Source: Herbidospora sakaeratensis (lineage in GTDB: Bacteria; Actinomycetota; Actinomycetes; Streptosporangiales; Streptosporangiaceae). Taken from it: a stretch of 64,000 nt of DNA. Shown here piece by piece: positions 1-64,000 of the stretch (its first letter is position 1; each line of letters opens with the position of its first letter). The notes under the pieces are model-generated. The model had not been told where the DNA came from. It saw only the letters and a list, made by a program, of their open reading frames with translations, and ran no database searches. The position numbers and the translations under genes are program-made. The DNA lies in assembly GCF_001570525.1 (NCBI RefSeq), contig NZ_BBXC01000009.1, positions 116,363-180,362 of the forward strand, given 5' to 3'.

Positions 1-89
1 GCGTCGGAGGGGGAGACGCGGTCGATTTCCGCCAGGTCGGCGTAGACGGGGTCGGGGGTTGGGGTCGGGGCGAGCCGGGGGAGAGGCAT
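1..89 (-). CDS. 5' end of an unidentified protein gene, cut by the window edge
   Basis: Reading leftward from an ATG at 89 gives an open frame to the window edge (29 complete codons) that starts MPLPRLAPTPTPDPVYADLA. Nearly every third codon position is G or C, as in the real genes of this window, and GGAG lies six bases before the start. Too little is visible to name a family. The long gap on its right means it begins its own transcription unit. Moderately sure it is coding. Confidence 0.55.
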   Translation of the reverse strand, partial: MPLPRLAPTPTPDPVYADLAEIDRVSPSD

Positions 90-189
90 CGTGGCTCCGG
101 GAAGTCGGGGATAGGGACACCTGATAGAGGTTTCGGGCCGAGCTCTCGGATACGCGGCCGTAGGTTTCTCTCCGCATTGGGATGGTCGG

Positions 190-207
190 ATCGGCATACA
201 TGCCGAT
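190..207. promoter_or_regulatory. Perfect 18-bp palindrome, possible operator
   Basis: ATCGGCAT and ATGCCGAT flank a 2-bp centre (AC). The site lies about 100 bases upstream of the partial leftward gene at the window start and has no T-run, so a regulator site is more likely than a terminator. No regulator can be assigned. Confidence 0.35.
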
Positions 208-360
208 AGAAGTGACCAGGTTGGTATGGACCGCCGGGTGGCCAAGCCCGGGACCCTTCAGCTGACGGTGCGAGCCCGGAAGCTGTAGTTGGCAGAGCGG
301 AGCCGCGCTAAGCGCGGGTGTCGGCCCACGGAAGCCTCCGCACCGCTGCGCTGCTTCTGC

Positions 361-436
361 GTTGAGCTTCTGCGTTGAGCTTCCGCGTTGAGCTTCTGCG
401 TTGAGCTTCCGCGTTGAGCTTCCGCGTTGAGCTTCC
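361..436. repeat. 13-bp tandem repeat, five full copies plus a partial one
   Basis: The unit GTTGAGCTTCYGC occurs at 361, 374, 387, 400 and 413, followed by an 11-base partial copy at 426. Only the tenth-to-twelfth positions vary (T or C at position 11). Because 13 is not a multiple of three, every frame is read in turn, which makes spurious repetitive open frames on both strands. No gene is supported here. Confidence 0.9.
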
Positions 437-486
437 ATGCTGGGCTTTCGCGCTGGGCTTTCCCATCGGGCGTCTGGGATGCGCCG

Positions 487-890
487 AGTACTCGGCCACG
501 GTGACGTCAGCACGCTGGGTTTCTACGGCAATGGGCTGCCGTGCGTGGGCTACCGCGATCAGCCATCGGGCACTGCGCCGAGTGCCGGGCCACGGCGATG
601 CCAGCACGCTGGCTCCTACTGCGACGGCTTACCGCGATCGGGCGGCCGCGTGGTGCGCCGAGTGCCGGGCCACGACGATGCCAGCACGCTGGCTCCTACT
701 GCGACGGCTTACCGCGATCGGGCGGCCGCGTGGTGTGCTGGGTGCTGGGCCATGGCGATGCCAGCACGCTGGCTCCTACTGCGACGGCTTACCGCGATCG
801 GTGACCGTGCGCCGTGCCGGGTGCTCGGCCGCGGCGATCTCAGCACGCGGAGCCCCTACCGCTATGGGCTATCGCGACCGGCTATGGCGA
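487..890. repeat. 80-bp minisatellite with internal dyads
   Basis: Two near-identical 80-bp units begin at 581 and 661; a third starts at 741 and diverges after about 62 bases. Degenerate relatives flank them at about 487-580 and 815-890. Each good copy carries the dyad GCCAGC-AC-GCTGGC (600-613 in the first copy) and the string CTACTGCGACGGCTTACCGC. Together with the 13-bp repeat it fills the gap downstream of the EIIC gene. Overlapping open frames here are repeats of one another with no recognisable protein and are not annotated. Confidence 0.85.
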
Positions 891-925
891 TAAACCACCC
901 CGATGAGCTCCAGGTGGGGGAGAGG

Positions 926-2170
926 TCAGGTCGTGGCGTCTACGTCGGAGTCGGGGTCTCGGCCTGGGGTCATGATGTTCAGGCGTTTGATCAAGAACGT
1001 GAAGACCGTGTAGTACACCACGAAATAGACCACCCCGATCGCCATGATCAGGGCGAAGTTGTGGGTGTTGTCCTTGGTCGCGTTCAGGGTCGCGTCGATC
1101 GCGCCGCCCGAGAAGCCGAAGCCCAGTCGCCCGCCCAGCCCCGCCACCAGTGCCATCGACAACCCCGTCAGCAGGGCGTGCACCACGAACAGGACGGGCG
1201 CCACGAAGATGAAGGCGAACTCGATCGGTTCGGTGATGCCCGTCACGAACGACACCAGGGCGGCGGAGATCATGATGGAGCCGACCGCGTTGCGGCGGTG
1301 CGGGGGAGCGGCGCGCCAGATGGCGATGGCCGCCGCCGGGAGGCCGAACATCATCACCGGGAAGAAGCCCGCCATGAACGCCCCGGCTCCGTCCTGGCCG
1401 GCGAAGTAGCAGTTCAGGTCACCCGCCGTGTGCAGGCCGTTGACCGTGCACTCGGGCACGGTGAACCACACGATCGAGTTCACGAAGTGGTGCATGCCCA
1501 GCGGGATCAGGGCCCGGTTCACCACGCCGTAGATCCCCGCGCCCAGGGTCGAGTGGGTCGCCAGCCAGTCGCCGAACGACGACAACGCCTGGCCGATCGG
1601 GGGCCAGATCAGGCCGAAGACCACTCCCAGCAGCAGGCCGGCCAGGGCGGTCAGGATGGGGACGAAGCGGCGGCCGCCGAAGAAGGCCAGCCAGGGCGGC
1701 AGTTTGATCCGGTGGTAGCGCTGCCACAGCAGGCCCGCGACCAGGCCCATCAGGATGCCGCCCAGCACGCCGGTCGGGTTGGCGGCGGCCAGGTTCAGGG
1801 CCTCTGCGGGGGTTCCGTTGGTCACCACCGTCTGGGCGACGCGGGGGCGCAGGGAGGAGTCGAAGAACATCAGGTGGGTGACCCGGTCCCAGACCAGGTA
1901 GCCCACCACGGCGGCCAGCGCGGTCGAGCCGTCGGACTTGCGGGCGAAGCCGACGGCGACGCCGATCGCGAACAGCAGGGGGAGGGCGTCGAACAGGGCG
2001 CCGCCGGCGCCGCCGACGATCCGGGCGACCTTGTCGAGGGTCTCGTTCGTGGTGCGGCCGAGCAGGTCGTCCTGGCCGACCCGGAGCAGGATCGCCGCGG
2101 CGGGCAGGGCCGCGATCGGGAGCATGAGGGAGCGTCCGATCCGCGACAACACGGTCATCGTGGCGGCCAT
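926..2170 (-). CDS. PTS sugar permease EIIC, N-acetylglucosamine/glucose type
   Basis: A 414-residue polytopic membrane protein of the glucose/N-acetylglucosamine EIIC family, which carries sugar across the membrane while EIIB phosphorylates it. Hydrophobic segments fill most of the chain, and the family signature GITEPIEFAFIF lies in the C-terminal third. No EIIB or EIIA domain is fused; these are separate genes at 4126 and 4362. The ATG at 2170 follows GGGAGGAACG; an ATG four codons further in is the alternative. It lies 16 bases downstream of the GntR regulator on the same strand, so the two are probably co-transcribed. GlcNAc is inferred as substrate from the DasR-like regulator and the GH3 lipoprotein nearby; glucose cannot be excluded. 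Confidence 0.9.
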   Translation of the reverse strand: MAATMTVLSRIGRSLMLPIAALPAAAILLRVGQDDLLGRTTNETLDKVARIVGGAGGALFDALPLLFAIGVAVGFARKSDGSTALAAVVGYLVWDRVTHLMFFDSSLRPRVAQTVVTNGTPAEALNLAAANPTGVLGGILMGLVAGLLWQRYHRIKLPPWLAFFGGRRFVPILTALAGLLLGVVFGLIWPPIGQALSSFGDWLATHSTLGAGIYGVVNRALIPLGMHHFVNSIVWFTVPECTVNGLHTAGDLNCYFAGQDGAGAFMAGFFPVMMFGLPAAAIAIWRAAPPHRRNAVGSIMISAALVSFVTGITEPIEFAFIFVAPVLFVVHALLTGLSMALVAGLGGRLGFGFSGGAIDATLNATKDNTHNFALIMAIGVVYFVVYYTVFTFLIKRLNIMTPGRDPDSDVDATT

Positions 2171-2186
2171 CGTTCCTCCCGGGTCT

Positions 2187-2948
2187 CTAGGCCCGCCGTG
2201 GCTCCAGGAGTGTACGGAGCTGGTAGCGGTCGGCCCGGTAGGTCGACACGCCCAGCTCGGCGCAGACACCGCCGGCGTAGGACCGGCGGGACAGCAGCAG
2301 CACGGCACCGCCGCGGGGGAGTTTCAGCAGGTCTGCGTCGCTCGGGTCGGCGATTCCGCCGTCGATCGTGAGTTCCCCGGCGTCGAGGATCAGACCGTAT
2401 CGGGACTCCAGGAGCGCGTACAGGGATCGGCCGGAAAGGTCGTAGCTCTCCAGGTCGGGGGCGAGGGCGAGGGGGATGTGGGCGCGCTCGATCGCGAGGG
2501 GCTCGCCGTCGGCGGTGCGCAGGCGTTCGATGAAGTGAACTTCGTCACCCGGGGCGATGCCGAGTTCGCGGGCGAGGTGGGCGCTGGCCCGGACCACCCG
2601 GCGGTCGAGGTCGCGGCTGCCGGGCTCCAGGCCGCGGGCGCGCATGTCGTCGCTGAACGACGTGAGCTGGAGGGCCAGCTCGATCTTCGGGCGGGCGACG
2701 AAGGTGCCCTTGCCCGGTACGCGGTGCAGCCGCCCCTCGCTGACCAGGTGATCGACCGCTTGGCGTACCGTCATGCGGGAGAGACCGAAGCGCTGGCAGA
2801 GCTCGCGTTCCGACGGGATCGCCGCGCCGATGGGCAACTCGTTGCTCTCGATGAGGTCGAGGATGATCTCGCGGAGCTGGAAGTACTTCGGGACTGGGCT
2901 GTCAGGGTCGATCGTGGCGCCGGTCCCCCGGGCGTCGATGCCGGCCAC
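2187..2948 (-). CDS. GntR/HutC-family transcriptional regulator, DasR-like
   Basis: This 253-residue protein has an N-terminal winged helix (about 20-90) with the GntR helix-turn-helix SERELCQRFGLSRMTVRQAV and the wing PGKGTFVA, then a C-terminal UTRA ligand domain. Its length matches Streptomyces DasR (about 254), the GlcN-6-phosphate-responsive master regulator of chitin and GlcNAc use. It sits between EIIC and a divergent PTS operon, and a 22-bp palindrome resembling the DasR dre box lies 36 bases upstream of its start. I infer that it represses both PTS operons and itself, relieved by an amino-sugar phosphate. The assignment to DasR rather than another HutC-type regulator rests on context and the operator. 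Confidence 0.85.
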   Translation of the reverse strand: MAGIDARGTGATIDPDSPVPKYFQLREIILDLIESNELPIGAAIPSERELCQRFGLSRMTVRQAVDHLVSEGRLHRVPGKGTFVARPKIELALQLTSFSDDMRARGLEPGSRDLDRRVVRASAHLARELGIAPGDEVHFIERLRTADGEPLAIERAHIPLALAPDLESYDLSGRSLYALLESRYGLILDAGELTIDGGIADPSDADLLKLPRGGAVLLLSRRSYAGGVCAELGVSTYRADRYQLRTLLEPRRA

Positions 2949-2982
2949 TGTCGCCTCCCCTCTCCGCTTTGTTATGGTTCGT

Positions 2983-3008
2983 ACTGGTCTAGTCCGGACT
3001 AGACCACA
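2983..3008. promoter_or_regulatory. dre-like double operator between divergent PTS operons
   Basis: Positions 2985-3006 form a perfect 22-bp palindrome. It can be read as two abutting 10-bp cores, GGTCTAGTCC and GGACTAGACC, each one mismatch from the dre core GGTCTAGACC. It can also be read as one dre box (ACTGGTCTAG...CTAGACCAC) whose halves are moved apart by 10 bp. It lies between the GntR start (2948) and the SIS gene start (3055), where it could control both directions. Confidence 0.75.
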
Positions 3009-3054
3009 CCGCCGAAATGTCTGTCAACGTACGGACCGATTACAGGATGGGCAC

Positions 3055-4095
3055 GTGACGACGACGAAGATGCGCAGTGAGATCGCCGAACAGCCGGCCG
3101 CCCTGCGCGCCACGCTGGACGCCCTGCTCCCCCGAATCCCCGATGTCACCTCTCTCGCCGGACAGACCCGCCACCTGCTGTTCATCGCCCGGGGCACCTC
3201 GGACAACGCCGCGGTCTACGGGCGCTACCTGATCGAGTCGCACGCCGGACGCCTCGCGGCGCTGGCCGCGCCGTCGATCGCCACAACCTACCGCCGGAAG
3301 CTCGACCTCGACGGCGTGCTCGCCGTGGCCGTCTCGCAGTCGGGGCGTACCGAGGAGATCGTCGAGACCCTCGACTGGGCCCGCGACTGCGGCGCGAAGA
3401 CCGTGGCCATCACCAACGGCGGCGAGCAGAGCCCGCTGGCGCGGGCCGCCGACCTCGCCCTGTGCACGGTCGCCGGCGAGGAGAAGGCGGTGCCGGCGAC
3501 CAAGACGTACACGACCCAGCTGGCGGCCATGGCGGTGCTGGCGCTGGGCCTCGGCGCCGACGTCCACCAGGACGATCTGCAACGAGTCCCGGACGCCATC
3601 CAGAAGCTCATCGAGGACCCGGGCGACATCGACGCCCTGGTCGAGGGGCTGGCCGACAAGCCGGGCGTGGTCGTGTCGGGGCGCGGGCTGGCCTTCTCGA
3701 CCGCGCTCGAACTGGCGCTGAAGCTCAAGGAGGCGTGTTACCTGCACGCCATGGGCCTGTCCTACGCCGACCTGCTGCACGGGCCGATCGCGGTCGTCGA
3801 CGCCGACACCCCGGCGATCCTGGTCGCCGCCGGCGAGGGGCCGACCCTGCCGGGCACGATCGCGCTGGCCGAGCGGGTGACCGGCGCGGGCGCGGCGTCC
3901 TACGGCGTCGGCGGCGGCCACGCCCTGGCGAACGTGTCGACGGCCTCGCTCAACGGTCCCGACCTGCCCGAATGGGTGGCGCCGCTGGGGCTGATCGTCC
4001 CCGGTCAGCTGCTCACCGAGGCGCTGGCGCGCCGGCTCGGGTACGACCCCGACGCGCCCCGCGGCCTCAACAAGGTCACCCAGACCGACGAGTAG
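3055..4095 (+). CDS. SIS-domain sugar-phosphate isomerase/deaminase, AgaS/GlmS-isomerase type
   Basis: 346 residues with two SIS domains, as in the isomerase half of GlmS and in AgaS/GlmD deaminases: FIARGTSDNAAVYGRYLIE and AVSQSGRTEEIVETL in the first, VVSGRGLAFSTALELALKLKE and SYADLLHGPIAVV in the second. The probable role is conversion of GlcN-6-P or a related aldose to a ketose phosphate with or without loss of ammonia, feeding glycolysis. The glutaminase domain of GlmS is absent. Neither nagA nor nagB is present in the cluster, so this enzyme may replace NagB. The GTG at 3055 (MTTTKMRSEIAEQP) is taken as start; an ATG five codons later is possible. It is the first gene of the rightward PTS operon, directly after the dre-like site. 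Confidence 0.8.
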   Translation: MTTTKMRSEIAEQPAALRATLDALLPRIPDVTSLAGQTRHLLFIARGTSDNAAVYGRYLIESHAGRLAALAAPSIATTYRRKLDLDGVLAVAVSQSGRTEEIVETLDWARDCGAKTVAITNGGEQSPLARAADLALCTVAGEEKAVPATKTYTTQLAAMAVLALGLGADVHQDDLQRVPDAIQKLIEDPGDIDALVEGLADKPGVVVSGRGLAFSTALELALKLKEACYLHAMGLSYADLLHGPIAVVDADTPAILVAAGEGPTLPGTIALAERVTGAGAASYGVGGGHALANVSTASLNGPDLPEWVAPLGLIVPGQLLTEALARRLGYDPDAPRGLNKVTQTDE

Positions 4096-4125
4096 GGTTC
4101 GCCTGAAGATCCAGAGGGAGGCGTC

Positions 4126-4365
4126 ATGGCGGATGCGGCAAAGATCGTCGCGGCACTGGGCGGGCCGGCCAACATCATCGAGGTGGAGCCGTGCATCACG
4201 CGGCTCCGGACCGAGGTGCGGGACGCCTCCAAGGTCGACCGTGACGTCCTGAAGAAGGCGGGCGCCCACGGCGTCATGGTCACCGGGAACGTCGTGCAGG
4301 TCGTCGTCGGGCCGGAGGCCGACACGATCGCGAGCGACATCGACGACCTGCTGGACTCCGCTTGA
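4126..4365 (+). CDS. PTS EIIB, glucose/GlcNAc family
   Basis: A free-standing 79-residue EIIB domain of the glucose family. The phosphorylated cysteine is Cys23 in EVEPCITRLRTEV, and the usual C-terminal VVGPEADTIASDI is present. It takes the phosphoryl group from EIIA and passes it to the sugar in the EIIC channel. GGGAGG precedes the ATG. Its stop overlaps the TTG start of EIIA, indicating tight translational coupling. The single-domain layout is typical of actinobacterial GlcNAc systems. Confidence 0.93.
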   Translation: MADAAKIVAALGGPANIIEVEPCITRLRTEVRDASKVDRDVLKKAGAHGVMVTGNVVQVVVGPEADTIASDIDDLLDSA

Positions 4366-4808
4366 CGACCGTCCACTCTCCGGTGAACGGCCGCGCGGTC
4401 GGGCTGCCGGCCGTGCCCGACCCCGTGTTCTCGCAGGCCATGGTCGGACCGGGCGCGGCCGTCGACCCGGCGCGGGGGCCGCAGGTCGCGGTCGCGCCGA
4501 TCACCGGGCGGCTGGTCAAGCTGCACCCGCACGCCTACATCGTCGTCGGCGACGACGGCCGGGGCGTGCTGACCCACCTCGGGGTCGACACCGTGAAACT
4601 GCGCGGCGCCGGCTTCGAACTGCTGGCAGTCGAAGGCGACCTCGTCACGGCCGGGCAACCGGTCGTCGCCTGGCATCCGCATGCCGTCGACGAGGAGGGG
4701 TATTCGCCGGTCTGCCCGGTGATCGCCCTGGACGCCGGGCCGGAGAGCGTCTCCGGCGTGGTGAGCGGACCGGTCGAAGCGGGCGATCCCCTCTTCGACT
4801 GGCATTGA
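4362..4808 (+). CDS. PTS EIIA, glucose type (Crr-like)
   Basis: A 148-residue soluble EIIA of the glucose family. His57 (KLHPHAYIVVG) and His72 (GVLTHLGVDTVKL) have the 15-residue spacing of His75 and His90 in E. coli Crr; the second is the phosphorylated one. The start is a TTG that overlaps the EIIB stop (TTGA), a rare start codon supported by coupling and by the match of MTTVHSPVNGRAVGL to family N-termini. It relays phosphate from HPr to EIIB. In enterobacteria this protein also signals catabolite control; whether it does so here cannot be seen. Confidence 0.92.
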   Translation: MTTVHSPVNGRAVGLPAVPDPVFSQAMVGPGAAVDPARGPQVAVAPITGRLVKLHPHAYIVVGDDGRGVLTHLGVDTVKLRGAGFELLAVEGDLVTAGQPVVAWHPHAVDEEGYSPVCPVIALDAGPESVSGVVSGPVEAGDPLFDWH

Positions 4809-4863
4809 CCCCGAACCGGGTGTTGGATGAGTGGTCCGGACCGCCGGACCCAGAGGAGGCAGC

Positions 4864-5121
4864 GTGCCGCAACGAAGGCTCATCGTCGAGGCGGAGGTGG
4901 GCCTGCACGCCCGTCCGGCCGCCACGTTCGTGCAGACCGCGACCAGGTCGCCGGCCGAGGTGACCCTCGCCAAGGGCGACGGCGCACCGGTCAACGCCAA
5001 GAGCATCCTGTCGGTGCTCGCCCTCGACGTGAAGAAGGGCGACGCCATCACCATCAGCACCGACGGCGACGGCGCCGAGGAACTGCTCGACGAACTCGCC
5101 TCGATCGCCGGAGCGCCCTGA
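4864..5121 (+). CDS. ptsH: Phosphocarrier protein HPr
   Basis: A canonical 85-residue HPr with the active histidine His15 in GLHARPAATFV and the serine-46 region NAKSILSVLAL. It accepts phosphate from enzyme I and passes it to EIIA. The GTG at 4864 follows AGAGGAGGCAGC, a strong ribosome site. The stop overlaps the ptsI start (TGATG). No HPr kinase is seen in the window. Having the general components beside one sugar-specific system is notable, because ptsH and ptsI often lie elsewhere. Confidence 0.95.
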   Translation: MPQRRLIVEAEVGLHARPAATFVQTATRSPAEVTLAKGDGAPVNAKSILSVLALDVKKGDAITISTDGDGAEELLDELASIAGAP

Positions 5122-6806
5122 TGGCCACCACGCTCACCGGCTCCGGCGTCAGCCCCGGCACCGGCTACGCCCCCGCCCACCTGCTGACCGGCTCGATCCC
5201 CGAGCCCCCGAAGGGCGCCGTCCACGACGGCGACGCCGCGGCCGAGAAGGCCCGCGTGCAGGCCGCGCTCGAAGAGGTGGCCGCCGACCTGGAGGCCCGC
5301 GGCGAACGCGCCGGGGGAGAGGCCGCCGAGGTGCTCTCGGCCCAGGCGATGATGGCCCGCGACCCGGGCCTGGCCGACGGCGTCGGCGAACTCGTCGACG
5401 CGGGGGTCTCCGGTGACAGGGCCGTGTACGAGGCCTTCGGCGCCTACCGCGACCTGCTCGCGGCGGCCGGGGGATACCTCGGGGAGCGCGTGGCCGACCT
5501 CGACGACATCCGCGACCGGGCCGTCGCCCGGCTGACCGGGGCGCCGATGCCCGGCGTGCCGGTCGACGCGGCGGAGCCGTACGTCCTGGTGGCCCGCGAC
5601 CTGGCCCCCGCCGACACCGCGCTGCTCGACCGGAACCTGGTCGCCGCGTTCGTCACCGAAGACGGCGGGCCGACCAGTCACACCGCGATCCTGGCCCGCG
5701 CGATGGGCGTGCCGGCCGTCGTCGGGTGCGCGGGCGCGACCGCGCTCGTGCAGGGCACCCTGCTGCTGGTCGACGGCGCGACGGGCGAGGTCGTCATCGA
5801 GCCGGAGCCCGCCGCCGCGCAGGCCGCCGTCGCGGCCGCGCGGGCCCGCGCCGAGGCGTTGTCGGGCACGACCGGGCCCGGCGCCACCGCCGACGGGCAC
5901 CCCGTCCCGCTGCTCGCCAACGTCGGCGGACCCAAAGACCTCGAAGCGGCGCTGGCCAACGGCGCCGAGGGCGTCGGGCTCTACCGCACCGAGTTCCTCT
6001 TCCTCGACCGCGCCGACGCGCCCACCGAGGAGGAGCAGCAGGCCGCGTACCGGGCCGTGTTCGACGCCTTCCCCGGCGGCCGGGTGGTGGTGCGCACCCT
6101 CGACGCGGGCGCCGACAAGCCGCTCGCCTTCCTGCCGCCGCCCGGCGAGGAGCCCAACCCGGCCCTCGGCGAACGCGGCCTGCGCATGTTCCGCCGCTAC
6201 CCCGACATGATGGCCGCCCAGCTCGGCGCGCTGGCCCGCGCCGCCGAGGGCACCGAGGCGATCCCCTACGTCATGGCCCCGATGGTGGCGACCGTCGCCG
6301 AGGCGGCCTGGTTCGCCGACGCCTGCCACGCGGCCGGGCTGGAGACCGCCGGCATCATGATCGAGGTGCCGTCGGCCGCGCTGCGCGCCCACGACCTGGC
6401 GAAGGTGGTCGACTTCTTCTCGGTCGGCACCAACGACCTCACCCAGTACGCCATGGCCGCCGACCGCCAGGTCGCCGGCGTCTCCGACCTGCAGGATCCC
6501 TGGCACCCGGCGGTGCTCGACCTGATCGCGCTGGCCGCCGGGGCGGCGGGCGCGGCCGGGAAGGGCTGCGGCGTCTGCGGCGAGGCCGGGGCCGATCCGG
6601 TGCTGGCCTGCGTGCTGGTCGGCCTGGGGGTGACGTCGTTGTCGATGGGCTCCCCGGCGCTGCCGTGGGTGCGCGCGTCGCTGGCCCGGCACACCCTCGA
6701 CCAGTGCCGCGCGGCGGCCGACGCCGCCCGGTCGGCACCGGGCGCGTCCGAGGCGAAGGAGGCGGCCCGGGCCTGCCTGACCGGCCTGGGTGATCTGGGG
6801 CTCTAA
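5121..6806 (+). CDS. ptsI: PTS enzyme I (PEP-protein phosphotransferase)
   Basis: A 561-residue enzyme I that autophosphorylates from PEP and charges HPr. The phosphohistidine is His187 in DGGPTSHTAILARAMGVPAV. The PEP-binding barrel shows EGVGLYRTEFLFLDR, FFSVGTNDLTQY and GVCGEAGADP with the active-site cysteine. Length fits the family (about 550-575). The ATG overlaps the HPr stop, and the GH3 gene follows after 8 bases, so the operon continues. All residues needed for activity appear intact. Confidence 0.96.
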   Translation: MATTLTGSGVSPGTGYAPAHLLTGSIPEPPKGAVHDGDAAAEKARVQAALEEVAADLEARGERAGGEAAEVLSAQAMMARDPGLADGVGELVDAGVSGDRAVYEAFGAYRDLLAAAGGYLGERVADLDDIRDRAVARLTGAPMPGVPVDAAEPYVLVARDLAPADTALLDRNLVAAFVTEDGGPTSHTAILARAMGVPAVVGCAGATALVQGTLLLVDGATGEVVIEPEPAAAQAAVAAARARAEALSGTTGPGATADGHPVPLLANVGGPKDLEAALANGAEGVGLYRTEFLFLDRADAPTEEEQQAAYRAVFDAFPGGRVVVRTLDAGADKPLAFLPPPGEEPNPALGERGLRMFRRYPDMMAAQLGALARAAEGTEAIPYVMAPMVATVAEAAWFADACHAAGLETAGIMIEVPSAALRAHDLAKVVDFFSVGTNDLTQYAMAADRQVAGVSDLQDPWHPAVLDLIALAAGAAGAAGKGCGVCGEAGADPVLACVLVGLGVTSLSMGSPALPWVRASLARHTLDQCRAAADAARSAPGASEAKEAARACLTGLGDLGL

Positions 6807-6814
6807 CCACTACG

Positions 6815-8107
6815 GTGTCTGAGGTGTCCCTCCACAGGGCGCTGCTCGGCGCCGGTCTGCTCGTCGTGGTGGCGGGGTGCTCGAGCACCCCGCCACGCAC
6901 CGCTCTGCCCAGTTCCCCGACGGCCTCGGTCGTCGCCCCGCCTCCTCCGCCCAGCCCGTCGCCGTCTGAGGACCCGATGGAGAAGATGACGGTCGAGGAG
7001 AAGGTCGGCCAGCTCTTCATGCCGGTGCTCTACGGCTCGTCGGCCCGCGCGGCCCACCAGGAGAACCTGGCCCGCTACGGCGTCGGCAGCCCGGCCGAGG
7101 TGATCCGGAGATACCACCTGGGCGGCGTCATCCTGTTCCCCGGCACCGGCAACATCGAGAGCGCCCGCCAGGTCGCCACGTTCACCGCCGGGTTGCGCGC
7201 GGCGGCCGGGAAGGCGCCGCTGCTGATCGGCGTCGACCAGGAGAACGGCATCGTCTCCCGGCTCAAGGGCATCGTCACCGAGGTCCCGGGCGCCTCGGTG
7301 ATCGGCCAGACCGGCGACCTGCGCAACGCCCGCGACGCGGCCCGCGTCACCGCCGAGGAGCTCAACGCGCTCGGCATCTCGCTCGACTTCGCCCCGGTCG
7401 CCGACGTGAACGTCAACCCGAACAACCCGGTCATCGGGCCGCGCGCCTACGGGAACGATCCCGAGAAGGTCGCCGACATGGTCGGCGCGGCCGTGCAGGG
7501 CTTCCACGACGGCGGGGTCGCCGCTACGGTGAAGCACTTCCCGGGCCACGGCGACACCAACGTCGACAGCCACACCTCGCTGCCGGTCATCGACCACACC
7601 CGCGCGGAGTGGGAGAAGCTCGACGCGCCGCCGTTCAAGGAGGCCATCGCCAACGACGTCGACGCCGTCATGAGCGCCCACATCGTGATGCCCGCGCTCG
7701 ACCCGTCCGGCGACCCGGCCACGTTGTCGAAGAAGATCCTCACCGGGGTGCTGCGCGGCGAACTCGGCTTCGAGGGCGTCGTCTTCACCGACGCGCTCAA
7801 CATGGACGGCGTGCGCAAGAAGTACGGCGACGGCGAGGTGGCCGTGCGCGCGATCCTGGCCGGGGCCGACATCCTGCTCATGCCGCCCGACTTCGGCGTG
7901 GCGCGCGACGCGGTCCTCGCGGCGGTGGCGTCGGGCCGCATCACCGCGACCCGGCTCAACCAGTCGGTCGAGCGCATCCTGCACCTGAAGCGCGAGTTCC
8001 GCCTCGACGACCCGCGCACCTTCCCGACCCCGGCCGAGGCCGTGAAGCTCATGAAGACCAGCGAGCACCGCGCGGTGGCCCGGCGGATCAACGGCGCCGC
8101 GAAATGA
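6815..8107 (+). CDS. Lipoprotein beta-N-acetylhexosaminidase, GH3 family (NagZ-like)
   Basis: 430 residues. The signal peptide ends in a lipobox (VVVAGC, Cys22), then a Pro/Ser-rich linker to about residue 53, then a GH3 domain. The NagZ-specific loop KHFPGHGDTNVDSH (240-253) supplies the His general acid, and Asp326 in VVFTDALNMDG is the nucleophile. Such enzymes release terminal GlcNAc from chitooligosaccharides or muropeptides. Anchored outside the cell and encoded 8 bases after ptsI, it would liberate GlcNAc for the PTS, which supports the substrate assignment. The GTG at 6815 is used; a GTG at 6824 is equally plausible. No C-terminal domain is fused. Confidence 0.9.
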   Translation: MSEVSLHRALLGAGLLVVVAGCSSTPPRTALPSSPTASVVAPPPPPSPSPSEDPMEKMTVEEKVGQLFMPVLYGSSARAAHQENLARYGVGSPAEVIRRYHLGGVILFPGTGNIESARQVATFTAGLRAAAGKAPLLIGVDQENGIVSRLKGIVTEVPGASVIGQTGDLRNARDAARVTAEELNALGISLDFAPVADVNVNPNNPVIGPRAYGNDPEKVADMVGAAVQGFHDGGVAATVKHFPGHGDTNVDSHTSLPVIDHTRAEWEKLDAPPFKEAIANDVDAVMSAHIVMPALDPSGDPATLSKKILTGVLRGELGFEGVVFTDALNMDGVRKKYGDGEVAVRAILAGADILLMPPDFGVARDAVLAAVASGRITATRLNQSVERILHLKREFRLDDPRTFPTPAEAVKLMKTSEHRAVARRINGAAK

Positions 8108-8122
8108 CTACCCTTTGACCAC

Positions 8123-8773
8123 ATGACGGTCAAAGGGGTGCTAATCGACTGGGCCGGAGTGCTCACCACGAGCATGGCCGAGTCCATCAACACGTGGCTG
8201 GTCGGCGACAACATCGACGCCGACCACTACCGCGACGTCATGCGCCGCCTCATCACGGCGGCGTACGGCGGCGGCGCCGAGAACCCGATCCACACGCTGG
8301 AGCGCGGCGAGATCACCGCGCTCGCGTTCGAGACGGGCCTGGCCGCCGAGCTGCGCACGCTCGACGGGGACTCGCCGATCGCCGAAGGGCTGCTGACCCG
8401 CATGTTCGCCGGGTTCCTGCCGGTCGAGGCGATGTTCGAGATGCTCCGCCGGGCGCGCAAGGCCGGCTACAAGACCTGCCTGGTGTCGAACTCGTGGGGC
8501 AACGAGTACGACCGCACCGGCTGGGACGAGGCGTTCGACGCCGTCGTCATCTCGGGCGAGGTCGGCATGCGCAAGCCCGAGCCGCGCATCTTCGCGCACG
8601 CCGTCGGCCTGGTCGGGCTCGAACCGGCGGAGTGCGTCTTCATCGACGACATCGAGGGCAACATCGTCGCCGCGCGGGAGCTCGGCTTCACCGGCATCCT
8701 GCACACCCACGCCGACTCGACCATCGCCGAACTGGAGACGCTGCTGAAGGTGCCGTTGCGCGCCCTTCCGTGA
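8123..8773 (+). CDS. HAD-IA family hydrolase
   Basis: 216-residue haloacid dehalogenase-type hydrolase. Motif I is DWAGVLT, keeping the nucleophile Asp9 but with Ala at the usual general acid/base Asp, as in the DxGGV-type HADs related to the phosphatase domain of epoxide hydrolases. Motif II is SNSWG, motif III the Lys in GMRKPEPRIF, motif IV VFIDDIEGN. The substrate is unknown. TACCCT lies 8 bases before the ATG with no ribosome site, so the message may be leaderless. It follows the GH3 gene by 15 bases but may have its own promoter. Confidence 0.8.
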   Translation: MTVKGVLIDWAGVLTTSMAESINTWLVGDNIDADHYRDVMRRLITAAYGGGAENPIHTLERGEITALAFETGLAAELRTLDGDSPIAEGLLTRMFAGFLPVEAMFEMLRRARKAGYKTCLVSNSWGNEYDRTGWDEAFDAVVISGEVGMRKPEPRIFAHAVGLVGLEPAECVFIDDIEGNIVAARELGFTGILHTHADSTIAELETLLKVPLRALP

Positions 8774-8793
8774 CTTGCTGGCACACTCGTCGC

Positions 8794-9300
8794 ATGCGTG
8801 TCTACCTTCCGTGCACGCTCTCCGCGCTGGCCCGCACGGCCGCCGCGGGTGAGCTGGGCCCCGCTCCGCTGACCGGGTTCGCCGTGACGCCCGCCCTCGT
8901 GGAGTGGTACGTCTCCGGCGACACCGAGGAGCTCGAATACGTGGCCCTCACGGAGGCGGCCCGCGCGTCGCTCCGGATGATCGCGGCCGACCTGGCCGAC
9001 GGCGTGACCGCCCCGGCCCGCCGGGTGGTGATCGCGGCCGACGTGCCCGACGCCGACGTCCAGGTCAGTCCCGACGTGTCGGAGCGCGGCCGGGTCAGGC
9101 TCGGCGCGCCGGTCGCGATGCGGCTGATCCAGGCCGCCCACGTCGACGAGGAGTCGGCTGCGCCCGACGTCGAGGCCGCCGCGCTGGCGCTCAAGGCCGC
9201 CGACGCCGGCGACGACGACGCGCAGTTCACCGTCGACGGGGCCGAGGCCCACGAGCTGCTCTGGTACGCCACCCAGGAGATCCCCGACGTGCTTGGATAA
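8794..9300 (+). CDS. DUF6912 family protein
   Basis: A 168-residue actinobacterial conserved protein matching my memory of the DUF6912 family: MRVYLPCTLSALARTAAAGE, AVTPALVEWYVSGDTEELEY and a C-terminal DAEAHELLWYATQE-type block. No catalytic motif, signal peptide or membrane segment is visible; function unknown. The ATG at 8794 gives the family's usual start. CACACT lies 6 bases upstream without a ribosome site, so it is probably leaderless. Its neighbours on both sides are HAD hydrolases. Confidence 0.75.
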   Translation: MRVYLPCTLSALARTAAAGELGPAPLTGFAVTPALVEWYVSGDTEELEYVALTEAARASLRMIAADLADGVTAPARRVVIAADVPDADVQVSPDVSERGRVRLGAPVAMRLIQAAHVDEESAAPDVEAAALALKAADAGDDDAQFTVDGAEAHELLWYATQEIPDVLG

Positions 9301-9312
9301 TCTGGAGTCCTT

Positions 9313-9948
9313 ATGACACACATCGTCTGGGACTGGAACGGCACCCTCTTTCACGACTCCGACGCCGTCGTGAGCGCCACCAACGAGATCTTCCGCCCCT
9401 ACGGGCTGGCCCCCATCGACCTCGACGGGTTCCGCAGCGTCTACTGCCGCCCGATCTGGGTCGCGTACGAACGCATGATCGGCCGCGCCCTCGAAGAGGG
9501 CGAGTGGGAGCTGCTCGACCGGGGCTTCCACGACCACTACCACCGGCTCATGGAGGCGTGCCTCCTGGCCGAGGGGGCGCTGGCGAGCCTGGCCGCCTGG
9601 AGCGACTCCGGCCGCAGCCAGTCGTTGTTGTCGATGTGGCAGCACGAACGGCTGGTCCCCAAGATCACCGAGTTCGGCATCGACCACCACTTCACCCGGG
9701 TCGACGGCCTGCGCCCGTCCGGCCGCGCCGACCACAAGGCCGACCACATGGAGGCCCACGTGAGGGCCCTCGACGTCGACCCCGCCAAGGTCGTGGTGAT
9801 CGGCGACAGCGTCGACGACGGCGTCGCGGCCCAGCACGTCGGCGCCCGCGCGATCCTCTACACCGGCGGCATGACCAGCCGCGCCGAACTGGCCGCGCTG
9901 GGCTTCCCGGTGGTCGACTCGCTCTCAGACGCAATGGATCTGATCTGA
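9313..9948 (+). CDS. HAD family hydrolase
   Basis: 211 residues. Motif I is IVWDWNGTLFHDS: nucleophile Asp7, with Asn in place of the second Asp. Motif IV is VVVIGDSVDDGVAA. The cap region is short and alpha-helical. Phosphoglycolate phosphatase-like HADs with DWNGT exist, so this may be an active phosphatase of unknown substrate. GGAG lies 5 bases before the ATG. It is the second of three HAD genes in a row. Confidence 0.8.
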   Translation: MTHIVWDWNGTLFHDSDAVVSATNEIFRPYGLAPIDLDGFRSVYCRPIWVAYERMIGRALEEGEWELLDRGFHDHYHRLMEACLLAEGALASLAAWSDSGRSQSLLSMWQHERLVPKITEFGIDHHFTRVDGLRPSGRADHKADHMEAHVRALDVDPAKVVVIGDSVDDGVAAQHVGARAILYTGGMTSRAELAALGFPVVDSLSDAMDLI

Positions 9949-10013
9949 CCCGAAGCGGGACAGAGGGGCTTACCCTGGCCCAAGTCACCCTTCTTGCGCG
10001 CCCGGAGGCAGCC

Positions 10014-10727
10014 ATCGACCGCCGACTCGTCCTCTGGAACGTCGACCTGACCCTGGTCGACGTCACGATCGTCACCCGGGACGCCTACGCCGAGGCGTTC
10101 CGCGCGGTCACCGGGCGTCCGCTCGTGAAACTGGCGCCCGCGATGGGGCGGCCCGACTCCGAGATCATCTTCGAGACGCTGGCCATCAACGGCATCGTGG
10201 TCGACGACGACCACCTGCCGAGGTTCATCGAGGAGCTGGCCCGGTCGTTCGGCGACCGGCGCAAGCGGCTCGCCACGGAGGGCCGGGCGATGCCCGGGGC
10301 CAAGGAGGCCCTGCACGCCGTCTCCCGGCTCGACGGCACCGTCCAGTCGGTGCTGACCGGGACCATCAAGTCGAACGCCGTCCACAAGCTGATGGCCTTC
10401 GGCCTGAACAAGTACGTCGACTTCGAGGTCGGCGGCTACGGCGAGGAGGTCTACCCCAAGGCCAGCCTCCTCCAGGTCGCCCAGGGCCGGGCCAAGGAGA
10501 AGTACCGCGCCCCCTTCGAGGCCGTGCTGATCGGCGACTCGACCCGTGACGTGCAGGCCGCCCGGATCGCCGGGGCGGCGATGATCGCGGTCGCGTCGGG
10601 CCGGTCGACCGCCGCGGAGCTGACCGAGGCGGGGGCCGACATCGTGCTGCCCGACCTGTCGAACGCCTCCGAGGTGGTCGCCGCGGTGGCCCGGCTGACC
10701 GACCGTTATGTGGGGGGCCGACAGTGA
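10014..10727 (+). CDS. HAD-superfamily protein with Asn at the nucleophile position; possible ATC start
   Basis: The coding frame is unmistakable from RRLVLWNVDLTLVDV to the stop at 10727 (about 237 residues) and belongs to the HAD superfamily. Motif II is SVLTGTIKSN, motif III is in VYPKASLLQV, motif IV is VLIGDSTRDVQAA. Motif I reads NVDLT, with Asn where the nucleophilic Asp normally stands. No ATG, GTG or TTG occurs in frame between the previous gene and the conserved N-terminus. An ATC at 10014 sits 5 bases after a perfect GGAGG (10004-10008) and gives a family-like N-terminus, so I propose ATC as start. An upstream CTG is the alternative. TACCCT at 9971 could be the -10 element. Confidence 0.75.
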   Translation: MDRRLVLWNVDLTLVDVTIVTRDAYAEAFRAVTGRPLVKLAPAMGRPDSEIIFETLAINGIVVDDDHLPRFIEELARSFGDRRKRLATEGRAMPGAKEALHAVSRLDGTVQSVLTGTIKSNAVHKLMAFGLNKYVDFEVGGYGEEVYPKASLLQVAQGRAKEKYRAPFEAVLIGDSTRDVQAARIAGAAMIAVASGRSTAAELTEAGADIVLPDLSNASEVVAAVARLTDRYVGGRQ

Positions 10728-10759
10728 CATCCCCCTGACCTCGCAGCAGGATGGGGGCC

Positions 10760-12643
10760 ATGGTGAGTGAAGGCGACGTGCTCTGGGTCCCATCGGCCGA
10801 GGTCATCCGGGATGCCCGGATCACCCGTTTCCAGGAGGCGGTCGGCCGGCCCGGCTCCTATGACGGGTTGTGGTCGTGGTCGGTGGAGGAGCCCGCCGCT
10901 TTCTGGACCGCCGTGTGGGATTACTTCGGCGTCGTCGGCGACCGTTCCGACGGTCCGGTCATAACCGGAGAAATGCCGCACGCATCGTGGTTTTCCGGCA
11001 GTCGTCTTAATTATGCGGAAAACGCGCTAAAAGGCCCTGGCGACCGTATTGCAGTGATATTTCGGGATGAATCGGGCGGGCGGCGGACGTACACGCTCGG
11101 AGAGTTGCGCGACGAAGTCGCGAAAGCGCGGGCCGGGCTGGTGGCACTGGGCGTCGGAACGGGCGACCGGGTGGCCGGATATCTGCCGAACATCCCCGAG
11201 GCGCTGATCGCCTTCCTGGCCACCGCCTCGCTGGGGGCGATCTGGTCGTCGTGCTCGCCCGACTTCGGGGCTCCGGCGATCATCGACCGGTTCACCCAGA
11301 TCGAGCCGAAGGTCCTGATCGCGGTCGACGGCTACACCTACAACGGCAAGTACTTCGACCGGACCGGTGTGGTCGCCGACATCGCGGCGCGGCTGCCCTC
11401 GCTCAACGCGACAGTCAGGGTCTCCGAGTGGGACTCCTTCACCCGGCCCGGCGACCTCGCCTTCGACCGGGTGCCCTTCGACCACCCGCTCTGGGTGCTC
11501 TACTCCTCCGGCACGACCGGCCTGCCCAAGCCCATCGTGCACGGGCACGGCGGCATCGTCGTCGAGCACCTGAAGTCGCTCACCTTCCACCAGGACCTCG
11601 GCGAGGGCGACCGGTTCTTCTGGTACACCACCACCGGCTGGATGATGTGGAACTACCTCGTCGGCGGCCTGCTGGTCGGCGCGACGGTCGTCCTGTACGA
11701 CGGCTCGGCCGCCCACCCCTCGACCGCCGCCCTGTGGGACCTCGTCGCCGACGAGGGCGTGACCTACTTCGGCACCGGCGCCCCCTACATCGTCGCCTCG
11801 ATGAAGGCCGGCCTGAAGCCGGCGGGACTCTCGGCGCTCAAGGGCGTCGGCTCGACCGGCTCGCCCCTGCCGCCCGAGGGCTTCGCCTGGGTCTACTCCG
11901 ACGTCTCGGGCGACGTCCAGCTCGGCTCGTTCTCCGGCGGCACCGACGTCTGCACCGGGTTCGTGGGCGCGGTGCGCACCCTGCCGGTGCGCGCGGGCGT
12001 CATCCCGTGCCGCTCGCTCGGGGCGCGCGTCGAGGCGTTCGACCCGGCGGGCGAGCCGGTGACCGGCGAGGTCGGCGAGCTCGTCATCACCGCGCCGATG
12101 CCCTCGATGCCGGTCATGTTCTGGAACGACCCCGACGGCCGCCGCTACCGCGAGTCGTACTTCGAGGAGTACCCCGGCGTCTGGCGGCACGGCGACTGGA
12201 TCAAGATCCGGCCCGACGGCGGCAGCGTCATCTACGGCCGCTCCGACTCGACCCTCAACCGGGGCGGGGTGCGGATGGGCACCAGCGAGTTCTACCGGGT
12301 GGTCGAGCGGTTCGAGGCCGTCGCCGACAGCCTCGTCATCGACACCGGCCGTCTCGGCCAGGAGGGCCGGCTGCTGCTGTACGTCGCCCTCGCCGACGGC
12401 CACGACCTCGGCGAGACCCTCGTCAAGGAGCTGAAGACGGCCCTGCGCACCGAGTTGTCGCCGCGCCACGTGCCCGACGAGATCACGGCCGTGCCGGGGA
12501 TCCCGCGCACGTTGTCGGGCAAGAAGCTCGAAGTGCCGGTGCGCAAGATCCTCCAGGGGGTGCCGGTCGAGCGGGCCGCCAACCCCGACGCGATGGCCAA
12601 CCCCGAGGTGCTGGCGTTCTTCACACCCCTTGCGGATGCCTGA
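10760..12643 (+). CDS. Acetoacetate-CoA ligase
   Basis: About 627 residues, an ANL-superfamily enzyme of the acetoacetyl-CoA synthetase type. It activates acetoacetate (ketone body, leucine or polymer breakdown) to acetoacetyl-CoA with ATP. The long N-terminal extension FWTAVWDYFGVV...HASWFSGSRLNYAENAL, the A3 loop YSSGTTGLPKPIVHGHGG, TTTGWMMWNYLVGGLL, the A8-A9 region and the terminal GKKLEVPVRKILQG are all typical. ATG 10760 is chosen because GGATGGGGG precedes it; ATG 10751 is possible. Its 3' end overlaps the convergent FAD oxidase gene by 23 bases. Confidence 0.9.
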   Translation: MVSEGDVLWVPSAEVIRDARITRFQEAVGRPGSYDGLWSWSVEEPAAFWTAVWDYFGVVGDRSDGPVITGEMPHASWFSGSRLNYAENALKGPGDRIAVIFRDESGGRRTYTLGELRDEVAKARAGLVALGVGTGDRVAGYLPNIPEALIAFLATASLGAIWSSCSPDFGAPAIIDRFTQIEPKVLIAVDGYTYNGKYFDRTGVVADIAARLPSLNATVRVSEWDSFTRPGDLAFDRVPFDHPLWVLYSSGTTGLPKPIVHGHGGIVVEHLKSLTFHQDLGEGDRFFWYTTTGWMMWNYLVGGLLVGATVVLYDGSAAHPSTAALWDLVADEGVTYFGTGAPYIVASMKAGLKPAGLSALKGVGSTGSPLPPEGFAWVYSDVSGDVQLGSFSGGTDVCTGFVGAVRTLPVRAGVIPCRSLGARVEAFDPAGEPVTGEVGELVITAPMPSMPVMFWNDPDGRRYRESYFEEYPGVWRHGDWIKIRPDGGSVIYGRSDSTLNRGGVRMGTSEFYRVVERFEAVADSLVIDTGRLGQEGRLLLYVALADGHDLGETLVKELKTALRTELSPRHVPDEITAVPGIPRTLSGKKLEVPVRKILQGVPVERAANPDAMANPEVLAFFTPLADA

Positions 12644-13985
12644 AGAACCCGGTCGGGTCGTAGACCTTCTTCACGGCCGCCAGCCGGGCGGCGTTCGGGC
12701 CGTAGTACTGGTCCTTATAGTCCTTTAGGGCCATATCGGGATAGTTAACGTAGGCATGCCGTCCGAGCCGCGGCGTCATCGCATCGCGAGCCGAGCGGAC
12801 CCAGGCACTTGCGCCGTCGAAGTGGCCGTAGTACTGGAGGCTGAACAGCGCCTTCCGGTGCGGGAACGCCGTCGCGCCGGGGGCCACCCGGCCGACCGCC
12901 CCGCCCAGCGCGTCGATCAGGACGGTGTGCCGTCCGGGCCGGCCCACCTGGGCGATGAGCGCCTTGACGGTCGCGTCGCTCATCTCGGCGTACGCGAAGT
13001 GGCTGCTGGCGCTGAACCGGTCGCGCGGCCCGGTGTGGCACGCCTCCAGGGTCGAGCAGCCGGCCATGAAGTACATCGCCTGGAGGTAACCCATCGACTT
13101 GACCGTCCGTGTCGACGGCGGGAAACCCGCCAGGAGGGCCTCACAACGCGATCTGGAGCCCAAATAGAGCCCGGTGACGGAGACGGACCGCCCCGGGTCC
13201 TGTGAGAGGTGCAGATTCGACCACAGCGCGTCGGGCGCCCCGGGGGCCCACCGTTGCCACTTCTTCACCACGGCGAACGCCTGCGACCACGGCCAGCGCA
13301 TCGTGAACACGGTGACGTCCCTGACGGGGTGGGTCTGGTAGGTGAAGGAGGTGGCGATGCCGAAGTTCCCGCCGCCGCCTCCCCGCAGCGCCCAGAACAG
13401 GTCGGGGTGGCTGTCGGCGGTGGCCGTGATCAGCTTTCCCGCGGCCGTCACGAGGGAGACGGCCTTCAGCACGTCGATCGTCAGTCCGTAGCGGCGCGCG
13501 ACGACCCCGATCCCGCCGCCCAGCGTCAGGCCGGCCACGCCGACCGTCGGGCACGAGCCCGCGGGGATGCTGACGCCGCTCTTGCCGAGGGTGGCGTAGA
13601 CGTCGATCAGCTTGGCCCCCGACCCGACCGTCGCCAGGCCGCCGGCCAGCTTCACGGCTTTGAGCTGGGAGACGTCCACGACCAGGCCCGATCCGGTCGA
13701 CCAGCCGGCGTACGAGTGGCCGCCCGACCGGGGGTGCACGACCAGGCCGTTGCGGCGGGCGAACCCCACGCAGGTCGCCACGTCGGCGGCGGAGGCGCAG
13801 TAGGCGACGGCCCGGGGGGTCGCGGTGTCGAAGGCGACGTTGAAAACGCGTTTGGCGGTGGCGTAGGAGGCGTCGCCGGGCCGTACGAGACGGCCCTTCA
13901 ACGTCCGGTCCAGTGCGGCCCAGTCAGGCGCCGCGCCCGCGAACGGCGCGAGCGCCGCCGCGGACAGAAATTCACGACGATCCAC
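12621..13985 (-). CDS. FAD-linked oxidase, berberine-bridge-enzyme type, probably Tat-exported
   Basis: 454 residues with a PCMH-type FAD domain and C-terminal BBE motif (YVNYPDMALKDYKDQYYG). Both covalent flavin anchors are present: His90 in HPRSGGHSYAGW and Cys145 in PAGSCPTVGVAGL, implying a bicovalently bound FAD and a high redox potential. The N-terminus MDRREFLSAAALAPF resembles a short twin-arginine signal. Such enzymes oxidise sugars, alkaloid-like or polyphenolic substrates with oxygen; the substrate here is unknown. The GTG at 13985 has GGGGAG 7-8 bases upstream. It lies 62 bases after the NuoF-like gene on the same strand and might belong to that redox cluster. Confidence 0.85.
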   Translation of the reverse strand: MDRREFLSAAALAPFAGAAPDWAALDRTLKGRLVRPGDASYATAKRVFNVAFDTATPRAVAYCASAADVATCVGFARRNGLVVHPRSGGHSYAGWSTGSGLVVDVSQLKAVKLAGGLATVGSGAKLIDVYATLGKSGVSIPAGSCPTVGVAGLTLGGGIGVVARRYGLTIDVLKAVSLVTAAGKLITATADSHPDLFWALRGGGGGNFGIATSFTYQTHPVRDVTVFTMRWPWSQAFAVVKKWQRWAPGAPDALWSNLHLSQDPGRSVSVTGLYLGSRSRCEALLAGFPPSTRTVKSMGYLQAMYFMAGCSTLEACHTGPRDRFSASSHFAYAEMSDATVKALIAQVGRPGRHTVLIDALGGAVGRVAPGATAFPHRKALFSLQYYGHFDGASAWVRSARDAMTPRLGRHAYVNYPDMALKDYKDQYYGPNAARLAAVKKVYDPTGFFRHPQGV

Positions 13986-14047
13986 TGCAAATCACTCCCC
14001 GAGGGTTGGTACTACCTCGTGAGACGACCGCTGGGATAACGAACCGA

Positions 14048-15508
14048 TTACTTCCGGGAGTCGACTCGGAGCGCCAGCGCCGGGCACATCTCGACCGCCC
14101 GCTGCGCCTCGCTCTTGGCCCACGCCGGAACCGGCGAGTCCATGAACACCGGGAAGCCGTGGTGGTCGAGTTTCACCAGGTCGGGCATGAGGTGGGCGCA
14201 GAGGCCGTGGCCCTGGCAGCGGGTCCAGTCGACCACCAGCCGCACGTCGCTGGCCTCGGTGATCGGCATCGGCAGGGTGTTCTGCACGCCCCGGCCGCAC
14301 GAGCCGTTGATGATGTGCTCGTCGACGTCCTCGGCGAACGCCTCCAGGGCCGACAACACGAAGCGGGTCGTGCCGTCGGGGTGGAAGCACGCGCCCCGGC
14401 CCTTGACCGCCGTGGCGGCCGATTTCACCAGGTCGTGGGCCTGCGGGTCGCCCATGGTGAGCTCCGACAGGGCCCGCGCGAGCGCCGGCAGGCCGATGCG
14501 GCACGGGCCGCACTGCCCCGACGACTGCTGGGCGAGGTAGGCGGCGACCCGGACCGTCTCCCCGAGGGGACACGTGTCCGGGCCCAGCGGCACGATGATG
14601 CCCGCGCCGAGCTCACCGCCCGCCTGCTGCATGCCCCGGCGCGACACGATCGCGCCGTAGGCGTCGGCCGCGCTCAGCCACTTGCCGTGGTAGCCGCCGA
14701 TCAGCACGCCGTCCCCGACGTCCGCCTCGCACATGTCCAGCACCTGCGCCAGCGGCACCCCCGGCGTGACCTCCACGACCGAGGGCGACTTCACCGACCC
14801 GCTCACGCTGAGCAGGGTCGTGCCGGGCTCCTGCACGGTGCCGACGGAGCCGTACTCCTCCGGGCCCAGCTCGGCGAGCAGCGCGAGCTGGGCGAACGTC
14901 TCGGTGTTGGACAGCAGGGTGGGCAGTCCGCGCACCCCGGCGTCGCTGGTCCGGACCTTCCGCCCGGACGGCTGGCCCAGCTCGCCGTTCACCGCCCGGA
15001 CGAGGGACCCGCCCTCGCCCGAGATGAACCGCTCCTGGATGCCGGCCACCCGGACGTATCCGATGAGCCCGCGCTCGGCCACGGCCGCGCGCATCGAGCC
15101 CTCCGCCAGCTCACCCGCGGGGGTGGCGATGACCACCTCTTTGGCGTCCAGCGCACTGGCCGCCAGCAGCGCGCCCTCGAGCACGAGGTGCGGCTTGCGG
15201 GTGAGCAGCATCTTGTCCTTCATGCTGGCCGGCTCGCCTTCGGCGGCGTTGACCAGCACGACGGTGTCGGAGTTGCGCGCGTTGGCCTGGACGGCCCTGA
15301 GCTTGCGCGCGAACGGGAAGGCCGCCCCACCGCGTCCCCGCAGGTCGACCTCTTCAGCCAGTGAGATCAGTGAGTCGACGGACTGGCCGTCGAGTTTGCC
15401 GTGGATCTCGTAGTGAGTGTCGAGGTCCATCCGGCGGTGCTCGTCGAGGCCGGCGGTGAGCCGGGCCGGACCGAGCCTGCGGATCTTGGAGACGCGGTAG
15501 GGAATCAT
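14048..15508 (-). CDS. NuoF-like NADH/FMN flavoprotein fused to a C-terminal 3Fe-4S-type ferredoxin
   Basis: 486 residues. Residues about 45-300 match the NuoF FMN/NAD domain (LRGRGGAAFPFARKLRA, NAAEGEPASMKDK, FISGEGGSLVRA, SLBB region). Residues 325-405 match the iron-sulfur helical bundle, but the usual C-x2-C-x2-C is SSGQCGPCRIG, so the first cysteine is Ser330; Cys333, Cys336 and Cys374 remain. The last 65 residues form a small ferredoxin with CQGHGLC (431-437) and Cys475, the three-cysteine pattern of 3Fe-4S ferredoxins that serve P450s. I infer electron flow NAD(P)H to FMN to Fe-S to ferredoxin. The start lies 3 bases after the stop of the membrane heme-type gene, so both are surely co-transcribed. 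There is no NuoE partner nearby. Confidence 0.85.
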   Translation of the reverse strand: MIPYRVSKIRRLGPARLTAGLDEHRRMDLDTHYEIHGKLDGQSVDSLISLAEEVDLRGRGGAAFPFARKLRAVQANARNSDTVVLVNAAEGEPASMKDKMLLTRKPHLVLEGALLAASALDAKEVVIATPAGELAEGSMRAAVAERGLIGYVRVAGIQERFISGEGGSLVRAVNGELGQPSGRKVRTSDAGVRGLPTLLSNTETFAQLALLAELGPEEYGSVGTVQEPGTTLLSVSGSVKSPSVVEVTPGVPLAQVLDMCEADVGDGVLIGGYHGKWLSAADAYGAIVSRRGMQQAGGELGAGIIVPLGPDTCPLGETVRVAAYLAQQSSGQCGPCRIGLPALARALSELTMGDPQAHDLVKSAATAVKGRGACFHPDGTTRFVLSALEAFAEDVDEHIINGSCGRGVQNTLPMPITEASDVRLVVDWTRCQGHGLCAHLMPDLVKLDHHGFPVFMDSPVPAWAKSEAQRAVEMCPALALRVDSRK

Positions 15509-15511
15509 GTC

Positions 15512-16294
15512 TTAGACAACCCTCCTTAGCTTCTGGGGCTGGGCGGCCTGCTCGCGCTCGGCCAGCCTGTTCGTCTTGCGCTTGGCGTCCTCCTGCGGCA
15601 TCGGCAGCTCCTCCATCTCGTCCTGCATGGTCGTCTTCGGCCTGAGCGAGACGATCGCGCGGATCATGAGGGCGGTGCCGACGGCGACGATGCAGAGGAT
15701 GTAGCTCCACGCCACCCAGGGCGCGGGCGTCCGACCGGCCGCCAGGCCGTGCAGGATCGAGACGGGCCAGGCCAGATAGGCCAGGTCGTGCAGGCCACGC
15801 CAGATCCAGGGGTGGACGGCCATGGCGAACCGGCCGCGCATCACCCCGGTGGCGACGATCACGATGAACAGGTCGGACGCGACGGCGCCGGCCCCCACCG
15901 CCAGGTTGGTGGTGGGGATGACCGACCCGTACGACGGGACCAGCCCGGCCGCGATCTTCATGCCGATGTGGACGACCAGGAAGCCGACCCCGATCAGGGC
16001 GGCGCCCCGGTGCACGAGTTGTGCCCGGACGCGCCACCTGATCGGCAGGATCATGCGCTCGGACGTGAGAAGTCCCAGTCCGACGGTCGCCGTGAGCGCC
16101 ACGAGCGAGAAGACGCCCGCGTACAACGTGAGGAACTCCTGCGCCATCAGCAGGACCTGGGTGCTCAGGCCCAGACGGGCGCCGAGCAGTGATCCGGCCA
16201 TGATGGTGAACGCGAGAGAGCCCAGGACGATCCGAACGCCTCGTTTCTGGAGGTCGAAGCGTTCGGACCGCCGATGAGCCCGCCTTTTTGACAC
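15512..16294 (-). CDS. Ferric-reductase-like/cytochrome b-type transmembrane protein
   Basis: 260 residues with about six membrane helices between residues 20 and 215, then a charged cytoplasmic tail rich in Lys, Arg and Glu. Histidines in or near helices (QLVHRGAAL, LVVHIGMKI, AMAVHPWIWRGLHDLAYLAW, SILHGLAAG) can form bis-His heme pairs as in the ferric reductase-like and MsrQ/YedZ families. It could pass electrons across the membrane from the flavoprotein encoded 3 bases downstream. It lacks the FAD/NAD domain of true ferric reductases; the adjacent gene could supply this. The heme is inferred. Confidence 0.8.
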   Translation of the reverse strand: MSKRRAHRRSERFDLQKRGVRIVLGSLAFTIMAGSLLGARLGLSTQVLLMAQEFLTLYAGVFSLVALTATVGLGLLTSERMILPIRWRVRAQLVHRGAALIGVGFLVVHIGMKIAAGLVPSYGSVIPTTNLAVGAGAVASDLFIVIVATGVMRGRFAMAVHPWIWRGLHDLAYLAWPVSILHGLAAGRTPAPWVAWSYILCIVAVGTALMIRAIVSLRPKTTMQDEMEELPMPQEDAKRKTNRLAEREQAAQPQKLRRVV

Positions 16295-16342
16295 TGATTC
16301 CTCCGGTTAGGGGGGATCTGCCGAGGGCTCTGAGACCGCCGA

Positions 16343-17803
16343 TCAGCAGCGGCGATTACGGTTGATGCACTGCACCATGAAGTTCATGAGGTTGTTGGGC
16401 ATGACGTTGTGGAAGTCGGCGTGGTCGGTGATCGGGCTGTGCTTCTGCTCGGGGAACGCGTCCACGGCGAAGCTGGCGCCCTGCGGCACCGCGTAGGCCA
16501 GGGTCATGCGCAGCTGGGGAACGGCCTGGGTGCCCTGGGGGCAGCGGCCGCTCTGGTCGGGGAACACGATGTGCGTCCGGTGGTTGGCGCTGTCGGTGTT
16601 CTGACCGTCCCAGCAGCTCGGGAAGTCCAGGATGCGCATCACGAGGCTGCCTCTCGGACAGACCGGATACTTGTCGGAAGCCCGGTTCTGGAAACCGGAG
16701 CAGGTCCACTGCGCCCGCGCGTTGGCCGGACCGTTGGTGGCCGCCTTGGCGTCACCGGTGATCACACGCAGGAAGCGGGGCATCGCGACGACCCGGCTGA
16801 ACCGGTTGCCGCGGAACTGGAGCTGGACCGCACGCGGGGTCAGGATCTGGCCGACGTTGCCGTCGGCGAAGCCGCCGATCTCCGAACCGTCCTGGCCGGG
16901 CCGCGGGGGCTGGCCGGTCTGGGCCGGCTGGGGCTGCTGGCCGCCGTTGTTGCCGCCGTTGTTGTTCCCGCCGTTGTTGTTGTTGCCCCGGCCGCCGTTG
17001 TTGCCGCGGTTGCCGAAGCGGCTCTGGTTCTCGGGCTGGGGCTGCTGCCTGCTGAAGCTCTGCGCCTGCGCCGCGCCGTTGCCGGCGTTCGCATCGGGCT
17101 GCTGCTGGCTCTGGTCGGCCTGGCCGGTGTTCCCCGCCTGGTCATTGACGGGCTGGTCGCCTTGCTGCGCAGCCTGGTCATTGACGGCTTGATCGTTGGG
17201 AGCGGCCTGGTCGCCCTGCTGCTGCTGCTGTTGCTGTTGCTGCTGAGGCTGGGCGGAGGGGTCCTGCTGCTGCTGGTTCGGGTCCTGCTGCTGGTTCGGG
17301 TCCTGCTGTTGCTGGTTGGGGTCCTGCTGCTGTTGCTGCTGGCGGTTGTTCTGGTTGTTGTTCTGGCCCTGCAGCCTCAGGTCCGGCCGGAGGCGGAGGA
17401 TCGGCCAGAAGTACGCCGACCTGTCGCCGTTCCGGCAGGTCGTGCCGCCGGCGGCGAGTGACTGGTCGGTGGAGAACCCGCTGGTGGTGACGTTGCCCAC
17501 GTAGTCGTGGACGTGGTGCGCGCCGTTCGTCACACCCGGCGCGACGATGTGGTTGTCGGAGTTGCGGTGCCCTCTTTCGTTACGGCCACACTGCGAGGTG
17601 AACGATCCGCCACCTGCGACGACACCGTTCGCACGGCCGACGCGGCGGATGTCGACGAAGTCGCTCAGGGCCGGGCCGAGTGCGTCGCACTCGGCGCCGC
17701 CGATGCGTGGGTCGCAGGCCGCGAAGGCCGGCGTCGGGAAGCTCGGCAGGATCAGGGACCCGGCCAGCAGAGCTCCCGCCATGGCGAGGGCGCGTTTACG
17801 CAT
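16343..17803 (-). CDS. Secreted DUF1996 protein split by a 160-residue Gln/Asn-rich insert
   Basis: 486 residues. A signal peptide (MRKRALAMAG..., cleavage near AFA-AC at 28-29) is followed by the first part of a DUF1996 domain (histidine-rich NGAHHVHDYVG, then TTCRNGDRSAYFWP to residue 137). Residues about 145-306 are low complexity: QQQDPN repeats, DQA/NDQ repeats, then RGNNGGRGNNNNGG-type tracts. The domain resumes at about 307 (WTCSGFQNR, CPRGSLVMRILDFPSCWDG, HADFHNVMPNNLMNFMVQC). The second DUF1996 protein at 32511 has only a short loop at this point. The ATG at 17803 follows CAGGAGG. It is the second gene of the leftward redox cluster, 19 bases after the DUF4142 gene. DUF1996 function is not established. 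Confidence 0.85.
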   Translation of the reverse strand: MRKRALAMAGALLAGSLILPSFPTPAFAACDPRIGGAECDALGPALSDFVDIRRVGRANGVVAGGGSFTSQCGRNERGHRNSDNHIVAPGVTNGAHHVHDYVGNVTTSGFSTDQSLAAGGTTCRNGDRSAYFWPILRLRPDLRLQGQNNNQNNRQQQQQQDPNQQQQDPNQQQDPNQQQQDPSAQPQQQQQQQQQQGDQAAPNDQAVNDQAAQQGDQPVNDQAGNTGQADQSQQQPDANAGNGAAQAQSFSRQQPQPENQSRFGNRGNNGGRGNNNNGGNNNGGNNGGQQPQPAQTGQPPRPGQDGSEIGGFADGNVGQILTPRAVQLQFRGNRFSRVVAMPRFLRVITGDAKAATNGPANARAQWTCSGFQNRASDKYPVCPRGSLVMRILDFPSCWDGQNTDSANHRTHIVFPDQSGRCPQGTQAVPQLRMTLAYAVPQGASFAVDAFPEQKHSPITDHADFHNVMPNNLMNFMVQCINRNRRC

Positions 17804-17822
17804 GTTCTTCTTTTCCTCCTGG

Positions 17823-18413
17823 TTAGACCGGCGGGACCGGGAGCGCGGAGTAGTCCACCAGGCCGGTCTCCTCGAGCACACGCATGTGCTTCATGACGAC
17901 CACGTTGGCCTCCGCGGCGAAGGCGCGGATCCTCTCGTTCCGCGTCCCTGCGCGGATCGCGGCGACCGTGGCGAAGACCTTGCCGTGGGCGGCTCGCAGC
18001 CGGTCGGCGAAGATCTGGTCGAACTGGGCGCCGGTCGCGTTCGACATCTCACCCAGCCAGCGCTGCTGGTCGGGGTTGGGCTCGTTGGGGAGCAGCACGC
18101 CGAGTGCGGCGGCCTCCGCGCGGACCGCCTCGTCGAGCTTCGCGTGGTCGACCATGAGGTGGTTGCCCGCGATCTTGACCTTCTCGTTGGTCGAGCGCTC
18201 CTGAGCCCAGCGGCCGGCGGGGATCTCCCAGAGCCCCGCCCACCGCACCTTCACGAGGAAGTCCCTGTCGGCGGGACTCAACGGGCCCCACCGGGTGGAA
18301 GTGAAACCCTGCTGCGCCGTCGCCTGTTCTTGGGGCACGACGACGATGACGGCGACGGCCGCCGCGAACAGGAAAACCGCGAAGACCACGAGTTCCCCGA
18401 ACCGGAACCGCAT
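17823..18413 (-). CDS. DUF4142 secreted or membrane-anchored protein
   Basis: 196 residues: an N-terminal hydrophobic segment (VVFAVFLFAAAVAVIVVV), then a DUF4142 ferritin-like four-helix domain (SPADRDFLVKVRWAGLWEIPAG, HLMVDHAKLDEAVRAEA, ANVVVMKHMRVLEETG). DUF4142 proteins are usually periplasmic or secreted and of unknown role; helical bundles with paired His and Glu suggest metal or stress functions. A strong AGGAGG precedes the ATG. It is the first gene of the leftward operon, divergent from the ECF sigma factor at 18529, so that sigma factor may drive it. Confidence 0.85.
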   Translation of the reverse strand: MRFRFGELVVFAVFLFAAAVAVIVVVPQEQATAQQGFTSTRWGPLSPADRDFLVKVRWAGLWEIPAGRWAQERSTNEKVKIAGNHLMVDHAKLDEAVRAEAAALGVLLPNEPNPDQQRWLGEMSNATGAQFDQIFADRLRAAHGKVFATVAAIRAGTRNERIRAFAAEANVVVMKHMRVLEETGLVDYSALPVPPV

Positions 18414-18528
18414 GGCGCCTCCTCTCTTTCGGGGGGAGGTACGCGGGCTTGTGACGGATGGTTCAGGAATAGTTAGAAATGACGAGAGTTGTCAGAGTTG
18501 TGTACAGGCCACAAACCCTGATGCAAAT
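18414..18528. promoter_or_regulatory. Divergent promoter region of redox operon and ECF sigma gene
   Basis: The 115-base gap is much less GC-rich than the flanks. It contains a 9-bp-period direct repeat (AGAGTTGT at 18485 and 18494) and TTGTG/CACAA arms at 18499-18515. Both the DUF4142 operon (leftward) and the sigma gene (rightward) must start here. The exact -35 and -10 elements cannot be fixed by eye. Confidence 0.5.
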
Positions 18529-19098
18529 ATGTGGCCTGTGCGCCGACAACTCGACAGCCGGTTCGAGCGTCTGGACCCCGACGTTGACCCTGATTGGGAT
18601 GATCGCCTCATCAGGGAGCTCTATAACGAGTTCGGTGGTCCGTTGCTCCGTCAGGTCAGGCAGACGACCGGCAACGACCTTCAGTGGGCGGAGGACGTCG
18701 TTCAGGAGACGTTGCTTCGTGCCTGGCGTAACGCGGCGAAACTGACGTGGGAGAGGGGACTGCTCTGGGCATGGCTCCTCACCGTCTCTCGCCGCATCGT
18801 GATCGACGGCCGCCGCCGCCGCGGTGTCCGTCCTCGGGAGGTGGAACCTCCCGAAGCGGACAGCATCGCGGTGCCCGACGGTGCCGACAAGACCCTGGCG
18901 GCGATCGTCGTCGCCGACGCCTTGCGCGGCCTAAGCGCCGATCACCGAGAAGTTATCGAACAGACATACTTACGGGACCGTACGGTTAACGAGGCAGCAG
19001 TGATACTGGGGATACCTCCGGGTACTGTGAAATCGAGGCTGTACTACGCTCTGCGTTCCCTCCGCGGGGTCCTGAAGGAGAGGGGAGTGGCCAGCTGA
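18529..19098 (+). CDS. ECF-type RNA polymerase sigma factor
   Basis: 189 residues with sigma-70 region 2 (LYNEFGGPLLRQVRQ, DVVQETLLRAWRN, LLWAWLLTVSRRIVIDGRRRR) and region 4 (LSADHREVIEQTYLRDRTVNEAAVILGIPPGTVKSRLYYALRSLR). The stop overlaps the start of a zinc-finger anti-sigma gene (TGATG), the usual pairing. It is divergent from the DUF4142/DUF1996/redox operon, a likely target along with itself. ATG 18529 has no clear ribosome site; GTG 18538 is an alternative. Such sigma/ZAS pairs often sense redox or envelope stress. Confidence 0.9.
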   Translation: MWPVRRQLDSRFERLDPDVDPDWDDRLIRELYNEFGGPLLRQVRQTTGNDLQWAEDVVQETLLRAWRNAAKLTWERGLLWAWLLTVSRRIVIDGRRRRGVRPREVEPPEADSIAVPDGADKTLAAIVVADALRGLSADHREVIEQTYLRDRTVNEAAVILGIPPGTVKSRLYYALRSLRGVLKERGVAS

Positions 19099-19280
19099 TG
19101 TCCGAGTCGTCACACCACGAAGTGGCGGCCTACGCCCTCGGGGTGCTTGACGACGCCGACGTCGAGGCCTTCGAACGCCACCTCGACGCGTGCGAGCGGT
19201 GCCGGCAGGAACTCAAGGTGATGGCCGAACTGCCCGGCCTGCTCGATGACGTGAAGTCCTCATCGGAGCGAACCAACTAA
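19098..19280 (+). CDS. Minimal zinc-binding anti-sigma factor
   Basis: Only 60 residues, comprising the ZAS fold alone: HEVAAYALGVLDDADVEAFE and the HxxxCxxC motif RHLDACERC. There is no membrane segment and no sensor domain, whereas related anti-sigma factors usually have both. It probably binds the sigma factor encoded just upstream and may release it when the zinc-thiol site is oxidised. A strong terminator begins 14 bases after the stop, so the gene is not a fragment continuing downstream. Confidence 0.8.
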   Translation: MSESSHHEVAAYALGVLDDADVEAFERHLDACERCRQELKVMAELPGLLDDVKSSSERTN

Positions 19281-19293
19281 TCCGCGTGACGTG

Positions 19294-19337
19294 ACACCGC
19301 AGCCGTCAGACCATGAGTTTGACGGCTGCGGTGTTTT
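19294..19337 (+). terminator. Rho-independent terminator of the sigma/anti-sigma operon
   Basis: Perfect 15-bp arms (ACACCGCAGCCGTCA at 19294-19308 and its complement at 19320-19334) enclose an 11-base loop and are followed by TTTT. Confidence 0.85.
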
Positions 19338-19543
19338 CGGCTGTTATCGGGAGCGGTGGTCCGTGCCGCCGGTCAACGGAGACCGGCAGGCGTCCGCCCC
19401 AGAGGTCGCGTCCCCGTGTCGTGGATCTATCACCGCTTCACGGGAAGCGCTGTGCGATGCTGACACGACCGCCCTCCTCTTCGCGGCTGACGTGAGGGCC
19501 CCTCACACAACTCGCACCAGCTCACAAAGGAGTGAGGACCGCG

Positions 19544-22500
19544 ATGCCGCTCGATCCGGCCGGGGAACTCGACGACCTGCTCCGCGCGGCCGCCGCCGCG
19601 TGCGGCGACGCCGATGCCGACACCCTCGACTATCTGCGGGAGTTCTACCGCAACGTCCCGCCCGACGACCTCGCCAACCGCGACCCGGCGAACGTCTACG
19701 GCCCGGCGCTGGCCCACCGCAGGCTCGCCGCGGTCCGGCCGCAGGGCCGGGCGCTGGTGCGGGTGCTCGCGCAGGCCCCCGACGACCACGGCTGCGACCT
19801 CGGCGACTCGGTGGTGCAGATCGTCACCGACGACATGCCCTACCTGGTCGACTCGGTCACCAACGAGATCGAACGGCACGACCTCGGCACCCACCTGATC
19901 GTCCACCCCCAGATGCGGGTGCGCCGCGACATGACCGGCCGCCTCCTCGGGCCCGACGAGATGGACGTCACCGGCCTCACCCTGGCCGAGTCGTGGATGT
20001 ACATCGAGATCGACCGCCAGACCGACCCGGTCGCGCGCGGCCTGCTCGAATCCGACCTGCTGCGTGTCCTCGACGACGTGCGCGGCGCGGTCGAGGACCA
20101 GGCGAAGATGCGCGCCCTGGCCGTCTCGACCGCCGACGACCTCGCGGTCAACCCGCCGCCGCTCGACCCCGGCGAGGTCGAGGACAGCCTGGAGCTGCTC
20201 CACTGGCTGGCCGACGGCCACTTCACCTTCCTCGGCTACCGCGAATACCGCCTCGAAGAGGACGACACGCTGACCTCGCAGCCGGGCACCGGCCTGGGCG
20301 TGCTGCGTCCCGACCGGGCGGGCTCGGGCAGCTTCGCCGCGATGCCGCCGGAGCTGCGCGCCAAGGCCCGCGAGAAGCAGGTGCTGATCGTCACCAAGGC
20401 CAACAGCCGGGCCACCGTCTCGCGCCCCGCCTACCTCGACTACGTCGGCGTGAAGCTGTTCTCGCCCGACGGCGAGGTGGTCGGCGAGCGCCGCTTCCTG
20501 GGCCTGTTCACCCACGTCGCCTACAACGAGTCGATCTCCCGGGTGCCGCTGCTGCGCCGCAAGCTGGCCGCCGTGCTGGAGAAGGCCGGGTTGTCGCCCG
20601 ACAGCCACGACGGCAAGGACCTCATCGAGATCCTGGAGACCTACCCGCGCGCCGAGCTCTTCCAGATCTCCGCCGACGAACTGCTGCCGATCGCCCTGGG
20701 CGTGCTGCGGCTGCGCGAGCGCAAGCAGGTCAAGCTGTTCCTGCGCCGCGACGACTACGGCCGCTACATCTCCTGCCTGATCTACCTGCCGCGTGACCGC
20801 TACACCACCAAGGTCCGCCTGCTGATCCAGGACCTGCTGATGAGGGCGCTGGGCGGGCACACCCTCGACTACAGCGCGATGATCGGCGAGTCGGCGCTGG
20901 CCCGGCTCCACGTCGTCGTCCGGGGCGAGCGCGGCGTGCCGCTGTCCACGCAGGGCGTCGACGTCGACGCGCTGGAGGCCAAGGTCACCGCCGCCACCCG
21001 CACCTGGGAGGACGACCTCGCCGCCGCCATCGCCGACCTGTGCGACGAGGCCGACGTGCCGGGGCTGACCCGCCGCTACAGCATCGCCTTCCCCGAGGGA
21101 TACAAGGCCGACTTCCCGGCCCGCGCCGCCGTCGCCGACCTCAAGCGCCTCGAACAGCTCAGCGACGACGACGCCGACGACATCGCGATGAACCTCTACG
21201 AGCCGCTCGACGCGGCCGAGGGGGAGTGGCGGTTCAAGCTCTACCGGCTCGGCGCGGCGATCTCCCTGTCCCACGTGCTGCCGCTGCTGGCGCGCATGGG
21301 CGTCGAGGTCGTCGACGAGCGGCCCTACCAGGTCGACCGCGACAACGACCCGCGCACCAAGGACGCCTGGATCTACGACTTCGGGCTGCGCTACACCCGA
21401 TCGGCGGAGTTGCCCGCCGACGACTTCAAGCGCCTGTTCCAGGACGCCTTCGCCGCCCTGTGGAAGGGCCAGGTCGAGAACGACGGCTTCAACGCGCTCG
21501 TGCTCGCCGCCGGCATGACCTGGGAGCAGGCCGAGGTGCTGCGCGCCTACGCCAAGTACCTGCGCCAGGCCGGGGCCACCTTCTCGCAGGACTACATCGA
21601 GAAGACGCTGCTCGGGAACCTGCGGCTGGCCCGCCTGCTGGTGCGCCTGTTCGAGGCCCGGCTCGACCCGCGGCTGCCCGAGACCTCCCGCGAGGACATG
21701 TCGGCCGCGCTGCGCGAGGAGGTGCTGGCCTCCCTCGACGAGGTCGCCTCGCTCGACGAGGACCGCATCCTGCGGGCCTACCTCGAATGCGTCGGCGCGA
21801 CGCTGCGCACCAACTTCTTCCAGCACGACGCCGAGGGTCGGCGCAAGCCGTACACCTCACTGAAGTTCGACCCCCAGGCGATCAGCGTGCTGCCCCTCCC
21901 GAGGCCCAAGTTCGAGATCTTCGTGTACGGACGGCGCGTCGAGGGCGTGCACCTGCGCTTCGGCAAGGTGGCCCGAGGGGGGCTGCGCTGGTCCGACCGC
22001 ATGGAGGACTTCCGGACCGAGATCCTCGGCCTGGTCAAGGCGCAGATGGTGAAGAACACCGTGATCGTGCCGACCGGGTCGAAGGGCGGCTTCGTCGTCA
22101 AGCACCCGCCGCAGGGCGGCCGCGAGGAATTCCTCGCCGAGGGCATCGCGTGCTACCGGCAGTTCATCTCCGGCCTGCTCGACGTCACCGACAACCTGGT
22201 GCACGGCGAGGTCGTGCCGCCCGCCGACGTGGTGCGCCACGACGGCGACGACACCTACCTCGTGGTCGCCGCCGACAAGGGCACCGCGACCTTCTCCGAC
22301 ATCGCCAACGGCGTGGCCAAGGACTACGGCTTCTGGCTGGGCGACGCGTTCGCCTCCGGCGGCTCGGTCGGCTACGACCACAAGGCCATGGGCATCACCG
22401 CCCGGGGGGCCTGGGAGTCGGTGAAGTACCACTTCCGCACCCTCGGGCTCGACACCCAGACCACCGACTTCACCGTCGCCGGCATCGGCGACATGTCGGG

Positions 22501-24394
22501 CGACGTGTTCGGCAACGGCATGCTGCTCTCGCGGCACATCCGCCTGGTGGCCGCCTTCGACCACCGCCACGTGTTCGTCGACCCCGACCCCGACGCCGCC
22601 CGCGGCTTCGCCGAACGCGAGCGCCTGTTCGCCCTGCCGCGCAGCTCGTGGGACGACTACGACCGTGAGCTGATCTCCGCCGGGGGCGGGGTGTGGCCGC
22701 GTACCGCCAAGTCGATCCCGGTCTCCCCGCAGATGCGGATCGCGCTCGGCGTCGACGCCGCCGTCACCTCGCTGGCCCCGAACGACCTGATCAGCGCCAT
22801 CCTCCGGGCCCCGGTCGACCTGCTGTGGAACGGCGGCATCGGCACCTACGCCAAGGCCGCCGCCGAGTCGAACGCCGACGTCGGCGACAAGGCCAACGAC
22901 GGGCTGCGGGTCAACGCCGCCGACCTGCGCTGCAGGGTCATCGGCGAGGGCGGCAACCTCGGCTTCACCCAGCTCGCCCGCATCGAGTTCGCGCTGCGCG
23001 GCGGCCTGGTCAACACCGACTTCATCGACAACTCGGCCGGGGTCGACACCTCCGACCACGAGGTCAACATCAAGATCCTGCTCGACGAGGCGGTCCGCGA
23101 GGGCGACCTGACCGAGAAACAGCGCAACGGGCTGCTGGCCGAGATGACCGGCGAGGTCGGCGAGCTGGTGCTGCGCGACAACCACGCCCAGAACGTGGTG
23201 CTCGCCGCGGCCCGCAAGCAGGCCGCCGAGATGCTGCACATCCACACCCGCTACCTGCGCCGGCTGGAGCGGCAGGGGCAGCTCAACCGGGCGCTGGAGT
23301 TCCTGCCCTCCGACAAGGCGCTGGCCGAACGCCGCCAGGCCGGGCTCGGGCTGACCGCGCCGGAGTTCTCGGTGCTGCTGGCCTACACCAAGCTGGTGGT
23401 CGACCGCGAGGTGCTCGCCAGCGACCTGCCCGACGACCCGGCGCTGCGCGAGTGGCTGGTCTCCTACTTCCCGTCGGCCTTGCGGGAGACGTACCAGACC
23501 TTCATGGACAACCACCCGCTGCGGCGGGAGATCATCACCACCGGCGTCACCAACGACCTGGTCAACAACGGCGGCACCAGCTTCGTCTTCCGGTTCCACG
23601 AGGAGCTCGGCGTCTCCACGCCCGACATCGCGCGGGCCTACCTGGTGACCCGGGAGGTCTTCGACCTGCCCGCGTTCCGCCGCCAGGTCGAGGGGCTGGA
23701 GAACCGGGTCGACGTCGACACCCAGCTGGCCATGCTGCTCGAAGGGCGCAAGTTGTCCGAGCGCGGCACCCGCTGGCTGCTCAACAACCGCCGCCCGCCG
23801 CTCGACCTGGCCGCCTCGGCCCGGTTCTTCGCCGACGGCGCGGCCCTGCTGCCCAACCTGCCCAAGCTGCTGACCGGCCCCGACCTGACCGCCTTCGAGG
23901 AGCGCCGCGACCACTTCGTCGGCCGCGGCGTGCCCGACGAGCTGGCCGAGCGGGTGGCCGCGATGGTGCCCGCCTACTCGACCTTCGACCTGGTCGAGAT
24001 CGCGGTCGCCACCGACCGGCCGGTGAGCGAGGTGGCCGAGGTCTACTTCGACCTGGCCGACCGCGTCCAGCTGGCCCGGCTGCGCGAACGCGTGATAGCG
24101 CTGCCGCGCGACAGCCGGTGGAACACGATGGCCCGCTCGGCGCTCCGCGACGACCTCTACGCCGCCCACGCCAGCCTCACCCACGACGTGCTGGTGCACA
24201 GCAAGCCGGGCGAGGCGCCCGAGGAGCGGCTGGCCCGCTGGTCGGAGGCGAACGAGGCGGCGGTGACCCGGTCGCGGCAGACCCTGTCGGAGATCTGGGA
24301 GAGCGACGTGTTCGACCTGGCGACGTTGTCGGTGGCCCTGCGGGCGATCAGGACCCTGGTCGCCACCAGCGGCCTGCCGCGCGCTACTCCGTAG
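19544..24394 (+). CDS. gdh: NAD-specific glutamate dehydrogenase, large (about 180 kDa) class
   Basis: 1616 residues, the size of the L_180 class first characterised in Streptomyces. It deaminates glutamate to 2-oxoglutarate with NAD. N-terminal ACT-like regulatory domains occupy roughly 1-650. The catalytic core includes KVARGGLRWSDRMEDFRTEI, TGSKGGFVVK, VVAADKGTATFSDIAN, GGSVGYDHKAMGITARGAWE and GIGDMSGDVFGNGMLLS, then a long C-terminal region. ATG 19544 is chosen, with GAGG 6 bases upstream; a GTG at 19532 sits on the AAAGGAG itself. The gene's end overlaps the convergent lipoprotein gene by 11 bases. Role: glutamate catabolism and nitrogen balance. Confidence 0.95.
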   Translation: MPLDPAGELDDLLRAAAAACGDADADTLDYLREFYRNVPPDDLANRDPANVYGPALAHRRLAAVRPQGRALVRVLAQAPDDHGCDLGDSVVQIVTDDMPYLVDSVTNEIERHDLGTHLIVHPQMRVRRDMTGRLLGPDEMDVTGLTLAESWMYIEIDRQTDPVARGLLESDLLRVLDDVRGAVEDQAKMRALAVSTADDLAVNPPPLDPGEVEDSLELLHWLADGHFTFLGYREYRLEEDDTLTSQPGTGLGVLRPDRAGSGSFAAMPPELRAKAREKQVLIVTKANSRATVSRPAYLDYVGVKLFSPDGEVVGERRFLGLFTHVAYNESISRVPLLRRKLAAVLEKAGLSPDSHDGKDLIEILETYPRAELFQISADELLPIALGVLRLRERKQVKLFLRRDDYGRYISCLIYLPRDRYTTKVRLLIQDLLMRALGGHTLDYSAMIGESALARLHVVVRGERGVPLSTQGVDVDALEAKVTAATRTWEDDLAAAIADLCDEADVPGLTRRYSIAFPEGYKADFPARAAVADLKRLEQLSDDDADDIAMNLYEPLDAAEGEWRFKLYRLGAAISLSHVLPLLARMGVEVVDERPYQVDRDNDPRTKDAWIYDFGLRYTRSAELPADDFKRLFQDAFAALWKGQVENDGFNALVLAAGMTWEQAEVLRAYAKYLRQAGATFSQDYIEKTLLGNLRLARLLVRLFEARLDPRLPETSREDMSAALREEVLASLDEVASLDEDRILRAYLECVGATLRTNFFQHDAEGRRKPYTSLKFDPQAISVLPLPRPKFEIFVYGRRVEGVHLRFGKVARGGLRWSDRMEDFRTEILGLVKAQMVKNTVIVPTGSKGGFVVKHPPQGGREEFLAEGIACYRQFISGLLDVTDNLVHGEVVPPADVVRHDGDDTYLVVAADKGTATFSDIANGVAKDYGFWLGDAFASGGSVGYDHKAMGITARGAWESVKYHFRTLGLDTQTTDFTVAGIGDMSGDVFGNGMLLSRHIRLVAAFDHRHVFVDPDPDAARGFAERERLFALPRSSWDDYDRELISAGGGVWPRTAKSIPVSPQMRIALGVDAAVTSLAPNDLISAILRAPVDLLWNGGIGTYAKAAAESNADVGDKANDGLRVNAADLRCRVIGEGGNLGFTQLARIEFALRGGLVNTDFIDNSAGVDTSDHEVNIKILLDEAVREGDLTEKQRNGLLAEMTGEVGELVLRDNHAQNVVLAAARKQAAEMLHIHTRYLRRLERQGQLNRALEFLPSDKALAERRQAGLGLTAPEFSVLLAYTKLVVDREVLASDLPDDPALREWLVSYFPSALRETYQTFMDNHPLRREIITTGVTNDLVNNGGTSFVFRFHEELGVSTPDIARAYLVTREVFDLPAFRRQVEGLENRVDVDTQLAMLLEGRKLSERGTRWLLNNRRPPLDLAASARFFADGAALLPNLPKLLTGPDLTAFEERRDHFVGRGVPDELAERVAAMVPAYSTFDLVEIAVATDRPVSEVAEVYFDLADRVQLARLRERVIALPRDSRWNTMARSALRDDLYAAHASLTHDVLVHSKPGEAPEERLARWSEANEAAVTRSRQTLSEIWESDVFDLATLSVALRAIRTLVATSGLPRATP

Positions 24395-25391
24395 CGCTGG
24401 CCTGGGTGATCCGGCCGTCGTAGGCGATGATCTCGGCCCGCGCCTTGGAGGTGCGGGGCGGGACCAGCGCCAGGAACTGCTGGGTCTCCTGGATGCGCCG
24501 GTCCTTGAGGATCTCGGTCGTCGTCAGGTCCCACTTGGCGTCGGCCGGGATCGGCAGGTGGCCGCCCACGGCGTTGGGCAGCGCCGGGATCCACTGGCTG
24601 GTGCGGGTGAGCGTGTAGAAGAGCAGGCCGCCGCCGTCGGCGGTGCGGACCGCCAGCACCGGGTAGGAGGCCGCCGCCGCGAAGATCGAGATGTACTCGT
24701 ACCCCTCGGTCTTGTAGATCTCCTTCTGCGTGGCGATGTCGTCGAAGAAGCCCTTGGTCAGCGGGCCCTCCTCGATCAGGTCGGAGGTGAACCCGTCGGG
24801 GCCCTCCTCGGCGACCGTCGCGTGCAGGGGACCGAGCAGGTTGGGGCTGATCGCGATCGACTGGTCGCGGGCGTCGAGGGAGACGGCGTAGCCCTCGGCG
24901 TCCTCGGCGATCTGGGGGAGCACCGCGCCGCTGTTCAGCAGGGTGGTGAGCCCGCGCTGCCACGACTCGCCCTCTTTCATGAACGTCATGACGGCGGTCT
25001 GCTTCACCTTGCCGTGGCGCCGCTCGGCCACCGCCGCGAACCACGGCGTGACCCCCTTCTGCAGGCGCGGCACGATCAGCGTGCGGGGCCCCCAGGAGTA
25101 TCGGATGGGCCTGTTTTCGGATGACCGATATTCGGCCAGCACGAGCGGGTCCTGACCGTCTCTGGCGCGGTCGAGGGCCATCCGGCCGTCGCCCATGCTC
25201 CGGATCACGTCGTCGGCGCCGAGGAAGACGTCGGCCGCCTTGGCCGCCTCGTCGATGGTGAGGGCCGGCGGGGCCGGAGTGGGGGAGGGCTTGGTGGTGG
25301 CGGCGACCGGACTCGGCTTGGGCGCCGGGGCCTGGGTCGTGCACGCCGCCAGCAGCGTCATCACGAGGGGAAAGGCCAGCGCGCGGCGCAT
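24384..25391 (-). CDS. Hypothetical lipoprotein
   Basis: 335 residues with a lipobox ([20 protein letters not shown], Cys17), a Pro/Thr/Ser-rich linker to about residue 42 and a folded extracellular domain with two related halves ([53 protein letters not shown]). I recognise similar lipoproteins in actinomycetes but no function. GGGAGG precedes the ATG. It is divergent from prfB, with about 70 bases between them. Confidence 0.75.
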
Positions 25392-25462
25392 GTGAATCCC
25401 CCTCCCTTGTGCAAAAGGGACCGTACCTGAGTCGGTCCGGTGTTCGCGTACCCTTTAGAAAC

Positions 25463-26578
<1,116 letters not shown>

Positions 26579-26579
26579 G

Positions 26580-26765
26580 TCAGCTGTAGGCGACCTTCAA
26601 CGCCGTCAGGGCGAGGGCGAGCACTATCACAAGAGCCACCAGCAGGGGCGGCAGTCCCAGGAATCCGTGCTGGTGAATTCTCTCCCTGGCGGCACGGCAG
26701 GAGGGGCAGCGACCCTCCACCACAGGTGCGGCGCACGCGGCGCATACCAAGTGTTCGCAGCTCAT
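26580..26765 (-). CDS. Small zinc-ribbon membrane protein
   Basis: 61 residues. An N-terminal CxxC-x(9)-CxxC zinc ribbon (Cys8-Cys11 and Cys20-Cys23, within EHLVCAACAAPVVEGRCPSC) is followed by a single C-terminal membrane helix (LPPLLVALVIVLALALTALKV). The stop abuts the prfB stop with one base between. Similar small proteins occur beside prfB in other actinomycetes in my recollection; function unknown. Confidence 0.7.
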   Translation of the reverse strand: MSCEHLVCAACAAPVVEGRCPSCRAARERIHQHGFLGLPPLLVALVIVLALALTALKVAYS

Positions 26766-26826
26766 CGGCCCTTTACCTATGCCCTAATCGTTTTGTTTCC
26801 GTTATGGACGTTCCATGCCAGTGTTA

Positions 26827-26935
26827 CCCCTAGACTGAGCTCTGGCCAACCGGAACGTCGATCTGGAGCAAAGAGACCGGCGCCCCCCGGTATGGATGTC
26901 CCCCGCCCCCTAGACTGGCATGCCGTGATGCGCCC
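26827..26935 (+). promoter_or_regulatory. ftsE promoter region with duplicated CCCCTAGACTG
   Basis: The 11-mer CCCCTAGACTG occurs at 26827-26837 and again at 26907-26917, exactly 80 bases apart. TAGACT in each fits a -10 element. From the second, transcription would start near 26923, only about 13 bases before the ftsE GTG. Confidence 0.5.
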
Positions 26936-27625
26936 GTGATCCATTTCGATAATGTCACCAAGGTCTATGTGAACCAGAACCGCCCTGCGCTCGACCACAT
27001 CTCGGTCGATGTCGACAAGGGCGAGTTCGTGTTCCTCGTGGGGCCGTCGGGTTCGGGAAAGTCGACGTTCCTCCGCCTGGTCCTCAAAGAGGAGCGGCCC
27101 AACTCCGGCGCCATCCACGTCGCCGGCAAGGACCTCTCCAAGCTGTCCAACTTCAAGGTGCCCCACCTCCGGCGCCGCATCGGATGCGTCTTCCAGGACT
27201 TCCGGCTGCTGCCCAACAAGAACGTCTACGAGAACGTGGCGTTCGCCCTTGAGGTCATCGGCAAGCCGCGCCGTTTCATCCGCAAGGTCGTCCCCGAGGT
27301 CATCGAGTTGGTCGGCCTCGAAGGAAAGGCCCACCGCATGCCCGACGAGCTGTCGGGTGGCGAGCAGCAGCGGGTGGCCATGGCGCGCGCCTTCGTCAAC
27401 CGTCCGATGATCCTGCTGGCCGACGAGCCGACGGGAAACATCGACCCCGCGACGAGCATCGGCATCATGAAGGTGCTCGACCGCATCAACAGGACCGGCA
27501 CCACCGTCCTCATGGCGACGCACGACGCCGCCATCGTGGACTCCATGCGCAAGCGTGTGGTGGAGCTGGAGGATGGCAAGATCGTCCGCGACCAGTCGCG
27601 GGGTGTCTACGGCCAGGCTTACTAA
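26936..27625 (+). CDS. ftsE: Cell-division ABC transporter ATP-binding protein FtsE
   Basis: 229 residues with Walker [11 protein letters not shown]-loop [18 protein letters not shown], signature [15 protein letters not shown] and Walker [13 protein letters not shown]. With FtsX it forms a complex that uses ATP to activate peptidoglycan hydrolases rather than transport a solute. The start [11 protein letters not shown] comes from a GTG with no ribosome site. A four-codon reading frame (ATG at 26928, stop 26937-26939) overlaps this start. ftsX follows after 9 bases. Confidence 0.97.
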
Positions 27626-27634
27626 GAAGGAAGC

Positions 27635-28534
27635 ATGCGGGCGAATTTCATCTTCTCCGAGGTCTGGATCGGCCTCCGTCGCAACCTCACGATGACCATC
27701 GCGGTCGTCGTGACCGTTGCCGTCGGCATGGCGCTGCTCGGCATCGGGCTGATGATCAACTCACAGGTCTCGAGCATGACCAGCTACTGGTCCGACAAGG
27801 TCGAGCTCTCGGTCTACCTGTGCAAGGAGAACTCCCCCTTCGAGCCGTGCACCGACAAGAAGGGCATCTCCGAGGAGCAGAAGACGGCGCTCGAGGCCGT
27901 CATCAAGGGCATGCCGCAGGTCGAGGAAGTCATCTTCGAAGACTCCGCCACGGCCTACAAGAACTTCCTCGACAACCAGTCGAACAACGTCTTCGCCTCC
28001 TTCCTCAAGGTCGAGGACATGCCGGAGTCCTTCCGGGTCAAGCTGGGCGACCCCGACCAGTCGCAGGCGGTGACCGAGGAGCTGACCGGCCAGGCCGGCG
28101 TCTCCAACATCGTCAACCAGCGCCAGCTGCTCGACAGCTACTTCGGCTTCATGGACAAGCTGCAGTGGATGGCCCTGTCGGTCGCCTTCGCGATGGTCTT
28201 CGCCGCCACCCTGCTGATCGGCAACACGGTGCGGCTGTCGGCCTTCAACCGCCGTCGTGAGACCGGCATCATGCGGCTGGTGGGCGCCTCCAACGTCTAC
28301 ATCCAGCTGCCGTTCGTGCTCGAAGGCGTCATCGCGGGCCTGATCGGTGGTGTGCTGGCCGCGGTCATGCTCATCACCAGCAAGGTCCTGATCTTCGACA
28401 GCATCCAGAACTTCGTCCCCGAAGCCCTGGGCTGGAACACCGTCGCCGGGATCATCTCCGGCACGATGGCCATCGGTGTGATCATCTGTATCCTCGCCTC
28501 GTTCATCACGCTCCGCCGTTATCTGCGGGTGTGA
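27635..28534 (+). CDS. ftsX: Cell-division membrane protein FtsX
   Basis: 299 residues with four membrane helices (about 22-44, 175-197, 222-245 and 267-290) and an extracellular domain between the first two (Cys-containing VYLCKENSPFEPCTDKKG), the usual FtsX layout. The extracellular domain would contact an NlpC/P60-type hydrolase such as RipC. AAGGAAGC precedes the ATG. It forms an operon with ftsE. Confidence 0.96.
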   Translation: MRANFIFSEVWIGLRRNLTMTIAVVVTVAVGMALLGIGLMINSQVSSMTSYWSDKVELSVYLCKENSPFEPCTDKKGISEEQKTALEAVIKGMPQVEEVIFEDSATAYKNFLDNQSNNVFASFLKVEDMPESFRVKLGDPDQSQAVTEELTGQAGVSNIVNQRQLLDSYFGFMDKLQWMALSVAFAMVFAATLLIGNTVRLSAFNRRRETGIMRLVGASNVYIQLPFVLEGVIAGLIGGVLAAVMLITSKVLIFDSIQNFVPEALGWNTVAGIISGTMAIGVIICILASFITLRRYLRV

Positions 28535-28545
28535 CGAGCCGCCGG

Positions 28546-28558
28546 TAGGCTCTTGCCA
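28546..28558 (+). promoter_or_regulatory. -10 element for leaderless smpB message
   Basis: TAGGCT at 28546-28551 is followed by six bases and then the smpB ATG, placing the transcription start on or beside the start codon. No ribosome site is present. Confidence 0.55.
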
Positions 28559-29040
28559 TGCCTCGTGAGACCGGGCGCAAGGTCATCGCCCAGAACAAAC
28601 GTGCCCGTCACGAATACTTCATCGAAGACACCTACGAGGCCGGTCTGGTCCTGACCGGCACCGAGGTGAAGTCGCTGCGGGAGGGCCGCGCCAACCTGAC
28701 CGACGGGTTCGCCGCCGTCGAGAACGACGAGGCGTGGCTCTACAACGTCCACATCCCCGAATACACCCAGGGGACCTGGACCAACCACTCCGCCAAGCGG
28801 AAGCGCAAGATGCTCCTGCACCGCAAGGAGATCGGCAAGATCTACGCCACGCTGCGGGAGAAGGGCCTCACCCTGGTCCCCCTGGCCCTCTACTTCAAAG
28901 ACGGCCGGGCCAAGATCGAGATCGGCATCGGGCGCGGCAAGAAAGACTACGACAAGCGTCAGACCCTCCGTGAGAAGCAGGACAACCGGGATATGTCACG
29001 CGCCATGTCGAACGCCGTCCGGCGCAAGGGGGGCCGCTAG
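28558..29040 (+). CDS. smpB: tmRNA-binding protein SmpB
   Basis: 160 residues of canonical Smp[47 protein letters not shown] and a basic tail ([13 protein letters not shown]). It binds tmRNA and delivers it to stalled ribosomes. The tmRNA gene is 2 kb downstream with one lipoprotein gene between, a common actinobacterial arrangement. Confidence 0.97.
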
Positions 29041-29043
29041 GCC

Positions 29044-30921
29044 GTGACCGCCCGTCGACCCCTTCGGTTGGCGCTCGCGCTGGCGCTTCTCGCGCCCGGC
29101 CTGACCGCCTGCTTCGAGGAGCCGTCCCCCCACGAGGCGGTCCGCGACTTCCTCGTCGGCTGGCAGAGCGGCGACTACGAGATGGCCGCCCGCCGGGCCG
29201 ACGCCGACGAGGCCACCGTGGTGAAGGCGCTCGGCGACGCCAGCCTCCACCTCGACGCCGCCTCCATCCGCTTCGCGCTCGGCACCATCAGCCGCGAGGG
29301 CGACACCGCGTCGGCCAACTTCTCCGCCGAGGTCAACCTCGGCGAGAACAACCCGCTGTGGGAGTACGACAGCGTGCTCCCGCTGCGCCTGGTCGACGGC
29401 CGGTGGAAGGTGCACTGGTCGCCCGAGGTCGTCCACCCCGACCTCCACGAGGGCCAGCGGCTCGCCGTGAAGATCGACCCCGAGCCCCGCCAGCCGATCA
29501 TCGACCGCAACGGCGACACCCTCCAGGAAGACGACACCCAGTACGTCGCCCAGGTGGTGCCCGCCGAGCTCACCGATCCGGCCAAGGTCTGCGAGGAGCT
29601 CTCGAAGATCACCGGGTTCGCGCAAGACCGGCTGCTCAGCCGCATCCTGTCGGCCCCGCCGACCGACGAGGTGCCGCTCGCCACCTTCGGCCCCAACAAG
29701 TACCGCGAGTTGTCGGCCAAGCTCCAGGCGATCCAGGGCCTCACCATCGAGCAGGTCCACCCGCCGGTCGCCCCCAAGTCGCCCGCCCAGATCGTCGGCC
29801 GCGTCAACGCCGTCACCCCCGAGAGCGAACAGCAACTCGGCGGCCCCCAGCGGGCCGGTGACACCGTCGGCCGCGACGGTCTCCAGAAGGCCTACCAAGA
29901 CCAGCTCACCGGCTCGACCGAGACCCGCGTCGTCGTGCTCGACAGCAAGTCGTCGCAGCAGGTGAAGGAGCTCAAGTCGTGGCCCGGCCGCAAGAACGCG
30001 CCGGTCCGCACCACCCTCGACACCGCCATGCAGCATGCCGCCGACCTGGCCGTCGCCGGTTCCCAGCCGGCCGTGCTGGTCGCCGTCCAGGCCTCCACCG
30101 GTGAGATCCGGGCCATCGCGACCAAGGGCCTCCACCAGCAGAAAGACGCCCTCGCCGGCAAGTTCCCGCCCGGCACCGCCTTCTCCGTCGTGACCACCGA
30201 CGCCCTGCTCAAGGCCGACCTCGACACGCAGGAGAAGATCCCCTGCACCGCCGACCGGACCGTCGGCGGCGCCCGCTTCCAGCAGGTCGGCGTCACCGCC
30301 GCCGCCCCCACGTTCGAGGCCGACTTCGCCCACGGCTGCGTCACCGCGCTGGCCTCCCTGGCCCGCATGGTCAAGAGCGACGACCTGCTCCTCAGCGCCC
30401 AGCAGTTCGGCATCGGCGCCCAGTGGACCCTCCCGCTGGCCGGCCACAGCGGCCACGTGCCCGCCCCCGAGACCGACGCCACCCGCGCCAAGGTCATCGC
30501 CGGCACCAGCGTCCGGGTCAGCCCCCTCGCGATGGCCCTGGTCGCCGCGGCCGTCCAGTCGGGCACCTGGCGCCCGCCCGTGCTCGTCAGCAGCCCCGCC
30601 CTGCCCGACGTCAGCTCCGAGGTCGTCGCCCCCGCCACCCCGCCCAAGCCGATCAACCTCGACCCCGGCCGCGTCTCCACGCTCCGCACCCTCATGCGGG
30701 CCGGCGTGACCAGCGGCTCCGCCAAGGCCGCCTCGGTCGCCGGGGCGGAGGTCTACGGCGTCGCCTCCCACGTCGGCTACACCGAGAAGAAGCAGCGCCG
30801 CGAACTGTCGTGGTTCGTCGGCTGGCAGGGAGACATCGCCCTCGCCGCCATGGTCGAGACCGGCGTCCCCGGCGCCGCCCCCGCCGTGGCCGGGTCGTTC
30901 TTCGGCGCGCTGGCGCCCTGA
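29044..30921 (+). CDS. Lipoprotein homologue of penicillin-binding proteins, all active-site motifs lost
   Basis: 625 residues. A lipobox (GLTAC, Cys23) is followed by an NTF2-like MecA_N domain (about 28-135: PHEAVRDFLVGWQSGDYEMAA), a linker with the PBP-dimer-like RQPIIDRNGDTL and a transpeptidase-like domain to the end. The fold landmarks remain, but the SxxK tetrad is TAFS (378-381 in FPPGTAFSVVTTDALL), the SxN site is GCV (431-433 in DFAHGCVTALASLA) and the KTG site is AEV (568-570 in SVAGAEVYGVAS). It therefore cannot acylate as a penicillin-binding protein and is probably a structural or regulatory pseudoenzyme. The GTG start lies 3 bases after smpB. The reading frame is intact, so this is not a decaying pseudogene. 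Confidence 0.85.
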   Translation: MTARRPLRLALALALLAPGLTACFEEPSPHEAVRDFLVGWQSGDYEMAARRADADEATVVKALGDASLHLDAASIRFALGTISREGDTASANFSAEVNLGENNPLWEYDSVLPLRLVDGRWKVHWSPEVVHPDLHEGQRLAVKIDPEPRQPIIDRNGDTLQEDDTQYVAQVVPAELTDPAKVCEELSKITGFAQDRLLSRILSAPPTDEVPLATFGPNKYRELSAKLQAIQGLTIEQVHPPVAPKSPAQIVGRVNAVTPESEQQLGGPQRAGDTVGRDGLQKAYQDQLTGSTETRVVVLDSKSSQQVKELKSWPGRKNAPVRTTLDTAMQHAADLAVAGSQPAVLVAVQASTGEIRAIATKGLHQQKDALAGKFPPGTAFSVVTTDALLKADLDTQEKIPCTADRTVGGARFQQVGVTAAAPTFEADFAHGCVTALASLARMVKSDDLLLSAQQFGIGAQWTLPLAGHSGHVPAPETDATRAKVIAGTSVRVSPLAMALVAAAVQSGTWRPPVLVSSPALPDVSSEVVAPATPPKPINLDPGRVSTLRTLMRAGVTSGSAKAASVAGAEVYGVASHVGYTEKKQRRELSWFVGWQGDIALAAMVETGVPGAAPAVAGSFFGALAP

Positions 30922-31006
30922 GGGAATACGTGTTCGCGAGCGGGTGGTTGTACCGGTAAAGTTGCGGTGTCCGGACGCTTGCGCGGACGGGTTTGACAAC
31001 TGCACA

Positions 31007-31393
31007 GGGGGTGACCGGTTTCGACTTTGGCATTACAAGCCAGGGGAAGCGGGCCGAGGACGGCGGACATAACCTCGTTAACACTGTGACCGCAAACAAA
31101 TAAGTGCCAATACCAAGGCCACTTCGGTTAGCCAGGGTTCCCTGGCTCTCGCTGCCTAAGCAGACGAGTTAAACCGTGTCAGCCCGGGACTGCCTCCGGC
31201 CCGGGATCTGGCATCGCTAGGAGGCTCCACCATCTTCGCCGGCCGCGGGGGGAGATGGGAAAACAAACAGCGGATGAGCCCGTCGGCGACTCGCCTGTGA
31301 GAGCGCCGGGGCTGAGAAAACGCTAAACAGGCTGCGCCCGGAGAAGCCCTGACTCGGTGCTGAAGGACGCGGGTTCGATTCCCGCCACCTCCA
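31007..31393 (+). ncRNA. ssrA: Transfer-messenger RNA (tmRNA)
   Basis: The 5' end GGGGGTGACCGGTTTCGAC and the 3' T-arm GCGGGTTCGATTCCCGCC with acceptor CACCTCC-A pair as in tmRNA (GGGGGTG with CACCTCC); CCA is not encoded. The tag frame starts at the GCC resume codon at 31106 and ends at TAA 31157-31159, giving ANTKATSVSQGSLALAA. The ending LALAA is the normal protease degron. Pseudoknot segments fill the rest. It is located downstream of smpB. Confidence 0.95.
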
Positions 31394-31398
31394 CTCTC

Positions 31399-31449
31399 GG
31401 AATGGCCCGTGGTTGACGCCCCTTCGGGGCGGCTGCCACGGGCCATTCC
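31399..31449 (+). terminator. Terminator hairpin after tmRNA
   Basis: GGAATGGCCCGTGG (31399-31412) pairs with CCACGGGCCATTCC (31436-31449). An inner GCCCC-TTC-GGGGC hairpin lies at 31418-31430, giving a long two-part stem. Confidence 0.75.
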
Positions 31450-31702
31450 TCGTTTACCCCGGGGGGCGACCCCCAGACCCCCGATACGAGAGGGCTTCGC
31501 CCCCTCGCGCTCCCCCTGGTCCGCGTTCGCGGCCCTCTCGTCGCTTTGCTCCGGGGTCGCTTCGCTCCCTGGCGAAGGGCTCCGCCCCTCGCGCTCCCTG
31601 GCAGGGCCTCGCTTCGCTCGGAGGGTGCTCGCTTCGCTCGGGTTTGGATTCCTGACGGCTTTGAGAAGGGCGGCGGAAGACGTTGTGGTGAGAGCCGGAA
31701 CA
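31450..31702. repeat. Gene-free repetitive stretch with three TCGCTTCGCTC copies
   Basis: No gene is supported. The 11-mer TCGCTTCGCTC occurs at 31557, 31609 and 31629, and related CTTCGCC/CGCGCTCCC strings recur throughout. Open frames on both strands here have no family likeness and are products of the repeats. Confidence 0.7.
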
Positions 31703-31740
31703 CTACGCATAGATGGGTGATGACGTTCATCTATGCGTAG
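31703..31740. promoter_or_regulatory. Perfect inverted repeat overlapping the start of the HTH gene
   Basis: CTACGCATAGATG (31703-31715) and its exact complement (31728-31740) are separated by 12 bases. The right arm contains the ATG (31733) of the downstream HTH gene, the placement expected for an autoregulatory operator. Confidence 0.7.
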
Positions 31741-32263
31741 TAAGAGCACTCCGCTGCTACCGATCTTCCGGTCGCGGCATCAGGCGGACCTGCTTGCCCT
31801 GCTCTACCTTCAGCCTGACCGCGAGTTCACGATCACTGAGTTTGCCGGGCGGATAGGGGTTCCGCTGACGACGATGCAGCGGGAAGTGGGCCGCCTGCTG
31901 CAGGCCGGCCTGCGGCAGAGCTCAGGTGATCCGGGCCAGGGTGCCAGGGCGCTACGCGCGACCGCTCACGGAACTGCTGACCCTGGCCTTCGGGCCGCAC
32001 CTTCTTGTCGAGCGGGAGTTTTCGGGGCTTTCCGACGTGGACGCGACAGCGATCTTCGGGTCCTGGGCGAGTAGGTATCTCGGTGAGGCTGGGCCGCCGC
32101 CCAACGATGTCGACGTCATGGTCGTGGGCCGGGTGTCGCGAGCGGATGTGCACGAAGCCGCCGAGCGGGTGGAGCGGAGACTGGATCGAGCGCGCCGATC
32201 GCACAGTGTGCACGGCGCAGAGGATGGCCGACGACCCTGCCAGCGTCTTCATCCTTTCCTATG
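31733..32263 (+). pseudogene. Frameshifted HTH-nucleotidyltransferase gene
   Basis: The three frames joined in order match a known actinobacterial architecture: a winged-helix N-terminus (LLPIFRSRHQADLLALLYL, FTITEFAGRIGVPLTTMQREVGRLLQAGL) followed by a MNT-type nucleotidyltransferase (PLTELLTLAFGPHLLVEREF, TAIFGSWASRYLGEAGPPPNDVDVMVVG). The frame changes near 31900-31926, where bases between the HTH and the linker also seem lost, and again near 32170-32185. The second shift leaves the C-terminus in another frame (RTVCTAQRMADDPASVFI). The intact form would be a DNA-binding nucleotidyltransferase of about 190 residues, possibly antitoxin-like. Two lesions make sequencing error unlikely as the sole cause. 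Confidence 0.75.
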
Positions 32264-32413
32264 ACGCTGCCCGGCACGCTTGTACTGCGGTGCTAGCACA
32301 TCAGGGCCGATGCACAGCACCTGGAGCACCAGCCCCGTCAGCATGCCCGCCGTGGCGGCGATCACCTCGGCCCACCAGGAGGCGTTCGTGACGTTGATGC
32401 CCGTGGTCGTCAT
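32249..32413 (-). CDS. Possible small membrane protein
   Basis: A 54-residue frame from ATG 32413 (MTTTGINVTNASWWAEVIAA) has one hydrophobic segment (IAATAGMLTGLVLQVLCIG) and a basic tail. There is no convincing ribosome site and no family. It overlaps the end of the decayed gene on the other strand. This may be chance; codon bias is only moderately like the neighbours. Confidence 0.25.
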   Translation of the reverse strand: MTTTGINVTNASWWAEVIAATAGMLTGLVLQVLCIGPDVLAPQYKRAGQRHRKG

Positions 32414-32510
32414 GCCGAGCAGACCGGGACTTGTCGCGGGGAGCTCCCACGCGCGAACGGCGTACCTCCGAGGAGGCACGCCGTTCCGAATAATCGAGCC
32501 GCGGTTTCGG

Positions 32511-33455
32511 TCAGGGCTTGTGCTGGTCGATTCCGTAGCCGTTGCACTGGCGTCCGCCGTTGATGCAGTGTTTCACCAGTTCGGCCTGCCGGTTGCCCGA
32601 CCACGCCTCCATGAAGTCGTAGTGGAAGGAGTAGCTCGCGCCGGAGGAGTAGGCGAGGCCGTCGGTCTTTCCGCCCGGGAGCTTGTAGGGGACCTTGATC
32701 TCCAGCATCGGCAGCGGGACCGGGAACGCCGCCGGGCAGACGCTCTTCACCGGGTAGGCCATGTGGCTCTTGTGGTCGGGCGAGTCGAGGTCGCGGCCGT
32801 TCCAGCAGCTCGGGGCCTTCAGGCGGACGATCAGCGAGCTGCCTGACGGGCAGGACTTCGGGAAGGTGGTGAAGGTGCCGCCGCCGCAGGTCCAGGTGCC
32901 CTGGAAGTCGGCGGCGGAAGCGGTGCGCATGTCGCCCACGATCAGCCGGAAGCCGGCCGGGAAGGGCTGGACCGTGCGGTAGTCCTTGACGCCTGACTTG
33001 TAGTACGTCGTCACGATCGTCGGGTCCACCACCTTGCCGTTCTGGTACAGCGTGGGGATCCAGTAGGCGGACTTGTCCATGGTGTCCTGGCAGCTCGACC
33101 CGCCTGCCAGGAGGGAGGTCCTGGTCGACTTGGCGTTCGTGGTCGGGTTCCCGGCGAAGGTGTGGTTGTGGGCCGCGCCCGGCAGGCCCGGATAGACGAT
33201 CGGGTCGTCCGACAGGTGGTGGGTGACCTTGCAGTTCGCGTGGATCTCGCGGTACTGGGCGAACGGCGGCGGGCCGGAGAACGTCGGGACCGGGAGCGGC
33301 TTCGCCGTGGGGTACGGCGTGGCCACCGCCGCCGGGCCCGCAGTGGTGGCCGAGGCCGGGATCAGGAACGGGCGCGCGGCGAGCAGCAGGCCCGCGGCGA
33401 GCAGAGTCGTCCCCGCCGCCCGGCTCCATTGGCGCCGCCGGGTGTGGTCTGACAT
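32511..33455 (-). CDS. Secreted DUF1996 protein
   Basis: 314 residues. An N-terminal signal or anchor (SRAAGTTLLAAGLLLAARPFL) and a Pro/Thr linker precede a full DUF1996 domain: HANCKVTHHLSDDPIVYPG, GAAHNHTFAGN, CQDTMDKSAYWIPTLYQNGK, TWTCGGGTFTTFPKSCPSGSSL, APSCWNGRDLDSPDHKSHMAYP and SYSFHYDFMEAWSG. Cysteines are paired as in the family, suggesting disulfides. It is a paralogue of the protein at 16343 without its Gln/Asn-rich insert. Function is unknown; DUF1996 also occurs in fungal secreted and WSC-domain proteins. It is probably monocistronic. Confidence 0.85.
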   Translation of the reverse strand: MSDHTRRRQWSRAAGTTLLAAGLLLAARPFLIPASATTAGPAAVATPYPTAKPLPVPTFSGPPPFAQYREIHANCKVTHHLSDDPIVYPGLPGAAHNHTFAGNPTTNAKSTRTSLLAGGSSCQDTMDKSAYWIPTLYQNGKVVDPTIVTTYYKSGVKDYRTVQPFPAGFRLIVGDMRTASAADFQGTWTCGGGTFTTFPKSCPSGSSLIVRLKAPSCWNGRDLDSPDHKSHMAYPVKSVCPAAFPVPLPMLEIKVPYKLPGGKTDGLAYSSGASYSFHYDFMEAWSGNRQAELVKHCINGGRQCNGYGIDQHKP

Positions 33456-33597
33456 CGATTTCCCTTCACAGTGGGAGCGTGGGGGCTGCCGGCAGAAGCG
33501 AATCGCGCGGCGGCGCGTCGAACGATAGCCATGCGGCGGCCTGCGGATTTAGGCAGAAAGTCCCGTACGGCCCGAGCGCCATGGCCCAATTCCCGGG

Positions 33598-34263
33598 TCA
33601 GGCGCTCCCGGTCCAGAGCAGCACGGCCTCGGTCCTGCTGCTCACGTTGAGCTTGCCGAAGACGCTGTTGAGGTGGTTCTTCACGGTCTTCTCCGTCAGG
33701 CCCAGCCGGATGGCGATGGACGCGTTGCTCAGCCCTTGGGCCAGGAGGTTCAGCACCTCGCGCTCGCGCCTGGTGATGCCGAACCTCGTCTGCACGGTGT
33801 GCCGTCGCTCGGCCCGTTCGCGTTGCTCCTGGTCACGCTCGGCCTGCCCGCGTACGAGTGAGGTCGCGACCGACGCGGCCACCGGGGAGAGCCAGCCCCG
33901 GCCCTCGGCGACGGCCAGCACGGCACGCAGCAGTTCCGGCGGGTCGAACTGGCCGTGGACGAGGTATCCGCGCACGCCGCCGCGCAGCATCGAGGCGATC
34001 ACGTCTTCGGTGTAGTCGCTGGTCAGCGCCAGCACCTTCGTGTACAGGCCCATCTCGCCCACGACCGAGAGCCCGTCGGCGATGGGCATGCGATGGTCGA
34101 GCAAGGTCACCGTGGGACGCAGACGGCGGGCGGCCGCGAGCCCCTCGTGCCCGTTGCTCGCCTCGCCGACCATCCGGATCCGGTCGTCGGCGTCCAGGAA
34201 CGCGGACATGGCGGCGCGCACGATCGGGTTGTCGTCGACGATCAGTACGTCGATCACGTCCAT
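33598..34263 (-). CDS. NarL/LuxR-family response regulator
   Basis: 221 residues. The receiver domain has Asp10/Asp11, phospho-acceptor Asp56 (TLLDHRMP) and a Thr/Lys switch region less typical than usual (ALTSDYTE, GYLVHGQF). The C-terminal LuxR-type HTH (ITRREREVLNLLAQGLSNASIAIRLGLTEKTVKNHLNSVFGKL) binds DNA. The ATG at 34263 overlaps the kinase stop (TGATG); the preceding GTG could also serve. It is partnered with the kinase upstream. Confidence 0.92.
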   Translation of the reverse strand: MDVIDVLIVDDNPIVRAAMSAFLDADDRIRMVGEASNGHEGLAAARRLRPTVTLLDHRMPIADGLSVVGEMGLYTKVLALTSDYTEDVIASMLRGGVRGYLVHGQFDPPELLRAVLAVAEGRGWLSPVAASVATSLVRGQAERDQEQRERAERRHTVQTRFGITRREREVLNLLAQGLSNASIAIRLGLTEKTVKNHLNSVFGKLNVSSRTEAVLLWTGSA

Positions 34264-35456
34264 CACTCCAGTGGATCGAGCGGCACGCAGACCGTGACCA
34301 CGGTGCCCGCCCCGGGGTAGGACCTCACCCGCAGGTGGCCGCCGACGGCCCGGGCCCGTTCAGCCATGCCGACAAGGCCGAAATGTCCCTGCGACTGTAA
34401 CCGTCCGAGCTCCTCCGGAACGACGAAGCCGATGCCGTCGTCGCCGACGATCAGCTCCAGGAGACCACCCGACTGGATCAGGCGGATGGTGACGTGGGAG
34501 GCGGAGGCGTGCCGCTGCACGTTGGTCAGCGCTTCTTGGAGAACGCGGACGATCTCGTACCGGACGGCCACTCCGGGTTCGGCGCACGCCACTGTCACCC
34601 GCGTGGCGACGCCGGCGTCGTGCTGCCAGGATCGCGACACCTCGTGGACGACGTCCTCGAAAGATCGGTCCGGTACGTCCCCGCGCAACCCCTCCAGCAG
34701 TTGCCTGGCCTCCTTCGCGGCCACCTCGGCGCCCCGGGAGACGGTCTCGGCGAGCTGCTCGGCCAGCGCGGGGTGCCGGCGCAGGGACGACGGGAGCGCC
34801 AGGGCGGCGAACGACACCCCGCGCAGGGTCTTGCTGACGGAGTCGTGCAGCTCGCGGGCGAGACGGGCCCGTTCGTCGGCCGCGGCGGACCGCTGCGCGG
34901 AGGCCGTCACCTCCACCGTCAGATCGACGTAGCGCACCAGCGCGGAGGTGGCCACCGCCCCGCCCATGCCCGCGAGCACGCTGAGCATGGGAAACGCCAT
35001 CACGAACGCGGCGACGTCCGGCGAGTACGGCGCGGCCCGCAGCGCCCAGGCCGCGGCGGCGAACCCGAAGGCGGCCTGAACGGCCCAGATTCCCAGGGCG
35101 CGCATGCCGAGCAGCGCCCCGGCCAGCGCCGCCGACCCGGCCGCGAAGCAGAAGTACGCCATGCCGCCCTTGCTCAGCAGCAGGATGCCCGTGGCCGCCA
35201 GCCAGTCGACTCCGACGACGGGCAGCGCGCGGCGGACCACGGCCGGGTGCCGGGTGAGCACCGTCACCTCGGCGACCGTGACGAGCACGGTCACGGCGAT
35301 CACCGACACCACCCGCCAGAGGTCGGCCACCAGCAGCAACCCTGCCCCGGCGGAGGTGAGCACGACCGCGGCCCTTCCCAGCAACACCGCACGGCAGACG
35401 GCGGCCGGCGCGACCAGCGGATCCACGCCGTAGACCCGCAGATGCCCCGCGGCCAT
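34263..35456 (-). CDS. Sensor histidine kinase, NarL-partner type
   Basis: 397 residues. About five to six N-terminal membrane helices (25-175) without an extracellular sensor domain are followed by a HisKA_3 dimerisation domain with His204 in ERARLARELHDSVSKTL. The HATPase domain (LQEALTNVQRHASASHV, VGDDGIGF, GHFGLVGMAERARAVGG) is complete. It probably senses a membrane-related signal. The start lies 1 base after the stop of the upstream secreted-protein gene, so all three genes form one operon. Confidence 0.92.
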   Translation of the reverse strand: MAAGHLRVYGVDPLVAPAAVCRAVLLGRAAVVLTSAGAGLLLVADLWRVVSVIAVTVLVTVAEVTVLTRHPAVVRRALPVVGVDWLAATGILLLSKGGMAYFCFAAGSAALAGALLGMRALGIWAVQAAFGFAAAAWALRAAPYSPDVAAFVMAFPMLSVLAGMGGAVATSALVRYVDLTVEVTASAQRSAAADERARLARELHDSVSKTLRGVSFAALALPSSLRRHPALAEQLAETVSRGAEVAAKEARQLLEGLRGDVPDRSFEDVVHEVSRSWQHDAGVATRVTVACAEPGVAVRYEIVRVLQEALTNVQRHASASHVTIRLIQSGGLLELIVGDDGIGFVVPEELGRLQSQGHFGLVGMAERARAVGGHLRVRSYPGAGTVVTVCVPLDPLE

Positions 35457-35457
35457 C

Positions 35458-36258
35458 TCACTTCCCCAGTGCGATGTCGTCGAGGTAGAACTCGTACGCC
35501 TGCGGGAGTTGCTCGCTGGCGATGGCGAGGTCGATCCGGCGCAGGCGGCCGGGCGACAGGGTGCCCACGTGCACCACGAACGACGTCCAGCGCTCCGGGG
35601 GCGCCTGGAGCGTCACCGTCGTGGCGCCCGCCCGTCCCGCCGAGGGCGAGGCGGACAACCGGAGGATGGTGCCGTACTGCCGGCCGCCGTAGATGCGCAG
35701 GCGCAGCCGGGTGTTCGTGCCGATCAGCACGGGTGAGCCCGCCAGCAGCGTCACGGTCGCGGGCTGATCGCGGGTCTTCACCCGTCGCTGGATCCTGACG
35801 GCCGCCTCTTCACCGTCGGGCACCGGGCGGCCCGGGTCGACGTTCGTCCCGCTTCCGGACGCCTGCCAGCCCGTCCCGAGCGCCGACGCGTAGATCGAGC
35901 AGGCCGGCACGGCCGTGACTTCCACGGTCCCCGAGCCGCGCGGGGCCGTGCACGAGGGCACGCGCGGGCGTGCGGGTGTGGCGGTCGCCCGCGTCGGGGT
36001 CGGACGCGGGGCGCCCGCGCTCCTGCGGACCTCGGGTGTCGTCTCGGGTGTCGGTGGAGGGGGCGCGGTGGTCGGGGCCTGGCTGGACGCCGGGCTTTCC
36101 CGCGCGCCCGACGCCTCCGCGCGGTCGTCCTGCCGGGGAATCAGCAGGGGCGGGACGGCGACGGCGACACCGATCACCACGGTGACGAGCAGGGCGTACC
36201 GTGTCCGCTGGCCGAGACGGCGCTGAGGGCCGCTGATCGGCCGCCGACCGGCGCTCAT
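35458..36258 (-). CDS. Membrane-anchored protein with a lectin-like C-terminal domain
   Basis: 266 residues: a basic N-terminus, one membrane helix (YALLVTVVIGVAVAVPPLLI), a Pro/Thr/Ala-rich linker to about residue 105 and an extracellular beta-rich domain (SIYASALGTGWQASGSGTNV, LRLRIYGGRQYGTILRLSA, LPQAYEFYLDDIALGK). The repeated LRIYGG...FYLDDIAL pattern resembles carbohydrate-binding jelly rolls. It is the first gene of an operon with a two-component system, so it may act as an accessory sensor. The family is not identified. Confidence 0.7.
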   Translation of the reverse strand: MSAGRRPISGPQRRLGQRTRYALLVTVVIGVAVAVPPLLIPRQDDRAEASGARESPASSQAPTTAPPPPTPETTPEVRRSAGAPRPTPTRATATPARPRVPSCTAPRGSGTVEVTAVPACSIYASALGTGWQASGSGTNVDPGRPVPDGEEAAVRIQRRVKTRDQPATVTLLAGSPVLIGTNTRLRLRIYGGRQYGTILRLSASPSAGRAGATTVTLQAPPERWTSFVVHVGTLSPGRLRRIDLAIASEQLPQAYEFYLDDIALGK

Positions 36259-36453
36259 CGCCGACCTCCTGCCCCGACTTCACCAGGAGTCACATCCACG
36301 TCCTTGCTGCACAAATGAGAGTAGACACATTTTCCGCCACAATCTGCTCATCGTGTGCCGACATCCCCACTGAATCGGCAGGTGAGCATGCCCGTCCCGG
36401 AAACTGGGCCCACCCGCCCCCGACTTCTGGGACTTTCGACCCACGTGTTGGCC

Positions 36454-36998
36454 CTATGGCGCTGAGTTCGGGAGGGTGCCCCATCTGAAGGTGAGGCCGC
36501 GCAGGAGTTCCTCGGTCGGTCTGATCCCCGGGCCTCGGTAGAGGCGGGGAATCGACGGGTAGAGCTGGTCGATCTCGTCCATGACGCCGGCGAGTTCGGC
36601 TGGGGGGTCCATGATGAAGGCGTCGTCGCCTCCGTAGAGGTATTTGATCTCGCCGTTCTCACACCAGTAGAAGTCGTCGGTGTCGTCGACGCCGAGGGCG
36701 AAATGGGAGACGAGGCGGGTGCCTTGGGAGAGGCGGGTGATCAGTTCTTCGTCGGTGCCGAGCCAGTCGGAGTCGCAGATGATCGTCCAGTCGCCCATGG
36801 AGGCGACGCCGAGGGGGTCGCCCCGATGCGGCCAGCGTCGGGTTCGTGGGGCAGGGGGGCGGGGTCGGTGAAGTTCGCATAGCGGCCGCCGAGGCGGGCG
36901 ACCGCCTCTTCCGGCGTGGTGCGGAGGTAGATGAAGGCGTAGTGCTCCTCGCCGTACTCGCCGCAGAGCCAGGAGACGTCGATGGGCTGCATGATCAT
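36454..36998 (-). pseudogene. DUF6461-type gene broken by one frameshift
   Basis: The upstream frame (MIMQPIDVSWLCGEYGEEHY, then AFIYLRTTPEEAVARLGGRYANF) and the downstream frame (MGDWTIICDSDWLGTDEELI...) join into one protein of about 180 residues of the actinobacterial DUF6461 type. The break coincides with a run of five G on the plus strand (36813-36817). One extra base there would restore a continuous frame (...GATPLGVASMGDWTII). This may be a real single-base deletion or a homopolymer sequencing error. Function of the family is unknown. Confidence 0.6.
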
Positions 36999-37035
36999 GT
37001 TTTGATCGTGGCAGGCGCCACCGACAGGAAACGTG

Positions 37036-38232
37036 CTACGAGCGGCTGATCAGGACGCCCTCGAAGAGTTCCTCCCGTACGACCGTCAGGCCCAGCTCCA
37101 ACGCTCCCGCCAGCACCGGGTTGCCCTCCAGCGCCGACAGCCGCACCTGCGGCCGCGAGTGCGTCAGCGCGTGCAACTCCCGTTCGACGAGGTCGCGCAG
37201 CAGTTCGCCGCCTGCTGCGGGCAGGCCGCCCGTCAGGACGACCAATCCCGGGTCCACCACGGAGGCGATGGCCGCCAGGCCCACCGCCAGGCGGGAGGCC
37301 ACCAGGCGCAGGCCCGCGCGGGCCTCCTCCGCCGCGCGGTCGGTGCCCTGCGCCATCTCGATGGCGGCCGTCATGGCTCGGTGGAAGTCGGGGGCCTCCA
37401 CGCCGTAGGTGCGGAGCAGGGCGTGGACGGCGGGGCCGCCGACCAGGGCCTGGTAGCCGTGGTGGCCGAAGCGGCCGCCGTCGCGGGCGGTGGCCACGCC
37501 GGGGGTCGGCATGTAGCCGACCTCGCCCGCGCCGCCGAAGAAGCCCCGGTGCAGGCGGCCCCCTATGACCAGGGCCGATCCGAGGCCCTCGTCGGCCCAC
37601 AGGAGGACGAAGTCGGAGTGGTCCGTCGCCGCGCCGTGGGCCTGTTCGGCCAGGGCCACCAGGTTGACGTCGTTCTCCACGTCGACCTCCGTCCCGAGCC
37701 CCGCGCGCAGGGTGGGGAGGAGGTCGGGGATGCGCCAGCCGGGCAGGTCCTCGTCGGTGGCGTAGGACAGCAGGCCCGTCGTCGGGTCGACCGCGCCCTG
37801 CACGCCGATGACGATCCGGCGCAGCGGGCCGGGAGGGGTGGCCGCCGCGAGGGCGGCGGCCAGGCGGTCCACCAGGGGATCTTGGGTGGTCTGGGGGAGG
37901 GTGTGCTCGCCGCGGATCGTGCCGGTGAGGTCGGCGATCTGGACGCTGATGCGGTCGTGCGTCACGTCCAGGGCCGCCACGTAGGCCGCGTCGGGGTTGA
38001 TGCGGTAGATCTCCGCCGTGGGGCCGGGCTGACCGGCCCGGATGCCGTCGGCCACCACCAGGCCCGCCTCTTGGAGGCGGGCCAGGAGCTGGAAGGCCGT
38101 CGGTTTGGAGAGGCCGGTGAGCTCGCCGATCTCGGGACGGGTCAGCGGGCCGCGTTCGAGCAGGACCCGGAGGGCCCGGCCTTCGTTGATCGCGCGCATC
38201 AGGCTGGGGGTCCCGTGAAGGGGAGGCTTCAC
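37036..38232 (-). CDS. ROK-family transcriptional regulator
   Basis: 398 residues: an N-terminal winged helix (SLMRAINEGRALRVLLERGPLTRPEIGELTGLSKPTAFQLLARL) followed by a ROK sugar-kinase-like domain (VAALDVTHDRISVQIADLTG, VIGVQGAVDPTTGLL, VENDVNLVALAEQ). The kinase zinc motif CxCGxxGC is absent, as in many repressors. It is the last gene of the sugar operon, 19 bases after the GH9 gene, and a palindrome of ROK-operator type lies upstream of the operon's first gene. It probably represses its own operon, released by a sugar or sugar phosphate. Confidence 0.88.
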   Translation of the reverse strand: MKPPLHGTPSLMRAINEGRALRVLLERGPLTRPEIGELTGLSKPTAFQLLARLQEAGLVVADGIRAGQPGPTAEIYRINPDAAYVAALDVTHDRISVQIADLTGTIRGEHTLPQTTQDPLVDRLAAALAAATPPGPLRRIVIGVQGAVDPTTGLLSYATDEDLPGWRIPDLLPTLRAGLGTEVDVENDVNLVALAEQAHGAATDHSDFVLLWADEGLGSALVIGGRLHRGFFGGAGEVGYMPTPGVATARDGGRFGHHGYQALVGGPAVHALLRTYGVEAPDFHRAMTAAIEMAQGTDRAAEEARAGLRLVASRLAVGLAAIASVVDPGLVVLTGGLPAAGGELLRDLVERELHALTHSRPQVRLSALEGNPVLAGALELGLTVVREELFEGVLISRS

Positions 38233-38251
38233 TGCATCTCCGCGGCGATGA

Positions 38252-40048
38252 TCATGACGAGGTGAGGGTCAAAGCGTACAGCGCGATGGCGGCGAAATCG
38301 TCGGCCGGTTCGGACGCCTGCCAGGAGCGGACGTCGTCGACGAAGCGGCTGCCGTGGCCGGTGAACTCGTTGTAGACGTCGACGCCGTTGGGCGGGCAGG
38401 GGGGCATCTCGTCGAAGTGGCCACCGAGGCCGTCGTCGAACAGGCTGGCGCTGTTGGGGCCGTTCACGACCGCTCCGGTCGCGGGCTTGCCGGTGATGTT
38501 GGCGATCTGGTGGTGCGGGCAGGAGATCGAGTTGGCGCCCGCGCCGGCCACGAAGGAGACGCCCCACGGGTTGGCGCCGAGGGTCCAGTTGCGCTGCTGG
38601 GTGCCGAAGGCGTCGTAGGAACGGTCGCCGGTCACCTTGCGGTAGAGGTGGGTGGTGGCGGCCAGGCCGAAGGCGTGCGGGACCGAGTCGAACTCGTCGT
38701 GCTGGGCGCCGGCCCGGAACGGGTCCTTGGCCGCTCTGTCCGTGCCGATGTCGAGCTGGGCCTTCAGGCCGGCGACCAGGTCGGCCTCCGAGACGGCCAG
38801 GTTCCTCGCGCGGGCGGCCCTGATGGCGGTGATGAGGTCGGCGTGGGCCAGGGCGCTGACGTCGTACAGGTTGAGGGTGTCGCCTTGGTCGTCGTCGAGG
38901 TAACCGCGGGCCCAGCGGGCGGCGTCGGCCAGCCACGCGGTCGCTCTCGGGTCGCGGAGGCGCTGGGCGGCGAGGGTCATCTGGGTGGCGCCGAGTTCCA
39001 TGTCGTCGCGCCAGACGCTCTCGGGGTAGAAGGCGTGCGGCAACGACGTCACCAGCTGGCCGACGTCGGTGGTCTTGGCCATCGCGTACACGGAGGCGGC
39101 CTGTTCCAGCAGGTGGGCGGCCTTCTTGCGGTCGGGCTCCAGCTGGGCGGCCAGGGCGAAGGCGGCGGCGGTGCGGCCCGCGAGGTTGGGGCTGATCGGC
39201 TGGCCGGGGGCGGCCGCGCGGAAGACCGGGCGGTTGCGGATGAACTGGTGGCCCTCGGCGGTGTCGCCGTCGTCGTCCTGGGGGAGGCGCCAGATGTCGT
39301 GGTCGCCGATGAAGGTGCCCTCCTCGTTGCCGGCGCCGACGCCGACCTGGATGTAGAGGGTCTTCGACTTCTCGTCCCACATCTTGTCGAGGTACTTCAG
39401 GCCGTGGGTCGCCTCGTCGCGCAGGGCCGCGGTGTGGATCTTCCCGTCGCGCTGGGCCGCGAAGAGCAGGGTGTCGACGTACGACAGGATGTGGGTGAAC
39501 TTCAGGTAGTCGCCCGCGTCGAACCAGCCGCCCTCGACGTCGACCGGGCCGCCGACCTTGGTGAGCTCGCCCTTGATCTGGTCGGTGTCGGGGCCGGTGA
39601 ACGTCGGGATCTCGTAGACCGACGCGGCGCGGTCGTTGTGGTGGGTGGTGTCCCGCTGGAGGCCGAAGAAGCCCAGGATGTCGGTGGCCGGGTTGTGCTT
39701 GGGCGCGATCTGGAACTCGGCCGAGGTGGTGCCGCCGGCCTTGATCCGGTAGCGGCCGGGGGTGCGCAGCTTCGAGACGTCGAGGTCGTAGACGTGCGGG
39801 TAGCCGCTGTTCCAGGCGCCCCGGTCGCGGCCGGCGTGGCCCTTGAGCACGGTCCGGCCGCGGTGGTCGACCACGGTGAAGCGGCCGCCGGCGCCGCTCG
39901 TCATCAGATAGGCGTGCTTGCTCTCGCCCGGCAGGAAGCCCACTTGGTCGACCCGCACGTGGGCGGGGGTGGTGTCGGCCCATGCCGGGGCGGCGCCGAT
40001 CGACGTCACCAGCGCCAGCGCGAGGGCGGCGGGGAACAGCCTGGTCAT
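38252..40048 (-). CDS. Secreted glycoside hydrolase family 9 enzyme with N-terminal Ig-like domain
   Basis: 598 residues. The signal peptide ends near PAWA-DT (24). The Ig-like CelD_N domain spans about 28-115 (VRVDQVGFLPGESKHAYL). The GH9 alpha-barrel carries Asp177/Asp180 in GGWFDAGDYLKF as base, LGANPWGVSFVAGAG, CPHHQI and the C-terminal acid Glu580 in ASEPADDFAAIA. GH9 is mainly cellulases but includes exo-beta-D-glucosaminidases of Vibrio chitin clusters. The neighbouring BadF-type kinase favours the latter. No carbohydrate-binding module is present, suggesting soluble oligosaccharides. The start overlaps the kinase stop (ATGA). Confidence 0.88.
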   Translation of the reverse strand: MTRLFPAALALALVTSIGAAPAWADTTPAHVRVDQVGFLPGESKHAYLMTSGAGGRFTVVDHRGRTVLKGHAGRDRGAWNSGYPHVYDLDVSKLRTPGRYRIKAGGTTSAEFQIAPKHNPATDILGFFGLQRDTTHHNDRAASVYEIPTFTGPDTDQIKGELTKVGGPVDVEGGWFDAGDYLKFTHILSYVDTLLFAAQRDGKIHTAALRDEATHGLKYLDKMWDEKSKTLYIQVGVGAGNEEGTFIGDHDIWRLPQDDDGDTAEGHQFIRNRPVFRAAAPGQPISPNLAGRTAAAFALAAQLEPDRKKAAHLLEQAASVYAMAKTTDVGQLVTSLPHAFYPESVWRDDMELGATQMTLAAQRLRDPRATAWLADAARWARGYLDDDQGDTLNLYDVSALAHADLITAIRAARARNLAVSEADLVAGLKAQLDIGTDRAAKDPFRAGAQHDEFDSVPHAFGLAATTHLYRKVTGDRSYDAFGTQQRNWTLGANPWGVSFVAGAGANSISCPHHQIANITGKPATGAVVNGPNSASLFDDGLGGHFDEMPPCPPNGVDVYNEFTGHGSRFVDDVRSWQASEPADDFAAIALYALTLTSS

Positions 40049-41010
40049 TCGCTCCTCCTGAAACGTTCACGAACTCGGGTGTACGCGGACTCGTCCGCGT
40101 GGAGCAGGTCCAGTCCGGCCAGGGCGGCGCCCGCGACCGGGGGGAGGGTGCCGACCACGACCTGCGCGCGCGGTGCGCTCGCGCCGATCGCGGCCTCGAT
40201 CAGTCCGTGCGTGTACGGGTCCTTCGCGGTCAGCACGCTGCCGCCGAGCACCACCTCGGCCGCGACGTCGAGCAGGTTCAGCCGTTCGAGGCAGACGCGC
40301 GCCAGCACCGCGACCTCCTCGGCCTGGCGGGTGACCACCTCCCTGGCCACCGGGTCGCCGTCGGCCGCGACGGTGAACAGGCCCGGTACGAGCTCATGCA
40401 GCCTAGCTGGGGACAAATCGCCGAAATGCAGTGATAGCACCACCTCTTCCACCGTGGCCGTGCCGAAGTGATCGACGACCAGCTCGGCCAGCGCGGTCGA
40501 CGGCCCCCGGCCGTCCTCCATGCGGGCGGCGTGCCACAGGACCCAGTCGGCCAGTTCCTCGCCGCCGCCCCAGTCGCCGCTGCGCCGGCCGAGCGCCGGG
40601 AATCGCGCCACCTCGCCCGAGGGGGCGACGCCGACGGCGTTGATCCCGGCCCCGCACACCACCGCGACGCCCCACGATCGCGACGCCCCGGCGCGCAGCA
40701 CGGCGAAGACGTCGTTGGCGACGTCCACCTCCTTGGCGCAGCCGCGCAGCCGGAACTCCGCGGCCAGCGCCTCCTCCTCGGCGGGGAAGTCGGCCCCGGC
40801 CAGGTAGGCGGCCAGCACGTCGGCGTAGGGCGGCCCGCCGCCCAGCAGGTCGCGGGCGGCCCGGTCGACCACGTCGACGGCCGCCTCGACGCCCGCGCTC
40901 TGCGGCAGGAAGGGGCCGGTGCGCGTGGTGGCGAGCACCGTGCCGTCCTCGGCGACCAGGGCGAGGTCGGTCTTGCTGTTGCCCCCGTCGACCGCGAGGA
41001 GCGTTCTCAC
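40045..41010 (-). CDS. BadF/BadG-type sugar kinase, probable N-acetylglucosamine kinase
   Basis: 321 residues of the ASKHA kinase fold: phosphate-1 loop LLAVDGGNSKTDLALV, NDVFAVLRAGA, phosphate-2 VAVVCGAGINAVGV, RRSGDWGGGEELADWVLWHA and LGGSVL. Members are human-type and Vibrio VC0614-type GlcNAc kinases. It would phosphorylate imported GlcNAc or GlcN. GTG 41010 overlaps the permease stop (GTGA), and the gene's own stop overlaps the GH9 start. Confidence 0.85.
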   Translation of the reverse strand: MRTLLAVDGGNSKTDLALVAEDGTVLATTRTGPFLPQSAGVEAAVDVVDRAARDLLGGGPPYADVLAAYLAGADFPAEEEALAAEFRLRGCAKEVDVANDVFAVLRAGASRSWGVAVVCGAGINAVGVAPSGEVARFPALGRRSGDWGGGEELADWVLWHAARMEDGRGPSTALAELVVDHFGTATVEEVVLSLHFGDLSPARLHELVPGLFTVAADGDPVAREVVTRQAEEVAVLARVCLERLNLLDVAAEVVLGGSVLTAKDPYTHGLIEAAIGASAPRAQVVVGTLPPVAGAALAGLDLLHADESAYTRVRERFRRSE

Positions 41011-41834
41011 CCTTTGACCCCCGTCAGCGTGACGCCCTCGATGAAGACCTTCTGGGCGAAGAGGAAGACGACGATCACCGGCGCGGTCACCAGCAGGGTC
41101 GCCGCCATGGTCAGGTTCCACTGCACGCTGTGGAACGCCTTGAAGGTGGCCAGTCCCAGTGACAGGGTCCAGCCCTCCTGGTCGACGCCGGCGTACAACA
41201 AGGGCCCGTAGTAGTCGTTCCAGCAGTAGAAGAACGAGAACAGCGCCACCGCCGCGATGGCCGGGCGGGCCATCGGCAGGATGATCGTCAACAGGATGCG
41301 CAGGTCGGAGCAGCCGTCGACACGGGCCGCGTCGGTGTAGTCGCGGGGGATCGTGATGAGGAACTGGCGCAGCAGGAAGATCGAGAAGGCGTCGCCGAAC
41401 AACATCGGCAGGATCAGCGGCCAGAGCGAGTCGGTCAGGCCGAGCCGCGCCCACACCAGGTAGATCGGCACCGCGACGACCTGCGGCGGCAGCATCATCG
41501 CGCTGATCACCACGAGGAACGCCACCTTGCTTCCCCGGAACCGGAACCGCGACAGCGCGTAGGCCGCCGGGATCGACGACATCAGCATGAAGATCGTCGC
41601 GAGGGAGGCGTACAGGAAGGTGTTGGCGGTCCAGGTGAGCAGTTCGGAGCGGGCGAACACCTCGGCGAAGTTGCCCCAGTTCCACTGGTCGGGCCACAGG
41701 CGGCTGGTGAGGGCCTGCTCGTCGGTCATCAGCGCGGTCAATACGATGAAGACGACCGGGCCGAGGAACATCAGGGACAGGGCGATGGCGATGGCGTGCC
41801 GGGCGATCCAGACCAGGCCGCGGCGGCGTCTCAC
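41007..41834 (-). CDS. Carbohydrate ABC transporter permease, MalG type
   Basis: 275 residues, six membrane helices, with the EAA loop DAARVDGCSDLRILLTIILPMARPAI that contacts the ATPase. The GTG at 41834 overlaps the stop of the partner permease (GTGA). No ATP-binding gene is in the operon; actinomycetes usually share one multitask ATPase (MsiK) encoded elsewhere. Confidence 0.92.
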   Translation of the reverse strand: MRRRRGLVWIARHAIAIALSLMFLGPVVFIVLTALMTDEQALTSRLWPDQWNWGNFAEVFARSELLTWTANTFLYASLATIFMLMSSIPAAYALSRFRFRGSKVAFLVVISAMMLPPQVVAVPIYLVWARLGLTDSLWPLILPMLFGDAFSIFLLRQFLITIPRDYTDAARVDGCSDLRILLTIILPMARPAIAAVALFSFFYCWNDYYGPLLYAGVDQEGWTLSLGLATFKAFHSVQWNLTMAATLLVTAPVIVVFLFAQKVFIEGVTLTGVKG

Positions 41835-42745
41835 GAGGCGGCCTCCGCCCGGCTGAACTGGCGCAGCAGCACCAGGGTGAACACCATCGACACCGCGAAG
41901 AGCAGCAGCGCGTGGACGCAGGCCAGGCCCATCGACCAGTCGCGGAACCCGGTCTGGAACAGGTGCTGGGGAAGGGTGAGCAGCGCGCCGTCGGGATAGC
42001 CGGGGGTGAAGCTGGTGCCGGCCGAGTCGGTCGCGCCCGAGGCCACCCGGGAGGCGATCATCGCCTGGGTGAAGTACTGCACCGCGTAGATCACGCCGGT
42101 CACGGCCGAGAACATCAGCACCGGGGAGATGACCGGCAGGGTGATGTCGCGGAACTGCCGCCAGGCCCCCGCGCCGTCGATGGCGGCGGCCTCGTACAGG
42201 TGCTTCGGCACGTCGAGCAGCGCGGCCAGGAAGATCATCACGGTGTTGCCCGCGCCCCACAGGGCCAGCAGGGTGAGGCTGGGCTTGGCCCACGCCGCGC
42301 TGCCGAACCAGTCGGGGCCGGTGATCCCGATCCACGAGAGCACCTGGTTGACCGGGCCGGTGGCCGGGTTCAGCAGGTAGACGAAGGCGACCGTGCCGGC
42401 CACCGTCGGCACCAGCGACGGCAGGTAGAACAGCGTGCGCAGGAGGCTCGATCCGCTCTTGACCTTGGTCAGCAGCTGCGCCACGCCCAGCGCGAAGAGC
42501 ACCTGCGCCGGGACCATGAACACCACGAGCCACAGGGTGTTGAGCCCCGACTGGAGCAGGCGCGGGTCGGAGAAGGCGTACCGCCAGTTGTCCAGGCCGA
42601 TGAACTCCAGCGTGAACAGGTCGTAGCGGTGGAAGGAGAAGTAGACCGTGGAGGCCAGCGGGTAGACGAAGAAGATCGCGATGCCGACGAGCCAGGGGGA
42701 GAGCCACAGGAGGGCGCGCACGCCCTCCCGGCGGGTGAAGGCCAT
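41831..42745 (-). CDS. Carbohydrate ABC transporter permease, MalF type
   Basis: 304 residues, six membrane helices, with EAA loop EAAAIDGAGAWRQFRDITLPVISPVL. It starts with MAFTRREGVRALLWLSPWL 3 bases after the binding-protein stop. It forms the channel with the MalG-type permease. Confidence 0.92.
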   Translation of the reverse strand: MAFTRREGVRALLWLSPWLVGIAIFFVYPLASTVYFSFHRYDLFTLEFIGLDNWRYAFSDPRLLQSGLNTLWLVVFMVPAQVLFALGVAQLLTKVKSGSSLLRTLFYLPSLVPTVAGTVAFVYLLNPATGPVNQVLSWIGITGPDWFGSAAWAKPSLTLLALWGAGNTVMIFLAALLDVPKHLYEAAAIDGAGAWRQFRDITLPVISPVLMFSAVTGVIYAVQYFTQAMIASRVASGATDSAGTSFTPGYPDGALLTLPQHLFQTGFRDWSMGLACVHALLLFAVSMVFTLVLLRQFSRAEAAS

Positions 42746-42748
42746 CGA

Positions 42749-44086
42749 TCAGCCTCCGGACAACTTCATCTTGTCATCGATCCGCTTGTCGACCCCGGCG
42801 AGGCCGGCGTCCAGATCCTTGACCGCGCCCTTCTCCCATTCGATCAGGAAGGTGGAGAAGGCGTCCTGGTTGAAGACGCTGTTGACGTTCGCGGGCAGGG
42901 TCGAGGTCTTCGGGTGGGCGAAGATGTCGAGGAAGGTGGCGAAGCGCTCGTTCTTGGCCAGGCCGGGGTGGTCCATGGCGGCCTTCGTGGTGGGCACGTT
43001 GCGCAGCGCGTTCGACAGGGTGACCAGCGACTCGGTGTCGGTGGTCAGGTATTTGACCAGCTCCCACGCCTGCTGCGGGTGCTTGGCGCCCTTCGGCACG
43101 CCGATGACGGTGCCGGCGGTGAAGCCGCTGCCGTAGAGGTCGGGCTTGTCGTCGGCGACCGGCATCGGCGCGGTGCCGTAGTCGAGGTCTTCGGCCTCGC
43201 TGGCGATCATGGCGTTGCGCCACTCGCCGTCGAGGACCATCGCGACCTTGCCCTCGAAGAAGGGGTGCTCGGCGCCCCACTCGTCGCCCAGGCCCTTGCG
43301 GAACTTCTCCAGCTTGTCGTAGCCGTACCAGTCGACGAGCTCCTTCTGCCACTGGAGCAGCTGCTTCCAGGCCGGGTCGGAGCCGATGGCCGAGGTGCCG
43401 TCGTCGTTGTACCACTTCGCGCCGACCATCGGCCCGAGGTGGCTGGGGGAGTTCTCGTAGTACTGGAAGCTCGGGATGAACCCGGCGACCTCGATGTTGC
43501 CCTCGGCGTCGCGGACGGTGAGCTTCTTGGTCAGCTCGGTCAGCTCCGACAACGTCTTCGGCGGCTGCTCGCCCTTCATCAGGGCCTTGTTGTAGTAGAG
43601 GCCGTAGGCGTCGGCGAGCAGCGGCATCGTGCACCGCTTCCCGTCGAACTCCGTGTACGACCGCGCCGCCGCCGGCAGCACGTTCAGGTCGATGCCGTCC
43701 TGCGCGATGACGGGCGTGAGGTCCTGGAACGCCCCGCTCTTGCACCACTGGGCGACGTTGTCGGTGGTGAACGACGCCGCCACGTCGGGCGCCTGGCCGC
43801 CGCGGATCGCCTGGGTGATCTGGGCATCCTGGATGCCCTTCTGCGCGACCACCTTGATCTGCGGGAACTTCGTGGTGAAGCCCGCGATGGCGTCCTCGAA
43901 CGCCTTGGTCTCGACGTCGGTCGAGAAGCCGTGCCACAACTCCAGCGTGGCGGCGGGCAGGGCGGCGGGGTCGGTCGAGGTGGTGGTGGGTTTCGCGCCG
44001 AGGGCGGGCGGCGCGGTGTTTCCCGCGGTGCACGCGGTCAGCGTGAGGGCCAGCAGGCCGGCTGCCGCGAGGGGGAGAGAGCGCAC
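42749..44086 (-). CDS. Sugar ABC transporter substrate-binding lipoprotein
   Basis: 445 residues, family 1 extracellular solute-binding protein. A signal peptide with lipobox (LLALTLTACTAG) is followed by ELWHGFSTDVETKAFEDAIAGF, VPLL-like TMPLLADAYGLYYNKALM and FFEGKVAMVLDGEWRN. The GTG at 44086 follows AGGAGGCACCAC, a strong ribosome site. It is the first gene of the six-gene operon and has the ROK-type palindrome 32 bases upstream. The ligand is inferred to be a chito- or related oligosaccharide. Confidence 0.92.
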   Translation of the reverse strand: MRSLPLAAAGLLALTLTACTAGNTAPPALGAKPTTTSTDPAALPAATLELWHGFSTDVETKAFEDAIAGFTTKFPQIKVVAQKGIQDAQITQAIRGGQAPDVAASFTTDNVAQWCKSGAFQDLTPVIAQDGIDLNVLPAAARSYTEFDGKRCTMPLLADAYGLYYNKALMKGEQPPKTLSELTELTKKLTVRDAEGNIEVAGFIPSFQYYENSPSHLGPMVGAKWYNDDGTSAIGSDPAWKQLLQWQKELVDWYGYDKLEKFRKGLGDEWGAEHPFFEGKVAMVLDGEWRNAMIASEAEDLDYGTAPMPVADDKPDLYGSGFTAGTVIGVPKGAKHPQQAWELVKYLTTDTESLVTLSNALRNVPTTKAAMDHPGLAKNERFATFLDIFAHPKTSTLPANVNSVFNQDAFSTFLIEWEKGAVKDLDAGLAGVDKRIDDKMKLSGG

Positions 44087-44117
44087 GTGGTGCCTCCTAT
44101 GACCAGGGATGCACGGC

Positions 44118-44140
44118 AAGTTAGTAAGGGTTCCTAACTT
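44118..44140. promoter_or_regulatory. ROK-type palindromic operator of the sugar operon
   Basis: AAGTTAG at 44118-44124 pairs with CTAACTT at 44134-44140. Counting inward, all but one of the pairs in the 23-bp site are complementary. The GTTAGTAA half matches ROK/NagC-type operators. It lies 32 bases before the binding-protein start. Confidence 0.65.
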
Positions 44141-44225
44141 TGAATGGACCCTAGGACGGCCATATGCACGGGTCAAGGGGCGACATCAACTCGTAACAGG
44201 GCCTGCCGGGCAGCAGTCCTTACGA

Positions 44226-44627
44226 TCAGCGCAGGCGGCCGGTCTCGTGCAGATGGTCGAACACGGCCTGGTTCGCGGGGGAGACGCGGGGGCGGTCGGC
44301 GTAGCTGAGCCAGGCCAGTTCGGCGATCTCGCCAGCGGGGGCCGGTTCGCCCTCATGGCCGGCGGTGTAGCAGGTGAGCCGCACGGTGACACCGGCGGCT
44401 TTGCCGTGGGCCTGCGCCTCGAAGACGCCGACCAGGGCCTCCGTGCCCGGGACGATGGTCACGTTCAGTTCCTCGCGCACCTCCCGGGCCAGCGTGTCGA
44501 GGTCGGTCTCGCCGGGTTCGCGCTTGCCGCCGGGGACGTAGTAGGCGTCCTTGCCGTGGGACCGGGCGGCGAGGACGCGCTGGTCGCGGAGGCAGATCCA
44601 GGCGATCTTGTCGATGGTGCCCGTCAC
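44226..44627 (-). CDS. Nudix hydrolase
   Basis: 133 residues with a complete Nudix box GGKREPGETDLDTLAREVREELNV (Glu residues bind Mg). The substrate is likely a nucleoside diphosphate derivative and cannot be specified. It lies 16 bases after vapC on the same strand, possibly co-transcribed. Confidence 0.88.
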   Translation of the reverse strand: MTGTIDKIAWICLRDQRVLAARSHGKDAYYVPGGKREPGETDLDTLAREVREELNVTIVPGTEALVGVFEAQAHGKAAGVTVRLTCYTAGHEGEPAPAGEIAELAWLSYADRPRVSPANQAVFDHLHETGRLR

Positions 44628-44643
44628 GGGTTCCTCGGCCGGG

Positions 44644-45066
44644 TCATTTGCCGGTGGCGGGGCCGTACCACTGGAGCGGCTGTCCGGTGACGGCGGCGAT
44701 GCATTCGAAGTCGCGGTCGCGGTGGAGGAGGGTCAGCCCCTGGATCTCGGCCGTCGCCGCGACGACCAGATCGACGGGGCCGGCACTGCGGTGCCGACCC
44801 CGTCTGGTCAGTTCGTCCTGGAGCTTCCAGGCTCGGTCATAAGCGCGGTCGTCGACCGGGGTCCACCCGAAGATCTGCCGAAGGTCGTCGATTCCGCGGC
44901 GGCGATCGGCGACGGACCGGGCGCTGTAGAAGAACTCGAGCTCCGTGATGGGGCACATCGCGATCAGGCCGGCGGCGGCGGCCTGATCCCATCCGTGGCG
45001 TTCGGCGTCGCCGGCCATGAACCGGGCCAGCGCGCTGGTGTCGATGAGGAACTGCGCCGGATTCAC
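44644..45066 (-). CDS. vapC: VapC-type PIN-domain toxin
   Basis: 140 residues, PIN ribonuclease fold. Acidic residues typical of the active site are present: Asp9 in FLIDTSAL, Glu in PITELEFFYS, Asp in GPVDLVVAATA and LLHRDRDFE. The ATG overlaps the antitoxin stop (ATGA). It would cleave RNA when freed from VapB. Confidence 0.88.
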   Translation of the reverse strand: MNPAQFLIDTSALARFMAGDAERHGWDQAAAAGLIAMCPITELEFFYSARSVADRRRGIDDLRQIFGWTPVDDRAYDRAWKLQDELTRRGRHRSAGPVDLVVAATAEIQGLTLLHRDRDFECIAAVTGQPLQWYGPATGK

Positions 45067-45278
45067 CTGCGGTAGTTCCGCTTGTCCTCGAAGAGTTCCA
45101 GGTCGAAGGCGCCTTCCCCCGCCGACTCGCGGAGCCGGGCCAGCGCCAGGGCCCGGCGACGGGTCTCCAGGACTTCACGCAGCGCGCTGTTGACGGTGTC
45201 TTTCTTGGTCTGCGTTCCCAGCGCCTTGGCCACAGCCGCGATCAGGTCGTCGTCGATGTCGATCACCGTACGTGCCAT
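45063..45278 (-). CDS. vapB: VapB-type antitoxin
   Basis: 71 residues, ribbon-helix-helix N-terminus (MARTVIDIDDDLIAAVAKALG, TKKDTVNSALREVLETRRR) and a C-terminal toxin-binding tail (FEDKRNYRR). CAGGAGGACGCG precedes the ATG. TATACT on this strand at 45314-45309 may be the -10 element. The pair would autoregulate. Confidence 0.88.
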   Translation of the reverse strand: MARTVIDIDDDLIAAVAKALGTQTKKDTVNSALREVLETRRRALALARLRESAGEGAFDLELFEDKRNYRR

Positions 45279-45331
45279 CGCGTCCTCCTGATATCCGGCC
45301 GTGCATCAAGTATATCTCGCTATGTGCCCGG

Positions 45332-45961
45332 TCAGCCGTAGGTCGGGTACTGGGGCCAGCCCACCGGAGAGTCCTCCCAGTCTTCCTGGCGGCCCCACGG
45401 CGTCAGGTCGAGGAAGCTGTGGGTGAAGACCAGCCGGTCGACCCCGCGCGCCGTCGTGTTGTAGGTGCGGTAGACCCGGTCGCCGTCGCGCAGGAAGACG
45501 CTCAGCATGAAGCCGCGCCCCGCGCCGCAGTCGTCGGAGAACGTCGTGCCGTGGGACGACAGGAACGGGACGGTCCAGCCGCGTTCGGCCTTGTAGGCCT
45601 CGATCTGCGCCAGCGGCATGTTGGAGATCGTCGCCCAGCTCACGCCCTTCTCGGCCAGGGCAGGGAGGGCGCCCACCGGGATGTTGTCGGTGAACTTGGT
45701 GCAGCCGGGACAGAAGTGGCGCGGGCCGTTGTCCATGAACTGGTAGACGATCAGCTGGTCGCGGCCCTCGAAGAGATCGAGGAGCGTGCGGGGCCCGTCG
45801 GGACCCTCGAAGGCGTAGTCGCTCCGGAACTCCGTCATCGGGAGGCGGCGGCGCTGGGCGGCGAGGGCGTCTTCGGCCCTCGTGGCCTCCTTTTCCGCTT
45901 TCAGGAGGTTATCGCGGGCAAGTTGCCACTCTTCAGGTGATACGACTGGTGGTTTGCTCAT
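45332..45961 (-). CDS. DUF899 family thioredoxin-like protein
   Basis: 209 residues. An N-terminal helix (SPEEWQLARDNLLKAEKEATRAEDAL) precedes a thioredoxin-like domain with DYAFEGPDGPRTLLDLFEGRDQLIVYQFM and a CxxC in RHFCPGCTKFTDN, as in DUF899. The redox role is unproven. ATG 45961 has no ribosome site; CAGAAT stands six bases upstream, so a leaderless start is likely. It is divergent from the SDR gene. Confidence 0.85.
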   Translation of the reverse strand: MSKPPVVSPEEWQLARDNLLKAEKEATRAEDALAAQRRRLPMTEFRSDYAFEGPDGPRTLLDLFEGRDQLIVYQFMDNGPRHFCPGCTKFTDNIPVGALPALAEKGVSWATISNMPLAQIEAYKAERGWTVPFLSSHGTTFSDDCGAGRGFMLSVFLRDGDRVYRTYNTTARGVDRLVFTHSFLDLTPWGRQEDWEDSPVGWPQYPTYG

Positions 45962-46023
45962 AGGCGGATTCTGCCCAATGGGTATGACAGAAACCGAGGG
46001 TGCCCAGGTCAAGGGGGATGCAG

Positions 46024-46737
46024 ATGGAACTGGACGGGCAGCGGGTCGTTCTCCTCGGGGGCACCTCCGGCATCGGACTCGGGGCGGCCAGGATCGCCGC
46101 CGCCCACGGGGCCGAGGTCGTCGTGGTCTCCTCCCGCGAGGAGAACGTGCGCCACACCCTCGACGAGTTGCCCGATTCCGCGTGGGGAGAGGTCGCCGAC
46201 TTCAGCGACCCGGACGCCATCGAGAACGTCATCGGCCGGATCGGGCGGCTCGACCATCTGGTCTACACGGCCGGGGAACCCCTGTACATCTCCCCGGTCG
46301 AGCACCTCGACATCGCGGTGGCCCGGGAGTACTTCCAGATCCGTTTCTTCGGCGCGCTGGCCGCCGCGAAGGCCGCCCGCGGCCGGATGCCCGACACGGG
46401 CAGCATCATCGTCACGGCGGGGGTGGCCAAGGACCGGCCGGGGTTCGGGTGGGCGGGGCCGGCGTCCATCTCGGGGGCGCTGGAGGCGCTGACCAAAGCG
46501 CTGGCCGTGGAGTTCGCGCCCGTACGGGTGAACTGCGTCGCCCCCGGCGTGATCAGGTCTCCCCTCTGGCAGGGCACGCTGCACGTCGAGGAGATGTACC
46601 AGGAGGTCGCCGACACGAGCCTGGCCGGGCGGGTGGGCGAGATCGAGGACGTGGCGAAGGCCTACCTCTACCTGATGACGCAGGACTACTCGACCGGGAT
46701 CGTGCTGACCGTCGACGGGGGCATCACCCTCGTCTGA
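46024..46737 (+). CDS. Short-chain dehydrogenase/reductase family protein lacking the YxxxK pair
   Basis: 237 residues. The Rossmann motif VVLLGGTSGIGLGAARIAA is present, as is the C-terminal DGGITLV. At the catalytic position the usual YxxxK is replaced (WAGPASISGALEALTKALAVE), as in the small divergent SDR subgroup I recall as PRK07041-like. It may bind NAD(P) without normal oxidoreductase chemistry. ATG 46024 is chosen because AAGGGGG lies six bases before it; ATG 46018 overlaps that site. Confidence 0.8.
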   Translation: MELDGQRVVLLGGTSGIGLGAARIAAAHGAEVVVVSSREENVRHTLDELPDSAWGEVADFSDPDAIENVIGRIGRLDHLVYTAGEPLYISPVEHLDIAVAREYFQIRFFGALAAAKAARGRMPDTGSIIVTAGVAKDRPGFGWAGPASISGALEALTKALAVEFAPVRVNCVAPGVIRSPLWQGTLHVEEMYQEVADTSLAGRVGEIEDVAKAYLYLMTQDYSTGIVLTVDGGITLV

Positions 46738-46750
46738 CAGACTGTCCGGC

Positions 46751-47620
46751 ATGTCGGTGCGGGAGATCTGGCGGGGGCTGGGGCTGCCGGGCATCGTCGA
46801 CGTGCACACCCACTTCATGCCCCAGCGGGTGCTCGACAAGGTGCAGGCCTATTTCGCCGGCGCCGAGGCCCACCTCGGGTTCCCCTGGCCGATCGCCCAC
46901 GGCAACGACCCGGCCGAACACGTACGGAGACTGCGCGAGTTCGGGGTGGTCGCGTTCACCTCGATGATCTACCCCCACAAACCCGGCATGGCGGCCTGGC
47001 TCAACACGTGGGCACGCGAGTTCGCCGCCGCCACCCCCGGCTGCGCCCGCACGGCGACGTTCTTCCCCGAGGAGTCCGCGGGAGCCTACGTACGGGAGGC
47101 GCTGGAAAGCGGCGCCCGGGTGTTCAAGGCCCACCTGCAGGTGGGCGGGTACGACCCCCGCGACCCCCTGCTCGACGACGTCTGGGGCCTGCTCGCCGAC
47201 GCCGGCACGCCGGTGGTCACCCACTGCGGGTCGGGGCCGGTGCCGGGGCGGTTCACCGGGCCGGGGCCGATCACCGGGGTGCTCGAACGGCATCCCCGGC
47301 TCAAGGTCGTCGTGGCCCACATGGGGCTGCCCGAATACGGCGCGTTCCTCGACCTCGCCGGGCGGTTCCCGGGGGTCGGCCTCGACACCACCATGGCGTT
47401 CACCGGCTTCACCGAGCAGGCGTGGCCGTTCCCGCCGGCCGAGAGGTCACGGCTGCTCGACTACCAAGACCGCGTCTACTTCGGCAGCGACTTCCCCAAC
47501 ATCCCCTACGACTACGCCGAGGCCGTCGGCGCGCTGGTCAGGCTCGACCTCGGCGACGACTGGCTGCGGGCGGTGCTCTACGGCAACGGGATTCAGATCT
47601 TGCGGCCGATGGCGCCGTAG
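46751..47620 (+). CDS. Metal-dependent amidohydrolase, ACMSD-like
   Basis: 289 residues of the amidohydrolase_2 family: metal ligands HxH in GIVDVHTHFMP, His in TPVVTHCGSG, His in KVVVAHMGLPEYG and Asp in RVYFGSDFPNIPYD. It is related to aminocarboxymuconate-semialdehyde decarboxylase; the substrate is unknown. CAGACT 7 bases before the ATG suggests a leaderless message. Its end overlaps the convergent methyltransferase gene by 28 bases. Confidence 0.85.
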   Translation: MSVREIWRGLGLPGIVDVHTHFMPQRVLDKVQAYFAGAEAHLGFPWPIAHGNDPAEHVRRLREFGVVAFTSMIYPHKPGMAAWLNTWAREFAAATPGCARTATFFPEESAGAYVREALESGARVFKAHLQVGGYDPRDPLLDDVWGLLADAGTPVVTHCGSGPVPGRFTGPGPITGVLERHPRLKVVVAHMGLPEYGAFLDLAGRFPGVGLDTTMAFTGFTEQAWPFPPAERSRLLDYQDRVYFGSDFPNIPYDYAEAVGALVRLDLGDDWLRAVLYGNGIQILRPMAP

Positions 47621-48432
47621 GCGCCGTGCTCCCGGTCGGGGTACAGGGCGGGGTCCTCGTCGGGGCGCCACAACGAGACCGCCACCATGCCGGGGTCGAC
47701 CAGTTCGAAGCCCTCGAAGTACTCGCTGATCTGCTCCTTGGAGCGCGGGGTGAAGCCGAGGTTGGGCGTGCGGTAGGCGTCGGCGGCGTTGCCGACCGCC
47801 TTGGGGAAGAAGTCGGCCGTCACGTGGCTGACCGCGAAGTAGCTGCCGGGGGCGAGCGCCGCGGTGTACTGGCGGACCAGCCCGGGCGGGTCCTCCTCGT
47901 CGGTGATGAACATCAGGGTGCCGACGATGACCAGAGCGACCGGCTGGTCGAAGTCGATGACGTCGTTGATCTCGGGGTGTTCGATGATCGACTTCGGGTC
48001 GCGCAGGTCGGCCTCGACGTAGCAGGTGCGGCCCTCGCGGGAGCTGCGCAGCAGGGCGCGGGCGTGCGTCATGACGATGGGGTCGTTGTCGACGTACGCG
48101 ATCCGCGCCGCCGGGTTGACCTGCTGGGCGACCTCGTGGGTGTTGCCCTGGGTCGGGATGCCGGTGCCGATGTCGAGGAACTGCGTGATGCCCTGCTCGG
48201 CCAGGAACCGCACGGCCCGGCCGAGGAAGGCGCGGTTGTCCCTGGCCCCCTGGACGATGCCCGGCGCGGCGGCGGCGGTGCCCTCGGCGACCTTGCGGTC
48301 GGCCTCGAAGTTGTCCTTGCCGCCCAGCCAGTAGTCGTACACGCGGGCCGAATGGGGGACCGACGTGTCGATCCTCGGGGCGTTCTCGTCACGCGGGGAC
48401 GCCCAGGGCAATAAGTTCTTCGGCTCCGACAT
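47593..48432 (-). CDS. SAM-dependent methyltransferase, PF04672 (DUF574) family
   Basis: 279 residues. DTSVPHSARVYDYWLGGKDNF is the family's N-terminal hallmark; SAM-binding motif FLDIGTGIPTQGNTHEVAQ; YVDNDPIVMTHARALL. Actinomycetes carry many paralogues, and the substrate is unknown. ATG 48432 follows GGAGACCTG. Confidence 0.88.
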   Translation of the reverse strand: MSEPKNLLPWASPRDENAPRIDTSVPHSARVYDYWLGGKDNFEADRKVAEGTAAAAPGIVQGARDNRAFLGRAVRFLAEQGITQFLDIGTGIPTQGNTHEVAQQVNPAARIAYVDNDPIVMTHARALLRSSREGRTCYVEADLRDPKSIIEHPEINDVIDFDQPVALVIVGTLMFITDEEDPPGLVRQYTAALAPGSYFAVSHVTADFFPKAVGNAADAYRTPNLGFTPRSKEQISEYFEGFELVDPGMVAVSLWRPDEDPALYPDREHGAYGAIGRKI

Positions 48433-48493
48433 CAGGTCTCCAAGGGAGGTCGCGGCTCCGGTCAGCATAGACCCCTTGATCGCCAATGGCGTT

Positions 48494-49522
48494 TCAGAGC
48501 CGTTGTTTACCGGCGTATTCCGCTATTTCGGACAGCAGGGCGCGTTTTCCCGCCTCGTCCAGGAACGACGCGCGGACCGCGTTGCCGGCCAGTTCGGCGA
48601 CGCCCGTGTGGTCGAGGCCCAGCAGGCGGGCGGCGACGGCGTACTCCTGGTTGAGGGAGGTGCCGAACATGGGCGGGTCGTCGGAGTTGATCGTGACGAG
48701 CACCCCGGCCTTCACCAGTTCGGGCAGCGGGTGCTCCTCCAGCGACGCGACGGCGCGGGTGCAGACGTTGGACGTCGGGCAGACCTCCAGCGCGATCTGG
48801 TGCTCGGCCAGGTGCGCCAGCAGCGCGGGGTCGCCGGCGCTGCCGATGCCGTGGCCGATGCGCTCGGCCTTCAGCTCGCGCAGCGCCTCCCACACGGTCT
48901 CGGCGCCGGTGGTCTCCCCGGCGTGCGGGAGCGAGTGGAGGCCCTCGGCGCGGGCGGCGTCGAAGTAGGGGGCGAACTGCTTCCTCGGCACGCCGACCTC
49001 CGGTCCGCCGAGGCCGAAGCCGATCAGGCCGTCGGGGCGCTGGTCGAGGGCGATCCGCAGGGTGCTCTCGGCCGCCGGGAGGCCCAGCTCGCCGGGGATG
49101 TCGAAGATCCACTTGAGGGTCAGGCCGTGGTCGCGCAGGACCCGGGCGCGGGCGTCCTCGATGATCTCGCAGAACTGCTCCGGGGCGAACCCGTTGATCA
49201 GGTGGGTGTACGGCGTCACCGTCAGCTCGACGTACCGGGCCTGCTGCGCCGCCAGGTCACGGCCGACCCCGTAGAAGAGCTGCCACAGGTCCTCGGGGTC
49301 GCGGATCAGGTTGAGGACCGAGACGTACACCTCGATGAAGTGGGCGAAGTCGCGGAAGGTGAAGAACTCGGCCAGCCGGTCGGGGTCGGCCGGCACGGGG
49401 GTGCTGCCCTCGTGGCGGGCGGCGAGCTCGGCCACCACCCGGGGGGAGGCGGAGCCGACGTGGTGGACGTGCAGCTCCGCTTTGGGCAGACCGGCGATGA
49501 AGGAGTCGAGATCTGGTGTCAC
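48494..49522 (-). CDS. Adenosine deaminase-family hydrolase, possibly aminodeoxyfutalosine deaminase
   Basis: 342 residues. Metal site HxH in KAELHVHHVGSASPRVV, catalytic Glu in LHSLPHAGETTG, RIGHGIG, and Asp-Asp in VTINSDDPPMFG. The canonical HxHLxG segment is altered to HVHHVGSAS, a form I associate with Streptomyces enzymes proposed to deaminate 6-aminodeoxyfutalosine in menaquinone synthesis; plain adenosine is the alternative. GTG 49522 has no ribosome site, but TACGGT stands 7 bases upstream, so it is probably leaderless. Confidence 0.85.
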   Translation of the reverse strand: MTPDLDSFIAGLPKAELHVHHVGSASPRVVAELAARHEGSTPVPADPDRLAEFFTFRDFAHFIEVYVSVLNLIRDPEDLWQLFYGVGRDLAAQQARYVELTVTPYTHLINGFAPEQFCEIIEDARARVLRDHGLTLKWIFDIPGELGLPAAESTLRIALDQRPDGLIGFGLGGPEVGVPRKQFAPYFDAARAEGLHSLPHAGETTGAETVWEALRELKAERIGHGIGSAGDPALLAHLAEHQIALEVCPTSNVCTRAVASLEEHPLPELVKAGVLVTINSDDPPMFGTSLNQEYAVAARLLGLDHTGVAELAGNAVRASFLDEAGKRALLSEIAEYAGKQRL

Positions 49523-49577
49523 GTGCCCGACCGTAACAACCGGCCCGATCGAACACCCAACTTCTTACATGGAAATG

Positions 49578-50663
49578 TCAGCTTCCGCCGGGAAGTTCGC
49601 CCAGCGTCACCTGGACGGTCGTCTGGGAGCCGTCCGAGCGCCGCACCACGACGGGCACCTTCTGGCCCGGCTTCAGCGTCGCGAGCACCTCGCTCAGGGT
49701 CGCGGTGTCCTCGGTGGCCTTGCCGTTCACGCTGGTGATGACGTCGCCGGTCCGGATCCCGGCCCGCTCGCTCGGGCCGTTCCTGGTGACCGCGCCGACC
49801 TGGACGCCCATCGGCTCTCCGTCCCGGCCGATGGCCGTTCCCACCTGGACGCCCAGAGCGGCGCGCCGGGTGTTGACCACCCGGCCGTTCTGGACGATCT
49901 GCCGCGTGATGTCGGTGGCCGTGGCGCTCGGGATGGCGAACCCGATGCCGTCGGCGGGGCCCTCCTGCGGGTTGTTGGCCCCCAGGGTCGGGATGCCGAT
50001 CACCTGCCCGTGCAGGTCGACCAGCGCGCCGCCGCTGTTGCCGGGGTTGATCGGGGCCGAGGTCTGCACGGCGTTGGTGATGGTGGCGCCCGGCACGCCG
50101 CCCTCGCGGGGGCCGGAGACCGTCCGGCCCAGCGCCGACACGATGCCCGAGGTGACCGTGCCGGAGAAGCCGAGCGGGTTGCCCATGGCCAGCACGATCT
50201 GGCCGACCCGGAGCTTGGTCGAGTCGCCGAAGACCGCCGGGGTCAGGCCGCGCGGGTCGGTGACCCTGATGACGGCCAGGTCGCCGGCCGGGAACGAGCT
50301 GACGAGGGTGGCCTTGCGCGCCGCGCCGCCCGTCGGGACGGTCACCTCGAAGTCGCGGGCGTCGCCCACCACGTGGGCGTTGGTCACGACGTGGCCCTGG
50401 TTGTCGAACACGATGCCGGAGCCCAGGGCGTTCCCGGTGGTGATCTGCACGATCGACGGGAGCACCTTGTGGATGACGTCCTCGTAGAGCGACTCCAGGC
50501 CCAGGGCCTGGGCGGCGGGCGTCACCGGCGCGCCCGGAGCGGTCGGCGAGGGACTCGCTGACGGGGTCGCCGTCGCCGTACCTGGCGACGAGTTGGCACA
50601 GCCTGCCGCCGCCGCGAGACAGGCGAGGACGGCGATCCGGGTGATGACCGGCGAGAATTCCAT
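49578..50663 (-). CDS. HtrA/DegP-like lipoprotein serine protease with PDZ domain
   Basis: 361 residues. The signal ends in a lipobox (LAAAAGCANS), then a Ser/Thr/Pro linker, a trypsin-like domain with His in VVTNAHVVG, Asp in PAGDLAVIRV and Ser in NPGNSGGALV, and one PDZ domain (VQVGAVTRNGPSERAGIRTGDVITSVNG). It probably degrades or refolds misfolded extracytoplasmic proteins. ATG 50663 is used; the GTG two codons upstream is possible. Confidence 0.9.
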   Translation of the reverse strand: MEFSPVITRIAVLACLAAAAGCANSSPGTATATPSASPSPTAPGAPVTPAAQALGLESLYEDVIHKVLPSIVQITTGNALGSGIVFDNQGHVVTNAHVVGDARDFEVTVPTGGAARKATLVSSFPAGDLAVIRVTDPRGLTPAVFGDSTKLRVGQIVLAMGNPLGFSGTVTSGIVSALGRTVSGPREGGVPGATITNAVQTSAPINPGNSGGALVDLHGQVIGIPTLGANNPQEGPADGIGFAIPSATATDITRQIVQNGRVVNTRRAALGVQVGTAIGRDGEPMGVQVGAVTRNGPSERAGIRTGDVITSVNGKATEDTATLSEVLATLKPGQKVPVVVRRSDGSQTTVQVTLGELPGGS

Positions 50664-50759
50664 GCGCACCTGTCTACCCAGGTGGATCACCGGATTCCAG
50701 CACCGTTGGAGCGTGCCATCGTCCGGCTTCGATCATGAATTCTGACGTAATCTGCCGTC

Positions 50760-51593
50760 ATGGCGGACGAACTCGGCACCCCTGCCCGGCCGTCGGCACG
50801 CTCCTACGACGCGCCAACCACCCCGATCCCGGTCTATCGCCCTCCCGCCGAGGCCGAGCAGGCCCCCGCTCCCGCGCCCGCTCCGCCGCCCCCCGGCGGC
50901 AACCGGGCGCGGGTCCTGTGGACGGTCTTCGCCGCGCTGGTCACGGTCGCCGCCGTGGTCTTCGCCTTCTCCGCGTTCTCGGCCGACGAGCCGGTCCGCG
51001 AGGTGACGGTGCTGCCCGCCGCCGACTCGGCGACCGCCCCTGCGGCCCCCGCGCCCACCCGCACCCCGCTCTCGCTGCCCGCGCCCCCGGCGGGCAAGGT
51101 GCTCGCCGCCTACGCGGGCGCGGGCACGCCCACCGCGGGCCTCGTCGACGACCGGCGTTCGGGCATCGTGTACGCCGCCTTCGCCGCCCCCTGGGAGCAG
51201 GTCGAGCCCGACCCCTTCCAGTTCCGCCAGCGGGCCGGCCAGGCCATCATCGCCTCGGCGCCGATCCCGGGCGCCAACCCCGGCACCCCGAAGACGGCCG
51301 CCCAGTGGCGCGCCCTGGCCGCCAAGGCGGTCCGCTGGACGGTCACCCGCTACCAGCCCGACGAGGCGACGTTCCAGTGGACCGCCTCGCAGCGCACCCG
51401 CCAGGGCGTCGGCTGGGTGCTCGGCTACCGGGTGGCCTGGGAGACCGGCGGCAAACGCCGTACCGCCGAGGCGGTCGTGGCGCTCGTGAAGACCAGGGGC
51501 AAGCCCGCGATGCTCTTCGCCTCGGTGCCCGATTCGCGGAAAGAGCTGCGCAAAGACCTGAACGTGCTGCTTGAGACGCTTCGCCCCCGGTAG
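50760..51593 (+). CDS. Membrane-anchored hypothetical protein
   Basis: 277 residues: a Pro/Ala-rich cytoplasmic part (YRPPAEAEQAPAPAPAPPPP), one membrane helix (VLWTVFAALVTVAAVVFAFSAF), a Pro/Thr linker and an extracellular domain of about 160 residues (WRALAAKAVRWTVTRYQPD, GWVLGYRVAWETGGKRRTAEAVVALVK). No family recognised. TAATCT is followed by six bases and the ATG, a clear leaderless promoter. It is divergent from the protease gene. Confidence 0.75.
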   Translation: MADELGTPARPSARSYDAPTTPIPVYRPPAEAEQAPAPAPAPPPPGGNRARVLWTVFAALVTVAAVVFAFSAFSADEPVREVTVLPAADSATAPAAPAPTRTPLSLPAPPAGKVLAAYAGAGTPTAGLVDDRRSGIVYAAFAAPWEQVEPDPFQFRQRAGQAIIASAPIPGANPGTPKTAAQWRALAAKAVRWTVTRYQPDEATFQWTASQRTRQGVGWVLGYRVAWETGGKRRTAEAVVALVKTRGKPAMLFASVPDSRKELRKDLNVLLETLRPR

Positions 51594-51651
51594 CCTCGAA
51601 GCTTCTTCTAGAATATGATTCTGTCCACATTGCCGAGTGTGGAGGGGTCAG

Positions 51652-53799
51652 ATGGCGATCGGGCTGAGCGAAGAGCACGAAGCGCTGCGCGAATCGGTGG
51701 CGGGCTGGGCGCGGCGTCACGTCACGCCGCAGGTCGTCCGGGCCGAGTCGGCCGGCCGGCCCCCGTTCTGGTCCGGCCTGGCTGAGCAAGGGCTGCTCGG
51801 CCTGCACCTGCCCGAAGAAGCCGGGGGTTCCGGCTACGGCCTGCTGGAGGCCGCCGTGGCGGTGGAGGCCCTGGCCGAGAGGCTCGCGCCCGGCCCCTAC
51901 GTGCCGACCGTGCTGGCCGGTGCCGCGATCCACGCCTCCGACGACAAGGCGTTCGGCGATCTGCTGGCGGGCCTGGCCGACGGCTCGCTGACCGGCGCGC
52001 TCGCCCTCGACGCGAACCTGACCGGCGAGGGGCGGATCTCCGGGGTGGCCGAACAGGTGCTCGGCGCGGCCGAGGCCGACGTCCTGGTGCTCCCCGTCGG
52101 CGACAGGTGGGTGGTCGTCGAGGCGTCGGCCGCCACGGTGACCCCGATCCCGGCGCTCGACCTCACCCGGGGCGTGGCGCGGGTCGAACTGTCCGACGCC
52201 GAGGCGCGGGTGCTCGACGGCCTGACCGCCGAGACCGTGCGCCACCTGGCCGCCGTGCTGCTGGGCGCCGACGCCATCGGGGTGGCCGCCTGGTGTGTGG
52301 CCGCCGCCGCCGACTACGCGAAGGTCCGGGTGCAGTTCGGCCGTCCGATCGGCCAGTTCCAGGGCATCAAGCACAAGCTCTCGCGCATGCTGGTCGTGCT
52401 GGAGCAGGCCCGCGCGACCGTCTGGGACGCCACCCGCGCCACCGGCGACGAGCGCGACTACGCGGCGGCCATCGCCGGGGTGGTCGCGCCCGACGCGGCC
52501 GTGCAGTGCGCCAAGGACGCCATCCAGACCTTCGGTGGCATCGGCTACACCTTCGAGCACGACGCCCACCTCTACTTCCGCCGCGCCCTCACGATCCGGG
52601 CCCTGACGGGCTCGTCGGCCGACTGGAAGGAGCGGGTCGCCGCGCTGAGCCTGGCCGGGGTGAGCCGGGAGATGCGGCTCGACCTGCCCGAAGACGCCGA
52701 GCCGCTGCGTGAGCGCATCCGCGGCGAACTCGCGGAGATCGCCCCGCTGGAGGGGGCCGAGCAGAAGCGGGCGCTGGCCTCGGCCGGGTTCGTGATGCCC
52801 CACATGCCGGCGCCGTGGGGGCGCGACGCGCCGCCGCTGGAGCAGGTGCTGATCCAGCAGGAGATCAAGGCGGCCGGGCTGAAGCTGCCGCAGATGATCA
52901 TCGGCGCGTGGGTGGTGCCCTCGATCGCCGTGTACGGCACCGAGGAGCAGCAGCAGCGCTTCCTCCCGCGCACCCTCAGCGGGGAGCTCGTCTGGTGCCA
53001 GTTGTTCTCCGAGCCCGGGGCGGGCTCCGACCTGGCCAACGTCCAGATGAAGGCCGAGCGGGTCGAGGGCGGCTGGCGGCTCAACGGGCAGAAGATCTGG
53101 ACCAGCGTGGCGCACGTCGCCGAGTGGGGCATCTGCATCGCCCGCACGTCCAGCGAGGGCTCCAAGCACGACGGGATCACCTACTTCATCGTCGACATGA
53201 AGGCCGAGGGGGTCACGGTCCGGCCGCTGACCGAGATGACCGGCGAGAACCTGTTCAACGAGGTCTTCTTCGACGACGTGTTCGTGCCCGACGAGCTGGT
53301 GGTCGGCGCGGTCGACCAGGGCTGGAAGGTGGCCCGCAACACGTTGTCGAACGAGCGGGTGTCGTTGTCGTCGGGTTCGGGCGGGACCGGCTCGTCGGTG
53401 CCCGACCTGCTCGGGCTGGCCGGGCGGCTCGGCCGGGAGCTGACGCCGGTCGAGCGGCAGGAGCTCGCCGGGGTCGTCTGCGAGGGCCACTCGATCAACG
53501 CGTTGTCGTTGCGGGTCACCCTGAAGCAGCTCGCCGGGACCGAGCCGGGCGCCGACGCGTCGGTGCGCAAGCTGCTGTCGACCTCGCACGCGCAGCACGT
53601 CTCCGAATGCGCGGTGAATCTGATCGGCCCTGCCGCCGTGACGGCGGCAGACTGGAAGCTCGGCGACGCCGGCTACTGGAACCGGGCGATCCTGGCCACC
53701 CGGGCCATGACGATCTACGGCGGCACCACCGAGGTGCAGCTCAACATCATCGCCGAGCGCATGCTGGGGCTGCCCCGCGACCCGGAGCCGGGTAAGTAA
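51652..53799 (+). CDS. Double-length acyl-CoA dehydrogenase, FadE34 type
   Basis: 715 residues: two acyl-CoA dehydrogenase units fused. Residues 1-345 form one half (LSEEHEALRESVAGWARRH; ending TFGGIGYTFEHDAHLYFRRA). Residues 350-715 form the other (CQLFSEPGAGSDLANVQ, GQKIWTSVAHVAEWGICI; ending YGGTTEVQLNIIAERMLGLPR). The size and layout match mycobacterial FadE34 (about 711), which oxidises cholesterol side-chain CoA esters. GGAGGGG precedes the ATG. A 13-bp palindrome (AGAAT-ATG-ATTCT at 51610-51622) lies upstream. Substrate inferred from the gene neighbourhood. Confidence 0.88.
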   Translation: MAIGLSEEHEALRESVAGWARRHVTPQVVRAESAGRPPFWSGLAEQGLLGLHLPEEAGGSGYGLLEAAVAVEALAERLAPGPYVPTVLAGAAIHASDDKAFGDLLAGLADGSLTGALALDANLTGEGRISGVAEQVLGAAEADVLVLPVGDRWVVVEASAATVTPIPALDLTRGVARVELSDAEARVLDGLTAETVRHLAAVLLGADAIGVAAWCVAAAADYAKVRVQFGRPIGQFQGIKHKLSRMLVVLEQARATVWDATRATGDERDYAAAIAGVVAPDAAVQCAKDAIQTFGGIGYTFEHDAHLYFRRALTIRALTGSSADWKERVAALSLAGVSREMRLDLPEDAEPLRERIRGELAEIAPLEGAEQKRALASAGFVMPHMPAPWGRDAPPLEQVLIQQEIKAAGLKLPQMIIGAWVVPSIAVYGTEEQQQRFLPRTLSGELVWCQLFSEPGAGSDLANVQMKAERVEGGWRLNGQKIWTSVAHVAEWGICIARTSSEGSKHDGITYFIVDMKAEGVTVRPLTEMTGENLFNEVFFDDVFVPDELVVGAVDQGWKVARNTLSNERVSLSSGSGGTGSSVPDLLGLAGRLGRELTPVERQELAGVVCEGHSINALSLRVTLKQLAGTEPGADASVRKLLSTSHAQHVSECAVNLIGPAAVTAADWKLGDAGYWNRAILATRAMTIYGGTTEVQLNIIAERMLGLPRDPEPGK

Positions 53800-53840
53800 G
53801 AACCTGTTACCTAAACCTGTTCCGGGCCTGATTCAAGACC

Positions 53841-53854
53841 TGGAACAGGTTGCA
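53841..53854. promoter_or_regulatory. KstR-like operator upstream of the flavoprotein gene
   Basis: TGGAACAGGTTGCA fits the KstR consensus TNNAACNNGTTNNA at every fixed position. Two further AACNNGTT cores (AACCTGTT) lie at 53801-53808 and 53814-53821. The site overlaps where the -35 box should be, given TAGCGT at 53864-53869 as -10. Confidence 0.6.
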
Positions 53855-53875
53855 GTTCAGTTGTAGCGTCGGGAC

Positions 53876-54976
53876 ATGCGGACCCGCGCGGCCGACATGT
53901 TCGGCCTTGAGTTCCCGATCTTCGCGTTCAGTCACTGCCGCGACGTGGTCGCCGCGGTCAGCCGGGCCGGGGGCATGGGCGTCCTCGGCGCCCTCTACTT
54001 CACCCCCGACGAGCTGGAGACCGAGCTCGCCTGGATCGACGAGCACGTCGACGGCAAGCCCTACGGCGTCGACGTCGTCATGCCCGCCTCCTACGAGGGC
54101 GCGGAGTTCGCGCCCGAGGAGCTCGTCGGGCGGCTCCAGGGCATGATCCCGGACGGTCACCGGAAGTTCGTCGACGACCTGCTGACCCGCCACGGCGTGG
54201 CCGAGTCGGACGGCGCGGCCGGGCGGGTGCTGCTCGGCTGGACCGACGCCACCGCCCGCCCCCAGGTCGAGGTCGCCCTGCGGCACCCGATAGCGCTGCT
54301 CGCCAACGCCCTCGGGCCGCCCCCCGCCGACGTGGTCGAGATGGCCCACGCCAAGGGCGTGAAGGTCGCCGCGCTGGCGTCCACCCCACGGCACGCGATC
54401 AAACAGGTCGAGGTCGGCGTCGACGTCGTCGTCGCCCAGGGCACCGAGGCCGGCGGGCACACCGGCGAGATCTCCACGATGGTGCTGATCCCGCAGGTCG
54501 TCGACGCGGTCGACGTGCCGGTGCTGGCCGCCGGGGGCATCGGCGACGGGCGGCAGGTCGCCGCCGGGCTCGCTCTCGGGGCCGAGGGGGTCTGGACGGG
54601 CTCGATCTGGCTGACCGTCGAGGAGGCCGACACCCCGGTGGCGGCCCGCGACAAGATCCTCGCGGCCACCTCGCGCGACACGGTCAGGTCGCGGTCGTGG
54701 ACGGGCAAGCCCGCCCGGCTGCTCAAGAACGAGTGGACCGACGCCTGGGAGGCCGCCGACTCGCCCGGCACGCTGCCGATGCCGCTCCAGTTCATGCTGG
54801 TCAGCGACGCGCTGCGGCGCATCGGCCGGTCGGACGCCAAGGAGCTGGCCACCTTCCCGGCCGGTCAGATCATCGGCACGATGAACGACGTCAAACCGGC
54901 CAGGCAGGTGGTCTTCGACCTCGTCGAGGGCTACATCGAGGCCATGGACCGGCTGCGGGCCATCAGTGACCGGTGA
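53876..54976 (+). CDS. Nitronate monooxygenase-family flavoprotein (IpdC-like)
   Basis: 366 residues, a TIM-barrel FMN protein: MFGLEFPIFAFSHCRDVVAAVS, HAKGVKVAALASTPRHA, VVVAQGTEAGGHTGEISTMV, VPVLAAGGIGDGRQVAAGLALGAEGVWTGS. Within this family, mycobacterial IpdC (Rv3553) acts in sterol-ring catabolism; true nitronate oxidation is the generic alternative. TAGCGT six bases before the ATG implies a leaderless transcript controlled by the overlapping KstR-like site. Its end overlaps the convergent crotonase gene by 14 bases. Confidence 0.85.
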   Translation: MRTRAADMFGLEFPIFAFSHCRDVVAAVSRAGGMGVLGALYFTPDELETELAWIDEHVDGKPYGVDVVMPASYEGAEFAPEELVGRLQGMIPDGHRKFVDDLLTRHGVAESDGAAGRVLLGWTDATARPQVEVALRHPIALLANALGPPPADVVEMAHAKGVKVAALASTPRHAIKQVEVGVDVVVAQGTEAGGHTGEISTMVLIPQVVDAVDVPVLAAGGIGDGRQVAAGLALGAEGVWTGSIWLTVEEADTPVAARDKILAATSRDTVRSRSWTGKPARLLKNEWTDAWEAADSPGTLPMPLQFMLVSDALRRIGRSDAKELATFPAGQIIGTMNDVKPARQVVFDLVEGYIEAMDRLRAISDR

Positions 54977-55772
54977 ACCGGGCGGGCCGCTTGTCCCGGA
55001 ACGCACGGGCCCCCTCCTTGGCGTCCTCGCTGCCGATGACGGGCCAGCCGAGGGCGTCGGAGATCTTCAGCGCCTCCTCCTCCGGCACGCCGATCGTGTC
55101 GCGGTAGGCGCGCAGGATCGCCCGCACCGCGAGGGGCCCGCTGGCGGCCACGTCGTCGGCCAGCTCGCGGGCCTTCTCGAGCGCCTGGCCGTCGGGCACG
55201 ACCTGGTTGACCAGGCCCATGCGCTGCGCCTCGTGCGCGCCGACCGGACGGCCGGTGAGCAGCAGGTCCATCGCGAAGGCGTAGGGGATCTGGCGGGCCA
55301 GCCTGATCGCGCTGCCACCCATCGGGAACAGCGCCCGCTTGGCCTCGAACAGGCCCAGCGTCGCGCTCTCGGCGACCACCCGCAGGTCGGTGCCGACCAG
55401 CAGTTCGGTGCCGCCCGCGACGGCGTAGCCCTCGACGGCGCAGATGATCGGCTTGGTCGGCATGGCCTCGCGGAGCAGGCCGCGCCAGTGGTAGTTGGGG
55501 ATCTCGGCGGCCCTGGCGCGCACGCGTTCGTCGTCGCTCGGGCTGGCCATGGCCTTCAGGTCGGCGCCGGCGCAGAACGTGCCGCCCGCGCCGGTCAGGA
55601 TGCCGACCCTGACGTCTTCTTGTTCGGATATGTACGTCCAGGCCTCCGCCAGCCCGACGAGCATGTCGGTGGAGAGGGCGTTGCGCGCCTCCTGGCGGTC
55701 CATGGTCACGATCACGACGTGGCCGTCGCGGTCGACGCGGCAGTGCGGGGTGCTGATCGGCAGGCGTTCCAC
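54963..55772 (-). CDS. Enoyl-CoA hydratase/crotonase family protein
   Basis: 269 residues with the crotonase oxyanion-hole motifs AGGTFCAGADLKAM and KPIICAVEGYAVAGGTELLVGTDLRVVAE. It hydrates enoyl-CoA in beta-oxidation of an unknown acyl chain. GTG 55772 gives the N-terminus MERLPISTPHCRVDRDGHV. It is divergent from the acyl-CoA ligase gene, with the KstR2-like site between them. Confidence 0.88.
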   Translation of the reverse strand: MERLPISTPHCRVDRDGHVVIVTMDRQEARNALSTDMLVGLAEAWTYISEQEDVRVGILTGAGGTFCAGADLKAMASPSDDERVRARAAEIPNYHWRGLLREAMPTKPIICAVEGYAVAGGTELLVGTDLRVVAESATLGLFEAKRALFPMGGSAIRLARQIPYAFAMDLLLTGRPVGAHEAQRMGLVNQVVPDGQALEKARELADDVAASGPLAVRAILRAYRDTIGVPEEEALKISDALGWPVIGSEDAKEGARAFRDKRPARFTGH

Positions 55773-55802
55773 GTACGTACTGTCCGACGCCGACTTCCAG
55801 AG

Positions 55803-55816
55803 ATCAAGCGCTTGGT
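55803..55816. promoter_or_regulatory. KstR2-like operator
   Basis: ATCAAGCGCTTGGT matches the 14-bp KstR2 consensus AnCAAGnnCTTGnT exactly. It lies between the divergent crotonase (start 55772) and acyl-CoA ligase (start 55831) genes, 14 bases before the latter's ATG. Confidence 0.65.
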
Positions 55817-55830
55817 TGGAAGGAGCGCTC

Positions 55831-57363
55831 ATGGGTTCACTCGGATTCTGGCGGCTCGCGCAGGCCGACCCCACCTGGATCGCCGCCGTCGATCCCGACG
55901 GCACCGAGCACACGGCCGGTGACCTGCTGGCCCGCTCGAACCGGCTGGTGCACGGACTGCGCGACCTCGGCCTGCGGCCCGGCGACGGGATCTGCGGGCT
56001 GGTGCCCAACGGGGCCGACGGGCTGGTGCTCTACCTGGCGGCGCTGCAGGCCGGGTGGTACTACACGCCGGTCAACTGGCACCTGACGGGGCCGGAGATC
56101 GCGTACATCGTCGAGGACAGCGAGGCCAGGGCCTACTTCGTGGACGAGCGGTTCGCCGCCGAAGGGGTTCGCGGCCGGGCCGGGCTCGGCCCGGAGCGGT
56201 GCTTCGCGTTCGGGGAGATCGAGGGTTTCTCGCCGATCCCGTCGGGCTCCGCCGAGACGCCGGCCGACCGGACCGCCGGGGCGACGATGCACTACACGTC
56301 CGGCACGACCGGCCGCCCGAAGGGGGTCAGGCGCGGGCTGAGCGGCCTGGACCCCGACGACATGGCCGAGCTGATGACCTCGTTGTTGCGGCTGTTCGGC
56401 ATCACCCCCGGGCAGCCCAACGCCCACCTGGTCACCGCGCCCGCCTACCACACCGCCGTCACCCAGTTCGGCGGCAGCGCGCTGCACATGGGCCACACGC
56501 TCGTGCTGATGGACAAATGGGAGGCCGAGGAGACGCTGCGGCTGTGTGAGCGCTATCGGATCACCAACTCCCACCTGGTCCCGACGCACTTCAAACGGTT
56601 GTTGTCGCTACCGGAGGAGGTCCGGGGCCGCTACGACCTGTCGTCGCTGCGCTGGATGATCCACGCCGCCGCGCCCTGCCCGGTGCCGGTCAAGTCGGCG
56701 ATGCTCGACTGGTGGGGCGACGTCGTCTACGAGTACTACGCCGCCACCGAGGGCGGCGGCACCCTCGCGACCCCGGAGGACTGGAAGAAGCACCCCGGCA
56801 CGGTCGGCAAGGCGTGGCCGATCAGCGAACTGCTCATCGTCGATGACGAGATGAACCCCGTCGGGCAGGGCACCCCCGGGACGATCTACATGAAGATGGG
56901 CGCCGCCGCGTTCGAGTACAAGGGCGACCCCGAGAAGACGCGGGCCAACCGGCTGCGCGACTTCTTCACCGTCGGCGACATCGGCTACCTCGACGGCGAC
57001 GGCTTCCTGTTCCTGTGCGACCGCAAGGCCGACCTGATCATCTCGGGCGGGGCGAACATCTACCCGGCCGAGATCGAGAACGAGCTGCTCGTCCATCCGA
57101 AGGTCGCCGACGTCGCGGTGTTCGGCATCCCCGACGACGACTGGGGCGAGCAGATCAAGGCCGTCGTGGAACCGGCGGAAGGGGTGATCCCCGGCCCCGA
57201 GCTGGCCGCCGAGCTGCTCGACTCGCTGCGGGGGCGGTTGTCGACGATGAAGTGGCCCAAGACCATCGACTTCATCGCCGAGATGCCCCGCGAACCCAAC
57301 GGCAAGCTGCTGAAACGCAAACTCCGCGCGCCTTACTGGGAGGGCCGGGACAGTGCCATCTGA
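55831..57363 (+). CDS. Acyl-CoA ligase (FadD family)
   Basis: 510 residues, ANL superfamily: MHYTSGTTGRPKGVRRG, YEYYAATEGGGT, FFTVGDIGYLDGDGFLFLCDRKADLIISGGANIYPAEIE and terminal PNGKLLKRKLR. All motifs for ATP-dependent CoA activation are intact. GGAAGGAGCGCTC precedes the ATG. It is the first gene of a five-gene operon whose members overlap by a few bases each. The KstR2-like operator suggests a sterol degradation intermediate as substrate. Confidence 0.9.
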   Translation: MGSLGFWRLAQADPTWIAAVDPDGTEHTAGDLLARSNRLVHGLRDLGLRPGDGICGLVPNGADGLVLYLAALQAGWYYTPVNWHLTGPEIAYIVEDSEARAYFVDERFAAEGVRGRAGLGPERCFAFGEIEGFSPIPSGSAETPADRTAGATMHYTSGTTGRPKGVRRGLSGLDPDDMAELMTSLLRLFGITPGQPNAHLVTAPAYHTAVTQFGGSALHMGHTLVLMDKWEAEETLRLCERYRITNSHLVPTHFKRLLSLPEEVRGRYDLSSLRWMIHAAAPCPVPVKSAMLDWWGDVVYEYYAATEGGGTLATPEDWKKHPGTVGKAWPISELLIVDDEMNPVGQGTPGTIYMKMGAAAFEYKGDPEKTRANRLRDFFTVGDIGYLDGDGFLFLCDRKADLIISGGANIYPAEIENELLVHPKVADVAVFGIPDDDWGEQIKAVVEPAEGVIPGPELAAELLDSLRGRLSTMKWPKTIDFIAEMPREPNGKLLKRKLRAPYWEGRDSAI

Positions 57364-58201
57364 ACCCAACCACGTATTGGAGTTCCCGGGCGGCTACACC
57401 CGGTCGACCGGGCCGGTCATCGGCCGGTTCCTCACCGAACTGCGCGCCGGCCGGATCGTCGGGGTGCGCACGGCGGCCCGCACGGTGCTGGTGCCGCCCC
57501 TGGAGTACGACCCGGCGACCGGCGAGCCGACCCTTCCGGACTTCGTCGAGGTCGGGCCCGCCGGGACCGTGCACGAGTGGACCTGGGTCGAGGAACCGCG
57601 CAAGAACCACCCGCTCGACCGGCCGTTCGCCTGGGCGCTCATCCGGCTCGACGGCGCGGACACCTCGCTGGTCCACGCGGTCGACGCCCCGGTGAAGGCG
57701 ATGCGGACCGGGTTGCGGGTCTGGCCGCGCTGGCGGCCCGACCGCGTCGGCTCGATCACCGACCTCGAGTGCTTCGTGCCCGAGGTGACCACCATCGTGG
57801 CGAACGTGCGCACCGAGTACACGGTGACCCCGGGCGCGGCCCTGGCCCGCTACCTCGACGCGCTGCGCCGGGACGTCTTCCTCGCGGGCCGCTGCCCGGC
57901 GTGCGAGAGCGTCTACGTGCCCTACCGGCTCTCCTGCCCCCAGTGCGGGTCGGTCATCGAGGAGGAGCTGGAGGTCGGGCCGTCGGGCACGGTCACCACG
58001 TTCGCGATCAACAACCTGCCCGACCCGCGCGCGCCGCAGGTGCCGTTCGTGTCGGCGTACATCCTGCTCGACGGGGCCGACACCCCGATCATCGCGCTGC
58101 TGTCGGAAATCCCGGCCGCCCAGGTCGCCGAGGGGATGCGGGTGCGGGCCGTGTTCGAGGGCGGGACCGTGAAGTGGTTCGCGCCGGAACGGGAGGCGTG
58201 A
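57353..58201 (+). CDS. Tandem DUF35 (OB-fold/zinc-ribbon) protein, Rv3521-like
   Basis: 282 residues with two OB-fold units. The first (GRFLTELRAGRIVGVRTAAR, about 18-125) lacks zinc cysteines. The second (ALARYLDALRRDVFLAGRCP, then CESVYVPYRLSCPQC; about 160-282) has the four-Cys ribbon. DUF35 proteins partner with thiolase-like enzymes; ChsH2/Ltp2 is the best known pair. The GTG overlaps the ligase gene by 11 bases, and the stop overlaps the next ATG. Confidence 0.85.
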   Translation: MPSEPNHVLEFPGGYTRSTGPVIGRFLTELRAGRIVGVRTAARTVLVPPLEYDPATGEPTLPDFVEVGPAGTVHEWTWVEEPRKNHPLDRPFAWALIRLDGADTSLVHAVDAPVKAMRTGLRVWPRWRPDRVGSITDLECFVPEVTTIVANVRTEYTVTPGAALARYLDALRRDVFLAGRCPACESVYVPYRLSCPQCGSVIEEELEVGPSGTVTTFAINNLPDPRAPQVPFVSAYILLDGADTPIIALLSEIPAAQVAEGMRVRAVFEGGTVKWFAPEREA

Positions 58202-59178
58202 TGAGACCGGTCGCCGTCGCGGCGTTCGCGCAGACCACGCACACCGGCCACGACTCCGGGCTGTCGGAGCCAGAGCTGATCCTCCCGGTCATCCGGGCGG
58301 TACGCGAACAGTCGGGCCTCACCGAGTTCGGCTTCACCTGCTCGGGCAGCTGCGACTACCTGGCCGGTGCGCCGTTCTCGTTCGTGTCGGCCCTCGACGC
58401 TCTCGGCGCGTGGCCGCCCATCCAGGAGAGCCACGTCGAGATGGACGCCGCCTTCGCCCTCTACGAGGCGTGGGTGCGATTACAACACGGCGACGTCGAC
58501 TCGGCCCTGGTCTACGGCTTCGGCAAGTCGTCGATGGGCGACCTGCGCGAGATCATGACCCTCCAGCTCGACCCCTACTACCTGGCCCCGCTGGGCCTCG
58601 ACCAGCTCTCCTACGCGGGCCTGCAGCGGAGCGCGGTGCGCGGAGACTTCCCGGCCATCGCGCGGCGCAGCTGGGAGTCCGCTCAGACCAACCCCTACGC
58701 GCTCAAGCTTCCCGAACCCGTGGAAACGGCCCCGATCACGGACGGAGCGGCGGCGATCGTGCTGGTCGCGGGTGATCTCCTCCAGGAACGCACGAACCTC
58801 GCGCACATCACGGGCATCGCGCATCGCATAGATCCCCACTATCCGGGCATGAGGGACCTCACCCGGTCGGCCTCCGCCGCCGCTGCCGCAACGGCGGCGG
58901 GGGTCGGCAAGGGCCCTGTCGACGTCGCCGAACTGCACGTCCAGTTCGCCCACGAGGAGATCGTGCTCGCCGAGGCGCTCGGCCTCCCGGCCGGGACCCT
59001 GATCAACCCCTCCGGCGGGCCGCTGGCCGCCAACCCCGTGATGGCGACCGGCCTGATCCGGATCGGCGAGGCCGCGAGCCGGGTCATGGACGGCACCGCC
59101 GCCCGCGCCGTCGCCCACGCCACCAGCGGGCCCTGCCTCCAGCACAACCTCGTCGCCGTCCTGTCCCGGGAGTCGTGA
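58201..59178 (+). CDS. Lipid-transfer/thiolase-like protein, Ltp4-like
   Basis: 325 residues of the SCP-x thiolase-like fold: TCSGSCDYLAGAPFSFV, ESHVEMDAAFALYEAWVRL, GFGKSS and a C-terminal ALGLPAGTLINPSGGPLAANPVMATGLIR that provides the HxxxxNxxGG-like and CHG-like regions in altered form. Mycobacterial and Rhodococcus Ltp3/Ltp4 act as aldol-lyases in sterol side-chain removal. Start and stop overlap both neighbours, implying a stable complex. Confidence 0.82.
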   Translation: MRPVAVAAFAQTTHTGHDSGLSEPELILPVIRAVREQSGLTEFGFTCSGSCDYLAGAPFSFVSALDALGAWPPIQESHVEMDAAFALYEAWVRLQHGDVDSALVYGFGKSSMGDLREIMTLQLDPYYLAPLGLDQLSYAGLQRSAVRGDFPAIARRSWESAQTNPYALKLPEPVETAPITDGAAAIVLVAGDLLQERTNLAHITGIAHRIDPHYPGMRDLTRSASAAAAATAAGVGKGPVDVAELHVQFAHEEIVLAEALGLPAGTLINPSGGPLAANPVMATGLIRIGEAASRVMDGTAARAVAHATSGPCLQHNLVAVLSRES

Positions 59179-60326
59179 TGGGCAATCGTTGCGCGGTCAT
59201 CGGGGTCGGCCAGACCCACTACACGACCCGGCGCCGGGACGTCTCCATGGCGGGCCTGGTCAGGGAGGCGGCGCTGCGCGCCCTGGAGGACGCCGGGCTC
59301 ACCTTCGCCGACATCGACGCGGTGGTCGTCGGCAAGGCCCCCGACCTCTTCGAGGGGGTCATGATGCCGGAGGCGTATCTCGCCGACGCGCTCGGCGCGG
59401 CCGGGAAGCCCATGATGCGGGTGCACACCGCCGGGAGCGTCGGCGGCTCCACGGCGCTCGTCGGGGCCTCGCTCGTGCAGGGCGGCGTGCACGACCGGGT
59501 GCTGGTGGTGGCGTACGAGAAACAGAGCGAGTCGAACGCCACGTGGGCGCTGACCACCCATCTGCCGTTCACGTCGTCGCTGGTCGTGGGGGCGGGCGGC
59601 TACTTCGCCCCGCACATCCGCGAGTACATGCGGCGGTCGGGCGCGCCCGACCACATCGGCACGCTGGTCGCGGTCAAGGACCGGCTGAACGCGCTGAAGA
59701 ACCCCTACGCGCACCTGAGGATCCCCGGCATCGACCGGGCCATGGTCGAGTCGACGCCCATGTTGTGGGAGCCGATCCGCTACCTGGAGACCTGCCCGTC
59801 GTCCGACGGCGCGTGCGCGGTCGTGTTGTCGTCGGAGCGGGCGGTGACCGGGACCCCGGCGTGGGTGCACGGCGGCGCGATGCGCTCCGAGCCGATCTTC
59901 CGCGCCGGGCGCGACACCGTCAGCCCGCAGGCCGGCATCGACTGCGCCGCCGACGTGTACCGCCAGGCCGGCGTGACCGACCCCCGCCGCGACCTCGACG
60001 TGGCCGAGGTCTACGTGCCGTTCAGCTGGTACGAGCCCATGTGGCTGGAGAACCTCGGCTTCTGCGGCGTGAACGAGGGCTGGAAGCTCACCGAGGCGGG
60101 GGCCACCGCCCTCGACGGCGACATCCCGTGGAACGCCTCCGGCGGGGTGTTGTCGAGCAACCCGATCGGCGCCTCGGGGCTCATCCGGTTCGCCGAGGCC
60201 GCGCTCCAGGTCCGGGGCATGGCGGGCGACCACCAGGTCGAGGGGGCCAGGAAGGCCCTCGGGCACGCGTACGGCGGAGGCGCGCAGTTCTTCGCCATGT
60301 GGATCGTCGGAGCGGAGAAGCCATGA
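59178..60326 (+). CDS. Lipid-transfer/thiolase-like protein, Ltp3-like
   Basis: 382 residues: CAVIGVGQTHYTTRRRDVSMAG, RVHTAGSVGGSTALVGASLVQGG, DVAEVYVPFSWYEPMWLENLGF and NASGGVLSSNPIGASGLIRFAEAALQVRG. The nucleophilic thiolase Cys is replaced in HTAGSVGGS, as in lipid-transfer aldolases. The ATG overlaps the upstream stop, and the next gene's ATG overlaps this stop (ATGA). Confidence 0.85.
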   Translation: MGNRCAVIGVGQTHYTTRRRDVSMAGLVREAALRALEDAGLTFADIDAVVVGKAPDLFEGVMMPEAYLADALGAAGKPMMRVHTAGSVGGSTALVGASLVQGGVHDRVLVVAYEKQSESNATWALTTHLPFTSSLVVGAGGYFAPHIREYMRRSGAPDHIGTLVAVKDRLNALKNPYAHLRIPGIDRAMVESTPMLWEPIRYLETCPSSDGACAVVLSSERAVTGTPAWVHGGAMRSEPIFRAGRDTVSPQAGIDCAADVYRQAGVTDPRRDLDVAEVYVPFSWYEPMWLENLGFCGVNEGWKLTEAGATALDGDIPWNASGGVLSSNPIGASGLIRFAEAALQVRGMAGDHQVEGARKALGHAYGGGAQFFAMWIVGAEKP

Positions 60327-61882
60327 GCCCGATGCACTTCCACCACGCCGACCTCTTCGAGGGCCTGGCCGACGCCATCGGCGACCGCACGGCCGTGGTC
60401 TGCGGCGACGACCGCGCCACCTACGCCGAACTCGACGCCGCCGCCAACCGGCTGGCCCACCACCTCGCCGGGCCCGTCGCCCCCGGTCAGCACGTCGGCG
60501 TCCACCTCTACAACGGGCTCGAATACGTGATCGCGCTGCTGGCGATCCTGAAGATCCGCGCGGTGCCGGTGAACGTCAACTACCGCTACGTGGCGGCCGA
60601 ACTGCGCTACCTGTACGACGACTCCGACATCGTCGCCCTGGTCTATTCGGCCGAGTTCGACGACCGGGTCGCCGCCGCGCGCACCGACCGGATGCGGCAC
60701 CTGGTCGCGGTCGGCGACTCGGCCATCGCCGACGCGGTGCCGTGGAGCCGGGCGGTCGAGGGCTCCGCCGACCGCGACTTCGGCCCCCGCGACGGGCAGG
60801 ACGTCTACATCATCTACACCGGCGGGACGACGGGCCTGCCCAAGGGCGTGTTGTGGACGCACGAGGACCTGTTCATGGCCTTCGGCGGCGGCAACCCCTA
60901 CGGCCCGCCGCACACCACGCCCGAAGGGGTGGTCGAGCAGGCCCGCGCCGCCGGGCCGCTCACCATGATGGCGGCGGCCCCGCTGATGCACGGCGCGGCC
61001 CAGATGGGCACCTTCATCGCGTTCTGGATGGGCGCGACGATGGTCTACGTGCCGCGCTTCGAGGCCGACGCGGTGCTGCGCGCCATCGGGCGCGAGAAGG
61101 TGGTGTCGATCACCATCACCGGCGACGCCATGGCGGTCCCGCTGGCCGACGCGCTGGAGACCGGCGACTACGACCTGTCGTCGTTGTTCGTGCTCAGCTC
61201 GACCGGCGCGATCCTGACCGGGGCCGTCCGCGACCGCCTGCAGGCGCTGCTCCCGAACGTCATGATCATGGACAGTTTCGGCTCGACCGAGTCGGGCTAC
61301 ACCGCCTCGGCGGTCGCCGGGTCGTCGCCGGAGTCGGGCCTGAAATACCAGCCCAACCCGAACGCGACGATGGCCGTGCTCGACGGCGCGCTGCGCCCCG
61401 TCGCCCCCGGCGAGATGGGCGTGGTGGCCAAGACCGGGCGCATCGCGCACGGCTACTACAAGGACCCGGCGAAGACCGCCGAGACCTTCGTGACCGACGC
61501 CGACGGCGTGAAGTGGCTGCTCACCGGCGACCTCGCCCGCGTGGAGGAGGACGGCACGATCCGCGTATACGGCCGCGGCTCGCAGTGCATCAACACCGGC
61601 GGCGAGAAGGTCTTCCCCGAAGAGGTCGAGGCCGTGCTGAAGGGCCACCCCGGCGTCTTCGACGCGGTGGTGACCGGCCTGCCCGACGACCGCTGGGGCC
61701 ACCGCGTCGCCGCCGTCGTCGAACCCCGCACCAAGGACCTCACGGAGGCCGACCTCGACGCCCACTGCCGCGAACGCCTGTCGGGCTACAAGGTGCCCCG
61801 TCAGTACGCGTTCGTCGGCGAACTGGTGCGCTCGCCGTCGGGCAAGGCCGACTACCGCTGGGCCCGCGAACAGTTCGGCTGA
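60323..61882 (+). CDS. Acyl-CoA synthetase, FadD19-like
   Basis: 519 residues: YIIYTGGTTGLPKGVLWTHEDLF, MAAAPLMHGAAQMGTF, DSFGSTESGYTAS, WLLTGDLARVEEDGTIRVYGRGSQCINTGGEKVFPEEVE and SPSGKADYRWAREQF. The RGSQCINTGGEKVFPEEVE block is characteristic of mycobacterial FadD19, which activates the C26 acids of sterols with branched side chains. Last gene of the operon. Confidence 0.88.
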   Translation: MSPMHFHHADLFEGLADAIGDRTAVVCGDDRATYAELDAAANRLAHHLAGPVAPGQHVGVHLYNGLEYVIALLAILKIRAVPVNVNYRYVAAELRYLYDDSDIVALVYSAEFDDRVAAARTDRMRHLVAVGDSAIADAVPWSRAVEGSADRDFGPRDGQDVYIIYTGGTTGLPKGVLWTHEDLFMAFGGGNPYGPPHTTPEGVVEQARAAGPLTMMAAAPLMHGAAQMGTFIAFWMGATMVYVPRFEADAVLRAIGREKVVSITITGDAMAVPLADALETGDYDLSSLFVLSSTGAILTGAVRDRLQALLPNVMIMDSFGSTESGYTASAVAGSSPESGLKYQPNPNATMAVLDGALRPVAPGEMGVVAKTGRIAHGYYKDPAKTAETFVTDADGVKWLLTGDLARVEEDGTIRVYGRGSQCINTGGEKVFPEEVEAVLKGHPGVFDAVVTGLPDDRWGHRVAAVVEPRTKDLTEADLDAHCRERLSGYKVPRQYAFVGELVRSPSGKADYRWAREQFG

Positions 61883-61913
61883 GCGGCCGGCCGATGGTTC
61901 ATCTGGCGGCCGC
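61883..61913. terminator. Possible bidirectional terminator
   Basis: GCGGCCG (61883-61889) pairs with CGGCCGC (61907-61913) in the short gap between the convergent FadD19-like and reductase genes. There is no T-run, so this is only suggestive. Confidence 0.35.
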
Positions 61914-61924
61914 CGAGTCTGAGG

Positions 61925-62509
61925 TCAGCGTTTGATGTCGTAGGTCAGGTGGGTCGCCAGCGGTGAGTGCCGACAGTCGACCAGGGTGAGGTCGGCCTGG
62001 ATGGTGCCGTCGAACAGGGCGGTGCCGCCGCCGAGGACGACGGGGGCGATGGTGATCGCGAGCCGGTCGACCACGCCCATGCGGAGATACTGCCGGATGA
62101 CGTCGGGACCGCCGCCGATCGCGATCGGGCGCTCGCCCGCCGTCTCCCGGGCCCGCTTCAGCGCCTCTTCCGCGCCGGTGACGTAGGTGAAGCCGCTCGG
62201 CAGGTCGTCGGTGATCCGGTTGGTGAGCACGAAGAGCGGGCTGCCGAACGGGTTCTCGCCGCCCCACTGACCGCCCGCGTCGAACATGCCCCGGCCGACG
62301 ATGGTCGCGCCCGCCTCGCTCATCTCGGCGATGACCTGGGCGTCGACCGGATGCAGGTCGCTGCCGGACGACGGGTTCTCGTAGGTCCACGGCCCGCCGA
62401 ACACCCAGTAGTGGAGGCGTTCGCCGCCGTCGCCGAGACCGCGCCCGGGGGCCCAGTTCGGGCCGGCCACGAAACCGTCGAGGGAGGTGGTGATGCCCGC
62501 GTGAATCAT
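61925..62509 (-). CDS. Dihydrofolate reductase-like (RibD C-terminal) protein
   Basis: 194 residues: MIHAGITTSLDGFVAGPN, GATIVGRGMFDAGGQW, RPIAIGGGPDVIRQYLRMGVVDRLAITIAPVVLGGGTALF. The fold binds NADPH; members are often annotated deaminase-reductases of unknown substrate. The ATG at 62509 gives the usual start. Confidence 0.88.
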   Translation of the reverse strand: MIHAGITTSLDGFVAGPNWAPGRGLGDGGERLHYWVFGGPWTYENPSSGSDLHPVDAQVIAEMSEAGATIVGRGMFDAGGQWGGENPFGSPLFVLTNRITDDLPSGFTYVTGAEEALKRARETAGERPIAIGGGPDVIRQYLRMGVVDRLAITIAPVVLGGGTALFDGTIQADLTLVDCRHSPLATHLTYDIKR

Positions 62510-62544
62510 GCCGTCATCGTGCCCGAGGGCACCGACAGAAACGG

Positions 62545-63177
62545 CTACTTCGACGGCTCCCCGGCGAACGCGGCCACCCCGCCGAGCGCGATGTAGACGA
62601 CGCCGCTGCCGACGTCGAGCCGCCGCCGGGCGGCCGCCGACCGCTTCAGGCGTCCGGACAACGCGGAGGCGGCCAGGGCGTAGGCGCCGTCGCTGGCCAG
62701 GCCGAGGATCACCCAGATCAGGCCGAGCAGCACGATCTGCGGGGCCAGCGGGCCCGCGTGCGGGTCGGCGAACTGCGGCAGGAAGGCCAGGAAGAAGATG
62801 GCGGTCTTCGGGTTGAGCACGTTCACCACGAAGCCCTCGCCGAACAGGCGGGTCTTCGGGGTCGCCTCGACCACGGCCTCCTCGGCCGAACTCCGGTCCA
62901 TGAGCTTGCGCACGCCCAGGTAGACGAGGTAGGCGGCGCCGGCGCACTTCACGATGGTGAACGCCGTCGCCGAGGCGGCCAGGATCGCGCTGATGCCCAG
63001 CGCGGCGGCGGCGATGTGGACGAGCGACCCGGCGTGCACGCCGAGCACCGAGACCATCCCGGCGGCGCGGCCCTGGGCGACGCTGCGGGTGACGATGTAG
63101 ACCACGGCGGGGCCGGGCACGAGCAGCAGCGCCAGGGTGGCGACGGAGAAGACGGCGAGCGTCGGCAGGTCGGGCAT
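62545..63177 (-). CDS. LysE/RhtB-family amino-acid exporter
   Basis: 210 residues, about six helices, with the family signature VPGPAVVYIVTRSVAQGRAAGM and LNPKTAIFFLAFLPQF. It exports amino acids or analogues by proton exchange. It is 35 bases upstream of the reductase gene on the same strand. A LysR-type gene 28 bases upstream on the same strand may regulate it. Confidence 0.9.
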   Translation of the reverse strand: MPDLPTLAVFSVATLALLLVPGPAVVYIVTRSVAQGRAAGMVSVLGVHAGSLVHIAAAALGISAILAASATAFTIVKCAGAAYLVYLGVRKLMDRSSAEEAVVEATPKTRLFGEGFVVNVLNPKTAIFFLAFLPQFADPHAGPLAPQIVLLGLIWVILGLASDGAYALAASALSGRLKRSAAARRRLDVGSGVVYIALGGVAAFAGEPSK

Positions 63178-63205
63178 GCCGCGAGGATAGGGACGAACCC
63201 GCTGA

Positions 63206-64000
63206 TCACGCCAAGGGTTTTGCCAGCGCCTCCAGCAGCGCCTGGGTGGCCGGGGGGTCGGGCGGGGCTCCGTAGGTGGCGGCGTACACGTGCCTGACCG
63301 AGCCGGGCAGTTCGACGGTCCGGACCTTCGGGTTCCGGTGGGCGCGCAGGGCCAGCGACGGCAGCAGCGCCGCGCCGAGCCCGGCCGCGACCATCGCCTG
63401 CACGGCGACGTAGTCGTCGGTGGTGAACGTGATGTTCGGGGTGAAGCCCTCTTTCGCGCACACGTCGAGCAGGTGGCGGCGGCAGCGTTCGCAGCCGGCG
63501 ATCCACTGGCCGTCGCGGTGGTCCCTGAGCGCGGGGCCGTCGAGGTAGACCAGGTGGCCGGGGTCGTCGAACAGGTGGCGGGTGCGGACGTCGGGGTCCT
63601 CGCCCAATCCGTACCCGAAGACCACCGCGACGTCGGCCTCGCCGGCCCTGATCATGGCCAGCGCCTCGGGCGGCTCGGCCTCGGCGATGTGCAACTCCAC
63701 GCCCGGGTACGACTCCGCGAGCCGGACCCCGGCCTCGGGCACGAAGGTGCCGAGCGCGGAGGGGAAGGCGGCCAGCCTGACCCGGCCGGCCCTGAGCTGG
63801 ATGAGCGCCTCGAGTTCGGCGGCGGCCGAGTCGAGCCGCCCGAGGATCTCGGCGGCGCGTTCGGCGAGCAGCTGCCCGGCGTCGGTCAGCCGGACCCCTC
63901 GGCCGACGCGTTGCAGCAGCTTCGCGCCGGTCTCGGCTTCGAGCCGGGCCAGGTGGTGGCTGACGGAGGGCTGGGCGTAGTGCAGCTCCTTGGCGGCCGC
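63206..64000 (-). CDS. LysR-family transcriptional regulator, 5' end missing
   Basis: 265 residues are visible to the window edge; about 20-30 N-terminal residues are missing. The HTH (KELHYAQPSVSHHLARLEAE, then TGAKLLQRVG), the linker helix (ERAAEILGRLDSAAAELEAL) and the effector domain (LAAFPSALGTFVPEAGVRLAESYPGVEL, GLGAALLPSLALRAH) are all typical. It may control the LysE exporter downstream, although LysR genes are more often divergent from their targets. Confidence 0.9.
   Translation of the reverse strand, partial: AAAKELHYAQPSVSHHLARLEAETGAKLLQRVGRGVRLTDAGQLLAERAAEILGRLDSAAAELEALIQLRAGRVRLAAFPSALGTFVPEAGVRLAESYPGVELHIAEAEPPEALAMIRAGEADVAVVFGYGLGEDPDVRTRHLFDDPGHLVYLDGPALRDHRDGQWIAGCERCRRHLLDVCAKEGFTPNITFTTDDYVAVQAMVAAGLGAALLPSLALRAHRNPKVRTVELPGSVRHVYAATYGAPPDPPATQALLEALAKPLA

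Follow-up and report, generated by a model that had tools for sequence, protein, structure and literature searches.

The locus raises the question of whether a NuoF-like flavoprotein, a membrane protein and exported proteins of unknown function, encoded behind one promoter, form a route by which electrons leave the cytosol. It lies in a 64,000-nucleotide stretch of Herbidospora sakaeratensis DNA (the window), for which an earlier note, made from the sequence alone, had proposed an extracytoplasmic redox system. All of the features listed there were confirmed at their given positions. NUOF (14048–15508, reverse strand) encodes a NuoF-like flavoprotein fused to a ferredoxin (Complex1_51K, 1.4e-29; NADH_4Fe-4S, 4.8e-16; Fer4_15, 2.4e-13), and 3 bases upstream of it on the same strand lies MEM (15512–16294), the gene for a six-helix ferric-reductase-like membrane protein. 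Further upstream, again on the reverse strand, are genes for a DUF1996 protein that is exported and contains a long Q/N-rich insert (16343–17803; 2.2e-20), whose ATG start at 17803 was chosen by the position of the ribosome-binding site, and for a DUF4142 protein (17823–18413; 2.5e-23). An ECF-type promoter, TGAACC-N16-CGTA, is located on this strand 26 bases before the DUF4142 start (18440..18465, equivalent to G000:C9:134802-134827). Divergent from these genes, on the forward strand, are an ECF sigma factor (18529..19098) and a soluble zinc anti-sigma protein of 60 aa with an HxxxCxxC motif (19098–19280; zf-HC2, 4.9e-7). The sigma factor probably starts at ATG 18529, because the alternative upstream start at 18439 would overlap the promoter. 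One reverse-strand gene was missing from the earlier list: 62 bases after NUOF, at 12621–13985, lies the gene for a berberine-bridge-like (BBE) FAD oxidase whose N terminus (MDRREFL) is of the twin-arginine type, probably an accessory last gene of the operon.

Of 200 genomes from the order, 104 gave MEM matches. Sixty loci were chosen from these for genus spread, eight further loci were added and L041, on the same contig as L091, was removed, giving 67 distinct loci; gene starts in the relatives were assigned by script and locus L066 runs to a contig end. DUF4142, DUF1996, MEM and NUOF were all located inside 3.9–7.1 kb in 49 of the 67 loci, representing 18 genera and several gene orders. The flanking GDH, BBE and ACACS genes were absent from 20 of these 49 loci, which indicates that the linkage is more than an inherited neighbourhood. 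NUOF adjoins MEM in 65 of the 67 loci, with the two genes mostly overlapping or near-touching in the nine loci measured; in loci L060 and L065, MEM, DUF4142 and DUF1996 are present and NUOF is absent from the locus. The clustering of these genes is not due to chance. Across the 200 genomes, MEM and DUF1996 were both present in 99, MEM only in five, DUF1996 only in six and neither in 90. The DUF4142 family was found in 195 of these genomes and its presence is therefore uninformative. Paralogous MEM/NUOF pairs without DUF4142 and DUF1996 also exist. In 10 of the 67 loci, leaving aside those truncated by the end of a contig, a MEM/NUOF pair is found alone.

The earlier note had suggested looking for co-conservation of the genes and had named their scattering in related genomes as grounds for giving up its proposal. 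The neighbourhood search divided on this point: inside the family the genes stay together in the 49 loci and their linkage was kept through rearrangement, while outside the family DUF1996 and MEM were apart in 14 of the 15 sampled genomes that contain both, with DUF1996 lacking a nearby DUF4142 gene and the promoter. This separation speaks against tight dependence, and the idea that DUF1996 always travels with MEM was dropped as it fails outside the family. In a sample of the class, every one of the 20 genomes carrying the divergent DUF1996 type also had MEM; where the other type alone occurred the figure was two of 10, and for the whole sample it was 59 of 197.

NUOF comprises an FMN/NADH region, an SLBB domain, a degenerate N3 site and then a CxxHxxC...CP ferredoxin. 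The first N3 cysteine was replaced by serine (six sequences) or alanine (23 sequences) in all 29 proteins, with the other three cysteines kept, and the CxxHxxC(X)nCP motif was present in 27 of the 27 proteins with the ferredoxin domain (two of the 29 are without it). NUOF is similar to complex I NuoF and HydB-type subunits in its FMN-binding and SLBB region and in three of the four N3 cysteines, but differs in the replaced cysteine, in the fused ferredoxin and in not being located beside complex I genes. A complex I fragment was ruled out by the missing N3 cysteine and by the equivalog score against NuoF of complex I (177.9, cut-off 558.65 bits). Three other NuoF-like open frames are present in the same genome.

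Four histidines of MEM were kept in 30 of 30 relatives and make up two pairs (H95/H109 and H169/H182), carried by helices 85–115 and 162–185. The protein of this locus had no significant Pfam match, so its ferric-reductase kinship rests on its relatives, 13 of 30 of which matched PF01794 at E≤1 (best 1.4e-9), and on its fold. The ten best PDB folds were NOX, STEAP or cytochrome b561, with E-values of 0.03 and worse and none ≤0.001. When profiles of MEM, DUF1996 and DUF4142 were run against PDB sequences, nothing came back at E≤0.3 or so; for MEM the best match was SpNOX at 0.33. Given the invariant histidines and the nearest folds, MEM is likely to be a two-heme conduit with predicted hemes, which supports the membrane heme-type protein proposed earlier. 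Six helices, two His pairs and the best fold matches are shared with NADPH oxidase, STEAP and cytochrome b561, but MEM has no nucleotide-binding domain of its own and its donor is a separate protein.

The two upstream proteins had both been described as exported. This holds for DUF1996, while DUF4142, with a single strong N-terminal hydrophobic helix, is probably membrane-anchored on the outside. Invariant residues of DUF1996 (28 of 28) were H97-x-H99, H411, H461-x-D463 and six cysteines; in DUF4142, H90 was invariant and E63, H143 and H176 were present in 90 % or more of 26 sequences. A fold search with the predicted DUF1996 model, which is weak (pLDDT 64), gave no match. DUF1996 is widespread in fungi, where its loss leads to stress and metal sensitivity, and deletions in Beauveria are sensitive to cell-wall, osmotic, oxidative and metal stress (PMC4738358). 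The Tat-type berberine-like oxidase directly follows NUOF in 24 of the 67 loci, from seven genera, and is absent in other genera.

In 49 of 56 loci, from 17 of 20 genera, the operon has the promoter (TGAACC-N16/17-CGTA) in front of it, against an expectation of 0.3; the other seven loci lack it. The spacer is of 16 (44 loci) or 17 (five loci) bases and its letters are variable. From this footprint, sigma control of the operon, as the earlier note had assumed, is likely, and the divergent sigma factor is likely to be the reader of the promoter. A strict promoter was also found before a distant, unlinked gene for an exported TIGR03118 protein in 12 of 15 cases, or nine of 12 without the three cases that had suggested the association. 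Judged by promoter sequence, the operon and the TIGR03118 gene are a small regulon sharing an ECF promoter. Perfect sites numbered 61 in 12 relatives (reversed control, 13) and four in the H. sakaeratensis genome (reversed control, two), and definition of the regulon by the genome-wide pattern alone was dropped as too noisy. Of 34 loci inspected behind sites, 30 were those returned for the 61 sites. Single sites preceded genes for PepSY_TM in G083, DUF305 in G144 and a lipoprotein in G000 and G059; the G144 DUF305 protein resembles CopM (1.3e-9) and, weakly, DUF4142 (1.2e-5). The HxxxCxxC motif was present in 40 of 40 distinct anti-sigma proteins, 36 of which are soluble with lengths of 59–74 aa. 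The sigma factor scored 186.5 against PRK09645, which we take to be SigL, below the curated cut-off of 202 bits. The pair is like Mycobacterium SigL–RslA in combining an ECF sigma factor with an HxxxCxxC anti-sigma protein and in the CG-T at −10 (PMC2877774), but the anti-sigma proteins here are mostly soluble and the −10 element is CGTA, not of the CG-TG type. RslA loses zinc on oxidation (PMC2877774).

Herbidospora-related soil actinobacteria share a cluster whose products probably move electrons out of the cytosol, with a membrane heme protein as the link to exported partners of unknown function; its promoter is of a kind that suits the stress-type sigma factor encoded next to it. The main reading, that a transmembrane electron conduit has been recruited into a small envelope regulon, is given a probability of about 0.5. 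For this reading we infer the electron direction, the acceptor and the signal as follows. NAD(P)H would reduce the flavin of NUOF, and electrons would pass through the remaining iron–sulfur site and the fused ferredoxin, presumably of [3Fe-4S] type, to MEM, where two b-type hemes, predicted between the two His pairs from residue conservation and the fold model, would carry them across the membrane. DUF4142 and DUF1996, with conserved His/Asp/Glu sets that form candidate metal sites, would be the acceptors, and in some genera electrons may also reach the Tat-exported flavin oxidase. The electrons would probably be used to reduce, or to hold in the right redox state, either a metal bound in the envelope (iron or copper) or the metalloproteins themselves. 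By analogy with RslA, the divergent sigma factor would be released when its anti-sigma partner loses zinc on oxidation.

MEM might instead act on the quinone pool in an MsrQ-like manner, fed by quinol or NUOF, with the exported partners serving as repair or chaperone proteins and not as terminal acceptors. MsrQ, a quinone-binding protein, is a homologue of the MsrQ-like PF01794 proteins (PMC8238504), and PF01794 is the family matched by the 13 MEM relatives; the adjacency of NUOF and MEM, however, points to a direct cytosolic donor, and this explanation is regarded as unlikely. It is also unlikely that DUF4142, DUF1996 and TIGR03118, as structural or metal-binding proteins, make up an envelope-stress regulon with which MEM and NUOF are only co-transcribed while working in another pathway. 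Such an arrangement would fit the separation of DUF1996 from MEM/NUOF outside the family, the solitary MEM/NUOF pairs and the Beauveria stress phenotypes (PMC4738358), but not the presence of MEM with the divergent DUF1996 type in all 20 genomes, even where unlinked, or a linkage that outlasts rearrangement inside the family.

Electrons could also flow inward, from an exported flavin oxidase or a metalloprotein oxidised outside, with MEM and NUOF returning them to NAD+ or ferredoxin. The position of the oxidase right after NUOF in seven genera is consistent with this, but the remaining genera lack it and berberine-type enzymes normally hand electrons to oxygen, which makes inward flow improbable. 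Ferredoxins of the CxxHxxC type serve P450 enzymes (PMC6237146), and NUOF could accordingly be a P450 reductase with no tie to MEM; however, no P450 was found among the locus genes scanned and the constant partner of NUOF is MEM, so that this role is highly improbable.

The preferred reading, an outward conduit within an envelope regulon, has a precedent. Flavinylation clusters of actinobacteria that combine MsrQ-like (PF01794) and NuoF-like (PF10589) proteins have been interpreted as an NAD(P)H-fed conduit to the outside (PMC8238504). The statement in the earlier note that no pathway with this combination had been described was therefore too broad, since a ferric-reductase-like protein with a NuoF-like donor had already been reported, albeit with FMN_bind/ApbE partners. 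The likeness lies in the membrane protein and its cytosolic donor. The clusters of PMC8238504 were collected around ApbE/FMN_bind, whereas the partners here are DUF4142, DUF1996 and BBE, and the ferredoxin fusion and ECF promoter are features of the present locus. FMN_bind was not found in the H. sakaeratensis genome, on which ground a flavinylation system was rejected, nor inside the MEM loci of 51 genomes (32 + 19). Among open PMC papers, PMC8238504 was the only one on the NuoF-like/ferric-reductase pairing, DUF1996 appeared with DUF4142 only in a database listing, and searches that paired TIGR03118 or PF03640 with the other families yielded no paper on the cluster.

A distinct route without flavinylated carriers is proposed tentatively, at rather less than even odds: from the degenerate-N3 NUOF through its fused [3Fe-4S] ferredoxin and a two-heme MEM to a new exported metalloprotein pair (DUF1996, with HxH...HxD, and DUF4142), all as part of an ECF regulon under redox sensing to which TIGR03118 also belongs. 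If true, this would be the first biochemical role for three unknown families. DUF1996, DUF4142 and TIGR03118 are tied to one redox module and one promoter, which makes their role testable. This suggests that NuoF-like/ferric-reductase-like conduits are not confined to flavinylated carriers.

The genome that carries the window is Herbidospora-like, its ferric-reductase-like membrane protein (MEM) being 92–99 % identical to those of six named Herbidospora species. On the minus strand, the transcription order is DUF4142, DUF1996, MEM, a NuoF-like flavoprotein fused to a ferredoxin (NUOF) and, directly after it, a Tat-type berberine-like FAD oxidase (12621–13985), with gaps of 19, 48, 3 and 62 bases, respectively. 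Genes for an ECF sigma factor and a zinc anti-sigma protein (60 aa) lie divergently on the plus strand, with the anti-sigma start overlapping the sigma stop. A perfect 10-base inverted repeat (ACAGGCCACA/TGTGGCCTGT; 18504–18513 and 18530–18539) overlaps the likely sigma start codon.

The earlier note had proposed NUOF, MEM, DUF1996, DUF4142 and the ECF sigma factor as a candidate redox system. Among 67 distinct loci around MEM (7–20 kb each), NUOF was found in 65, DUF4142 in 56 and DUF1996 in 51; all four genes occurred together in 49 loci from 18 genera, spanning 3.9–7.1 kb. Sigma-like matches were present in 43 loci. GDH, BBE and ACACS, the genes flanking the Herbidospora cluster, were missing from 20 of the 49 complete loci and gene order varied between genera, indicating that linkage outlasted rearrangement. 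In 24 of 67 loci, drawn from seven genera, a co-directional berberine-like oxidase gene came after NUOF, and 23 of the encoded proteins bore a twin-arginine motif. In loci of two genera (g12 and g18) an M23-peptidase-like gene stood ahead of MEM, followed in one of these loci by a penicillin-binding protein.

Of 200 genomes of the order, which are related so that the counts are not independent, 99 contained both MEM and DUF1996, five only MEM, six only DUF1996 (just the other, high-scoring type) and 90 neither. Across the class (197 genomes), MEM was present in 59 and DUF1996 in 30; MEM accompanied the divergent DUF1996 type in 20/20 genomes and the other type alone in 2/10. The claim of linkage held within the family and largely lapsed beyond it, where only one of 15 genomes having both genes (G332) carried them together; its locus, L148, also contains NUOF, DUF4142 and a gene for an SCO0930-like lipoprotein. 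Neither DUF4142 nor the ECF-type promoter site described below was found at 19 DUF1996 regions opened from outside the family; one of these, a second copy in G332, was the sole case adjoining a sigma/anti-sigma pair. Outside the order, NUOF was present in 19 of 20 opened MEM loci, and the broader unit is MEM with NUOF. Second MEM/NUOF pairs lacking DUF4142 and DUF1996 were seen at L073, L075, L078, L079, L088, L090, L094 and L101, with an M23-peptidase-like gene beside those at L079, L088 and L090.

Of 56 loci, 49 (from 17 of 20 genera) had an ECF-type site, TGAACC-N16/17-CGTA, at most 1200 bases upstream of DUF4142 and in its orientation, against 0.3 loci expected from its density elsewhere in the same DNA and a mean of 0.1 (maximum 2 of 56) from letter shuffles. 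It was not found in L056, L060 and L065 (g12), L062 (g38), or L068, L070 and L076 (g3). Where a genus has an SCO0930-like Lipoprotein_15 gene in front of DUF4142, that gene is the one preceded by the site. The site also persists in several clusters that have no sigma gene nearby. Scanning 13 genomes led to genes for the exported protein TIGR03118 in three. A search of 18 genomes then gave 15 such genes, 12 with the strict site upstream, including 9 of the 12 that had played no part in suggesting the link. L106 (G000:C23, in the window's own genome) and L165–L179 are the TIGR03118 loci that show the promoter across genera. The shared promoter of this unlinked gene argues for a real regulon. Per-genome site counts were small and noisy (four vs two reversed-control sites in the own genome), with 61 vs 13 in the twelve other genomes. 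In two genera (L103, L117), small putative lipoproteins, alike by eye and without a Pfam match, start 8–9 bases after a perfect TGAACC-N14-CGCGTA site.

HxxxCxxC was retained in all 40 anti-sigma proteins, of which 36 were soluble (59–74 aa) and four had one membrane helix. Oxidation strips zinc from RslA, which has the same motif, freeing SigL (PMC2877774); by analogy, the cluster's anti-sigma protein may sense redox state.

The predicted MEM structure has six membrane helices (pLDDT 81). Four histidines were invariant in 30/30 relatives, spaced by 14 residues on helix 85–115 and 13 on helix 162–185. The ten best Foldseek matches in the PDB comprised SpNOX, NOX5, STEAP1/2/4 and cytochrome b561, with probabilities of 0.87–1.00 yet E-values of only 0.03–0.5; PF01794 matched 13 of 30 members at E≤1. 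A predicted two-heme conduit is the best reading of MEM. NUOF matched Complex1_51K, NADH_4Fe-4S, Fer4_15 and, weakly, SLBB. Its flavin-region GRGG and E90/E92 were invariant among 29 relatives, while E165 of the NADH region was kept in 26 and replaced by Gln in three. At the N3 iron-sulfur site, the first cysteine was Ser or Ala in 29/29 and the other three were invariant. The ferredoxin domain was present in 27 of 29, each with CxxHxxC and a later Cys; such ferredoxins have been isolated as [3Fe-4S] proteins and P450 partners (PMC6237146). Since L080 and L081 lack both this domain and the first N3 cysteine, loss of that cysteine did not simply follow the ferredoxin fusion.

Cluster-type DUF1996 retained H97-x-H99, H461-x-D463 and six cysteines in 28/28. 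A metal site is plausible, because the H-x-H and H-x-D signature is also common to fungal DUF1996 proteins (PMC4738358) and borne by the window's second DUF1996. That unlinked gene (32511–33455, minus strand; 314 aa; HNH and HYD motifs) is of the other, higher-scoring type, and DUF1996 matches in the own genome total five. In 26 DUF4142 sequences, H90 was universal and E63, H143 and H176 were each present in at least 90 %. DUF4142 is a relative of the DUF305 family, one member of which matched DUF4142 at 1.2e-5 (just below the cut-off) and CopM in the PDB at 1.3e-9. At L199 (G059:C48), away from MEM, an other-type DUF1996 gene lies ~2 kb from a DUF4142-like gene, and the association of these families may be wider than MEM loci.

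The known relative is an MsrQ-like plus NuoF-like arrangement in 31 flavinylation clusters, for which PMC8238504 gives FMN_bind and ApbE as typical partners. FMN_bind was not found in the Herbidospora genome, and across sets of 32 and 19 genomes no FMN_bind match fell inside a MEM locus. The cluster would thus work like that system and is not assigned to it as a member. The gene cluster is real and co-conserved and is probably co-regulated; the odds for its proposed electron-transfer mechanism are about even.
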